Virus record (IMG/VR): IMGVR_UViG_3300037843_000143
Coordinates: 1-35,972 of that record
Strand: one strand, 5' to 3'
Origin: a virus
DNA: 35,972 nucleotides
In this document: positions 1 to 35,972 of the stretch, in pieces
How the letters are laid out: the number at the start of each line of letters is the position of its first letter
Numbering within the stretch: position 1 is the stretch's first letter
Position numbers and translations under genes: made by a program
Notes under the pieces: generated by a model
Database searches by the model: none
Seen by the model: only the letters and a program-made list of their open reading frames with translations
Told to the model about the DNA's origin: nothing

Positions 1-196
1 GTAACAGTATTTTCTACAGAATTTTGTAATTCAGGATTACCACTTCTGAAATGTTTCCACGGATTACCACCATTGAGCATAGCACGAACATCATCTCTAT
101 TGAATCGAACATAATTAGGATTTTTTCAATAAAGTCCTTTGCCCAAGTAGATTTTCCAGAAGCAACACTTCCTGTAGTTACAATAATATTACTCAC
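1..196 (-). CDS. pseT: Polynucleotide kinase (PseT/Pnkp-like), 5' part, with a one-base frameshift; runs off the window
   Basis: The N-terminus reads SNIIVTTGSVASGKSTWAKD, a Walker A P-loop aligned with the start of T4 polynucleotide kinase (GCPGSGKSTWAREF). Proposed start is GTG at 196-194, preceded by AAGGAGA nine bases upstream. After FIEK the frame leaves the family at a run of six A (plus-strand T run, 121-126). With one extra A it continues KNPNYVRFNRDDVRAMLNGG, matching the T4 kinase NRDD region. The phosphatase half lies beyond the window. Known role: 5'-kinase/3'-phosphatase that heals RNA ends before ligation; a Rnl2-type ligase lies at 33177-34220. The missing base may be a sequencing error, a true mutation or a -1 slippage site; the sequence alone cannot decide. 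Confidence 0.78.
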
Positions 197-373
197 TTTT
201 TGAAATCTCCTTTTAATAGTTTTACTAGATTCTTTATTAAAAATATAAAAATTATCTTTTGATAATTCAAGACCATATAAACCATTTGGCATTGATAAAA
301 CCCAACCAACAAATATTCCATTAACTATTAATTTTGTACCACCGAGAAGTTTTTTATATTCCATTGATGACAT
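197..373 (-). CDS. Small protein of unknown function directly upstream of the PNK start
   Basis: Starts ATG at 373, which overlaps the previous stop as TAATG and has GAGAGGG eight bases upstream. It encodes MSSMEYKKLLGGTKLIVNGI and so on, a short beta-rich-looking sequence with no recognised motif. In the sequence as given its frame has no stop and runs straight into the PNK frame, which would give PNK an extra N-terminal domain of about 59 residues. In a neighbouring frame the last codons read KLLKGDFKK then TGA, overlapping the PNK GTG. An alternative is therefore a separate gene with a small indel in the T/A runs near 237-250. Confidence 0.5.
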
Positions 374-582
374 TAAAATCCCTCTCTTTGGAAATTAAAA
401 CAAATATCACAAACCTGATTTTTGGTTGGTTGTTTTCTTACCGATGGAACTTGACCAAGAATCATAGAATCTTGTATATTTTCAGGTGTGATATATAAAT
501 CACAATTTGTTCTACCACCTCTATTTGCATCAGGTATATGCCAAAATCCATCAGACAATTTTAATATTTTCATATAAGGCAT
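373..582 (-). CDS. Small conserved-type phage protein with a CxxC motif, 69 aa
   Basis: Start chosen at ATG 582 (MPYMKILKLSDGFWHIPDAN), seven bases after TTGGAGA; a TTG four codons upstream lacks its own ribosome site. The C-terminus carries CDICFNF, a single CxxC that could be half of a metal site. The stop overlaps the next ATG (TAATG). Function not recognised. It belongs to the minus-strand small-gene unit downstream of gp46. Confidence 0.65.
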   Translation of the reverse strand: MPYMKILKLSDGFWHIPDANRGGRTNCDLYITPENIQDSMILGQVPSVRKQPTKNQVCDICFNFQREGF

Positions 583-596
583 TTTAATCTCCAAAT

Positions 597-616
597 AATT
601 TGTGACTACAAATAGT
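597..616 (-). promoter_or_regulatory. Leader motif, copy 1 (TTGTAGTCAC upstream of a ribosome site)
   Basis: On the minus strand CTATTTGTAGTCACAAATTA precedes TTGGAGA and the ATG at 582. Nearly the same string, CTAGTTGTAGTCACGATTAT, precedes AAGGAG and the ATG at 903. Two copies at the same place relative to two consecutive genes suggest a shared leader element such as a protein or RNA operator. This copy also forms a short TTTGT/ACAAA hairpin. The role is inference. Confidence 0.4.
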
Positions 617-639
617 TTTTATATTCAATTGACACATTT

Positions 640-903
640 TTAATCTTTAGTTTCTTCAATTAATTCATCAATATTATTTTTAAGATATTCTGTTAATCCA
701 ATGAATCCTTTTTCTTCAGATTTTTCATGAAATCCTCTAAATCTAACTCTAGCCGGATATACATCAGATATACTTCCATCTTCTTCTTGAACGAATACAA
801 TAGCCCATCCAAAAGTATGAAGAATTCTATTAATCCACCATAACAATTTAGCATCTTGAAATTCTTTCCATGTCTTTTTTATTACCATTTGTTTTTCTTC
901 CAT
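640..903 (-). CDS. Hypothetical phage protein, 87 aa
   Basis: ATG at 903 follows AAGGAG at good spacing. The protein is soluble and aromatic-rich in its first half (KLLWWINRILHTFGWAIVFV) with an acidic C-terminal helix. It looks like a small alpha/beta domain; no catalytic motif is visible and I do not recognise the family. It sits 19 bases downstream of the structured element at 922-1090, so its translation may be influenced by that RNA. Confidence 0.75.
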   Translation of the reverse strand: MEEKQMVIKKTWKEFQDAKLLWWINRILHTFGWAIVFVQEEDGSISDVYPARVRFRGFHEKSEEKGFIGLTEYLKNNIDELIEETKD

Positions 904-921
904 TAAAACTCCTTAAAATAA

Positions 922-1090
922 TCGTGACTACAACTAGGATGCGATTTCTCGGAACCTGCCAGCATAGTCTTTTTTGTATTAAGAAAAATCTATTCTTAAT
1001 ACATAACGCAATCTTGATTGTATATAATTATCATATGATTTTTCTATACAATCTATGGCTTCCCACAGTCATGCCTTGTTATAGTCACGA
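922..1090 (-). ncRNA. Candidate structured RNA (or inverted-repeat-bounded element) overlapping the gp46 stop
   Basis: The ends form a 13-bp closing helix: 922-934 pairs with 1078-1090. The single non-Watson-Crick position is a G-U pair in minus-strand RNA but C-A in plus-strand RNA, which favours minus-strand transcription. Inside are a perfect 10-bp helix (976-985 with 993-1002, 7-base loop), a 9-bp helix (1016-1024 with 1045-1053) and a weaker ATGC/GCAT helix near 940-965. No ORF with a ribosome site fills the region. The gp46 TGA (1085-1087) lies inside the closing helix. A consensus promoter lies upstream at 1197-1225. Alternatives are a small mobile element with terminal inverted repeats or an intercistronic regulatory leader. 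Confidence 0.55.
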
Positions 1091-3013
1091 AATCTCTCTT
1101 CTTAATTTAGAAAATTCTCCCTCTTTAACTACTTCAATTCTTTCGAAATTTGGTAAAATCAAATTTCTATTATGACTTATTATATACACAGATTCAATTA
1201 TATCACTCTTTATCATATTTGTCAATAGGGTGATAATGTTCTCCTTACCTATTGAATCTAAAGTATTATCCAGTAATTCATCTATGGCAAGTATGTTGCA
1301 TGATATTGAATTTTTCTTCTTTGCCAACTTAACGAATGAAAGAAGGATACTCAAATCAATTCTCTTTTTCTCTCCTTCCGATAGAGAATAATAATCCAAA
1401 CCACGCTTTGAATAACCAGTTAATTGAATCTCAAACTGTTCATTAAATTTTATACCAAAGTTAACTCCGAAGTCCTTCAGGTAATTATTTATAGAGCTAT
1501 TCAAAAATGGCAAATCATTTTTAATGATATTTGTTTTAAATCCTTCATCTGATAAAAGAAATTTCATATATTCAAGATATAAAAGTTCTTCTTCAGTTTC
1601 TACTTTACTTTTGGATATTGTATTAAATTTATCTTCATATTCCTTTACTTTTTCTTCATTAATGAAATCTTGTAATTCCATTTTCTGTTCTTTTATAATT
1701 TCTATTCTTAATAAATATTTATTAATATCATTTTCTAATATTCTACTTTGATTAATGACTAAAGATTGTTCATTATTAAATGAAGTATAGTTTTCTATTT
1801 CTTTTAAATACTCTTTTCTTTTCTTTTCTTTATCTTGACAAACTTCTTTCTGTAAATTTTCTATTTCTTTTTTATATTTACTCCAATTTTGATATTCATT
1901 AGTAAAGAAATCAAGATTATCATTAAGATTTTGAAGTTGGCGATTATCTAATTCTATAATTGAATCATATCTATCAATTTCTTTTTGTATTTTATCACAT
2001 TCAATTTTTTTATGTTTAAGTGTAAATTTTGAATTACAAATAGGACATTTTTCAGAATCATTATAAAAAATAGATTTTTCTTTAAGTTTATTTATTTCTT
2101 CTTTATAATTTAAATCTTCTTTTCTTATATTTTTAATATTGTTTTCAATATTATATTTACATAAAATCCATTCATTAATAATTAATTGTATCCAATCAAT
2201 TTTGGTTTGATATCCAATTATTTTATCATCATATCCTGTTTGTTCAAAATTAGGAATAACACCGACCCATTCTTTTATTTTCTTTTCATTTTCATTCTTT
2301 TTTATTTCAATTTCTGTTTTTTGTTTATTCAAATCTATCAATGTTTTTATTTTGTTTTTTTCAAATGTTTCTTTATACTCATTTGCCTTCTGCAATTTCT
2401 CCCTATTATCTTTTACCAAACCATCATAAAGGTCATAATCCTTTACAAGAATCTTCAACTTATCTTTATTTTCCTTTAAATCTGATTTACATTTTTCAAG
2501 CATTTGAGAATAAATTTGAATACCAAGAAGATTTTCTACAACATTTCTTGTTTCTTCTGGTGTTAAATCCACAAATGATTTTGAACTATTTAAAGATAGA
2601 ATACACATATTTTTAAATGTATTCTGGTCAAAACCAATAAGTTCCTCTATTTGTGTTTGTACTAATGCCTTACTTGACCTTTCATCTTGCTCTTTACCAT
2701 CCTTTATCAATGATAAATAATCTGGTTTCAGACCACGTTTAATAATATAAGGTACGCCATTGACGTATAGATAAAGTGTAACTTCACATTTACCCCCATT
2801 AATATTATTATAAACTTGTTCCTTCTTGATACCTTTTCTAATTATTTTACCGTATAAAGCGAAATGTAGAGCATCTACTATAAGTGTAGACTTACCTGTG
2901 CCATTTTCTCCGACAATAACCGTGAATGGTGATTTGTTAAATTCAAATTTTGTTTCAGCATTTCCATAAGAAAGGAAATTTTTAATTATTACAGATTCAA
3001 ATTGTATTTTCAT
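1085..3013 (-). CDS. 46: Recombination endonuclease subunit gp46 (Rad50/SbcC-like ATPase), 642 aa
   Basis: SMC-family ATPase that with gp47 forms the T4 Mre11/Rad50-type complex; it resects DNA ends for recombination-dependent replication and is needed for host DNA breakdown. Visible: Walker A GENGTGKST at 35-43, long coiled coil about 165-500 broken by the zinc hook CPIC (C323, C326), ABC signature LSEGEKKR at 544-551, Walker B NILAIDEL at 573-580, and a switch His in ISHNRN near 613. At 642 aa it is longer than T4 gp46 (560). Start MKIQFESV at 3013 with GAAGGA just upstream; more upstream ATGs lie in the preceding gene. It overlaps that gene by 17 bases. A promoter (1197-1225) lies inside its last 60 codons. 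Confidence 0.95.
   Translation of the reverse strand: MKIQFESVIIKNFLSYGNAETKFEFNKSPFTVIVGENGTGKSTLIVDALHFALYGKIIRKGIKKEQVYNNINGGKCEVTLYLYVNGVPYIIKRGLKPDYLSLIKDGKEQDERSSKALVQTQIEELIGFDQNTFKNMCILSLNSSKSFVDLTPEETRNVVENLLGIQIYSQMLEKCKSDLKENKDKLKILVKDYDLYDGLVKDNREKLQKANEYKETFEKNKIKTLIDLNKQKTEIEIKKNENEKKIKEWVGVIPNFEQTGYDDKIIGYQTKIDWIQLIINEWILCKYNIENNIKNIRKEDLNYKEEINKLKEKSIFYNDSEKCPICNSKFTLKHKKIECDKIQKEIDRYDSIIELDNRQLQNLNDNLDFFTNEYQNWSKYKKEIENLQKEVCQDKEKKRKEYLKEIENYTSFNNEQSLVINQSRILENDINKYLLRIEIIKEQKMELQDFINEEKVKEYEDKFNTISKSKVETEEELLYLEYMKFLLSDEGFKTNIIKNDLPFLNSSINNYLKDFGVNFGIKFNEQFEIQLTGYSKRGLDYYSLSEGEKKRIDLSILLSFVKLAKKKNSISCNILAIDELLDNTLDSIGKENIITLLTNMIKSDIIESVYIISHNRNLILPNFERIEVVKEGEFSKLRREIS
1197..1225 (-). 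promoter_or_regulatory. Consensus sigma70 promoter inside the 3' end of gene 46
   Basis: -35 TTGACA at 1225-1220, 17-bp spacer, -10 TATAAT at 1202-1197, reading on the minus strand. Expected transcript start is about 1190. It would transcribe the structured element at 922-1090 and the small genes down to PNK. Every base of both hexamers matches the consensus. Its location inside coding sequence (LTNMIKSDIIES) makes chance possible but unlikely. Confidence 0.7.
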
Positions 3014-3392
3014 TTTCCTTCTTTTCATCTGTTTCAGTTTGAGAAATAAAACCAACTTCTCTCTTTGGTTTAACATCATCAATTAATGTAGCCATTTGTC
3101 TCATATCCCAAAGAGTAAGACTACCTTTTTCATCATATAAACTACAATTCCTGATTGCATTTTTCTGTGTAAGAGCATTATCAAACTGTTGACATTTAGC
3201 AAAAATAACCGTAAATTCTGCTTCAGCAAACATAAAATTTTTACAATGAGAACAAATTCCAAAATTTTTTTCATGTTCGTTTGATATTTCTGCACCAAAA
3301 TCAAAAACTCTTTCTGCCTTTTGAATAATTTTATTTATTTCTCTAGCGTTTTTTGTTTCTTTTTCTTCTGCGCTTTCGTCATCATCAATCAT
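2997..3392 (-). CDS. Hypothetical protein with a CxxC motif between gp47 and gp46, 131 aa
   Basis: ATG at 3392 follows GGAAGGAT. The N-terminus is acidic and helical; CSHCKNF near residue 48 and later Cys residues (C66, C81) could form a zinc site. The C-terminus is highly charged and overlaps the gp46 start, so the two are probably translationally coupled. The position matches the small genes between 47 and 46 in T4, but no family is recognised. Confidence 0.75.
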   Translation of the reverse strand: MIDDDESAEEKETKNAREINKIIQKAERVFDFGAEISNEHEKNFGICSHCKNFMFAEAEFTVIFAKCQQFDNALTQKNAIRNCSLYDEKGSLTLWDMRQMATLIDDVKPKREVGFISQTETDEKKENENTI

Positions 3393-3399
3393 ATTTTTA

Positions 3400-3558
3400 T
3401 TATCCTTCCAATAGATTTACGGATTTCTCAATTTGAGCATCTAATTCCATCATCTTTGATTCCCATTTTACAGCTTCTTCATATTGACCATTATGTGTTG
3501 CTTCATTCATTTTTAATTTAGCATAATCATATGCTGCCTTCATATCTGCTAATGACAT
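3400..3558 (-). CDS. Small helical protein, 52 aa
   Basis: Begins MSLADMKAAYDYAKLKMNEA and ends NLLEG. ATG at 3558 follows AAAGGAG. The sequence is an almost continuous amphipathic helix with acidic and basic patches, suggesting a helical-hairpin or coiled-coil adaptor. Its stop lies eight bases before the next ATG, and its last codons supply that gene's ribosome site (GGAAGGAT). Function unknown. Confidence 0.7.
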   Translation of the reverse strand: MSLADMKAAYDYAKLKMNEATHNGQYEEAVKWESKMMELDAQIEKSVNLLEG

Positions 3559-3560
3559 AT

Positions 3561-3749
3561 TTATTCTCCTTTAAGTTTTTCAACCATTTCTAAAATTTTT
3601 GGGTCATGAGATAAAGCAAATCCTAAATCAATATCTGCTGCCGTCATTAATTCATTATGTTCTGCATTTTTTTCAATTAACATCATGAACAAAAATGTTT
3701 TAGCTTTTAATAAACTTTCTTCGGTATAATGTTCTTCTGGTTCATCCAT
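3561..3749 (-). CDS. Small acidic protein in the gp47-gp46 interval, 62 aa
   Basis: MDEPEEHYTEESLLKAKTFL and so on; predominantly helical and acidic, with no motif. The ATG at 3749 follows GAGGA contributed by the end of the preceding gene. It is part of the tightly packed 47-to-46 unit. Function not recognised. Confidence 0.68.
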   Translation of the reverse strand: MDEPEEHYTEESLLKAKTFLFMMLIEKNAEHNELMTAADIDLGFALSHDPKILEMVEKLKGE

Positions 3750-3751
3750 TA

Positions 3752-3919
3752 TTATTCCTCTGATTTACTATTAATAAAATTAAGTGTAATAAAATCACAT
3801 GCTTTAATTGGTTTTATAATTGACCAAATAATGTTTTCGTCTTCATCATCTTTATATAATTCAAATTCTGTTCCATCTTGAAAATTACCTTTTGAAAAAG
3901 GTTCAGCCATCATTGACAT
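3752..3919 (-). CDS. Small acidic protein directly after gp47, 55 aa
   Basis: Begins MSMMAEPFSKGNFQDGTEFE and ends FINSKSEE. Its ATG (3919-3917) overlaps the gp47 stop as TAATG, so translation is probably coupled to gp47. It is acidic (KDDEDEN) with a central IIWSIIKPIK segment. No recognised family. Confidence 0.7.
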   Translation of the reverse strand: MSMMAEPFSKGNFQDGTEFELYKDDEDENIIWSIIKPIKACDFITLNFINSKSEE

Positions 3920-4938
3920 TATTCTACTCCTTTATAAAGAGTATTCATTTTTGTAATTAACTTTTCTCTATCAATACCCTTCTTTAACTCTATATCATTC
4001 AACCATAGTATAAGTGATTCTACTGGATTTGTCAAGTCATTAATTTGTGCTTCTTCTAACTTATCTTCGGTTAAACCCTCAAATGAATATGATAATGGTT
4101 TCTTCATCTGAATAACTTTATCAATTGTTTCTAACATTTTATCGGTATATTCTGAATCCAAATAAACTTTTATAAAATTATTTTTACAAATATCCAGAGA
4201 AACCGTTTTATTTTTCAATTGTGAAAGAAATATTTTCTTATATATCGGTGAAATATTATTAGGTACAAAGGTTTCTTTTAATGTTCTTGTATCTAATATT
4301 GTAACACCTTTCTGGTCTTCTGTATCTGCCCAAGACATATGAAAAGGATTCCCAACATAAGGAGCGTTTCTTAAATGAAAATGTCCTGTAAATACTTTAG
4401 TAAATCTATCTGTAAAATCTTTTAAATCAAGACCATTATGTGAAGTTACTCCATTTATAAAATCATAACCTTTAAATTCAAAATGACCTAAACAAATATC
4501 ACCTTTACTTTTAAATAAATTTTTTAATTCTTCTTCATTTGTAATCCACGGAACTAAATAAAAATCTCTATCTTCAAAATTTGTAAAAGTTATTTGGTCT
4601 ATAATACTAACTCTATTAAATCTTTTGAAGGCTTGTAATGAATTTACATCCTTCCTATTTCGATAATAGATATCATGATTACCAATAATTAATATAACTT
4701 CCAATTCAGGAAAAGACATTGTTAAATATTCAATTGCCCAAATAGATAAATCAAAAGATTTTATATTAATTACATTTCTATTATCAAAGAAATCACCTAA
4801 AATGAATAATTTTTTAACCTCATATTCTCTTATAGTAGGAACTAGAAAATTTGTAAGCCATGTTTCAAAAATTTTATGATAAATATCCGAGTCACCACGA
4901 ATACCTATATGCCAATCAGCAGTTAAAAGTATTTTCAA
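3919..4938 (-). CDS. 47: Recombination endonuclease subunit gp47 (Mre11/SbcD-like phosphoesterase), 339 aa
   Basis: Two-metal calcineurin-type nuclease partner of gp46. Motifs in order: DWH at 8-10, GDFFD at 48-52, GNHD at 86-89, GHFE at 151-154 and GHFH at 185-188, the expected metal-binding and catalytic set. Its 339 residues equal the length of T4 gp47. The C-terminal third should be the capping and gp46-binding region. GAGGA lies about 12 bases before the ATG. The order gp55, gp47, gp46 in the direction of transcription is the T4 arrangement. It acts on DNA ends in the cytoplasm during recombination and replication. Confidence 0.95.
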   Translation of the reverse strand: MKILLTADWHIGIRGDSDIYHKIFETWLTNFLVPTIREYEVKKLFILGDFFDNRNVINIKSFDLSIWAIEYLTMSFPELEVILIIGNHDIYYRNRKDVNSLQAFKRFNRVSIIDQITFTNFEDRDFYLVPWITNEEELKNLFKSKGDICLGHFEFKGYDFINGVTSHNGLDLKDFTDRFTKVFTGHFHLRNAPYVGNPFHMSWADTEDQKGVTILDTRTLKETFVPNNISPIYKKIFLSQLKNKTVSLDICKNNFIKVYLDSEYTDKMLETIDKVIQMKKPLSYSFEGLTEDKLEEAQINDLTNPVESLILWLNDIELKKGIDREKLITKMNTLYKGVE

Positions 4939-4940
4939 AT

Positions 4941-5378
4941 TTATTCCTCTAAATTTATTAATAATAACTTTTCAATAGGAACTTTATAAAAATATTCTTC
5001 TTCTCCTACAAATTTATTTCTAACTTCTTCAAATTTACATAATAAAATTATTTTAGAATCACATAAAAATGCTCTTGTTCCTATTTTATTAATTGACATA
5101 AAATAACAAGGTAATTTATTTATAAAAAATTTTTCTTTTCTTTTTGGAATATTTAATGTTGAATATGGAAAATTATTAGTTTTCCAATTTGTTCTTACTT
5201 CAACTTCTACATTTCCTATAATCTTATCATTATTAATAATAATATTTAAATCTACACCATATGGGTCAGAATTATCAGTTAATTTTATTTTAAAATGATT
5301 ATAAAAATATTTTTTAGCTATATTTTTTCCGAACTTATCAAATTCTTTATATAATTCTGAATCAAATTTTTTATTCAA
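4941..5378 (-). CDS. Hypothetical protein, possible PD-(D/E)xK-type nuclease fold, 145 aa
   Basis: Contains DPYGVDLNIII followed about 15 residues later by NVEVEVRTNW, an Asp then a strand with alternating Glu residues. This spacing resembles restriction-endonuclease-like folds, although the usual catalytic Lys is not in the standard place. It is Lys/Asn-rich and ends two bases before gp47. The link to gp47 suggests DNA metabolism. The fold is inference; a structure-based search would decide. Confidence 0.6.
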   Translation of the reverse strand: MNKKFDSELYKEFDKFGKNIAKKYFYNHFKIKLTDNSDPYGVDLNIIINNDKIIGNVEVEVRTNWKTNNFPYSTLNIPKRKEKFFINKLPCYFMSINKIGTRAFLCDSKIILLCKFEEVRNKFVGEEEYFYKVPIEKLLLINLEE

Positions 5379-5915
5379 TTAATCAACCTTCAAATCTTCT
5401 TCAGTAAGATTACATTTAACAGGTTCAAAATCTTCCAAATCAATCTTCATCTTATCCATTTCAACAAATTGTCGGTTATCTTCATCGTCCATTTCCTGAC
5501 CTGTCTTGCGTTCATACAATTTACTTTCAACTAAAAATTCATCAAATAATTCATTTCTGATAATATCATTTTTCAACATTGTTGTCTTCTCTTTCTTAAT
5601 TCGCATCCTGAAAGAGTTGAAAGCAATCATTGTAAAATAAGCGAATGGATTTCTATATTTTGTTATATCAAATTTATCAATATATTTTATTGAATTATAC
5701 AGAGCATCAGACTTCATCTCCGCTTTCCAATCATCGGAGTAATTTATGAACTGTCTGGAATTAGCTAGATTGTCAACAATAAGAATAAAAATTTCACCTA
5801 GTTCTTCACTAATAATCTTTGGTTTAGCCTCTTGATTATTATATTCCTCCAACAACTTCATAAAATTTTCATTTGATACATAAATTCGGACAGATGGTTT
5901 CTTACATTGTTCCAT
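5379..5915 (-). CDS. 55: Late transcription sigma factor gp55, 178 aa
   Basis: T4-type gp55 directs host RNA polymerase to TATAAATA late promoters, with the sliding clamp as coactivator. The conserved core is clear: NYSDDWKAEM, then SDALYNSIKYIDKFDITKYR, NPFAYFTMIAFNSF and RIKKEK line up one-to-one with T4 gp55 (SGYTQSWKQEM, NFDETKYKNPHAYITQ, CFNAFVQRIKKE). Length is close to T4 (185). The acidic C-terminus would carry the clamp-binding tail. Matching late promoters are found at 16580-16587 and 20006-20013. Confidence 0.93.
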   Translation of the reverse strand: MEQCKKPSVRIYVSNENFMKLLEEYNNQEAKPKIISEELGEIFILIVDNLANSRQFINYSDDWKAEMKSDALYNSIKYIDKFDITKYRNPFAYFTMIAFNSFRMRIKKEKTTMLKNDIIRNELFDEFLVESKLYERKTGQEMDDEDNRQFVEMDKMKIDLEDFEPVKCNLTEEDLKVD

Positions 5916-5927
5916 AATTTTGCCTTT

Positions 5928-6104
5928 CTACGGTTTCTCCAAACGAAGTTTCTTTGTTTTAAATTTTTCTTCTGCTCCATCCCTTATAATTTTAACTTCT
6001 ATTCCTTCCTTACATCTATTTACAATGATAACAGAATTTTCAAAAACTTCTTCTTCTTCATCCTTATAATTTCCATCAAAAAGAGGTAATTCATTATCTT
6101 TCAT
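5928..6104 (-). CDS. Small acidic protein upstream of gp55, 58 aa
   Basis: Begins MKDNELPLFDGNYKDEEEEV and ends KKLRLEKP. Its ATG overlaps the preceding stop as ATGA (6104-6101). A single compact beta-rich segment (SVIIVNRCKEGIEVKIIRDG) follows an acidic start. It ends 12 bases before the gp55 ATG. Function unknown. Confidence 0.7.
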   Translation of the reverse strand: MKDNELPLFDGNYKDEEEEVFENSVIIVNRCKEGIEVKIIRDGAEEKFKTKKLRLEKP

Positions 6105-6364
6105 TTATTTCTCCTTTTATAATACATGACTAAACCAATCCATGTAAGATTACTCAAACAAAGAAATATCCCACCATAAAAAGAATAATGTTGATTTATG
6201 CTAGGAAAATAAAATAAATTCCATACACCCCACATAGTAAAGAAAACAATTGTAGGTAAGAATACTCCTTTAAATATTTTATCTCTATAAAGAACTTGAA
6301 CATTTTTACAAATTAATAATGCTCCTATAACTTCAATAAGACAATTTATATAATCATAATTCAT
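6101..6364 (-). CDS. Small integral membrane protein, three predicted helices, 87 aa
   Basis: Start MNYDYINCLIEVIGALLICK at 6364, overlapping the previous stop as TAATG. Hydrophobic segments lie at about 7-22, 37-55 and 61-79, the last followed by YYKRRNK, which by the positive-inside rule puts the C-terminus in the cytoplasm. Small phage membrane proteins of this kind often act in superinfection exclusion or host takeover, but nothing here specifies which. Confidence 0.7.
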   Translation of the reverse strand: MNYDYINCLIEVIGALLICKNVQVLYRDKIFKGVFLPTIVFFTMWGVWNLFYFPSINQHYSFYGGIFLCLSNLTWIGLVMYYKRRNK

Positions 6365-6567
6365 TAGCAACCTTCACAATCACAACAATCTTCACCTAAA
6401 CCATTACAAATTTCATCTTTTTCATGAACCATTTTATATGCTTCTCCATATCCTTCCCAATTATCAACACCACAAGCCTCTAATGCATTTAAAAATATTG
6501 AATCTTTTTTTAAGGCTTCATATTCTTTTTCACTTATTACTACACCACATTTAATTTTTTCATCCAT
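6364..6567 (-). CDS. Small protein with a Cys-rich tail, 67 aa
   Basis: MDEKIKCGVVISEKEYEALK leads into a helical body and ends CNGLGEDCCDCEGC, five Cys in 14 residues, likely metal-binding. ATG at 6567 follows a GGAG-type site. No named family recognised. Confidence 0.68.
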   Translation of the reverse strand: MDEKIKCGVVISEKEYEALKKDSIFLNALEACGVDNWEGYGEAYKMVHEKDEICNGLGEDCCDCEGC

Positions 6568-6568
6568 A

Positions 6569-6754
6569 TTATTCTCCTTTTGTTAAATACTTTTCTGGTA
6601 TAACTATGTGTTCAAGTTTATCTATTCCATAGTAGGGAGAATCATCACGCTTTTCATATGTTATTATTTTACCTCTTAGACCATCATAAAAACCATTTTC
6701 CCATTCTCCGTTACTCTTTATACCTACTATATCACCATATTTGAATTTTGTCAA
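6569..6754 (-). CDS. Small beta-rich protein with a TTG start, 61 aa
   Basis: The best start is TTG at 6754, five bases after GGAGG, giving (M)TKFKYGDIVGIKSNGEWENG. An in-frame ATG further upstream would overlap the previous gene. The sequence KYGDIVGIK...GLRGKIITYEK looks like a small SH3-like barrel. The TTG plus the next codon is also the -35 box of a promoter (6726-6754). Function unknown. Confidence 0.65.
   Translation of the reverse strand: MTKFKYGDIVGIKSNGEWENGFYDGLRGKIITYEKRDDSPYYGIDKLEHIVIPEKYLTKGE
6726..6754 (-). promoter_or_regulatory. Putative sigma70 promoter in the first codons of the 61-aa gene
   Basis: TTGACA at 6754-6749, 17-bp spacer, TATAGT at 6731-6726. Transcription would start near 6719 and serve the genes down to gp55. 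The -35 hexamer contains the gene's own TTG start codon, so a transcript from here cannot make that protein from its start. Confidence 0.45.
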
Positions 6755-6755
6755 G

Positions 6756-6929
6756 TTAACCTCCAAATCTATCATCATAATTGGCAAAAAGCATAGAATC
6801 CCCGACATATAATTTTGCTTTTATCTTTTTAATCATAAGGTCATGTACAACCTTCAAAGATTTTGCCAATGAATCGGTTTTAATCTTTTCTATCCATTTA
6901 TCATCTTCTAATGCTTTAACACTATACAT
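6756..6929 (-). CDS. Small protein, 57 aa
   Basis: Begins MYSVKALEDDKWIEKIKTDS and ends NYDDRFGG. The last codons GGA GGT TAA are the ribosome site of the next gene. It is mostly one or two helices (AKSLKVVHDLMIKKIKAKL). It overlaps the previous gene's end by eight bases. Not recognised. Confidence 0.65.
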   Translation of the reverse strand: MYSVKALEDDKWIEKIKTDSLAKSLKVVHDLMIKKIKAKLYVGDSMLFANYDDRFGG

Positions 6930-7188
6930 TTTTCACCTTATAACAAGGAACTTTCTTATAAGTACCATTAACTAGTTGTCTTGCCCTTTTCTTTGCATTA
7001 TTACCGACATTATAAGAACCATTATCTTCATTATCATGAACAAGACGAGCAGATTTTATATAATCACGAACTTCATAATTTGTAACACTCTGGTCAAGTT
7101 TATAAATTTCAAAATCCTGACCTTCCATCCTTTTAAGAATAGAAATTGGACATGGAGCATCTTTTTTGGCTACTGTTTTCTCTCTCAT
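6922..7188 (-). CDS. Basic hypothetical protein, 88 aa
   Basis: MREKTVAKKDAPCPISILKR at the start and KVPCYKVKNV at the end; basic overall with a NAKKRARQLV helix, so nucleic-acid binding is possible but unsupported by a motif. ATG at 7188 follows a GGAGA site. Part of the early-type small-gene run. Confidence 0.68.
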   Translation of the reverse strand: MREKTVAKKDAPCPISILKRMEGQDFEIYKLDQSVTNYEVRDYIKSARLVHDNEDNGSYNVGNNAKKRARQLVNGTYKKVPCYKVKNV

Positions 7189-7198
7189 TATTTTCTCC

Positions 7199-7558
7199 TT
7201 AATTATAAATAGTTTTTAATTCCCCATTTGAAGGCCAAATATTATAATCAATTTCACAACTATCTATCAAATTCTCAATAGCCTTTTCTGCTATAATATC
7301 TGGTGATATTCCCTGATTAAAAAATGTATAAAGTATATGATAATTTGAAGGTTTAATATTACATTCTTTCAGAAATCTATCTCTTATACTTTCATAAGTA
7401 TCATTCATAATATTTGTCAGAACAACTGAAATTAAAATTTTTTCTTCTTGTTCTATTAAATCAATATCACTTTGAGAAGGATGATGATTAATTACAAAAT
7501 CTTTTCTTGATAATTTTTCAGGTTGAGCAATTCTATCTGTCAAATCAATTTCTTGCAT
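7199..7558 (-). CDS. Hypothetical helical protein, 119 aa
   Basis: Start MQEIDLTDRIAQPEKLSRKD at 7558, nine bases after AAGGAG; an ATG two codons earlier is only three bases from the same site. Central helices (EEKILISVVLTNIMNDTYES) and a C-terminal region rich in Ile/Asp. It overlaps the end of the preceding gene. No family recognised. Confidence 0.65.
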   Translation of the reverse strand: MQEIDLTDRIAQPEKLSRKDFVINHHPSQSDIDLIEQEEKILISVVLTNIMNDTYESIRDRFLKECNIKPSNYHILYTFFNQGISPDIIAEKAIENLIDSCEIDYNIWPSNGELKTIYN

Positions 7559-7712
7559 GGTCATTCTCTCCTTCCTCAATCTTATAAATCCAAAACCATT
7601 GTTCAGGTATCATATTTGATGCCCATCCAACGAGTTCAGCATTTGGATATTGAGCCTTAATTTCTCTACATTCAACTTCATTTATAGCCTTTATTGTTCT
7701 TGAAGTTCTCAT
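7545..7712 (-). CDS. Small protein, 55 aa
   Basis: ATG at 7712 overlaps the NADAR stop as ATGA; the frame upstream is antiphase noise inside NADAR, so this internal start is preferred. MRTSRTIKAINEVECREIKA, then WASNMIPEQWFWIYKIEEGE: a compact alpha/beta sequence with a Trp-rich strand. Function unknown, but coupling to NADAR suggests co-expression. Confidence 0.62.
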   Translation of the reverse strand: MRTSRTIKAINEVECREIKAQYPNAELVGWASNMIPEQWFWIYKIEEGENDHARN

Positions 7713-8183
7713 AATGTATGCCTCAATGCATGTCTGACATTCTTTAAAACAACACCCAATAGATTTTGTCCTTGCCATTTATTTATATCAAAAGCATCAG
7801 GATTATTTTCATCTAAACCTATACCCCATATTTTATCATATGGTGATGCTTCAACAAAAATCTTATCTCCTGTATCAAGCATTTGTTTCTTTAAATTTTC
7901 ATTTTGAGAAAACTTTGAAAAACAACCATCGAACATAACAGGTTTACAAACCTTCATCCATTCATTAACAGTAAATCTTTGAACCTTTCTACCTAATCGT
8001 TTACAACACAATGGGTCATTTGATGTATGTTTAATTTTCTCGGCTACATCAAAATCTTGAAAGTAAAGTGCTTTTCTCCACATAAAATATTGTTCTGAAT
8101 TACTCCAATTCCAATTATCTCTAATAAAAGGTGCAGGATAAAAATTAGAGTAAATATCAGAATCACCCCCAAAATAAAATCAT
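7709..8183 (-). CDS. NADAR-family (YbiA-like) protein, interrupted near its start by one extra G
   Basis: NADAR proteins are N-glycosidases acting on ADP-ribosylated or related substrates; members reverse DarT-type ADP-ribosylation of guanine. Family features seen: SNFYPAPF, WNWSNSEQYFMWRKALYF, KRLGRKVQRF, LLxTG-like LDTGDKIFVEAS, YDKIWGIGL and GQNLLGVVLKNVR. The first 20 residues are in a different frame: ATG at 8183 gives MILFWG then stop, whereas four instead of five G at 8166-8170 gives MILFWGDSDIYSNFYPAPF continuously. Without that correction only the part from Met at 8083 has a start. It could be a sequencing error or an inactivated gene. Role as counter-defence is inference. Confidence 0.8.
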
Positions 8184-8184
8184 T

Positions 8185-8541
8185 TCATCGTTTTCTTTCA
8201 TGTCTTTCCTCATATTGACCAAATTTATAATTATCAATTAATTTTTCTATAATATCATCTGTTGATAAATGTTCTTCAGCAAACACATCAAAATCTTTAG
8301 TAATACCTCTAAATGTATGACGCATATATATTTCTGTTGTAAATTTAACTGATTGTTGTTCTATTGGTTTATTAAAATCAAATAAATCTTTTTCTTTACC
8401 AGTAGGAATATATGGTTTAGAATCTTTATCTAACCAAAATGGATTTAATGGTTCCATATATGCCATTCTAATAAATCTCTTGTCATCTTCAATACTAATT
8501 CTTTTACCATTATTTAAACCACCAACCAATACAGTATTCAT
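8185..8541 (-). CDS. Hypothetical protein, 118 aa
   Basis: Start MNTVLVGGLNNGKRISIEDD at 8541 after GAGGT. The remainder includes RMAYMEPLNPFW, a KFTTEIYMRHTF strand and a C-terminal DDIIEKLIDNYKF helix ending in a basic RHERKR tail. No recognised catalytic residues. It is followed after two bases by NADAR. Could be a small structural or regulatory phage protein. Confidence 0.68.
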   Translation of the reverse strand: MNTVLVGGLNNGKRISIEDDKRFIRMAYMEPLNPFWLDKDSKPYIPTGKEKDLFDFNKPIEQQSVKFTTEIYMRHTFRGITKDFDVFAEEHLSTDDIIEKLIDNYKFGQYEERHERKR

Positions 8542-8558
8542 AATATACCTCAAAGTAA

Positions 8559-9053
8559 TTACTTTTTGTCTAGTATCTCTTTTACAAATTTATCTATATC
8601 TTGTATATGTTCTGGTTGCGAAGCAACCAGTTCCGTCTTCGGAACTATTTTTTGAAGGTTTTGATTTTTCTTTTCTTTATCTACTTCTTTATCTACTTCT
8701 ACTTCTACTTCTTGCTTGCAAGTTACTTGTAAGTTACTTGTATAATTATCTCGTATTTTCAATAGGTTAGGAATTGAGATTGTTATAATATCTTCAGAAG
8801 TTTCTACAGAAGTTTCTAAATTGTTTTCACAATATTCTAAGAAACTTTGTAACTTCTTTTGATGAAGTCCTAATAAACTTCCCCATTTCTTTTTATGATA
8901 TGATACCGAACATTTATCATTTTTTTCCATTTTTGAGGCTACAATTTCTAACAAATGTAACCATCTACCGTATCCGGCATGGCCTTCTTTTATTATTAAT
9001 TCATTTAAACCTTCAGAATTATAACAATCGGTAAAATGTTTAAACCATTTGAT
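8559..9053 (-). CDS. Phage replication-initiation-like protein (DUF4373-type N-terminus) with an apparent ATC start, 164 aa
   Basis: The frame extends upstream of the first ATG/GTG/TTG codons to IKWFKHFTDCYNSEGLNELI, then GHAGYGRWLHLLEIVASKM. This matches the MKWFKH...GxxGYGxxxxLLE start of phage replisome-organiser proteins, followed by a family-typical LLKIRDNYTSNLQVTCKQEV linker and an acidic low-complexity stretch. Where Met is expected the codon is ATC (9053-9051), six bases after a perfect GGAGG (9064-9060). No conventional start codon exists between the upstream in-frame TGA and that point. Either ATC initiates or the start was mutated. Tandem strong hairpins lie in the coding sequence at 8612-8646. 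Confidence 0.68.
   Translation of the reverse strand: MKWFKHFTDCYNSEGLNELIIKEGHAGYGRWLHLLEIVASKMEKNDKCSVSYHKKKWGSLLGLHQKKLQSFLEYCENNLETSVETSEDIITISIPNLLKIRDNYTSNLQVTCKQEVEVEVDKEVDKEKKNQNLQKIVPKTELVASQPEHIQDIDKFVKEILDKK
8612..8653 (+). terminator. Tandem GC-rich hairpins followed by T6, terminator-like on the plus strand
   Basis: Plus strand: CTGGTTGC-GAA-GCAACCAG (8612-8630) abuts AGTTCCG-TCTT-CGGAACT (8629-8646), followed by A and six T (8648-8653). This has the form of an intrinsic terminator for plus-strand RNA, yet it lies inside a minus-strand gene. It would block antisense transcription entering from the left. In minus-strand mRNA the same hairpins form within codons for VPKTELVASQP. 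Confidence 0.5.
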
Positions 9054-9199
9054 GATACACCTCCGGGAGTTTTGCTCCCTTTCGATAATAAATCACATTT
9101 CTTACATCTAGGTTTATAACCTGATAGTTTTGATTTATCATGATAAAATTCATTTTCGGTTTTGATTTCTTTACAATAGATACATTTAAAATATTTCAT
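9005..9199 (-). pseudogene. Zinc-finger N-terminal fragment of an HNH-type endonuclease, remnant
   Basis: MKYFKCIYCKEIKTENEFYH, then SGYKPRCKKCDLL: paired CxxC motifs typical of the N-terminal finger in phage HNH homing endonucleases. The HNH domain itself is absent; after KTPGG the frame only overlaps the start of the replication gene. Its ATG sits six bases after a TATAAT box, so the message would have no leader. Probably a truncated homing-endonuclease insertion. Confidence 0.5.
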
Positions 9200-9205
9200 A
9201 ATAAT

Positions 9206-9234
9206 ATTATAACATAAATATTTTTATTTGTCAA
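9206..9234 (-). promoter_or_regulatory. Perfect-consensus sigma70 promoter
   Basis: TTGACA at 9234-9229, exactly 17 bp, TATAAT at 9211-9206. Only six bases separate the -10 from ATG at 9199, so +1 is predicted at or next to the A of AUG. It drives the replication-like gene and the genes downstream to gp55. Early-type promoter. Confidence 0.82.
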
Positions 9235-9235
9235 G

Positions 9236-9427
9236 TTAATCTAATCCATCACCTTTTTTGGGTCTTTCTTTTGTCCAAGCATCTTCTATAACTTTATTAT
9301 GAGGTCTTACAAATTTAATGGCATCTATACAATTACAGGAAAGTAACCACCTTCCTGTAATCATAGATTCATATATTCCTAAATAACATTTAGGACATTT
9401 TTCAATTGGTACATCAATATCTTTCAT
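9236..9427 (-). CDS. Small zinc-binding protein resembling the Lar restriction-alleviation family, 63 aa
   Basis: Start MKDIDVPIEKCPKC at 9427, overlapping the previous stop (TAATG) and following TGGAGA. CPKC and CNC with a terminal IEDAWTK match the small-protein pattern CPxCG ... C ... AIxxWN of Lar-like phage proteins, though the second pair is CxC. Known Lar relatives modulate type I restriction; that role here is inference only. Confidence 0.6.
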   Translation of the reverse strand: MKDIDVPIEKCPKCYLGIYESMITGRWLLSCNCIDAIKFVRPHNKVIEDAWTKERPKKGDGLD

Positions 9428-9636
9428 TAATCTCCATCTCGTTTTCTTGGAGGAATTTGTTTCATTTGACATACACCATTTGAATTTAATGCAACTGTAC
9501 TAGGAGATGAACATTGTTGTAGAACTTTCATATTAAAAACACATTCTGTACAAGCACAATGAAATATCATATCATAATCTCTGGAACTTGGAAATCTCCA
9601 TTCACCGTGTTTGGGCATTATACCATGTTTATCCAT
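9427..9636 (-). CDS. Small Cys-rich protein, DUF1540-like pattern, 69 aa
   Basis: MDKHGIMPKHGEWRFPSSRD then CACTECVFNMKVLQQC and GVCQMKQ. The Cys arrangement CxxxxCxFN...C...GxC resembles DUF1540-type metal-binding peptides. ATG at 9636 lies three bases after the HAD gene's stop. Function unknown. Confidence 0.6.
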   Translation of the reverse strand: MDKHGIMPKHGEWRFPSSRDYDMIFHCACTECVFNMKVLQQCSSPSTVALNSNGVCQMKQIPPRKRDGD

Positions 9637-9639
9637 ATA

Positions 9640-10095
9640 TTATTCTTCTCCTAACATTTCTATTACTCTTTTCATATGTTCTTCTTTAATACCTGTTTCA
9701 AAATCTGTCTGAACAAGAAAAGGTGAATATTGTTCCATATCGGAAATATCATCAAGTATAGAAATTTTATAAGATTCTTTAGTATTCTTTTCTAACCATG
9801 ATTTAATTTCTTTTCCTCTTGGTATTATTGCTCCACCTTTTGTATCCAATTGTGGAGTTATACCAAGAATGAAATTATTATTAATTCCATTGGTTTTAAA
9901 ATGTTTCTTTAATTCAACCAATGAATATAAGTATCTCCATGTAGAAGTTATAATAATTGAAGGATTTGTTTTATGTAGAATTATATTGAGATAATCAACA
10001 CAAACGGGGTCAAAAGAATCAAAATTTTTCTTCAAAGTTCTACGATGCCTACAAGTTACTAGTACGCCATCAATATCTAAAAATAATAATTTCAA
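9640..10095 (-). CDS. HAD-superfamily hydrolase-like protein with a TTG start, 151 aa
   Basis: Start TTG at 10095, six bases after GGAG, gives (M)KLLFLDIDGVLVTC, the canonical HAD motif I DxDGV with Asp nucleophile D7 and D9. TSTWRY is motif II, a conserved Lys lies in PRGKEIKSWL, and ISILDDISD is motif IV with paired Asp. No large cap domain is present. It probably dephosphorylates a small molecule or nucleic-acid end; phage HADs of this size are seen near RNA-repair and nucleotide genes, but substrate is unknown. Followed directly by Cys-rich small genes. Confidence 0.8.
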   Translation of the reverse strand: MKLLFLDIDGVLVTCRHRRTLKKNFDSFDPVCVDYLNIILHKTNPSIIITSTWRYLYSLVELKKHFKTNGINNNFILGITPQLDTKGGAIIPRGKEIKSWLEKNTKESYKISILDDISDMEQYSPFLVQTDFETGIKEEHMKRVIEMLGEE

Positions 10096-10110
10096 ATTTT
10101 TCTCCAATTC

Positions 10111-10491
10111 TCACTTCTTCTTTTTCTTTTTAGAAGAATTAATAAATTTTTTTGTCCAATAACTTAAATAATAAGCAAATGTTTCTTGATTTTGTAATCC
10201 ATGATGAACTTCTCTATCTTCAAAAATTGAATTAATCATATGATAAATTTCATGTACCAATGTTGGTACATCATCTTTATCTTCAACCCATATAAAATAT
10301 ATTTGACCTAATTCATTACTAAATGTAGAATGAAAACCTCCCGGATTTTTCTCAATTAATTCATTTAACATATTCATAATATCAATGTTAAAATTTTTTT
10401 TATGTTTAATTAAAAAATCTAAAAGAGTACAATTCGTAACATATGTTACATTAATTCTGTAAACTTCATCGTAAAATCTTTTTATAATCAT
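10111..10491 (-). CDS. Putative zinc metallopeptidase-like protein (HExxH), 126 aa
   Basis: Contains VPTLVHEIYHMINSIF with HExxH at 80-84 and a downstream Glu in NQETFAYY (E103), fitting a gluzincin-type zinc site. The N-terminal part is a mixed alpha/beta domain and the C-terminus is SSKKKKKK. No signal peptide, so it should act in the cytoplasm. ATG at 10491 directly follows the TAG of the interrupted gene upstream, whose last codons provide GAAGGAG. Substrate unknown. Confidence 0.75.
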   Translation of the reverse strand: MIIKRFYDEVYRINVTYVTNCTLLDFLIKHKKNFNIDIMNMLNELIEKNPGGFHSTFSNELGQIYFIWVEDKDDVPTLVHEIYHMINSIFEDREVHHGLQNQETFAYYLSYWTKKFINSSKKKKKK

Positions 10492-10682
10492 CTAAGATAA
10501 GGTTACTCCTTCTGAAATTTTCTTTAATTCAGTAAGTAAATCCTCATATTTACTTGCACCCTTAACTATCCAACAATATGTTTCACTTCCTAGATAGTAA
10601 GAGCGAACTATCTAATTCCTTTACCTACTTCTTTACAGTCTTCAGACGGTGCAGATATTTTAGCTGTATTAGAATTTTTCAT
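10492..10682 (-). CDS. Interrupted small gene: two frames joined across a hairpin between matching GGA codons, possible translational bypass
   Basis: First part from ATG 10682: MKNSNTAKISAPSEDCKEVG KG, ending at GGA (10619-10617), then ATT AGA TAG stop. Second part, in another frame, begins at GGA (10590-10588): SETYCWIVKGASKYEDLLTE and so on to LS, with TAG at 10494-10492 abutting the next ATG. The 26 bases between the two GGA codons contain a perfect 8-bp hairpin. Skipping from one GGA to the other gives a continuous 53-aa protein reading EVGKG-SETYCWIVKG. This resembles T4 gene 60 bypassing (GGA to GGA over a hairpin with a stop). Alternatives are a palindromic insertion that killed the gene, or a one-base deletion. 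Its start lies six bases from a -10 box. Confidence 0.55.
10591..10614. repeat. Perfect inverted repeat in the gene interruption
   Basis: TAGATAGT (10591-10598), 8-base loop AAGAGCGA, ACTATCTA (10607-10614). In minus-strand mRNA a U-G pair extends it to 9 bp. One edge abuts the landing-type GGA (10590-10588); the other is two bases from the take-off-type GGA (10619-10617). Removing the hairpin plus one GGA (29 bases) restores the frame. Confidence 0.85.
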
Positions 10683-10688
10683 GTCCTT

Positions 10689-10717
10689 AATATACCATTT
10701 ATTTTTGGTTTTGTCAA
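10689..10717 (-). promoter_or_regulatory. Strong sigma70 promoter for the interrupted gene
   Basis: TTGACA at 10717-10712, 17-bp spacer, TATATT at 10694-10689. Six bases (AAGGAC) separate the -10 from ATG at 10682, so transcription should begin at the A of AUG, giving a leaderless message. It also serves the metallopeptidase and HAD genes. Confidence 0.75.
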
Positions 10718-10725
10718 GGTTTATT

Positions 10726-11553
10726 TTATGTTATTACTTGAGTTAAAATATTCTCTTTGTTATCTGGTCGTGGTATCATCTTCCTACCACGCAACCATGC
10801 ACCACAATCTTGACATTGAAAACGCTGATATTTCATTGTTTTGGTGAGTTGATATCCCCTTGCTTGTACCTTATGACTACCACAGTTTGTACAAACTGGT
10901 CTATCTTTATGCATATATAATCCCATATTTGGATGATTTTCAATCCACGGAAGAATACGTTTGTAAAGTTTTTCTAATTCTGTAACATCCCTCTTATTAT
11001 ATTTCTCCATATCCTTCCAAGCTTTTTCATCACCATTCATACAATCTAACCAAAGTTTATGAGTGGTATGAATTTTTCCAGCAAATCCCAATTGTTCTGT
11101 GATATGAGCAAGTTTGTTTGAAACAAATCGGAATTTCTTTTTTACTGTTTGATAAAGGTCAATTTGTTTGAATGGAGAAGGTGGAAGAAGTTTAGCAAGA
11201 AGAAATTCTCTGTTGAGAACAGGAATATCAAAACGCTTTCCATTATAATGAATAATAATATCTGCCTCATTAATTAATGCATAGATGGATTTAATAACTC
11301 CATCCTTACCGGACTTCTGGACTGAATCAAACATTACATGGTTTGAACCCATCCATTTTGCAGACCAACACATTGTATATGATGTTTCTAATAATTGACT
11401 TAATGCGATATTTTGATTCCAGATTGACCAGACTGTTGCTAAATTAGGACTTGATTCGATATCTAAAAATAATATTTTTGGTGATTTTTCTGTTACGTTT
11501 TTGTAATCTACTGTTACATCAATGTTGTTCTTTTTCTTTATTTTACTACTCAT
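10726..11553 (-). CDS. DEDD-family 3'-5' exonuclease-like protein with a C-terminal zinc ribbon, 275 aa
   Basis: RNase H-fold exonuclease of the YprB/RNase_H_2 type. ExoI motif FLDIESSP (D31, E33), ExoII IIHYNGKRFDIPVLNREF, ExoIII around YNKRDVTELEKLY. The C-terminus has CTNCGSHKVQARG ... FQCQDCGAW, a zinc ribbon for nucleic-acid binding. ATG at 11553 follows AGGAGAG. It probably trims DNA or RNA 3' ends during phage replication or host DNA breakdown; there is no linked polymerase domain, so proofreading in trans is speculative. Promoter at 11585-11612. Confidence 0.82.
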   Translation of the reverse strand: MSSKIKKKNNIDVTVDYKNVTEKSPKILFLDIESSPNLATVWSIWNQNIALSQLLETSYTMCWSAKWMGSNHVMFDSVQKSGKDGVIKSIYALINEADIIIHYNGKRFDIPVLNREFLLAKLLPPSPFKQIDLYQTVKKKFRFVSNKLAHITEQLGFAGKIHTTHKLWLDCMNGDEKAWKDMEKYNKRDVTELEKLYKRILPWIENHPNMGLYMHKDRPVCTNCGSHKVQARGYQLTKTMKYQRFQCQDCGAWLRGRKMIPRPDNKENILTQVIT

Positions 11554-11571
11554 ATATTCTCTCCTATTCTC

Positions 11572-11949
11572 TTATACCTTACACATTATATCACAATTTT
11601 TCAGTTTGTCAACATCCCTCTCCCATTGTTCTTCAAAGTAGTCTATTCGATATTTTTTGGTTGTGTTAAAGAATTCATTTAGAATATATTTTAAATAACT
11701 TTTCTTGATTTCATCATCACAATTATTTATCAATTCCAAATTTATAAATCTCCTATCAAATACTCGATGAAGAAGAATTATCTTATTATAAATTGCATGA
11801 GTTTTTGTTGAACAAGGATTCTTGAAATATGAATTAATAATTCGGATAATAGCCCTAAAAGACATATAATCCTCTTTAAATTCTTCTATTTGATAACCTT
11901 TATAATGATTTTGGAGATGTTTATAGTGTTCTTTTTGTTCAATAGCCAT
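11572..11949 (-). CDS. Conserved-type phage protein of unknown function, 125 aa
   Basis: MAIEQKEHYKHLQNHYKGYQ, then MSFRAIIRIINSYFKNPCST and KTHAIYNKIILLHRVFDRRF: helical and basic, resembling uncharacterised T4-like phage proteins. ATG at 11949 follows AAGGAT. It is the first minus-strand gene left of the divergent point at 11.95 kb; I see no clear promoter of its own. Confidence 0.7.
   Translation of the reverse strand: MAIEQKEHYKHLQNHYKGYQIEEFKEDYMSFRAIIRIINSYFKNPCSTKTHAIYNKIILLHRVFDRRFINLELINNCDDEIKKSYLKYILNEFFNTTKKYRIDYFEEQWERDVDKLKNCDIMCKV
11585..11612 (-). promoter_or_regulatory. Sigma70 promoter upstream of the exonuclease gene
   Basis: TTGACA at 11612-11607, 16-bp spacer, TATAAT at 11590-11585, inside the last codons of the 125-aa gene. 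Expected start about 11578, leaving a normal leader with AGGAGAG before ATG 11553. Confidence 0.7.
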
Positions 11950-11958
11950 AAATAATCC

Positions 11959-11987
11959 TTGACAAAAGTTAAATTTTATGGTATAAA
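11959..11987 (+). promoter_or_regulatory. Sigma70 promoter opening the plus-strand island
   Basis: TTGACA at 11959-11964, 17-bp spacer, TATAAA at 11982-11987. Expected start about 11994, with a short leader to AGGAG and ATG 12022. It would transcribe the zinc-ribbon genes, the tRNA cluster and possibly dCMP deaminase and uvsW. Confidence 0.75.
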
Positions 11988-12021
11988 CATCTCAACGGAA
12001 GTATTTATTATAGGAGAAAAT

Positions 12022-12273
12022 ATGGTTGATATTGAAGAATGTGGTGGTAAAATGGAAAGATTAAAAGATGAAATAATGATTAATATTGAGGAATTAAATA
12101 ATAAAATATTCCCATTAGCCGATAGAAGGGAATTACTATGTAAGTATGCTCCACCTTGTCCTCAATGTGGTGAATATAAACAAATACAATTACTTGTATG
12201 GGATGAAACACCAGCTATTTGGAGATGCCGATATTGTTATAAAAAATATACTTTTGAACCACAAGGAGTTTAA
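12022..12273 (+). CDS. Zinc-ribbon protein, 83 aa
   Basis: Start MVDIEECGGKMERLKDEIMI at 12022 after AGGAG; an upstream TTG lies in the promoter and is rejected. A helical N-terminus leads to CPQCGEYKQIQLLVW ... WRCRYCYKKY, two CxxC knuckles of a zinc ribbon. Likely nucleic-acid or protein binding. First gene of the plus-strand unit. Confidence 0.75.
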   Translation: MVDIEECGGKMERLKDEIMINIEELNNKIFPLADRRELLCKYAPPCPQCGEYKQIQLLVWDETPAIWRCRYCYKKYTFEPQGV

Positions 12274-12274
12274 T

Positions 12275-12589
12275 ATGAGAAAATGTACTAATTGTTCTGA
12301 ACAAATACCTGATTATTATAATTTTTGTGGTAATTGTGGTACTAAAATTTCTTCTTTACCAAAGAAGATAATTATAGATATGTATCTTCATGGTGATAAA
12401 GAATCTAATTATGAAGAAGGTATAAAAATTGGTCTTTCTCCAAAGGTACTTGAAAAATTTTCATATGCTCTTTATGAAGTAAAATTAGGTGTAGAAGTTG
12501 ATACTGAAACAGGAGAAACAACAATTGTTTCTGTTGATGGTCAAGGAGTTATACCAAAAGCAAATGTAAAGAAAATGAGTGGTGGATAA
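12275..12589 (+). CDS. Double-CxxC zinc-ribbon protein, 104 aa
   Basis: Start MRKCTNCSEQIPDYYNFCGN at 12275 after AAGGAG; CxxC-x11-CxxC is a classic zinc ribbon. The second half (VEVDTETGETTIVSVDGQGV) is beta-rich. It overlaps the next gene as TAATG. Function unknown; two successive zinc-ribbon genes suggest a regulatory or host-takeover module. Confidence 0.75.
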   Translation: MRKCTNCSEQIPDYYNFCGNCGTKISSLPKKIIIDMYLHGDKESNYEEGIKIGLSPKVLEKFSYALYEVKLGVEVDTETGETTIVSVDGQGVIPKANVKKMSGG

Positions 12590-12810
12590 TGACTAAGCAT
12601 GTTTGGTTGAAGATAAATAGATGTATGGAATGTCCTAAAATTAAATATGAAAAGACAATTGGTGCAGGTTGTGCCGATGATTATCTTTGTGGAGCAAAAA
12701 GAAATAAACTGATAGCAGGATATATTGAATGGCCTTCAGAAGAACCAAAAGAAGTTCCAAAATGGTGTCCATTAAGGAGTAAGAAGAATGGGAATGGAAA
12801 TATTAAGTAA
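12589..12810 (+). CDS. Small Cys-rich protein, 73 aa
   Basis: MTKHVWLKINRCMECPKIKY with later C at GAGCADDYLCG and WCPLR: five or six Cys suited to a metal cluster. Start overlaps the previous stop (TAATG). The 3' end supplies AAGGAG for the next gene. Family not recognised. Confidence 0.7.
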   Translation: MTKHVWLKINRCMECPKIKYEKTIGAGCADDYLCGAKRNKLIAGYIEWPSEEPKEVPKWCPLRSKKNGNGNIK

Positions 12811-13189
12811 AGAATTCCAACAAGAAGTAGCTGAAAAATTAAAGATAACAGATGTTCAAAAAGCCTGTTATGATAATCTTAGTATTCAACATTTTTACTT
12901 TCAAAAATATATTGATTGTAAACAGGATTTAATTCGATTAGAAAGAATTGTTGATAAAAAATATCAGGAATTATTACATTTTTATAAATTCGAATATAAT
13001 TATAGTATTACTAATCAAAAAGAATTAGATACATATATTCGAAATAATGAGAAAATTATTGAATTAAACAAGACTTTACAATTGAAGAAATTGGAAGAAG
13101 AGATATTACTTGAAACAATTCAACTATTTAAGAATAGGCAATATTCCTTGAAAAATATATTGAAATATCAGGAATTGGAGAAAAAATAA
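12788..13189 (+). CDS. Helical/coiled-coil protein, 133 aa
   Basis: MGMEILSKEFQQEVAEKLKI then long helices (LIRLERIVDKKYQELLHFYK; IIELNKTLQLKKLEEEILLE) with heptad-like spacing. ATG at 12788 follows AAGGAG inside the preceding gene. No catalytic motif; likely a structural adaptor or regulatory coiled coil. Confidence 0.7.
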   Translation: MGMEILSKEFQQEVAEKLKITDVQKACYDNLSIQHFYFQKYIDCKQDLIRLERIVDKKYQELLHFYKFEYNYSITNQKELDTYIRNNEKIIELNKTLQLKKLEEEILLETIQLFKNRQYSLKNILKYQELEKK

Positions 13190-13452
13190 TGACTAAAAGG
13201 ATAGAAAAAACAATATATTTGGTGATAGAATCAGAAGGTGAATATGATAGTTATCAAGAAAGACCTGTTATTGCCTTTGCTTCAGAAGCACTTGCTAACG
13301 AATATATTGAAGATATTCATTCAAATGAAAGATTAGGTCATCAAGCTTTATCTGATTTAACTGTAGAATCTATTAAATTAATTAAGGAAATAAAAGAGAA
13401 GAAATCTTGGACTGAAGAACCCTGGAGAAAAGGTAATCATTGCTATAAATAA
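13189..13452 (+). CDS. Hypothetical protein, 87 aa
   Basis: MTKRIEKTIYLVIESEGEYD, then VIAFASEALANEYIEDIHSN: a small alpha/beta domain of the kind seen in phage accessory genes. Start overlaps the previous stop (TAATG). Its stop codon TAA is part of a TATAAATA string just before the tRNA cluster. Confidence 0.7.
   Translation: MTKRIEKTIYLVIESEGEYDSYQERPVIAFASEALANEYIEDIHSNERLGHQALSDLTVESIKLIKEIKEKKSWTEEPWRKGNHCYK
13444..13451 (+). promoter_or_regulatory. Possible T4-type late promoter just before the tRNA cluster
   Basis: TATAAATA lies 7 bases upstream of the first tRNA-like gene. The predicted start (about 13457) would be at the tRNA 5' end. It also encodes the last codons YK-stop of the previous gene, so it may be coincidence. 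Confidence 0.35.
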
Positions 13453-13458
13453 TTATAT

Positions 13459-13532
13459 CCGGTTTTCGTCTAGTGGTAGGACACATCGTTGAAGGCGATA
13501 GGGCAGAAGTTCGATTCTTTTAAGCCGGGCCA
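13459..13532 (+). tRNA. tRNA-like gene, anticodon GAA (Phe)
   Basis: Acceptor CCGGTTT/AAGCCGG, D stem GTCT/GGAC, anticodon stem ATCG/CGAT with a mismatched 27-43 pair, loop TTGAAGG, T arm AGAAG-TTCGATT-CTTTT, discriminator G, encoded CCA. The loop gives anticodon GAA, but G at 37 and 38 is unusual for a tRNA reading UUC. Cloverleaf is good; identity is less certain. Confidence 0.7.
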
Positions 13533-13536
13533 ATTT

Positions 13537-13617
13537 GGAGTGGGTGCTGGGACACTTTGGGGTCTGTAAAACGCCTGCCTTCGGGCTATTAAGGTTCGAT
13601 TCCTTACCGCTCCACCA
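13537..13617 (+). tRNA. tRNA-Tyr (GTA), class II, with a short D arm
   Basis: Acceptor GGAGTGG/CCGCTCC, anticodon loop CTGTAAA (GTA), a variable-arm hairpin GCC-TTCG-GGC as expected for bacterial tRNA-Tyr, T arm TAAGG-TTCGATT-CCTTA, encoded CCA. The D arm is reduced (only about GTG/CAC around TGGGA) and the anticodon stem has one G-G mismatch, so it may be a degenerate or unusual tRNA. Confidence 0.72.
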
Positions 13618-13633
13618 TTTAAAAGGAGATAAA

Positions 13634-13774
13634 ATGAGTGATTCAGTTGGTGTAACTGGTAAAGAAACTATTGAAAGGTGTCAAGATTGTAATTCTTATA
13701 GAAAACCTAAATGTAAGATTACTAAAAATTTTACATCACGAAAAAATAGTTGTAAGGCTTTTAAAAAGAAATAA
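13634..13774 (+). CDS. Tiny zinc-binding protein inside the tRNA cluster, 46 aa
   Basis: ATG at 13634 follows AAAGGAGATAAA. MSDSVGVTGKETIERC then CQDCNSYRKPKC and SCKAFKKK: four Cys in a CxxC...C...C pattern and a basic tail, compatible with a small nucleic-acid-binding finger. The in-frame sequence upstream is tRNA-Tyr and is not coding. It lies between two tRNAs, so it would be made from the tRNA precursor transcript. Confidence 0.68.
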   Translation: MSDSVGVTGKETIERCQDCNSYRKPKCKITKNFTSRKNSCKAFKKK

Positions 13775-13779
13775 TATAA

Positions 13780-13861
13780 CGGGGTGTAGCTGATGAAAAG
13801 TGGTTTACAGACTCGGCCTGGAACCGAGAGTATGCAGGTTCGACACCTGCCTCCCCGACCA
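13780..13861 (+). tRNA. tRNA-like gene, anticodon TGG (Pro)
   Basis: Acceptor CGGGGTG pairs with CTCCCCG except one T-T mismatch; anticodon stem CTCGG/CCGAG with loop CCTGGAA; T arm GCAGG-TTCGACA-CCTGC; discriminator A and encoded CCA. C1-G72 and A73 suit tRNA-Pro. Oddities are C instead of T at position 33 and a long D loop of about 15 bases. Confidence 0.62.
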
Positions 13862-13866
13862 TTTTT

Positions 13867-13943
13867 GGGAGAGTCATTTCAATTGGTAAGATGCTGGTCT
13901 CCAAAACCATGCGATTAAGGTTCGAATCCTTATTCTCCCGCCA
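13867..13943 (+). tRNA. tRNA-Trp (CCA)
   Basis: Acceptor GGGAGAG/TTCTCCC, anticodon loop CTCCAAA, T arm TAAGG-TTCGAAT-CCTTA, discriminator G, encoded CCA. Apart from one mismatch in the anticodon stem it is a standard tRNA-Trp. A tRNA reading UGG is the one most likely to misread UGA. Confidence 0.88.
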
Positions 13944-13944
13944 T

Positions 13945-14021
13945 ACGCCTATAGCTCAGTCTGGTAGAGCAAACGCTTGATAAGCGTTAGGTCATAGGTT
14001 CAAATCCTATTAGGCGTACCA
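13945..14021 (+). tRNA. tRNA-Ile (GAT)
   Basis: Acceptor ACGCCTA/TAGGCGT, D arm with AGCTCAGTCTGG, anticodon stem AACGC/GCGTT with loop TTGATAA, T arm ATAGG-TTCAAAT-CCTAT, A73 and encoded CCA. Canonical in all arms; separated from tRNA-Trp by one base. Confidence 0.93.
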
Positions 14022-14032
14022 AAATATATAGT

Positions 14033-14108
14033 GCCGATTTAGCTCAGTTGGTAGAGCAATTGACCTGTAATCAATAGGTCGTAGGTTCGAATCCTACAGT
14101 CGGCTCCA
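14033..14108 (+). tRNA. tRNA-Thr (TGT)
   Basis: Acceptor GCCGATT/AGTCGGC, D arm TAGCTCAGTTGGTAGAGC, anticodon stem ATTGA/TCAAT with loop CCTGTAA, T arm GTAGG-TTCGAAT-CCTAC, T73, encoded CCA. Canonical. Reads ACA, a codon favoured in this AT-rich genome. Confidence 0.94.
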
Positions 14109-14110
14109 AT

Positions 14111-14185
14111 GTGGGGTTAGCCCAATGGTTAAGGCGTGGAGTTGTGGCCTCCAATATTACGGTTCGACTCCGTAACCTCACCCCA
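14111..14185 (+). tRNA. tRNA-His (GTG)
   Basis: Acceptor GTGGGGT/ACCTCAC with one G-T pair, D arm GCCCAATGGTTAAGGC, anticodon stem TGGAG/CTCCA with loop TTGTGGC, T arm ACGG-TTCGACT-CCGT, C73 and encoded CCA. The base before position 1 is T, so the G(-1) of histidine tRNAs is not encoded in the usual form. Confidence 0.9.
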
Positions 14186-14204
14186 AAATATAATAGGAGT
14201 TTGA

Positions 14205-14336
14205 ATGGCTAAAAAATTTTCTAAAGCCAAAATTAATTATAAAAAACATGAAAGAAAAGAACTTGCAAAACAAGTTCGTAGAGATAATAAGGAAGGGTGT
14301 AAGAGAGTGGTTTATTCCTCTAGTCTTGAAAACTAG
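14205..14336 (+). CDS. Tiny basic protein running into the tRNA-Ser gene, 43 aa
   Basis: ATG at 14205 follows TAGGAG. MAKKFSKAKINYKKHERKEL then AKQVRRDNKEG: very basic, 13 Lys and 4 Arg. From GGAAGGG onward it reads through tRNA-Ser sequence to a TAG in the anticodon stem (14334-14336). The strong ribosome site argues that at least the N-terminal 29 codons are translated. Overlap of a CDS with a tRNA gene is unusual. Confidence 0.5.
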   Translation: MAKKFSKAKINYKKHERKELAKQVRRDNKEGCKRVVYSSSLEN

Positions 14337-14388
14337 CGTGTCGCCCTCAGAAGGCGCACCGTGGGTTCGAATCCCACCCCTTCCTCCA
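14291..14388 (+). tRNA. tRNA-Ser (TGA), class II
   Basis: Acceptor GGAAGGG/CCCTTCC, anticodon stem CTAGT/ACTAG with loop CTTGAAA (TGA), long variable arm containing CGCCCTCAGAAGGCG, T arm GTGGG-TTCGAAT-CCCAC, T73 and encoded CCA. Typical tRNA-Ser reading UCA. Its 5' half overlaps the end of a small basic ORF. Confidence 0.92.
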
Positions 14389-14406
14389 TTTTTGAAAGGA
14401 GATAAA

Positions 14407-14865
14407 ATGTCAAATTGGGATTCATATTTTTTGAAGATAGCAGAATTGGTTTCTACCAAATCAAAAGATAGAAGCACTAAAGTTGGAGCAGTTATTACCG
14501 GCCCCGATAATGAAATTCGTTCTACAGGTTATAATGGATTTTGTCGTGGTTTTAATGACAATATTGATTGTCGCCATGAAAGACCTATAAAATATTCATA
14601 CACCGAACACGCTGAACGCAATGCTTTATATAATGCATCGAGAGCAGGGATTTGTACAAAGGGATGTACTCTTTATCTTAATTTCAGCCTTTATCCATGT
14701 CCTGATTGTGCTAGAGGTATTATTCAGAGTGGTATAATTAGAGTAGTGGGTTATAAGGATAAACCGTTTAGTGGTAAGGGAGATTTCTGGAAAGAAAGTT
14801 TCAAGATAAGTAAAGAGATGTTTGATGAATGTGGTGTAATTTATGAAGAATGTGAGGTATTATGA
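14407..14865 (+). CDS. cd: dCMP deaminase, 152 aa
   Basis: Zinc-dependent conversion of dCMP to dUMP, supplying thymidylate synthesis. Motifs: HAE at 68-70 (zinc His and catalytic Glu) in TEHAERNALY, and PCPDC at 97-101 (two zinc Cys); DRSTKVGAVI is the family N-terminal strand. Start MSNWDSYFLKIAELVSTKSK at 14407 after AAAGGAGATAAA; the open frame upstream is tRNA-Ser and is excluded. Shorter than T4 Cd (193 aa). Its stop overlaps the next ATG (ATGA). Confidence 0.93.
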   Translation: MSNWDSYFLKIAELVSTKSKDRSTKVGAVITGPDNEIRSTGYNGFCRGFNDNIDCRHERPIKYSYTEHAERNALYNASRAGICTKGCTLYLNFSLYPCPDCARGIIQSGIIRVVGYKDKPFSGKGDFWKESFKISKEMFDECGVIYEECEVL

Positions 14866-15014
14866 GAGATATAGAATTTATAATTGATGAATTAAATAAT
14901 TATTGTTGTCAAGACCAAACATTAGTTGTTATAATGAAAGAACTTGCAGAACATATAAAAGAATTGGAAATCAATGAACATAATCATATACATGAAAGAT
15001 ATTTACGACATTGA
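14862..15014 (+). CDS. Small helical protein between dCMP deaminase and UvsW, 50 aa
   Basis: MRDIEFIIDELNNYCCQDQT then LVVIMKELAEHIKELEINEH and a His-rich tail ending RYLRH. ATG overlaps the deaminase stop (ATGA); its own TGA overlaps the TTG start of uvsW, so the three genes are translationally chained. Function unknown. Confidence 0.7.
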   Translation: MRDIEFIIDELNNYCCQDQTLVVIMKELAEHIKELEINEHNHIHERYLRH

Positions 15015-16465
15015 TAGAAATTAAAAAACAAAATGAATCTTTCTTAAAGATAACTGGTGACTTCGAAGATTTACAATGTATCTCCGAATATTTCACTAAA
15101 TCTGCACCTAATTTTATTTGGAACCCAAAATACAAAGCTGGTATTTGGGATGGAAAGATTCGTTTCTTCAATCTCACTACAGGACTTTTACCAATCGGTT
15201 TGCGTTCAATGCTTGATGAAGTAATCAGTATTCATAAACTTGAATTTGTTTATGATAATTCTTTTGATTATGATATTCCGTGGATAGATACTTTCGTTTG
15301 GAATAGAGTTCTTGATGAATTTAAAAAATATGTTCCATATGAACATCAAATTGAAGGAGCTAAAATAGCAATAACAAATAGGAGAGGTTTGCTTGAACAT
15401 GCTACTTCATCGGGAAAAACATTAACACTTTTTCTTATCTTGAAATATTTTATGATTGCTAGGCCAGAAGATAAAATTACGGTTATTGTTCCTAGTATTG
15501 GTTTGATTCAACAATTTGTTTCTGATTTTGAATTATATGGAATGAGTCGAAAAGAATTAGGAAAATATTATAAAGATGAAAAAGATTTAACCAAACGAAT
15601 AACTGTTGGTACTTGGCAATCATTAAAGAATGTTCCTAAATTTTTGGAAACTGTTAATATTGTAATTTCAGATGAAGTACATACTGCCAAAGCATTAGAG
15701 ATAAAAGGAGTATTTGAGAAATGTAATAATGCAAAAATTAGAATCGGAGTTACAGGTTCTTTACCAAAAGAAATTTGTGATAAACTAACAATTATTGGTA
15801 ACTTTGGGCCGGTTCTGCATACAATAAAATCGGATGAATTGATTAAATTAGGGTTCATATCCCCTATAGATGTTGTCCAAATAAATTATTTTTATCCAAA
15901 AAACATAAATAAATCATGCTCTAAGGACTATCAATTGGAGAAAGATATTATCCAAAATGATAGGAGAAGGATGTTAATTGTCCGTAAACTCATTGATATT
16001 ACAATGGATAATGAGAATATTTTGTTGTTATTTGATGAACTTGAGTTTGGAAAACGATATTATGAATTCTTGAAAGCTGAATTTCCGTGGAAGACTTTTT
16101 ACTATGTTGATGGAGATGTTGATGTTAAAACCAGAGAATCCATCAGAATATCGGCTACAGAGAACGGAAACGTGGTTACAATCGCTTCTTTGGGAACTTT
16201 CAGCGTAGGTATCAATATCCCAAGATTACACGCTATAATAGGCTTGTGGCTCGGTAAGAGCGATATTCGTTTGAAACAAGCAATAGGGCGGGGACTGAGG
16301 AAACATGTAACAAAGGCTAAATTAACTTTCTATGATATTTGTGACCAATTGAAGTATAGCAAAGACCATGCCAAAGAGAGATTGATGGTTTATATGCAAG
16401 AAGGATTTCCAGTAAAAACATTGGAAGTGGGAAAATTCAGATTAATGGAGTTAGATATTTTGTAA
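15011..16465 (+). CDS. uvsW: UvsW-like RNA-DNA/branched-DNA helicase, 484 aa
   Basis: SF2 helicase that in T4 unwinds R-loops, branch-migrates recombination intermediates and switches off origin replication. N-terminal UvsW domain (FIWNPKYKAGIWDGKIRFFN) matches T4 FNPRFRYGNWDGRIR. Walker A ATSSGKT at 131-137, DEVH at 221-224, VTGS at 247-250, motif V near SVGINIP at 398-404 and motif VI QAIGRGLRK at 423-431. Length near T4. Start is TTG at 15011, overlapping the upstream TGA with only a weak ribosome site, so it depends on coupling. Confidence 0.94.
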   Translation: MIEIKKQNESFLKITGDFEDLQCISEYFTKSAPNFIWNPKYKAGIWDGKIRFFNLTTGLLPIGLRSMLDEVISIHKLEFVYDNSFDYDIPWIDTFVWNRVLDEFKKYVPYEHQIEGAKIAITNRRGLLEHATSSGKTLTLFLILKYFMIARPEDKITVIVPSIGLIQQFVSDFELYGMSRKELGKYYKDEKDLTKRITVGTWQSLKNVPKFLETVNIVISDEVHTAKALEIKGVFEKCNNAKIRIGVTGSLPKEICDKLTIIGNFGPVLHTIKSDELIKLGFISPIDVVQINYFYPKNINKSCSKDYQLEKDIIQNDRRRMLIVRKLIDITMDNENILLLFDELEFGKRYYEFLKAEFPWKTFYYVDGDVDVKTRESIRISATENGNVVTIASLGTFSVGINIPRLHAIIGLWLGKSDIRLKQAIGRGLRKHVTKAKLTFYDICDQLKYSKDHAKERLMVYMQEGFPVKTLEVGKFRLMELDIL

Positions 16466-16584
16466 ATGATAATAATCCTAATCAATTTGCCATATTTGAT
16501 ATACAAACTAGTCATTTTATAAGGTGGCAACATCCTGAAGAAACTGATAAAATTATCGAAAAAACTAAATACGGTAAGATATAA
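16462..16584 (+). CDS. Small ORF without a clear start, after uvsW
   Basis: The frame reads VNDNNPNQFAIFDIQTSHFI then RWQHPEETDKIIEKTKYGKI and ends at TAA 16582-16584. Its composition is protein-like, but no ATG, GTG or TTG is in frame; the nearby ATG at 16466 with GGAG upstream is in another frame and stops after 18 codons. Either a non-standard start, a one-base deletion, or a frame reached from the uvsW end. Overlaps the late promoter at 16580. Confidence 0.4.
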   Translation, partial: VNDNNPNQFAIFDIQTSHFIRWQHPEETDKIIEKTKYGKI

Positions 16585-16587
16585 ATA
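16580..16587 (+). promoter_or_regulatory. T4-type late promoter TATAAATA
   Basis: TATAAATACTT, matching the gp55-dependent late consensus, with start expected near 16593 and GGAGAGG plus ATG 16607 just downstream. It opens the unit holding the DUF5675 protein, the membrane protein, speD and a putative structural gene. gp55 is encoded at 5379-5915. Confidence 0.75.
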
Positions 16588-16606
16588 CTTGGAGAGGTTT
16601 AAATTT

Positions 16607-16891
16607 ATGTCTTTTAGAGATTTTTATTATGTCGGTAAAAAGCTGAATGTCCTGAAGGAATTAGAATCCTTTGGAAAATCATTGGCTTATAAGTCTGACC
16701 CAAATAATTATGAAGAAAAGGACAGAAAGAAAGCCTTACATTATGTTCCAGAAGTCGAAGCAACCAGAAAAGTATATGCAAGAATAAAATCAGGAGAGGA
16801 TGCATTGAGACTTTTGAAGGAATTAAATCTTTTTGTAAAGGAAAAAGACCTAGAATTATTAATTGAAAAAATTAGGAAACAAGGAGATTAA
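16607..16891 (+). CDS. Helical protein, first gene of the late unit, 94 aa
   Basis: Start MSFRDFYYVGKKLNVLKELE at 16607 after GGAGAGG. Three or more amphipathic helices (VEATRKVYARIKSGEDALRL; KDLELLIEKIRKQGD), charged, no Cys. Its last codons provide AAGGAG for the next gene. Function unknown; late expression suggests a role in assembly or lysis. Confidence 0.7.
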   Translation: MSFRDFYYVGKKLNVLKELESFGKSLAYKSDPNNYEEKDRKKALHYVPEVEATRKVYARIKSGEDALRLLKELNLFVKEKDLELLIEKIRKQGD

Positions 16892-16892
16892 T

Positions 16893-17285
16893 ATGGACTT
16901 CCAACTTATAAGAACATATTATCCGTTAGTAACATTAGGAATTTTATCATCCGAAGGATTTAGTTGTGCAGTAGTTGAAAGACCCAAAGTTGGAGAAATA
17001 GTTTGTATCCCTGAAGGACAATATGTTGTTAAATTTGTTCCTTCAACTGATAGTAAAATTATTCTGAATGATGGTTATGTTTATGAATTACAGAATGTTG
17101 TTGGAAGAACTGCCATTCTTCTTCATAATGGCAATTATGTAAAAGATTCTTTGGGTTGTTTATTATTAAACAATTCAATAGACTCAACAAATACATATGG
17201 AATAGGTTCAGATGTAGCATTAGCTAGATTCTATGCGTTTACTAACAAGATACCTCAATTTAATCTTTATATTGGTTCTGTGTAG
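16893..17285 (+). CDS. DUF5675 family protein, 130 aa
   Basis: Family pattern visible: LIRTYYPLVTLGILSSEGFS, CAVVERPKVGEIVCIPEGQY, VVGRTAILLHNGNYVKDSLG followed by CLLL. These correspond to the ExP...IPxGxY...GRxxIxIHxGNxxxDxxGCxL signature of DUF5675, a domain common in phage and prophage lysis or virion regions, suspected but not shown to bind cell-wall material. ATG at 16893 after AAGGAG; the next gene is a small membrane protein, consistent with a lysis cassette. Confidence 0.8.
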   Translation: MDFQLIRTYYPLVTLGILSSEGFSCAVVERPKVGEIVCIPEGQYVVKFVPSTDSKIILNDGYVYELQNVVGRTAILLHNGNYVKDSLGCLLLNNSIDSTNTYGIGSDVALARFYAFTNKIPQFNLYIGSV

Positions 17286-17290
17286 GAGAA

Positions 17291-17581
17291 ATGTATTGTA
17301 TGGCATTAGATGTTTTAAAAGATGAAAATGGTAAGCACAGTATCGGAAGATATTTAACAGTATTAGCAGCTTTGGTTTTAAGTTATGGTTTTGTTGAAGA
17401 ATCAATAGCAAGAAATTTGGATTGGAAAGATTTTGTGGCATATGCACTCGCTATGGTTATGACATATTCTACTGCAAAAGCTGTTGAACTTATTAGAGCA
17501 TTGAAGGGTACAGATAGAAATGGTAAAGATGATATTCCATTAGAAAAAGCATTGGAAGATAAACAGGAAGATAAACAATAA
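17291..17581 (+). CDS. Small membrane protein, possible holin, 96 aa
   Basis: Two hydrophobic segments: YLTVLAALVLSYGFV (about 21-35) and FVAYALAMVMTYSTAKAV (about 48-65), then a charged tail ending EDKQEDKQ. Size, two helices and charged C-terminus, next to DUF5675 under a late promoter, suggest a holin-like role, which is inference. ATG at 17291 or 17300; AGGAGA precedes both. Alternative: another late membrane protein. Confidence 0.65.
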   Translation: MYCMALDVLKDENGKHSIGRYLTVLAALVLSYGFVEESIARNLDWKDFVAYALAMVMTYSTAKAVELIRALKGTDRNGKDDIPLEKALEDKQEDKQ

Positions 17582-17608
17582 CCTCAATTTGTAAGGATTG
17601 TATGTATA

Positions 17609-17968
17609 ATGAAACTAAAACTTGGTCATCATTTAATTTGCGAAGCGACAAGCTGCGACAAATCAATATTGAACAACGAGATGGAACTTGTCAATATCAT
17701 GCTAAAGGCCTGCCTTGAAGGTGGGGCTACAGTTTTAGGTCATACATCACATTCATTTGAGCCACAAGGAGTTACAGTTGTTGTAGGATTATCAGAAAGC
17801 CATGCATCAATCCATACATGGCCTGAACATGGTTATGCAATGCTTGATGTTTGTACTTGTGGAGAACATGTTAATCCTATGGTTATTTTTGAGAGTATTA
17901 AGAAAGAATTAAAAGGAAATATTATAATTAAGGAATTGGAAAGAGGTATTCCGAAGGATGTTAGTTAA
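17609..17968 (+). CDS. speD: S-adenosylmethionine decarboxylase proenzyme (SpeD), 119 aa
   Basis: Pyruvoyl enzyme making decarboxylated SAM for spermidine synthesis. The self-cleavage region SESHASIHTWPE places the pyruvoyl-forming Ser at 64 (cleaved after Glu63), with H69 and C84 (LDVCTCG) matching the conserved processing/catalytic His and Cys of the prokaryotic class. Length is standard (about 120). speD is known as an auxiliary gene in some T4-like phages, for example cyanophages. Polyamines could help neutralise packaged DNA. It lies in the late-promoter unit, and the next small gene overlaps its end. Confidence 0.93.
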   Translation: MKLKLGHHLICEATSCDKSILNNEMELVNIMLKACLEGGATVLGHTSHSFEPQGVTVVVGLSESHASIHTWPEHGYAMLDVCTCGEHVNPMVIFESIKKELKGNIIIKELERGIPKDVS

Positions 17969-18128
17969 GATAATCTATAGAAGTCCAAATCAATATCCCT
18001 TCAAGTTAACAAAAGTCCAATTTATTTTTAATGAATGTAATAATGTAGATTTTTACCCACATGAAGAAACAACTCATGTTACATTTAAATTAACAAATGA
18101 TATGAGTTATAACAAGCAACAATTCTAA
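17958..18128 (+). CDS. Small protein overlapping the speD end, 56 aa
   Basis: ATG at 17958 follows GAAGG. MLVKIIYRSPNQYPFKLTKV then QFIFNECNNVDFYPHEETTH: beta-rich with alternating hydrophobics, ending SYNKQQF. Overlaps speD by 11 bases. No family recognised. Confidence 0.65.
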   Translation: MLVKIIYRSPNQYPFKLTKVQFIFNECNNVDFYPHEETTHVTFKLTNDMSYNKQQF

Positions 18129-18137
18129 GAGGCTAAA

Positions 18138-18575
18138 ATGGCAGACAATATAGTAAACGAAGGTTCTTCATGTGTAATAGTTTTATGGTTTAAAGATGAA
18201 AATGAAAGAAATGTAACACCAGACCAACTTGCATGGAGAGTTGATGATGCTTTATTGTTATCCATTAGTGGTGATTCTTATGATGCTACAATGATTGCTA
18301 CAAGCGGTTATACTGGTTATGTTCCTTTAGTAGACCCAATTATAGGTAATCCACCACTTGATATACCTAGCACAATTGTAGTACCCACAACTTATAAATA
18401 TAATGTATTGATTCCTTCCACAATAAATGTAATTATTGATGAAACTAAACTTTGGGAAGAAAAAATATTATCCGTACAATATAGCTACAATGGTGGAGCT
18501 AATGTTGGTACGGATGTATTCAGATATCGTGTTAATAATTTACCTGTTGTAATCACAGGTGTAACACCAATTTAA
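18138..18575 (+). CDS. Putative structural (Ig-like/beta-sandwich) protein, 145 aa
   Basis: MADNIVNEGSSCVIVLWFKD then long alternating beta strands with PSTIVVPTTYKYNVLIPSTI and SVQYSYNGGANVGTDVFRYR. Gly/Thr/Pro-rich, soluble, no catalytic motif; the repeated strand pattern suggests an Ig-like virion decoration or neck/tail protein. Late unit and last plus-strand gene. Its TAA overlaps the convergent TAA of the next minus-strand gene. Confidence 0.65.
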   Translation: MADNIVNEGSSCVIVLWFKDENERNVTPDQLAWRVDDALLLSISGDSYDATMIATSGYTGYVPLVDPIIGNPPLDIPSTIVVPTTYKYNVLIPSTINVIIDETKLWEEKILSVQYSYNGGANVGTDVFRYRVNNLPVVITGVTPI

Positions 18576-18913
18576 GATACTGGTTGGTCTGCTTCTACTT
18601 CTGGTTCCGAAGAAGGCATTAAATTAGTATTCGCACCGAAATCAGGTTGTGCTTCAACTTCTTTATTCTTTACTTCATTTCTCTTGGCTTGCCTTTTCTT
18701 TGTTTCAGTTTCAATTTGTAACTTTATTTCTTCATCAGAAACAACACCCTTTGCTGTTAATGTCTTGATAAAAGCATCCATTGTAACTGATACAGCATTT
18801 TCAATCATATAAATCTTTTGAATATGCTTCTCTTGGTTCTTTAATGCTTCGGCTAACATATTACATTTCTTGTTCAATAAATTAAACTGCTGAATAATTG
18901 TACTTTCTTTCAT
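18572..18913 (-). CDS. Coiled-coil protein, 113 aa
   Basis: MKESTIIQQFNLLNKKCNML and following helices, basic KKRQAKRNEVKNKEVEAQ, then an acidic disordered tail. ATG at 18913 after GGGGGA. Last gene of the minus-strand glycan island; stop overlaps the opposing gene's stop within TTTAA. Function unknown. Confidence 0.68.
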   Translation of the reverse strand: MKESTIIQQFNLLNKKCNMLAEALKNQEKHIQKIYMIENAVSVTMDAFIKTLTAKGVVSDEEIKLQIETETKKRQAKRNEVKNKEVEAQPDFGANTNLMPSSEPEVEADQPVS

Positions 18914-18925
18914 TGTGATTCCCCC

Positions 18926-19987
18926 TTAAAGAGTATATTTCAAACCGTACATTTTCATATAAATGTCTAAATTATCTTCCAACCAAAACTTGTCCATTTT
19001 TCTATTTTGATTCTGAATAATTCTTTCCGTTTCTACTTTATCATTAAAGATATTTAGTATTTGTTCTCTATCTTCCTTCCAATTATTTTTAAGAAATAAT
19101 TCACTTTGCTTATAAGGTTTAACATCACTACCAATTGATATAACATCTGATGACCAATAATCCATCATCTTAATATTACTTTTTGAATTATTAAAATCAC
19201 TATCAAGTAATGGAGCTAAACCAAAATCGGCATTGACTTGTTTTATTGACATTGGAAAATTTGAAATTGCTGTCCAACCAATTATTCTAATCTTCTTAGC
19301 AAGTGGTTCAAGCCAAACTGGAAGTTTATTTACTCCCATGAAAACCCATTCAAATTCATCAATTGTATTCGATATCAAATCAAATATGGGTTCAAAGTCA
19401 CCTTTGAATTGATTGTTATAGTGAGTTGCCGAACCTGCCCATACTATTCTAGGTTTAACATTAACTGGTTTAGTAAATCCAAATGGTTTATAAATATATT
19501 TTGGTAAAAGATTTGGTATTACTTTAACTTCACTTTTACATCCAAGTGACGTAATCCAATCAGCCAAATGTTGTGTTGAAACAGTAAATATATTAACTGT
19601 ATTTGCAATTTCAGTTAGGTTCTTCATATAATTCAAAGTCTGAAAATAATTTCTTGCTTGATTATATTCAGGTATGCAATCAATCTTATCATCCATATCA
19701 TAAATCATTATTGATTCTGGATTTTCAGCATCAATAAAACTACGCATCCATTTTATATATTCAAGTTGTTGGTCTGTAATTTGTCTTTGAAGATGAATTG
19801 CTTTGGTAGCTTTTAGGATATTTTTGTCAACCAGAAATCTTGATGTATAAAAACCTTCATACATCTTTCTAGCTCCAAACTTTGCATTTAGAATTTCATT
19901 AGGCCATATAGTTCTCAAATAACCACAACCACCCATATCACTAATGTAATTAACAATCAATTGTTTTACTGGTTTATTCGGTTCCAT
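18926..19987 (-). CDS. GT-B glycosyltransferase (GT4-like), 353 aa
   Basis: Two Rossmann-like halves. The C-terminal half has VIPNLLP, IVWAGSATHYNNQF, EWVFMG, IIGWTAISNFP, then ADFGLAPLLDSDFNNSKSNI and KMMDYWSSDVISIGS, the usual acceptor/nucleotide-binding region of group 1 transferases, with the conserved Lys and acidic residues. Transfers a sugar from a nucleotide donor; acceptor unknown. ATG at 19987 after GGAGG and directly downstream of a TATAAATA late promoter (20006-20013), so this gene at least is probably expressed late. Confidence 0.85.
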   Translation of the reverse strand: MEPNKPVKQLIVNYISDMGGCGYLRTIWPNEILNAKFGARKMYEGFYTSRFLVDKNILKATKAIHLQRQITDQQLEYIKWMRSFIDAENPESIMIYDMDDKIDCIPEYNQARNYFQTLNYMKNLTEIANTVNIFTVSTQHLADWITSLGCKSEVKVIPNLLPKYIYKPFGFTKPVNVKPRIVWAGSATHYNNQFKGDFEPIFDLISNTIDEFEWVFMGVNKLPVWLEPLAKKIRIIGWTAISNFPMSIKQVNADFGLAPLLDSDFNNSKSNIKMMDYWSSDVISIGSDVKPYKQSELFLKNNWKEDREQILNIFNDKVETERIIQNQNRKMDKFWLEDNLDIYMKMYGLKYTL

Positions 19988-20005
19988 TCAGTTTCCTCCT
20001 GAATC

Positions 20006-20013
20006 TATTTATA
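20006..20013 (-). promoter_or_regulatory. T4-type late promoter for the GT4-like gene
   Basis: On the minus strand TATAAATAGATTC, start expected near 20000, then GGAGG and ATG 19987. The TAA inside it is also the stop codon of the preceding gene (20009-20011). Matches the gp55 consensus perfectly. Confidence 0.68.
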
Positions 20014-20371
20014 CAGATATATGATTCTTTTTTATATCCTTGAATCCATTACCTGTTTTTTCAGTTATTCTATTCTTAATTTCAATCCTTATTTTATTTT
20101 TTCCACGAATGGCAATTGCTCTCCGACCAATTTCTTCAAGACCTAATTCTTCATCTTTACCTTGACGAATAGCGGCTTCTAAATCCCATATTTCAGCATT
20201 AATATTAATTAATTCCTGTATTTCTTTTCTTAAATCATATTTTCCCATTACTTGTATTAATTCTCTTGTTAAAGTTTCTTTTTCTTGTGTACATTCATCA
20301 CTACCAATTCTTGCAGATTTAAGAGAAGCAATACTATATCGGTCACAAAGTTCAGCTATTGGATATTCCAT
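20009..20371 (-). CDS. Helical protein of a type found in glycan gene clusters (DUF6165-like, tentative), 120 aa
   Basis: MEYPIAELCDRYSIASLKSA, NINAEIWDLEAAIRQGKDEE, LGLEEIGRRAIAIRGKNKIR and a final FKDIKKNHISV. This LDRxSIxxLKxxR ... LNxxIWxLExxIR ... EIGRRAxxIRxxNxxRIxxKN pattern is familiar from small proteins next to surface-polysaccharide transferases in bacteria and phages; biochemical role unknown. ATG at 20371 after AAGGT. Confidence 0.65.
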   Translation of the reverse strand: MEYPIAELCDRYSIASLKSARIGSDECTQEKETLTRELIQVMGKYDLRKEIQELININAEIWDLEAAIRQGKDEELGLEEIGRRAIAIRGKNKIRIEIKNRITEKTGNGFKDIKKNHISV

Positions 20372-20413
20372 TTATCTTATACCTTTCTGTTCTTTTACAG
20401 CTAATAAAGCTTT

Positions 20414-20566
20414 TTATGATGAGCTAGATTGCTCCCATCTAGACGGAGATTTAATGCCCATATGTGATGTTGGCGGGAAAAATTTCTTAATACTTTCATC
20501 TATTATATGAGTCTGTCCCTCTTTAGTTTTTCTTTTATTTCTCATTATTTTCCTTTTCACTTTCAT
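20414..20566 (-). CDS. Small basic protein, 50 aa
   Basis: ATG at 20566 follows GAGGTGG. MKVKRKIMRNKRKTKEGQTH, then KKFFPPTSHMGIKSPSRWEQ and a Ser tail. Basic N-terminus, no motif. The remaining 42 bases to the next start hold nothing recognisable. Confidence 0.55.
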   Translation of the reverse strand: MKVKRKIMRNKRKTKEGQTHIIDESIKKFFPPTSHMGIKSPSRWEQSSSS

Positions 20567-20589
20567 CTTACCACCTCTTATTTATTGGC

Positions 20590-20784
20590 TTATACTAAAT
20601 ATATCATATTTAAGATGCCGCTAAAAAAAATACATATTTCCATTCTTTCAAATACTCCATCATCATAAACTACATGTGATTCTATACTAGGATATTTACA
20701 TATATGTAAATTAATTAATTTTCCTTCAAAATTAGATATATCTTTTTTACCTTCATATCTTATACAATTAGAACAAATACTCAT
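20590..20784 (-). CDS. Small Cys-containing protein, 64 aa
   Basis: MSICSNCIRYEGKKDISNFE with CxxC near the start and two more Cys (HICKYP, EICIFF), so a small metal-binding knuckle is possible. AAGGAT precedes the ATG. It lies just downstream of the radical SAM gene and may be co-translated. Function unknown. Confidence 0.6.
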   Translation of the reverse strand: MSICSNCIRYEGKKDISNFEGKLINLHICKYPSIESHVVYDDGVFERMEICIFFSGILNMIYLV

Positions 20785-20791
20785 ATTATCC

Positions 20792-21862
20792 TTAAAAGAA
20801 ATTATAATTTGTACAATCTTTTTGAATTACTTGTTCGAATATTTCATTCACATGACCAAAAGTACATCTTGGGCATCTTCGTGGGTCAATAAGTCTATGA
20901 ATCATTTTATGTTCTTTACTACCCCATAATTCTTTCATATCCTTAATATTACCAAGTTCAACTGTAGCATCACCTCTCCTATCACAACATAATGTTACTG
21001 TTCCATCAGGAGAAATAGCACAGGTTGTATAGCAAGTCCAACATTTCTTGAATGTTAATTGGGTCTTCCATTCATCAGAAAATTTTTGTACAACACCAAA
21101 GATTTTAAAATTATCATCTTCAAAATCATCTCTTGCCTTATCCAACTGAAGATTTACACTTGCTCTAATTTCTGCATCATAATTATAAGACCGTTCATTT
21201 TCAAACCACGGTGGAGCGGCAGGACGAAGATGAAACTGTTCACAACCTAAATCTTTAGCAATCTTGCAAGCTTCATAAACTTCATGAAAGTTGCTCGGCA
21301 ACAAAAGATATTTATATGTAATTTCTAATCCTTTTCCAGTTACTTTCCTAATATTATCAAAAATATTTTCAATTGTATATCTATCTGTTCCTTTTACCTT
21401 TTGCCAAGTTTCTGTAGTTGCGGCATCTACCGAAATTCCTGCATAAGTTAATTTTAGTAATGTTTCAACATCTTCCCCTAAATGTGTTCCATTAGTAACA
21501 AGGGCTGATTGAATTTTATTCTTATGTAATTCATTTATAAGATAATATGTATTCTTATTCATCAATGGTTCACCACCACCACCGACACAAGCACTTTTTG
21601 TTTTCCAATATACAAGCATATCAATTATTGTATCTATCCGTTCTTTATCCATAACAGTATGTTTATTTCTAAGAATTTCAGCTGCATTGCAATGATGACA
21701 TCGAAGATTACATACTCCACAAGGGTCTATACTTACAAAAAGAGGAAAAGGTATTCTATCTTCTTCAATAATTGGTTTCCAATAAGGAACATGAACCAAT
21801 GCCTTTGCACCGTTGAAACTATTCCATTTTGACTTCCATTGCCTTAACATATCTTTACTCAT
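20792..21862 (-). CDS. Radical SAM enzyme with SPASM-type C-terminus, 356 aa
   Basis: CNLRCHHC gives CX3CX2C at C51, C55, C58 for the SAM-binding 4Fe-4S cluster; VGGGGEPLMN is the GGE motif; VTNGTHL and ISVDAATTETW follow the TIM-barrel order. The C-terminal Cys set (CWTCYTTCAISPDGTVTLCC, then RRCPRCTFGH) fits auxiliary Fe-S clusters of SPASM proteins. Family members modify peptides or sugars; in a glycan island a sugar-modifying role is plausible but unproven. ATG at 21862 after AGGAGA. Confidence 0.88.
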   Translation of the reverse strand: MSKDMLRQWKSKWNSFNGAKALVHVPYWKPIIEEDRIPFPLFVSIDPCGVCNLRCHHCNAAEILRNKHTVMDKERIDTIIDMLVYWKTKSACVGGGGEPLMNKNTYYLINELHKNKIQSALVTNGTHLGEDVETLLKLTYAGISVDAATTETWQKVKGTDRYTIENIFDNIRKVTGKGLEITYKYLLLPSNFHEVYEACKIAKDLGCEQFHLRPAAPPWFENERSYNYDAEIRASVNLQLDKARDDFEDDNFKIFGVVQKFSDEWKTQLTFKKCWTCYTTCAISPDGTVTLCCDRRGDATVELGNIKDMKELWGSKEHKMIHRLIDPRRCPRCTFGHVNEIFEQVIQKDCTNYNFF

Positions 21863-21870
21863 GTTGTCTC

Positions 21871-22779
21871 CTAATTAAAATATGATTGATATACTGCATA
21901 TGTTTCCATTATACTACTATATTTATCTAAAGTTTTATTTAAAAATTTTGTAGTATTATTATAACCATAAACTTCTAAATTAAAATCATCTAACAAATCA
22001 TGTTCATTTCTCTTTTGATATACTGAAGGTCTTGAATATACAATATAAGGATTATCACTTTTATAAGTCATTTGTAATAGATAAGAACCCCAAATATCAT
22101 CTACTCTGCCTACACCTGAAATAAGCATAAAATATTTAATTAAATCTCTTGATATAAAAGTATTTTGACTATCGAAAGGAGATATTTTATTTGTACAAAA
22201 AGGCCAATCAATTCTTAATTTTATATCCGAAATATCAAATATCATTCTTTCTAAAGCATCAACATCAGGGTTTCCATCCCATAAATCTACTTGTATAAGA
22301 GGTTTTATCTTTATACCATCTTCACTATAATAAGCATTTCTTTTTCCTACATCGGTTATAGGATAACCTCTATGCCATAAATGAGGATGGTCTGTTACAA
22401 ATAATGGGTCAAATACTTTATTCGATGTTGTCCAATAATCAAGAGTTACTTCTTTTCCTATCATCATATTTTGACCCCAAAAATCATAGGGTATATTATC
22501 ATCATCTGTTAAAGCAATAATATCTGCACCTCTATTATATGCTTCAATGAAACCTAAATTCCTTCTAACAGAAGTATTCCAACCTATAATTTTTGATATT
22601 TTAGGATACAATGATTCTTGTAATTTAGGAGAGAAATAACTGCATCTAATATTTTTGTATGAATCATGAGGAGTTTTTAAATCACCAACAATAATTAATT
22701 CCCAATCTTTCATTTCTGAAAATTTAATAATTGCCTCAGTAGGTTCATTTATAGTTGTTATAACAATATATTTCTTCAC
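21871..22779 (-). CDS. GT-A glycosyltransferase of the STELLO/reversibly-glycosylated-polypeptide type, 302 aa
   Basis: VITTINEPTEAIIKFSEMKD, WELIIVGDLKTPHDSY, RRNLGFIEAYNRGADIIALT and DDDNIPYDFW match the N-terminal GT-A domain of STELLO/DUF288 and UDP-arabinopyranose-mutase-like proteins, with DDD as the metal-binding motif. Start is GTG at 22779 after GGAGG, overlapping the previous TAG. Either a transferase or a nucleotide-sugar mutase. Confidence 0.75.
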   Translation of the reverse strand: MKKYIVITTINEPTEAIIKFSEMKDWELIIVGDLKTPHDSYKNIRCSYFSPKLQESLYPKISKIIGWNTSVRRNLGFIEAYNRGADIIALTDDDNIPYDFWGQNMMIGKEVTLDYWTTSNKVFDPLFVTDHPHLWHRGYPITDVGKRNAYYSEDGIKIKPLIQVDLWDGNPDVDALERMIFDISDIKLRIDWPFCTNKISPFDSQNTFISRDLIKYFMLISGVGRVDDIWGSYLLQMTYKSDNPYIVYSRPSVYQKRNEHDLLDDFNLEVYGYNNTTKFLNKTLDKYSSIMETYAVYQSYFN

Positions 22780-23540
22780 TAAATCCTCCCGATAAATTTT
22801 ATTACTTCATCCATTGTATTTAAAAATTCAGTTCTATCTTTTGGATGTGGATAGCAAGGTTTAAGACCTCTTCCATGAAAACCACAAAATGCTCTTGGTT
22901 TTCCTATGTTACTATTTATGATAGTACAATCTGAAGGCGCACTACCTTTTCCAAGTATTGCTATACATTTTTCACTTGCTTTAGATAATTCTATTAAATT
23001 TTTATTTGAATAATCTAAAACATTTGAATTTTTATATTCAGGATTTTGTGTACATAAAAAATTATATTGAGGGAAATTTTTTGATAATCTTTCTAAATTA
23101 AATATGAAACTTGAACAACCACCACGACAATTAGAATTGGCAATATATATTGTATTTTCTGGAACATCTATACTTAAATCTATATTAAAATCCATAAAAG
23201 GAATATCATCAGGATTGTATTCTAATTTATCTAATGGTGATTGTTCATTAAATAATTCAACAAAATTTTTCCAATTTATTCCTATAAAATCATTTTTTCT
23301 CCAACTATGTCCTAACCAAGTATCTATAGGAAAATAATCTTGTGGACAAAGAGAAAGTAAATCACCTTTACCTTCATTAAAATGAGCTATTTTTAAACTA
23401 GGAAAATCTGAAAATAAATATGCCATATTTAAAAAACAACCTACTAAAACATCATGTCCTTTAGATAATAACGTTTTAATTAAAGGTCGGCTAAATAAAT
23501 TATCACCATTATGTAAATTATTATAACAATAGATTTTCAT
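22779..23540 (-). CDS. GT9-like (heptosyltransferase-type) protein, 253 aa
   Basis: MKIYCYNNLHNGDNLFSRPL, with GDNLFSRPLIKTLLSKGHDV resembling the GDxxxxxPxxxxLkxxxp start of ADP-heptose transferases, and YIANSNCRGGCSSFIFNLER in the place of the donor-binding loop. The C-terminal AILGKGSAPSDC fits a GT-B site. Weaker match than the other transferases. Overlaps both neighbours closely. Confidence 0.62.
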   Translation of the reverse strand: MKIYCYNNLHNGDNLFSRPLIKTLLSKGHDVLVGCFLNMAYLFSDFPSLKIAHFNEGKGDLLSLCPQDYFPIDTWLGHSWRKNDFIGINWKNFVELFNEQSPLDKLEYNPDDIPFMDFNIDLSIDVPENTIYIANSNCRGGCSSFIFNLERLSKNFPQYNFLCTQNPEYKNSNVLDYSNKNLIELSKASEKCIAILGKGSAPSDCTIINSNIGKPRAFCGFHGRGLKPCYPHPKDRTEFLNTMDEVIKFIGRI

Positions 23541-24110
23541 TTATTCTTTAGGTAATATATATATTATTCCACAAGGATGTTCTTCACTAAAACTTGTCTC
23601 ATTGTAATAATATCTATAATTATTTTCCCCATATATTTTTGTTAAAAATGGTTCTATTGATTCATATTTATAACCAGAGTATTTTTCGGGAACCATGAAA
23701 TCGTGAATCACTATAATTGGTTTAATTTTATTTTCTCCAATAATATTTAATTCATCAAGTAAAGGTTCATTGATACTATTAAGATGAAAAGTATTATATT
23801 CTCTTTCCATTTTGTGAGCATCTAAGAAAAATAAAATTGGCTGTATAAAATTTGGAATATTTTCTTTCAAAAAATTTATAGTTGTCATATTAAATAATTT
23901 TATTCTTTTATTATCTTTAATTTTTTTATAAACCTCATTATATAACTCTGTATTAATTTCTATACTGTAAACATTATCACAAATACTAGCCAAAGCTTCT
24001 GTAGTTTTTCCATGATAAGTACCCGTTTCTACTACCGTTTTAATTTTATATTTTTTAATAAGTTTTTTAAATTCTTCGTATGCAGTTTTATCGCCATCTA
24101 TTCCAAACAT
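23541..24110 (-). CDS. Class I SAM-dependent methyltransferase, copy A, 189 aa
   Basis: Motif I VVETGTYHGKTTEALASICD, then YSIEIN (acidic ribose-binding residue), FFLDAH and IIVIHDFMVPE. Paralogous to the protein at 24889-25446 along its whole length, including identical IYILPK ends. Likely O-methylates a sugar or lipid-linked intermediate of this island. Contains a short insertion (KMEREYNTFHLNS) missing in the other copy. Confidence 0.82.
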   Translation of the reverse strand: MFGIDGDKTAYEEFKKLIKKYKIKTVVETGTYHGKTTEALASICDNVYSIEINTELYNEVYKKIKDNKRIKLFNMTTINFLKENIPNFIQPILFFLDAHKMEREYNTFHLNSINEPLLDELNIIGENKIKPIIVIHDFMVPEKYSGYKYESIEPFLTKIYGENNYRYYYNETSFSEEHPCGIIYILPKE

Positions 24111-24113
24111 TTA

Positions 24114-24887
24114 TTACCTCTTTAAATATTTCTGAAATTTTGGTTCATTGAAAATAGGTGGATATTCATTATATGTTCTAATCACACCTTGTCTAAACAT
24201 ATCTTCATCATTATTCAAACATCTAGCTATTCTTTCTCTGTCTTTATTCTCTGGTTTATTTTCTTGCATTTCAGCAAAAGCTTCAACTTTTTCTATTATA
24301 GAATCAACACCACCTAACCAACTTAAATGCCAACCAGCATTTTTAATAACTGGTAAACCGCTATCTCTCCAAGCATTAGGATTACTAAAATGTTTTCCTC
24401 TTCCGATAACAGCACCCCAATTACATGTACCTTTTACTCTATTGGCAAAAAAACAACACCATTTGAGTTCAGCCTTATAAACACCTTGTATATTTGTATC
24501 CAATATTTTTGGGTCTATAATTTCATCTAAATCTGATATAATAATTATATCATCATCTTTTATATTTATTAATCCTCTTTTTAAACAATCTCTTTGATGC
24601 CTCTCAAGAATCCATGCAGGATTATTTTCTTTTGATTTTCCAGAACCAGACCAACGATTTAAATCTATTTCAACATTTGGCATATCGGTTACTGGAATAT
24701 AAATTATCTTATTTAAAAATTCATTATATCTTTCCCTATTCTGTTCAAAATATAATGGTTTATCTTTTCCTGTATGAGTTTTATTTGCCTCTGCAATGAC
24801 AAAATAATCTACTTTATCATTCATTATTCTTAATCTAATTTCTAATAAATCTAATTCGTTGAATAAAGTAAAACAATCGTATATCAT
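24114..24887 (-). CDS. GT17-family glycosyltransferase, 257 aa
   Basis: MIYDCFTLFNELDLLEIRLR, YFVIAEANKTHTGKDKPLYF, IIYIPVTDMPN, WILERHQRDCLKRGL and DDIIIISDLDEIIDP are the full set of conserved blocks of GT17 (beta-1,4-mannosyl-glycoprotein GlcNAc-transferase-like) enzymes, with SDLDE as the metal/nucleotide motif. Placed between the two duplicated methyltransferases. Acceptor unknown. Confidence 0.9.
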   Translation of the reverse strand: MIYDCFTLFNELDLLEIRLRIMNDKVDYFVIAEANKTHTGKDKPLYFEQNRERYNEFLNKIIYIPVTDMPNVEIDLNRWSGSGKSKENNPAWILERHQRDCLKRGLINIKDDDIIIISDLDEIIDPKILDTNIQGVYKAELKWCCFFANRVKGTCNWGAVIGRGKHFSNPNAWRDSGLPVIKNAGWHLSWLGGVDSIIEKVEAFAEMQENKPENKDRERIARCLNNDEDMFRQGVIRTYNEYPPIFNEPKFQKYLKR

Positions 24888-24888
24888 A

Positions 24889-25446
24889 TTATACCTTTGG
24901 TAATATATAAATTATTCCAACACATTCTGGTTTATTCCCTTGACGATTACATTCTTGATTATAATAATAATTGAAACCATCTTTTCCATATATTTTAATT
25001 AATGATGATTCAATATATTTAAAATCAAATCCATCATTATTAAAGTTTTTGTTTGGAACAGCAAAATCATGTATTGTTATTATTGGTTTGATTTTATTAT
25101 CGGCTATAACTTCCAATTCACCTAATAATGGGATAGGTGGGCCGTGAGCATCTAAGAAAAATAGAATAGGTTGTAGAAAAAAATTCATATATCTTTTTAA
25201 AAATTCTACTGAATCCATATTCAATAATTTTAATTTTATATTATTATTACCTTTAAATCTTTCACATGCCTTATTAAACGAATCTTTATTAACTTCTACA
25301 CTCCAAACATTATCACAAATAGATAATAATGATTCAGTTGTATTTCCTATCCATGTTCCAGTTTCTACTATAGTTTTAATATTATATAAATTTATTAATC
25401 TTTTGAATTCTTCATAAGCCACAATATCTTTATCTATTCCTAACAT
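24889..25446 (-). CDS. Class I SAM-dependent methyltransferase, copy B, 185 aa
   Basis: IVETGTWIGNTTESLLSICD (motif I), WSVEVNKDSF, FFLDAHGPPIP and ITIHDFAVPNK parallel copy A. MLGIDKDIVAYEEFKRLINL versus MFGIDGDKTAYEEFKKLIKK shows the shared start. Differences in FFLDAHGPPIP versus FFLDAHKMER suggest changed acceptor specificity. Start overlaps the previous stop. Confidence 0.82.
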   Translation of the reverse strand: MLGIDKDIVAYEEFKRLINLYNIKTIVETGTWIGNTTESLLSICDNVWSVEVNKDSFNKACERFKGNNNIKLKLLNMDSVEFLKRYMNFFLQPILFFLDAHGPPIPLLGELEVIADNKIKPIITIHDFAVPNKNFNNDGFDFKYIESSLIKIYGKDGFNYYYNQECNRQGNKPECVGIIYILPKV

Positions 25447-26195
25447 TAATCATACCTCTCGTATTTTAATTTTGGATTCCATAATAAAGCTGAAACTGGA
25501 ATATTACTTTGTCTCATTTTTATTTCTTTACATTTACTTAATAACAATACATCTAATAATACTCCTTCACCCTTTTTATAATTATCGGTTTCTTGAAAAT
25601 GAAGTCCAGTATTTACAAAATTTTCACATCTATAAATATCCTGTGTTATTATTTTATCACCTAATTTATTTTTTAAATAATTAATAACTTCGTTGTTATC
25701 TGAAGCTATAAATATTTTGTTTGGAACATCTTTAAGAAGTTCATAATAAAAATTTAAATCTTTAAGTTTATCAAAATTTTCTTGACTAGTACCACCATTA
25801 TTGTCGCCTTCCATTCCTCTAATATGAATTCCAACTATATCTTCAGTAAAATATTGATTTAAAAAAGAATTCAATTTCTCTTCAATTTCCTTTTTAATTT
25901 TGATATATTTATTTATTATTCCACTTAATTCAAGTTTATAATCATTATTTTCTGTTAAATAATTAATGTCAAAACCATGATAAAATTCTTTCCTTGATGA
26001 TTCTCCCTTTCCATTGCCAATAGACTCAAAATAATTATTGAAAACATTATTGTTGTTACCGATAGAATAATTAGGATTGAACCAATTTACAGTAGGTATA
26101 ATATTATTTTTATCACAATAAAGTAAATTATCAATGGTAATAAGAAAAGTAGAAAATAATCCTGCGTTGTTTCCTTCTATTTTTAAATATTTCAT
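25446..26195 (-). CDS. Fucosyltransferase-like (GT11/GT23-type) protein, 249 aa
   Basis: VGIHIRGMEGDNN matches the HxRxxD-like donor motif of alpha-1,2/1,6 fucosyltransferases, followed by NKIFIASDNNEVINYLKNKL, IITQDIYR and a C-terminal GEGVLLDVLLLSKCKEIKMR, the usual order of motifs I-III. The N-terminal GNNAGLFSTFLITIDNLLYC also fits. Donor assumed GDP-fucose or relative; acceptor unknown. Confidence 0.75.
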   Translation of the reverse strand: MKYLKIEGNNAGLFSTFLITIDNLLYCDKNNIIPTVNWFNPNYSIGNNNNVFNNYFESIGNGKGESSRKEFYHGFDINYLTENNDYKLELSGIINKYIKIKKEIEEKLNSFLNQYFTEDIVGIHIRGMEGDNNGGTSQENFDKLKDLNFYYELLKDVPNKIFIASDNNEVINYLKNKLGDKIITQDIYRCENFVNTGLHFQETDNYKKGEGVLLDVLLLSKCKEIKMRQSNIPVSALLWNPKLKYERYD

Positions 26196-26671
26196 TACAT
26201 GTAATCTTTCATATGAGAAAAAGTTATTATATTTTTCTTTCCAGACATAATATCATTATACAATTTATCTGCATTTATTAAAATATAATCTAATTGTTTT
26301 TGTAATTCTTTTATACGATTTTCAGATTTACAATTTATTATTTTCATATATGTTATTATAGCTTTATCTATACACATTGCCAAACTTTCAGTTGTTGGTT
26401 CTCCACCTTCTTTTTGTTCTGAAACAAAAATATTTTCTAATTTTTCTAATAATCTATTCCTTTCCGTATTTGCTTTTATTCCTTCTTTAGTTCCTTCAAA
26501 TACAATATCTTTATCATCAGAATTCATTTTCCAATCACAATTCCAACCTAAATATAATTGCCATGCTAAAGCATCTGCTTCATTTGCTGCTCTATAATTT
26601 TTACATTTCTTTTTAAACCACCAATCAATTTTATGTTTGAAAGTATTAAATAATTCGGTTATATTCATCAT
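26195..26671 (-). CDS. Hypothetical helical protein in the glycan island, 158 aa
   Basis: MMNITELFNTFKHKIDWWFK, KNYRAANEADALAWQLYLGW, then helices to HMKDYM. No signal peptide, no nucleotide-binding motif. Its start overlaps the previous stop (ATGA) and its stop abuts the fucosyltransferase-like start, so it is co-expressed with the transferases. Could be an accessory or structural component; not recognised. Confidence 0.65.
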   Translation of the reverse strand: MMNITELFNTFKHKIDWWFKKKCKNYRAANEADALAWQLYLGWNCDWKMNSDDKDIVFEGTKEGIKANTERNRLLEKLENIFVSEQKEGGEPTTESLAMCIDKAIITYMKIINCKSENRIKELQKQLDYILINADKLYNDIMSGKKNIITFSHMKDYM

Positions 26672-27255
26672 AATGCAGTTCCTATTATTGTTTTATATGG
26701 TTGAGGTATCGCTTCTTTGGATGGTGGTTTTCTTACAGTATGTTTATGAAAAGTTTTTATAGTTAAACAAGGATTTGTTATGATGTAACCAGCTTTTTCT
26801 ATTTCATAAGCAATCCTATTATCACATCCCCTTATTATACCGAGAGCAAAATCACCCCATATTTCTTTTATCTTACCTTTAAAAATCCATGTATCTTGAG
26901 AATGATGTGGTGATGGATAAAGATGACCATTTTCTTCATATCTGGTCAAAGCATAACATTCATTCTCTTTCATATTATTTACTAGATTTATATTATCACC
27001 CATATACATATCAGAATTTGAAATTATGCTTATATCTGGATTATCAAATGAATTTACCAAGTTAAAAAAATCAGTAAATGTTTGTTGTTTCTTGGTTGAA
27101 GAAATCTTAACTAATTTTTCATTTTCTATATTTAATTCATTCTCACAAATTATAACTATCTTATCAAGATATTTATTTTCAATATTTTTTTGTATAGAAA
27201 ACAATAAATCATCTTTTCTATAATTTTCATAATAACTAGTAAATAATGTTATCAT
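26668..27255 (-). CDS. Glycosyltransferase-like protein, 195 aa
   Basis: MITLFTSYYENYRKDDLLFS, KIVIICENE, PDISIISNSDMYMGDNINLV, YALTRYEENG, HHSQDTWIFKG and IWGDFALGIIRGCDNRIAYE. SNSDMYMGD and SQDTW are the metal and acceptor motifs found in small GT-A-like transferases of cyanobacterial and phage clusters. Shorter than typical GT2. Substrate unknown. Confidence 0.72.
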   Translation of the reverse strand: MITLFTSYYENYRKDDLLFSIQKNIENKYLDKIVIICENELNIENEKLVKISSTKKQQTFTDFFNLVNSFDNPDISIISNSDMYMGDNINLVNNMKENECYALTRYEENGHLYPSPHHSQDTWIFKGKIKEIWGDFALGIIRGCDNRIAYEIEKAGYIITNPCLTIKTFHKHTVRKPPSKEAIPQPYKTIIGTAL

Positions 27256-27878
27256 TATTTCCTCACAAATATTGCATTAAGTTTATCATTAAAATCTAAT
27301 ATATATTTTTGTTGTAGAAAATCTTTTATTCTATTAAGACCAACATGATTATGTTCAACACAAATTACTTTTGGTATTTTTCTGTCAAAATTAATTCCTT
27401 CTAAAGCTTCTATTTCATGACCTTCAATATCCAAAACAAATAAATCAATATCATTATCACCAAAAAGGGCATCATATGTATTTGTATGACAAGTGGTTAT
27501 TGAAGGATTCCCATACATTCTTTTAACAGCTTCGTCAACATTCATCCCATTCATTCCACCATTATCACCATTATAATTATAAATATTTACTTCTTTATTA
27601 TTTGTATTAGATAAAGCAACAAATAAATTTGTACTATGCGGTCTATTTTTAACTAATTTATCATAATTTATTTTTGATGCTTCGACATTGCAAACTAACC
27701 ATCCTATTTCTTCAAATACTAAACAAGTAGGTATGAATAATCCATCATTAGCTCCACATTCAATAGCCTTACCTTCTTTTTGATTTGTAAAATATCTATC
27801 ATACAATATTTTATCAATTGGCTCATTTGAACCACCTCTTGCTCCTTCTGTTAATAAACTTTGACCATAAAATTTCAT
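27255..27878 (-). CDS. FkbM-family methyltransferase, 207 aa
   Basis: KAIECGANDGLFIPTCLVFE (motif I), GWLVCNVEAS, VALSNTNNKEVNIYNYNGDN, TYDALFGDNDIDLFVLDIEG and HEIEALEGINF are the FkbM signature blocks, the last being the DLLKIDVEGxExxxLxG motif. FkbM enzymes O-methylate sugars and other hydroxyls. Start at 27878, two bases downstream of the GT2 stop. Confidence 0.88.
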   Translation of the reverse strand: MKFYGQSLLTEGARGGSNEPIDKILYDRYFTNQKEGKAIECGANDGLFIPTCLVFEEIGWLVCNVEASKINYDKLVKNRPHSTNLFVALSNTNNKEVNIYNYNGDNGGMNGMNVDEAVKRMYGNPSITTCHTNTYDALFGDNDIDLFVLDIEGHEIEALEGINFDRKIPKVICVEHNHVGLNRIKDFLQQKYILDFNDKLNAIFVRK

Positions 27879-27879
27879 A

Positions 27880-28665
27880 TTATTCCTTTATATTTGTCAT
27901 AAAAACATGTTCTATTTCATTAATTGAATTAGAATTATGATATATGCTATTGTCTTTATTATTTCTATATTGCATTTGATATTTATGAAGTATACCATCA
28001 AGATTTTTCTTTCTTTGATTAACCTTAAAATCCATATATCCTCTATCATTATCTGGTAAATGATTCATTACGGTTTCATCTTCCATGTAAGCATTTTTAA
28101 GATTATTTGTTATAAGTATACGAAAACCATAATCTGCATCTTCTTCACCATATAAATCAAATCCCTCATTCCAATAACCTAATCTTTCTTTTGTTCTTTT
28201 TGGAATAAAGAAACAAGCACCACCGATATTACCACCCTTAACTCTATAACGATAACCATTTTCACCAACAACACCATATGCATTTTTAGATTCTACATTA
28301 TAACCTAATACTCCAACTGAAGGGCAATGGTCTAATATAGTCATAATATCATCTAACCAATTTTTCTTATTAAACGTAACGTCATTATCTATCTTAGCAT
28401 AACAATCAATATCATCATAATGTTTCCATAAAATATTATGAGCCTTTGATATACCAATATTCTTAGGCATCAATACCAAATTATGTATCTTCTTTTCATC
28501 AAAAAGATTTTTTAAATAATCTGGTGTTCCATCGGTTGAACCATTATCAAGAACGGAAATCATATAAGGAATATTATCAGATGCCGTTTCAATTATGGAA
28601 GATATAGATTGTTTTGTTAATTCCAATCGGTTAAATGTTGCCATGCATAAATTAACTCTATACAT
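27880..28665 (-). CDS. GT2 family glycosyltransferase, 261 aa
   Basis: MYRVNLCMATFNRLELTKQS, VLDNGSTDGTPDYL, NIGISKAHNILW and CYAKIDNDVTFNKKNW (DxD region), then GGACFFIPK and FDLYGEEDADYGFRI, all classic GT2 blocks including the ED catalytic-base motif. Inverting GT-A enzyme. Overlaps the MazG-like gene by eight bases. Confidence 0.88.
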   Translation of the reverse strand: MYRVNLCMATFNRLELTKQSISSIIETASDNIPYMISVLDNGSTDGTPDYLKNLFDEKKIHNLVLMPKNIGISKAHNILWKHYDDIDCYAKIDNDVTFNKKNWLDDIMTILDHCPSVGVLGYNVESKNAYGVVGENGYRYRVKGGNIGGACFFIPKRTKERLGYWNEGFDLYGEEDADYGFRILITNNLKNAYMEDETVMNHLPDNDRGYMDFKVNQRKKNLDGILHKYQMQYRNNKDNSIYHNSNSINEIEHVFMTNIKE

Positions 28666-28924
28666 TATTTTTCTCCAATAAAGAATTAAATCTTATCATT
28701 TTTTCTTTATGATATTTAGGCCAATTTGTATAATATGTTTTCATTTGTTTTAACATAATATTTACATCTGCAATTTCTTCACAAACATTTTCATATTTTT
28801 CATCATCTTCTGGTTTACGTCTATATTTTAATATTGCTTTAATTAATTCAGACATTTCTTCAATCATCATATCTTCTTGAGAATCAATACCCCATTTTTC
28901 TATAGCTTTTTTAAATTTATTCAT
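28658..28924 (-). CDS. MazG-like NTP pyrophosphohydrolase, 88 aa
   Basis: All-alpha NTP-PPase pattern: WGIDSQEDMMIEEMSELIKA with EExxE (EEMSE), then VCEEIADVNIMLKQM with ExxD. Hydrolyses (d)NTPs or alarmones to the monophosphate and PPi in known relatives. Located inside a glycosyltransferase operon, where it might act on nucleotide pools or nucleotide-linked donors; that is inference. Confidence 0.82.
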   Translation of the reverse strand: MNKFKKAIEKWGIDSQEDMMIEEMSELIKAILKYRRKPEDDEKYENVCEEIADVNIMLKQMKTYYTNWPKYHKEKMIRFNSLLEKNNV

Positions 28925-28925
28925 A

Positions 28926-30482
28926 TTATCCCACCCGATACATTGTATCGCCCTTTGCTAAAAATTCACCCCATCTATTACTCATATATCTTATTTCACC
29001 ACCGAATCTTTTCTTCTTTTCCGGTGTATCTTCATAACCTCTTGTCTGTGATTCATAATGATAAAGTTCTGCATATGGTGTCCAAACAATACGATATCCC
29101 AAAGTAAATAATCTAAAACAATAATCTACATCATTGAAAGCATATGCTAAATTAATATCAAGACCACCATGTTTCTTCCATAATGATTTCTTTATCATCA
29201 TACAAGCACCAGTTACACAAGTTATATCTTGTACAACTTGTAATCTACCAAAATAACCACTATCTGTTCTCTTGGCTTTATGGGCTACATGTTGAGGTGC
29301 TTTTGCAGATATAACAACCCCTGCATGTTGTACCGTTCCATCTGCATAATAAAGTTTAGCTCCAACTACACCAACATCTTCCCGAACAATATATTCCATC
29401 ATTCTATCCAACCAATCGTGATTAATAATTTCCGTATCATTGTTCAGAAGTAGGATATATTCATTATTTATATGGTCAATACCGTAATTGTTTATAGCAG
29501 AGAAATTGAATTTATAATTCCATTTGAGTATCTTTACCTTATCACTATTCTTTTTAATTTCTTCATAATAAGTAAAAATATCACTATCGGTTGAATTATT
29601 TTCAACAATAACTATTTCATAATTTGGATAAGTTGTCTTGCCTAATATCGAAGTGATACATTTATTTAAAAGTGCAGCCTGATTATGATTACAAATCAAT
29701 ATTGAAACTTTCGGTTTTTCTTCTAATTCATATTCAATTTTATATGCTGTTTTAGCATATCCGTCTTTAACTATTCCTTTTCTTCCTATTCGTATTAAAT
29801 GTTCTGCTAAAGCTTTCTTTCCAGATTCATTAGCATAATCTTTTGAATTAATATCTTGAGCAGTTGAATTAGGATGCATACGCCAATGATAAGCAATTCT
29901 AGGAATATGACAAATCTTCTTTGCTTTTTCTGTTGCTCTCAATATTAAATCATAATCCTGTGCGCCTTCAAATCCTTCTCTTAGACCATCTTTTAATAAA
30001 TCTTTTTTATAGATAACAGAATGACAAATATAATTATAACTTCTTAATAAATCAGGCGACCAAACTGGCTTCAAAAATCTATTACCAAAATTTATACCAT
30101 CAGAGGTTTTATCTTCATCAAAATATAAAATATCGAAATCACCTTGTTTTAAAAAGAAATCAACAAAATGATAAAGAAAATGTTTATCCAACAAATCATC
30201 ATGGTCTAAAAATGTAACAAAATCTCCGGTTGCTAATTTCAATGCCTCATTGGTATTGAGAGCAATACCCAAATTCTTTTCTAATCGAACAACCTTTATT
30301 CTGAAAGTATTTGAATATTCTTTGGTTAAGAAATCATCACTTGCATCTGCAATACAAAGTTCCCAACCCGGATATATCTGCTCTGTTACAGATTTAATAG
30401 CTTCATCTAAAAATTCTTTTTTGATATTGTAAACAGGCATGATAATACTGATTGTTGGTAAATAAACATCGTCTTCGGTCAT
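28926..30482 (-). CDS. Bifunctional GT2-GT2 glycosyltransferase, 518 aa
   Basis: Two GT2 modules in tandem. First: TISIIMPVYNIKKEFLDEAI, KNLGIALNTNEALK, FLDHDDLLDK (DxD), GAQDYDLILRA. Second from about 255: VSILICNHNQAALLNKCITS, VENNSTDSDIF, FNFSAINNYGI, LLNNDTEI, TGACMMIKK, AFNDVDYCFRL. This architecture is typical of O-antigen/rhamnan-type chain synthesis proteins. Start ATG 30482 after AAGGAG; a GTG one codon upstream is too close. First transferase of the minus-strand operon. Confidence 0.9.
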   Translation of the reverse strand: MTEDDVYLPTISIIMPVYNIKKEFLDEAIKSVTEQIYPGWELCIADASDDFLTKEYSNTFRIKVVRLEKNLGIALNTNEALKLATGDFVTFLDHDDLLDKHFLYHFVDFFLKQGDFDILYFDEDKTSDGINFGNRFLKPVWSPDLLRSYNYICHSVIYKKDLLKDGLREGFEGAQDYDLILRATEKAKKICHIPRIAYHWRMHPNSTAQDINSKDYANESGKKALAEHLIRIGRKGIVKDGYAKTAYKIEYELEEKPKVSILICNHNQAALLNKCITSILGKTTYPNYEIVIVENNSTDSDIFTYYEEIKKNSDKVKILKWNYKFNFSAINNYGIDHINNEYILLLNNDTEIINHDWLDRMMEYIVREDVGVVGAKLYYADGTVQHAGVVISAKAPQHVAHKAKRTDSGYFGRLQVVQDITCVTGACMMIKKSLWKKHGGLDINLAYAFNDVDYCFRLFTLGYRIVWTPYAELYHYESQTRGYEDTPEKKKRFGGEIRYMSNRWGEFLAKGDTMYRVG

Positions 30483-30492
30483 CACTTACTCC

Positions 30493-30567
30493 TTAATGAG
30501 TTATAACTACAAGTGCCATAAAAATATAAATCAAAACCCATTCATAGGGTGTTAATGGCATACCCAT
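30493..30567 (-). CDS. Tiny single-span membrane protein, 24 aa
   Basis: MGMPLTPYEWVLIYIFMALV then VITH. ATG at 30567 follows AAGGAG provided by the last codons of RNase H; it ends 10 bases before the next start, and its 3' end supplies that gene's AAGGAG. One hydrophobic helix. Strong ribosome site and snug fit support a real microprotein. Confidence 0.6.
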   Translation of the reverse strand: MGMPLTPYEWVLIYIFMALVVITH

Positions 30568-30570
30568 TTT

Positions 30571-31497
30571 TTACTCCTTTTCACAAAACATACTTTTAAA
30601 TTCTGAATCATATCTCTTTCTAACCAACGGTGCTATCAAATCTTTGGTTAATGAAATGTCTTCCATTTGTTTTCTCAATCTATGTTTCAGAAAGAAATTA
30701 AATAAATCACTAGAATTTGGTATTGTATATGAGTTATACATCTCAAGTATCTTGGTTTGAAGAACATTAGGAATATAACCCCAATCAACCAATTGTCTGT
30801 TCCTCTTATAATTATTATTTATTTCCTCATTACTTTCCAATAGGGGAACCAATTCATTTGTCTTAATCAATTTCAAGGCTGTCTTTTCACCAATCTTTGT
30901 CTTGAGAATAGGGTCTTCTCCCCTCTTCCTTTTCTCAATAGAACGGATATTATCACCCACATCACCACCGACAATTTTGATTTCCATTGTAAGTTTTGGA
31001 TTATCATCTGTAATGAATTTTTGGGTCAAAGGATTATATAGCTTGAGATTTGGTATATCCAATAGCTGAATGTAGTCAGAATCGGCTGTCACAACGATTT
31101 TAAGGGCATTTTGGAGATGTTTTGTGAGAACTGCGACAACATCATCGGCTTCACAGTAAGGAACCTTTAAAACGACAAATGGGAAGATAACCTTAATTTC
31201 CTCAATATATTCAGATATATAGGAATAATAAGAATTCCACGGAAAAATATCGTTATCTTTCTTGGACTTACGATGTTCCTTATATTCTGGATAAATCTTC
31301 TTTCTCCAACAATTTTCATCATCCACGGCAAGGATTACTTCATCAGGTTTGAAATTCCTAATGTTGTAAAAGATAGAGGTAAGTAAAGCATCTCTATGGA
31401 GATTAAAATCAGGATTTGGATTATTGATAGTATCCTTATCAGAAAACACAGTCCTAATTGCAAGGTTATTAAAATCTAAGAATAAGGTTGTCATCAT
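30571..31497 (-). CDS. rnh: RNase H / 5'-3' FEN-type exonuclease (T4 Rnh-like), 308 aa
   Basis: Removes RNA primers and adjacent DNA from lagging-strand fragments. Acidic clusters: FLDFNNLA (D8), VDDENCWR, PYCEADDVVAVL, VVTADSDYIQLL and IVGGDVGDNI, the last beginning the helix-hairpin-helix region (KTKIGEKTALKLI). T4 Rnh is 305 aa. Start MMTTLFLDFN at 31497 within the end of the preceding gene, so translation is coupled. Confidence 0.92.
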   Translation of the reverse strand: MMTTLFLDFNNLAIRTVFSDKDTINNPNPDFNLHRDALLTSIFYNIRNFKPDEVILAVDDENCWRKKIYPEYKEHRKSKKDNDIFPWNSYYSYISEYIEEIKVIFPFVVLKVPYCEADDVVAVLTKHLQNALKIVVTADSDYIQLLDIPNLKLYNPLTQKFITDDNPKLTMEIKIVGGDVGDNIRSIEKRKRGEDPILKTKIGEKTALKLIKTNELVPLLESNEEINNNYKRNRQLVDWGYIPNVLQTKILEMYNSYTIPNSSDLFNFFLKHRLRKQMEDISLTKDLIAPLVRKRYDSEFKSMFCEKE

Positions 31498-31909
31498 CGG
31501 TAGTTTCTTCCTCAAGTGGTTCTGGTTGTAAAGTTAGAACTGTTATTGTCAAAGCACTAATAATATCATTACCTTCATTGTTTATATCTACACTTCCATA
31601 ACCAACTAATGAAACAGTCATATTATCAGGTAAATATTTACCTGAAGCTACAGGTTTAACATAAATTTTAATACTATTATCTTCTTCTATTCTATAGTTT
31701 TCTACTATAGCGACAACATTCACAAGTGGAATAGTATCATCATCGTTTGTTGTTCCAGTTATTACAAATGCTGAAGGATGTTCAACAAATTCTTTTAATG
31801 CATTATCAATAACTTCTCTTGAATAAATTCTATTATATGTTAACATATTTGGTTCAACATTCAAAACCCATTCTAAAGTGTCACTATCATCGAATAAATC
31901 TTTTTTCAT
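31469..31909 (-). CDS. Hypothetical acidic protein, partly resembling the N-terminal region of prohead proteases, 146 aa
   Basis: MKKDLFDDSDTLEWVLNVEP, LTYNRIYSREVIDNALKEFV recalls the NGRIYPxEVLxxAL block of phage maturation proteases and related virion proteins; later VSLVGYGSVDINNEG and a beta-rich end. No Ser/His catalytic site is visible, so protease activity is not claimed. ATG after AAGGAGATATA; overlaps RNase H by 29 bases. Confidence 0.6.
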   Translation of the reverse strand: MKKDLFDDSDTLEWVLNVEPNMLTYNRIYSREVIDNALKEFVEHPSAFVITGTTNDDDTIPLVNVVAIVENYRIEEDNSIKIYVKPVASGKYLPDNMTVSLVGYGSVDINNEGNDIISALTITVLTLQPEPLEEETTDDDNLILRF

Positions 31910-31921
31910 TATATCTCCTTC

Positions 31922-32140
31922 TTAATCCCAAAAATTATGAATTTCTACTTTATCAATATTATCCCATATTTTCTTCATATTGTCAAGTTCTTTTTCTTTC
32001 ATAACATTACTTATAGCTTTTACAAATCCCATTTTCCAATAATCCCAAAGTAATTCATGATGTTTTACCTGTTGATTTATATTCAAAAAATCAATAAAAG
32101 AATCCCAATCATATAAATCTGCATTATCCGGTTTTTGCAT
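31922..32140 (-). CDS. Small acidic protein, 72 aa
   Basis: MQKPDNADLYDWDSFIDFLN, then helices LLWDYWKMGFVKAISNVMKE and IWDNIDKVEIHNFWD. Trp-rich and acidic, no motif. Ends 13 bases before the next start, which has AAGGAG. A promoter candidate lies inside its 3' end. Confidence 0.65.
   Translation of the reverse strand: MQKPDNADLYDWDSFIDFLNINQQVKHHELLWDYWKMGFVKAISNVMKEKELDNMKKIWDNIDKVEIHNFWD
31958..31986 (-). promoter_or_regulatory. Putative sigma70 promoter upstream of the 146-aa gene and RNase H
   Basis: TTGACA at 31986-31981, 17-bp spacer, GATAAT at 31963-31958, inside the 72-aa gene. Expected start about 31951, leaving a 41-base leader to ATG 31909. The -10 differs from consensus at one position. 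May drive RNase H and the glycan operon. Confidence 0.5.
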
Positions 32141-32141
32141 T

Positions 32142-32666
32142 TTAATCTTCCTCTAAATGAAGGTCAATTCCCATCATTTTTTCTATTGATTTTCTAGTAT
32201 CATTACTAATTTTTATAATAGGTCTATGCGCCAAATACCATTTTCTTGTATTCTCTTTATAATTAGTAAAGTTTGCATGACCCGTTGCGATACTAGCTCC
32301 ATACCAATCACAAATCATCTCTTTCCAATATTTTTCATCCATTGGAATAAGTTTAGTAATCCCACAGTCTTCTAATAAAATCCAAAATTGATAATGGTGT
32401 TTTTGTGTTTTTTGATGAAACAACCATGCTTTATCAAAATTAGGGTCACAGGTTTTACTAGGTTTTGAATAACCTGTTTCGCTTTTACCTTTTATTTCAT
32501 GATTTTTACCATAAAAATAATTAGCATATGCCCAAAATGGAAAAGGTCTTAGTTTATGCATATCATGAAAAATTCCACGCCAATATAATCCTTCTTTAAA
32601 ACAAAAAATACCCACATACCATTTATGTTTAACAATATACCAGAAATATTTAAAATATTTTTTCAT
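32142..32666 (-). CDS. DUF5662 family protein, 174 aa
   Basis: YIVKHKWYVGIFCFKEGLYW, GIFHDMHKLRPFPFWAYANY, AWLFHQKTQKHHYQFWILLE, then PMDEKYWKEMICDWYGAS. The His/Asp arrangement (HD, H...HHxxHxW, EMxxDW) is that of DUF5662, an uncharacterised phage/bacterial family with a likely metal site. ATG at 32666 after GAAGGA located inside the broken endonuclease. Confidence 0.82.
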   Translation of the reverse strand: MKKYFKYFWYIVKHKWYVGIFCFKEGLYWRGIFHDMHKLRPFPFWAYANYFYGKNHEIKGKSETGYSKPSKTCDPNFDKAWLFHQKTQKHHYQFWILLEDCGITKLIPMDEKYWKEMICDWYGASIATGHANFTNYKENTRKWYLAHRPIIKISNDTRKSIEKMMGIDLHLEED

Positions 32667-33177
32667 TTTTCCTTCTTTCTTTTATTTGATAATAACTAAT
32701 AAGTGATTGTGTAACATTATATTTTTTAGCTAAAACATATTGATTTTCATTACTATTTTTAATTTCCTCAATTTCTTTGTTTGTTAATTTAGATTTTCTT
32801 CCGCAATTTTCTCTCCATTTCTTATTATGGCTTATTTTATTTATTTTTATACAATGTTCTAATTGTAATTTTGTTCTTGGTTTAGTATGTCAATAACCAA
32901 AACTACCATGACCACCAAAATTTAAATTATATACTTTAGAACTTAATAAAAAAGATTCACAAACAATTTCTCTCTCTTTTTCACGAATATAATTTTCATC
33001 TTCTGATAATAAAATAATTTTTCTTTCAAAATTATTTAATCCATATTTTTTAATTGCTTGTTTTATTAATTTACCAGAACCATAATAATCACCTAATGAT
33101 AAAATTTTAGAACCTTTAATTCCTACATATATTTTACCATTTATTAAATTTTTAATTTTATATAATAAATAATACAT
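32650..33177 (-). pseudogene. GIY-YIG homing endonuclease (Seg-like) split by an in-frame TGA
   Basis: Residues 1-95 contain YYLLYKI...GKIYVGIKGS (GIY-YIG), YGSGKLIKQAIKKYGLNNFE and a Glu in IREKEREIVCE. At 32892-32890 a TGA follows FGGHGSFGY. The same frame then stays open for 79 codons: HTKPRTKLQL, ENCGRKSKLTNKEIEEIKNS and NQYVLAKKYNVTQSLISYYQ, a DNA-binding helix-turn-helix tail. Homologues usually have a basic residue before HT, so CGA to TGA is a likely origin. Inserted directly after the RNA ligase gene (TAATG overlap). Either inactivated or expressed as a catalytic fragment; UGA readthrough is possible but unproven. Confidence 0.8.
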
Positions 33178-34220
33178 TATAACTTATTAATTTTCTCCAT
33201 ATACATTATCTTAGACCTTTGTGAAACTTTTCCATAAATCTTCTTTCGTTCAATTCCAGAAGCATTTAACAATGGTGCTTCTTCTGATTCAATATCACTC
33301 ATTAACCACTTCAGAAATTCACCAATGGTTTTCATGGAAGGTTCTTTTCCAGATTCCTTTATCTTATTTATACCTTGTTCGACACGACTTTCTGTTAAAA
33401 CAATATCAACTAATTCTTCAATAGCTTTTACACTTTCAACATCAATTGGTGCAAGAGTCTTATGTTTAGAACTAGAATGTTTTTCACCTTTTACTTTAAA
33501 CCAATAACCACTATTTGAATAATTTTTATTTTCAATTGAATCTAATGGTTTCCAAACAATTCCTTCTCCTACACCTTCTTTACCGAAATGTTTCCCAACT
33601 GGACAACATTGTTCTACTTCTTCTGTCAATTTAATTAATTCATTTTGTGCAATTTCTGGATGTTCAAAATCAATCCTTAATGCAACTGTTTGAAATTGTA
33701 ACGAAGAAAAAATATTATGTTTATTTAAATTTTTTTCTTCTTCATAAGTAAAATCATTTCTAATCCAATGTTGTTCCTTATCTTCTTCATCTTCAATTGA
33801 AATATCTTTCTTTGCAAAAATAACATACATCTTCGAAAGTCCATGAATGGCAACTCCACCTTGAATATTTCCACCACACCATTCACCATATATAGCCGTT
33901 TTTGGTTTACGAAGAATATTCATAATTTCTTCTGGTAGAGCATAAACAAAAGCTGCAAATCCCGCATTATCTCCCTGTGGAGTAATAATACGCTCTCTTG
34001 ATTGACAATGGAAAGTACCATCTTTATGAAAAATAATTCCTGCATTAGTTCCATGAAGTTTTACAGTACCTTGATAAATTATACTTGGATAAGGAACATC
34101 GTGAAGATAAATAGGTTCTTCAGCTTCATTTAAACCTTTGAAATCATAATGATGTTTGATATTACGGATTGTATCGGCAAACTGACCTATCTTTGGAAAT
34201 GAATAAAATTTATTTGACAT
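33177..34220 (-). CDS. RNA ligase, Rnl2 type, 347 aa
   Basis: ATP-dependent RNA ligase that seals 3'-OH/5'-PO4 ends. Motif I KLHGTN at 54-59 with nucleotidylated K54, motif III-like YGEWCG at 111-116, motif IV GEGIVWKP at 218-225, motif V FKVKGEKH at 241-248. Length near T4 Rnl2 (334). Start MSNKFYSFPKIGQF at 34220 after GGAGGA. Own promoter 34260-34288. With PNK at the other end of the window it would repair RNA, for example tRNAs cut by host anticodon nucleases. Confidence 0.92.
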   Translation of the reverse strand: MSNKFYSFPKIGQFADTIRNIKHHYDFKGLNEAEEPIYLHDVPYPSIIYQGTVKLHGTNAGIIFHKDGTFHCQSRERIITPQGDNAGFAAFVYALPEEIMNILRKPKTAIYGEWCGGNIQGGVAIHGLSKMYVIFAKKDISIEDEEDKEQHWIRNDFTYEEEKNLNKHNIFSSLQFQTVALRIDFEHPEIAQNELIKLTEEVEQCCPVGKHFGKEGVGEGIVWKPLDSIENKNYSNSGYWFKVKGEKHSSSKHKTLAPIDVESVKAIEELVDIVLTESRVEQGINKIKESGKEPSMKTIGEFLKWLMSDIESEEAPLLNASGIERKKIYGKVSQRSKIMYMEKINKL

Positions 34221-34234
34221 AGTTCCTCCTAAAT

Positions 34235-34257
34235 AAAAAGGCAATCATCAGATTGCC
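34235..34257 (-). terminator. Intrinsic terminator
   Basis: GGCAATC (34257-34251 on the minus strand), loop TGAT, GATTGCC (34246-34240), then TTTTT (34239-34235). Perfect 7-bp stem. It ends transcription of the tail-type genes at 34292-35949 and overlaps the start site of the RNA-ligase promoter. Confidence 0.78.
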
Positions 34258-34259
34258 AT

Positions 34260-34288
34260 AATATATCATAAATCTATTTAGTTGTCAA
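34260..34288 (-). promoter_or_regulatory. Sigma70 promoter for RNA ligase
   Basis: TTGACA at 34288-34283, 17-bp spacer, TATATT at 34265-34260. Predicted start about 34253, inside the 5' arm of the terminator hairpin, so new transcripts lack half the stem and escape it, while upstream transcripts are stopped. Confidence 0.75.
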
Positions 34289-34291
34289 GTA

Positions 34292-35284
34292 TTATTCTAG
34301 TCCGTTAAATTCACCAAATGTTGAATTAACTAATAATGCATCTACTTCAGTCGTATTTTGATAAGTACAACCATTAAAAGAACCGATATTAGTAAGAGTA
34401 AAATCACTCATTATACAAGAACCAGTTGTTGTATCAGGAGAACCACCACCATCCCAACTTTGTGAATATATACCAGAATAAGATAAATCACTTTTATTAA
34501 ATTTTACAAATGATTTGGTCGGTTCACCACCGGGTCCTGTTGTTGTAGCATATGTAAATCCATAAAGATAAGAATTATCTACTCCTAAACCATTCCAAAA
34601 TATATTAGCTGAAGAACCGAAATCGTGGTCAACTTCTAAACTACCAACGGTTCTAGTATTTGAATTAAAAGCATATTTTAATATTCTAGCATGACCATCA
34701 GAAGTAATACAACTTACATAAATATTTTTCAAATCAAATATAAATGAATAAGTAATTGAAAATGTTAAACCTGTAAAATTAAATGAACTTTGATTATTAC
34801 CACTTATATCACATACATACATTGTATTATTTTCAGCTAATGCATAAATCCAACCATTATTAACATGCATCCTTTCTATAAAACCAGAAGGAACAGTATA
34901 AAAAGTTCCTAGAAAGGTTCCATTACTTCTGTTATATTTTCTAACAGTTCCTAAAGAGCTACAATATGTATAGATATAATTAGAATCCATACATAATTTA
35001 CTAAAAGTTTGACCAGCAGTTAATGTTATATCAGACCAATTTAAAGTTGCTGTTGTTACTATTATTACATGATAAGGTGTTCCTTGTGGTATAAAACAAA
35101 TATTTTTTCCATCTCCATTTATATCAAATGAATTAGTAACATATGCAGATAATATTGGTACTAATGTTACTCCTTGACCAACGCCATCAATATCAACCAT
35201 ATTTGTTGGATTTAATCTAAGAGGTGATATAGTAGTACCACTTTGGTCATATGTGGTACACCATAAAGTAGGGCTAGTTGACAT
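34292..35284 (-). CDS. Putative virion/tail-associated beta-propeller-like protein, 330 aa
   Basis: Ser/Thr/Asn-rich with many repeated strands such as KLCMDSNYIYTYCSSLGTVR, IERMHVNNGWIYALAENN, FDLKNIYVSCITSDG and LGVDNSYLYGFTY: about six blades ending in hydrophobic IY/LY motifs, as in a propeller. No signal peptide or enzyme motif. Likely a tail-fibre or host-contact protein, by composition and by its neighbour. ATG at 35284 after GTGGAG. Confidence 0.65.
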   Translation of the reverse strand: MSTSPTLWCTTYDQSGTTISPLRLNPTNMVDIDGVGQGVTLVPILSAYVTNSFDINGDGKNICFIPQGTPYHVIIVTTATLNWSDITLTAGQTFSKLCMDSNYIYTYCSSLGTVRKYNRSNGTFLGTFYTVPSGFIERMHVNNGWIYALAENNTMYVCDISGNNQSSFNFTGLTFSITYSFIFDLKNIYVSCITSDGHARILKYAFNSNTRTVGSLEVDHDFGSSANIFWNGLGVDNSYLYGFTYATTTGPGGEPTKSFVKFNKSDLSYSGIYSQSWDGGGSPDTTTGSCIMSDFTLTNIGSFNGCTYQNTTEVDALLVNSTFGEFNGLE

Positions 35285-35298
35285 TATTTAACTCCACA

Positions 35299-35972
35299 TT
35301 AAGCATGAGTAAGCCAATCAGGTGAAGGATTAAAATATAATATATTTGATGCAACGGCATAACCAACTTTTCTAATATATACTCCTGAAGAAGATGGTTG
35401 TGTCTGTGTCATTAAACCTGATGTTTGTGAAATATATATATCTCCACCGATTTCCCAACTCCAACTATTATATTGTACAAAGGAATTTGGTAAGAGAACA
35501 TCTAAATTCTGACCACCTGTTACAGCACCGACTAGAGCAATACCACACATACCGGCCGTTGTTGATTGAGCGTTTGCATTTGCCTGTACCCAACCGGCTG
35601 AAACATCCATAATAACACAATCCAATGGATTCACTAAACCGTCTGATTCAAATGCTGTTATATGTGAACCTGTAAAATTATTTGGATAGGTGTTAGAAGC
35701 AGGAAGGCTATTGATGCCTTGTCCACCACCACCAGATGATAATCTACTATCATTTCCAGCACAAGCCTGTTGTGCGCCCGTTCCTAATGTTCTTAAAGAT
35801 GGTGTGCTTGATGCACCATCAATATTAAGAGGATTGAAATTTTGGTCATCTACATTCTGCAATTGACCTGTATTAAGGTCAAAATATTCGGTAAAAAAGT
35901 TTCTAAGGTCGGTTCCCCATGTATCTTTATTACCACCTTGAATTGGCATTGCAAAATTAGGGAAGTTATTTA
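35299..35972 (-). CDS. Putative tail-fibre/structural protein, C-terminal part; probably continues past the window edge
   Basis: The first ATG (35949) gives MPIQGGNKDTWGTDLRNFFT, but it has no ribosome site and the frame stays open (NNFPNFA) to the window end, so the gene probably begins outside. SLRTLGTGAQQACAGNDSRL is a familiar tail-fibre/baseplate linker; after a Gly-rich hinge the rest (AGMCGIALVGAVTGGQNLDV; GGDIYISQTSGLMTQ; VGYAVASNILYFNP) resembles DUF2190-like virion surface domains. Structural role likely, exact position in the virion unknown. Confidence 0.7.
   Translation of the reverse strand, partial: NNFPNFAMPIQGGNKDTWGTDLRNFFTEYFDLNTGQLQNVDDQNFNPLNIDGASSTPSLRTLGTGAQQACAGNDSRLSSGGGGQGINSLPASNTYPNNFTGSHITAFESDGLVNPLDCVIMDVSAGWVQANANAQSTTAGMCGIALVGAVTGGQNLDVLLPNSFVQYNSWSWEIGGDIYISQTSGLMTQTQPSSSGVYIRKVGYAVASNILYFNPSPDWLTHA

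Follow-up and report, generated by a model that had tools for sequence, protein, structure and literature searches.

Organization of the locus

The DNA analyzed here is a 35,972-nucleotide stretch of viral sequence (IMG/VR record IMGVR_UViG_3300037843_000143), hereafter referred to as the window, and all the features of the locus lie on its minus strand. On the upstream side is a gene for a DNA polymerase exonuclease subunit (10726-11553; phrog_403, E 2.2e-90), and on the downstream side a gene of the phrog_1365 family (10111-10491; E 4.9e-13), whose product has a HEIYH motif and is of unknown function. Two small open frames are found between them. ORF1 (10608-10682) starts at ATG 10682-10680 and runs for 24 codons (MKNSNTAKISAPSEDCKEVGKGIR) up to TAG 10610-10608. 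ORF2 (10492-10611) is open from ATA 10611 to TAG 10494-10492, a stop codon that abuts the ATG of the phrog_1365 gene at 10491. Its 39 codons, which read IVRSYYL followed by GSETYCWIVKGASKYEDLLTELKKISEGVTLS, include no ATG, GTG or TTG.

ORF1 and ORF2 occupy different frames, both of which run into a stop codon within or beside a short gap. A GGA codon of ORF1 (10619-10617) lies two codons (ATT AGA) ahead of the TAG, and a second GGA, in the ORF2 frame (10590-10588), is found 26 nt past the first. The 26 nt that separate them (10591-10616) hold a hairpin. The first-pass annotation of this DNA had described an ORF from ATG 10682 that ends at TAG soon after a GGA, a continuation in another frame with a second GGA 26 nt on, a perfect hairpin of 8 bp (9 with a U-G pair) filling the gap, and a second frame whose TAG abuts the next ATG; all these elements are present at the coordinates given here, and joining the halves at GGA does yield a protein of 53 residues. 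The GAAGGAG that it assigned to the downstream gene exists as well, but stands about 14 nt before the ATG of that gene.

Two further elements were considered. One is AAAGGA (10617-10622), a hexamer resembling a Shine-Dalgarno (SD) sequence that includes the first GGA and lies 5 nt before ATA 10611-10609; the latter overlaps the stop codon of ORF1 as ATAG, and is a candidate near-cognate start for ORF2. The other is a strong sigma-70-like promoter, TTGACA-N17-TATATT (10689-10717), which has 11 of 12 matches and a TG ahead of the second hexamer. Only 6 nt separate the end of its -10 box from ATG 10682; transcription would thus begin at the AUG or close to it, and ORF1 may be leaderless. A perfect TTGACA-N17-TATAAT is also found at 9199-9234 on the same strand, upstream of a zinc-ribbon ORF whose ATG (9199) follows the -10 box at a distance of 6 nt. 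The shared spacing at 9199 and 10682 possibly denotes leaderless early genes.

Codon usage of the two halves and of the gap

Codon scores were calculated with the frequencies observed in the long ORFs of the window as reference. Over 23 codons, ORF1 scored +9.3 bits; of 474 open stretches read in a wrong frame, 2 reached this value. The final 32 codons of ORF2 scored +11.2 bits, which none of 242 such stretches matched. In the gap, the seven codons of the ORF2 frame that precede the second GGA (ATA GTT CGC TCT TAC TAT CTA) scored -7.6 bits. A score this low was found in 0.03% of genic seven-codon windows, or 0.5% on synonymous choice alone, probabilities that stand without search correction as the gap frame and the matching codon were picked after seeing the sequence. 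Hence, both halves are coding-like and the gap between them is not. This pattern favors an insert over a simple one-base indel, seven codons being limited evidence.

Structure prediction was considered as support for a coding gap, and was dropped. A single-sequence AlphaFold2 model of the 39 residues of ORF2 gave a strand-strand-helix arrangement with a pLDDT of 80.5 (90 in the first block), and a control made from the other frame, with TAG read as Gln, gave one long helix with a pLDDT of 88.5; model and control do not discriminate between the readings. Comparison of the ORF2 model with PDB folds produced no match.

The hairpin and its background frequency

The hairpin (TAGATAGT-TCGCTCTT-ACTATCTA; 10614-10591) has eight perfect pairs and one U-G pair. 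It begins 2 nt past the first GGA, so that this codon, the candidate takeoff site of a bypass, lies outside the structure. In isolation the hairpin is more stable than shuffled sequences (-8.2 kcal/mol, z -2.7). In contexts of 51 and 66 nt, however, the folding energy is ordinary when compared with shuffles (z -0.75 and -0.56, respectively).

Perfect stems of at least 8 bp are common in this DNA: with loops of 3-10, the window contains 21, many of them within ordinary ORFs, compared with 12-17 in five sequences simulated by a first-order model. The probability of a codon match is 0.035 per pair, likewise without correction for search. When the window was scanned mechanically for an ORF with a matching codon at most four codons from its stop, an 8-bp hairpin in a gap of 15-60 nt and an open frame past the landing codon, five sites carried this signature of matching codon, hairpin and stop. 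Because the signature recurs and a hairpin of this size is common, the signature alone is no evidence of any mechanism. What distinguishes this site from the others is the codon usage of both halves.

The hairpin sequence occurs once in the window, even when up to three mismatches are allowed, and no copy was found in viral contigs. On these searches, the idea that the hairpin is a mobile element was rejected. When 84,980 genomes were scanned for the exact 24 nt, one match was returned, in a contig of the same phage. The hairpin is not followed by a T tract and is thus not a terminator, and no relevant Rfam family matched.

The break in a second assembly

The contig with the single hairpin match is binned in a Methanoregulaceae metagenome-assembled genome (MAG) from the SPRUCE peatland site. 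It is 99.96% identical to the window over 8,001 nt, and the region of the small gene is identical in bases. Further contigs of the MAG match additional parts of the window (99.6-99.97% identity), and the phage is spread over several contigs (L179, L180, L181, L184 and L185 of MAG G052). As the two assemblies differ by SNPs and by a few homopolymer indels, they represent separate consensus sequences. Promoters of the bacterial type are found in the window; an error in the binning of the MAG is therefore plausible, and the host is uncertain.

The presence of the same break in a separate assembly makes a one-off sequencing error unlikely. Errors in homopolymers or in low-quality stretches could in principle split a gene, and homopolymer indels do occur between the assemblies, near position 126 in a polynucleotide kinase gene and as a deletion at 17325. 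At the break, however, there is no homopolymer, and the small-gene region is the same in both assemblies. We thus assign very little probability to this explanation. Regarding the two indels themselves, the polynucleotide kinase gene (phrog_505; 1-373, minus strand) is frameshifted in the window at a six-base homopolymer near 121-126, and the second assembly is one base longer there and has no frameshift. At 17325 the second assembly (contig L179) is one base short, which frameshifts an ORF that is intact in the window (17291-17581).

Search for relatives

No relative of the joined protein or of either half was found in phage records, in Pfam, PHROGs, NCBIfam or PDB, or in the records behind the loci that were fetched, and a peptide-pattern search of viral contigs did not detect any. 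Among 232 genomes of the order to which the MAG belongs, the only relative was the same phage. Searches based on the neighbors (the exonuclease, UvsW and the phrog_1365 protein) retrieved only distant phages, which do not have the small gene. Absence of relatives is as expected for a small gene that evolves fast.

Comparison with known bypass systems

The first-pass annotation proposed a programmed translational bypass: ribosomes would take off from GGA 10619, pass over 26 nt and resume on GGA 10590, thus making a protein of 53 residues in the manner of T4 gene 60 or of mitochondrial byps. Resemblance to gene 60 is real in several respects, since both have GGA as takeoff and landing codon, a UAG in the gap, a hairpin near the takeoff site and two ORFs out of frame, and the window has a T4-like neighborhood, with homologues of UvsW, gp46 and gp47. 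In gene 60, however, the takeoff GGA is placed directly before the UAG. Bypass there also uses an SD-like element ahead of the landing codon, stem-loops both at the takeoff site and 5' of it, and a signal in the nascent peptide, the key portion of which is 25-30 residues away from the P site (PMC5009743; PMC11194080). Here the gap has 26 nt instead of 50, and the stop comes two codons after the takeoff codon instead of next to it. The codon that follows GGA is ATT, neither a stop nor a rare codon: at 47 per thousand, it is about the commonest of the codons checked in this phage. Only 22 codons lead up to the takeoff site, too few for a nascent-peptide signal of the gene 60 type, and no KKYK signal 25-30 residues before the P site is found in ORF1. 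The landing codon is preceded by CTTACTATCTA, which contains no SD-like element. Moreover, gene 60 encodes a topoisomerase subunit, to which the gene described here is unrelated.

The byps of Magnusiomyces capitatus mitochondria are also short out-of-frame inserts with a hairpin and matching codons, and require less context. They are, however, present in many copies, the codon in their A site is an unused one, and mitochondrial decoding is relaxed (PMC5009743). In contrast, the insert described here is single, its A-site codon is common, and the gene belongs to a phage whose host is a bacterium or archaeon. A hop of similar length, 29 nt, has been reported in an adhesin gene of Prevotella loescheii, a case that was never followed up (PMC5009743).

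Two other ideas were discarded. A -1 slip at AGA TAG is rejected because re-pairing of tRNA-Arg on TAG is impossible. A suppressor tRNA for TAG or TGA is likewise rejected, as there is none among the six tRNAs of the window. The genes for these tRNAs (Phe, Trp, Ile, Thr, His and Ser, as detected by ARAGORN) are clustered at 13459-14388.

In favor of a bypass are the matching GGA codons, the stop in the gap, the perfect 8-bp hairpin, and the fact that two out-of-frame halves with gene-like codon usage flank a gap that lacks it, an arrangement kept in two assemblies. Against it, most of the gene 60 signals are missing, shuffled sequences fold as well as the longer context, and a codon match with a hairpin is expected by chance at several places, in keeping with the common size of the hairpin and with the recurrence of the signature at unrelated sites. 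We consider a bypass at this locus highly improbable, and it is equally doubtful that a 26-nt hop between GGA codons would work where two requirements of gene 60, a stop next to the takeoff codon and a nascent-peptide signal, are missing. Hence, what stands of the first-pass annotation is its description (coding-like halves out of frame, a gap with a hairpin that is not coding-like, matching GGA codons, and a break that we find in both assemblies); the programmed bypass is not supported.

Explanations for the broken frame

The explanation that we favor, with about an even chance of being correct, is that a small phage gene has been disrupted by a short palindromic insertion or by an indel. The weights that we attach to this and to the other explanations are matters of judgement, not computed posteriors. 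Disruption had been offered by the first-pass annotation as the alternative to its own proposal, and it fits better than a bypass, given that the gene 60 signals are mostly absent. It is also the commonest cause of coding-like halves that are out of frame, and other interrupted genes are found in this phage in both assemblies. As in any ordinary disrupted phage gene, the out-of-frame halves have gene-like codon usage and no product is predicted; unlike in the ordinary case, the break holds a perfect hairpin with a GGA on each side.

Several observations are uncomfortable for disruption. Neither half is visibly decayed and the codon usage of ORF2 is good, which means that the gene was broken recently or that its product continues to be made. 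Disruption leaves to chance the good ribosome-binding-site spacing of AAAGGA-N5-AUA, and the hairpin, the same phage excepted, is not repeated elsewhere. No uninterrupted homologue was found, and the insertion is accordingly putative.

Under disruption, the locus would have contained a single early gene of about 53-63 codons, split by a short event at approximately 10616-10588. The event was most likely a palindromic insertion of 26-29 nt that left a GGA on each side, and less likely a simple indel. Transcription would probably proceed from the promoter at 10717-10689. Translation would run from AUG 10682 to UAG 10610, yielding a product of 24 residues, and the second half would be made rarely or never, with the presumable loss of the full-length product. 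The phrog_1365 gene would be translated from its own start at 10491.

Two other genes of this phage have in-frame UGA codons, present in both assemblies. An ORF for a GIY-YIG homing endonuclease (32653-33177, minus strand) stops at UGA 32890-32892, beyond which the frame continues without a stop for a further 79 codons that give weak HTH-like matches. The NADAR gene (PF08719, E 5e-45; 7709-8179, minus strand) begins ATG AAA TGA TTT TAT, with UGA as its third codon.

A different view, which we regard as rather unlikely, is that ORF1 is a short leader ORF, that the hairpin is regulatory or accidental, and that ORF2 is either a frame open by chance or a remnant that is not translated, the phrog_1365 protein being the functional product. 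The strong promoter with its -10 box 6 nt before the ATG agrees with a leader, and so do the lack of a standard start codon in ORF2, the failure to find homologues of either half and the absence of a T tract, which indicates that the hairpin is not a terminator. The codon score of ORF2, unmatched in 242 wrong-frame stretches, is difficult to accommodate if ORF2 is a chance frame, as is the exact abutment of its stop on the next start; nor does any Rfam family match the region.

The existence of an alternative start codon must also be weighed. ORF1 and ORF2 might be two coupled ORFs, the first of 24 codons and the second of 39, with ORF2 beginning (fM)VRSYYLGSETYCW... at AUA 10611 and translated at low level by termination-reinitiation. 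This possibility, which the first-pass annotation did not list, also fits the data. AAAGGA lies 5 nt upstream of the AUA, the same spacing as in the AAAGGA-N5-ATG that precedes a 207-codon gene at 27878, and of the ATA codons taken at random in the window, just about 5% have a correctly placed SD-like 4-mer. Translational coupling of genes whose stop and start codons overlap has been amply documented (PMC6728339): coupled pairs of the AUGA type have the same 4-nt overlap, with the SD inside the upstream ORF, and differ in that their start is AUG instead of AUA.

The phage contains a second suspect. A replication-initiation-like ORF (8559-9092, minus strand) has no ATG, GTG or TTG in either assembly, position 1 of the profile aligns with ATC 9053, and GGAGG is found 6 nt ahead of this codon, so an AUC start is possible. 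Together, the suspected starts at 10611 and 9053 make near-cognate initiation a serious rival. However, initiation at AUA is very inefficient in bacteria, the AUA sits within the stem of the hairpin, the first seven codons of the resulting ORF are atypical of this phage, and the parallel at ATC 9053 relies on one HMM alignment with an E value of 0.002. On balance, we consider it unlikely that ORF2 is translated from the AUA.

Were the bypass true, it would join a very short list of bypasses in phage or cellular genes, and it would mean that not all the signals of gene 60 are required. If the small gene is simply a broken or an overlapping one, the locus matters little. Its value would then be that of a calibrated example of how often matching codon, hairpin and stop come together by chance in AT-rich phage DNA. 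Better suited to testing are the two suspected near-cognate starts, at this locus and at 9053.
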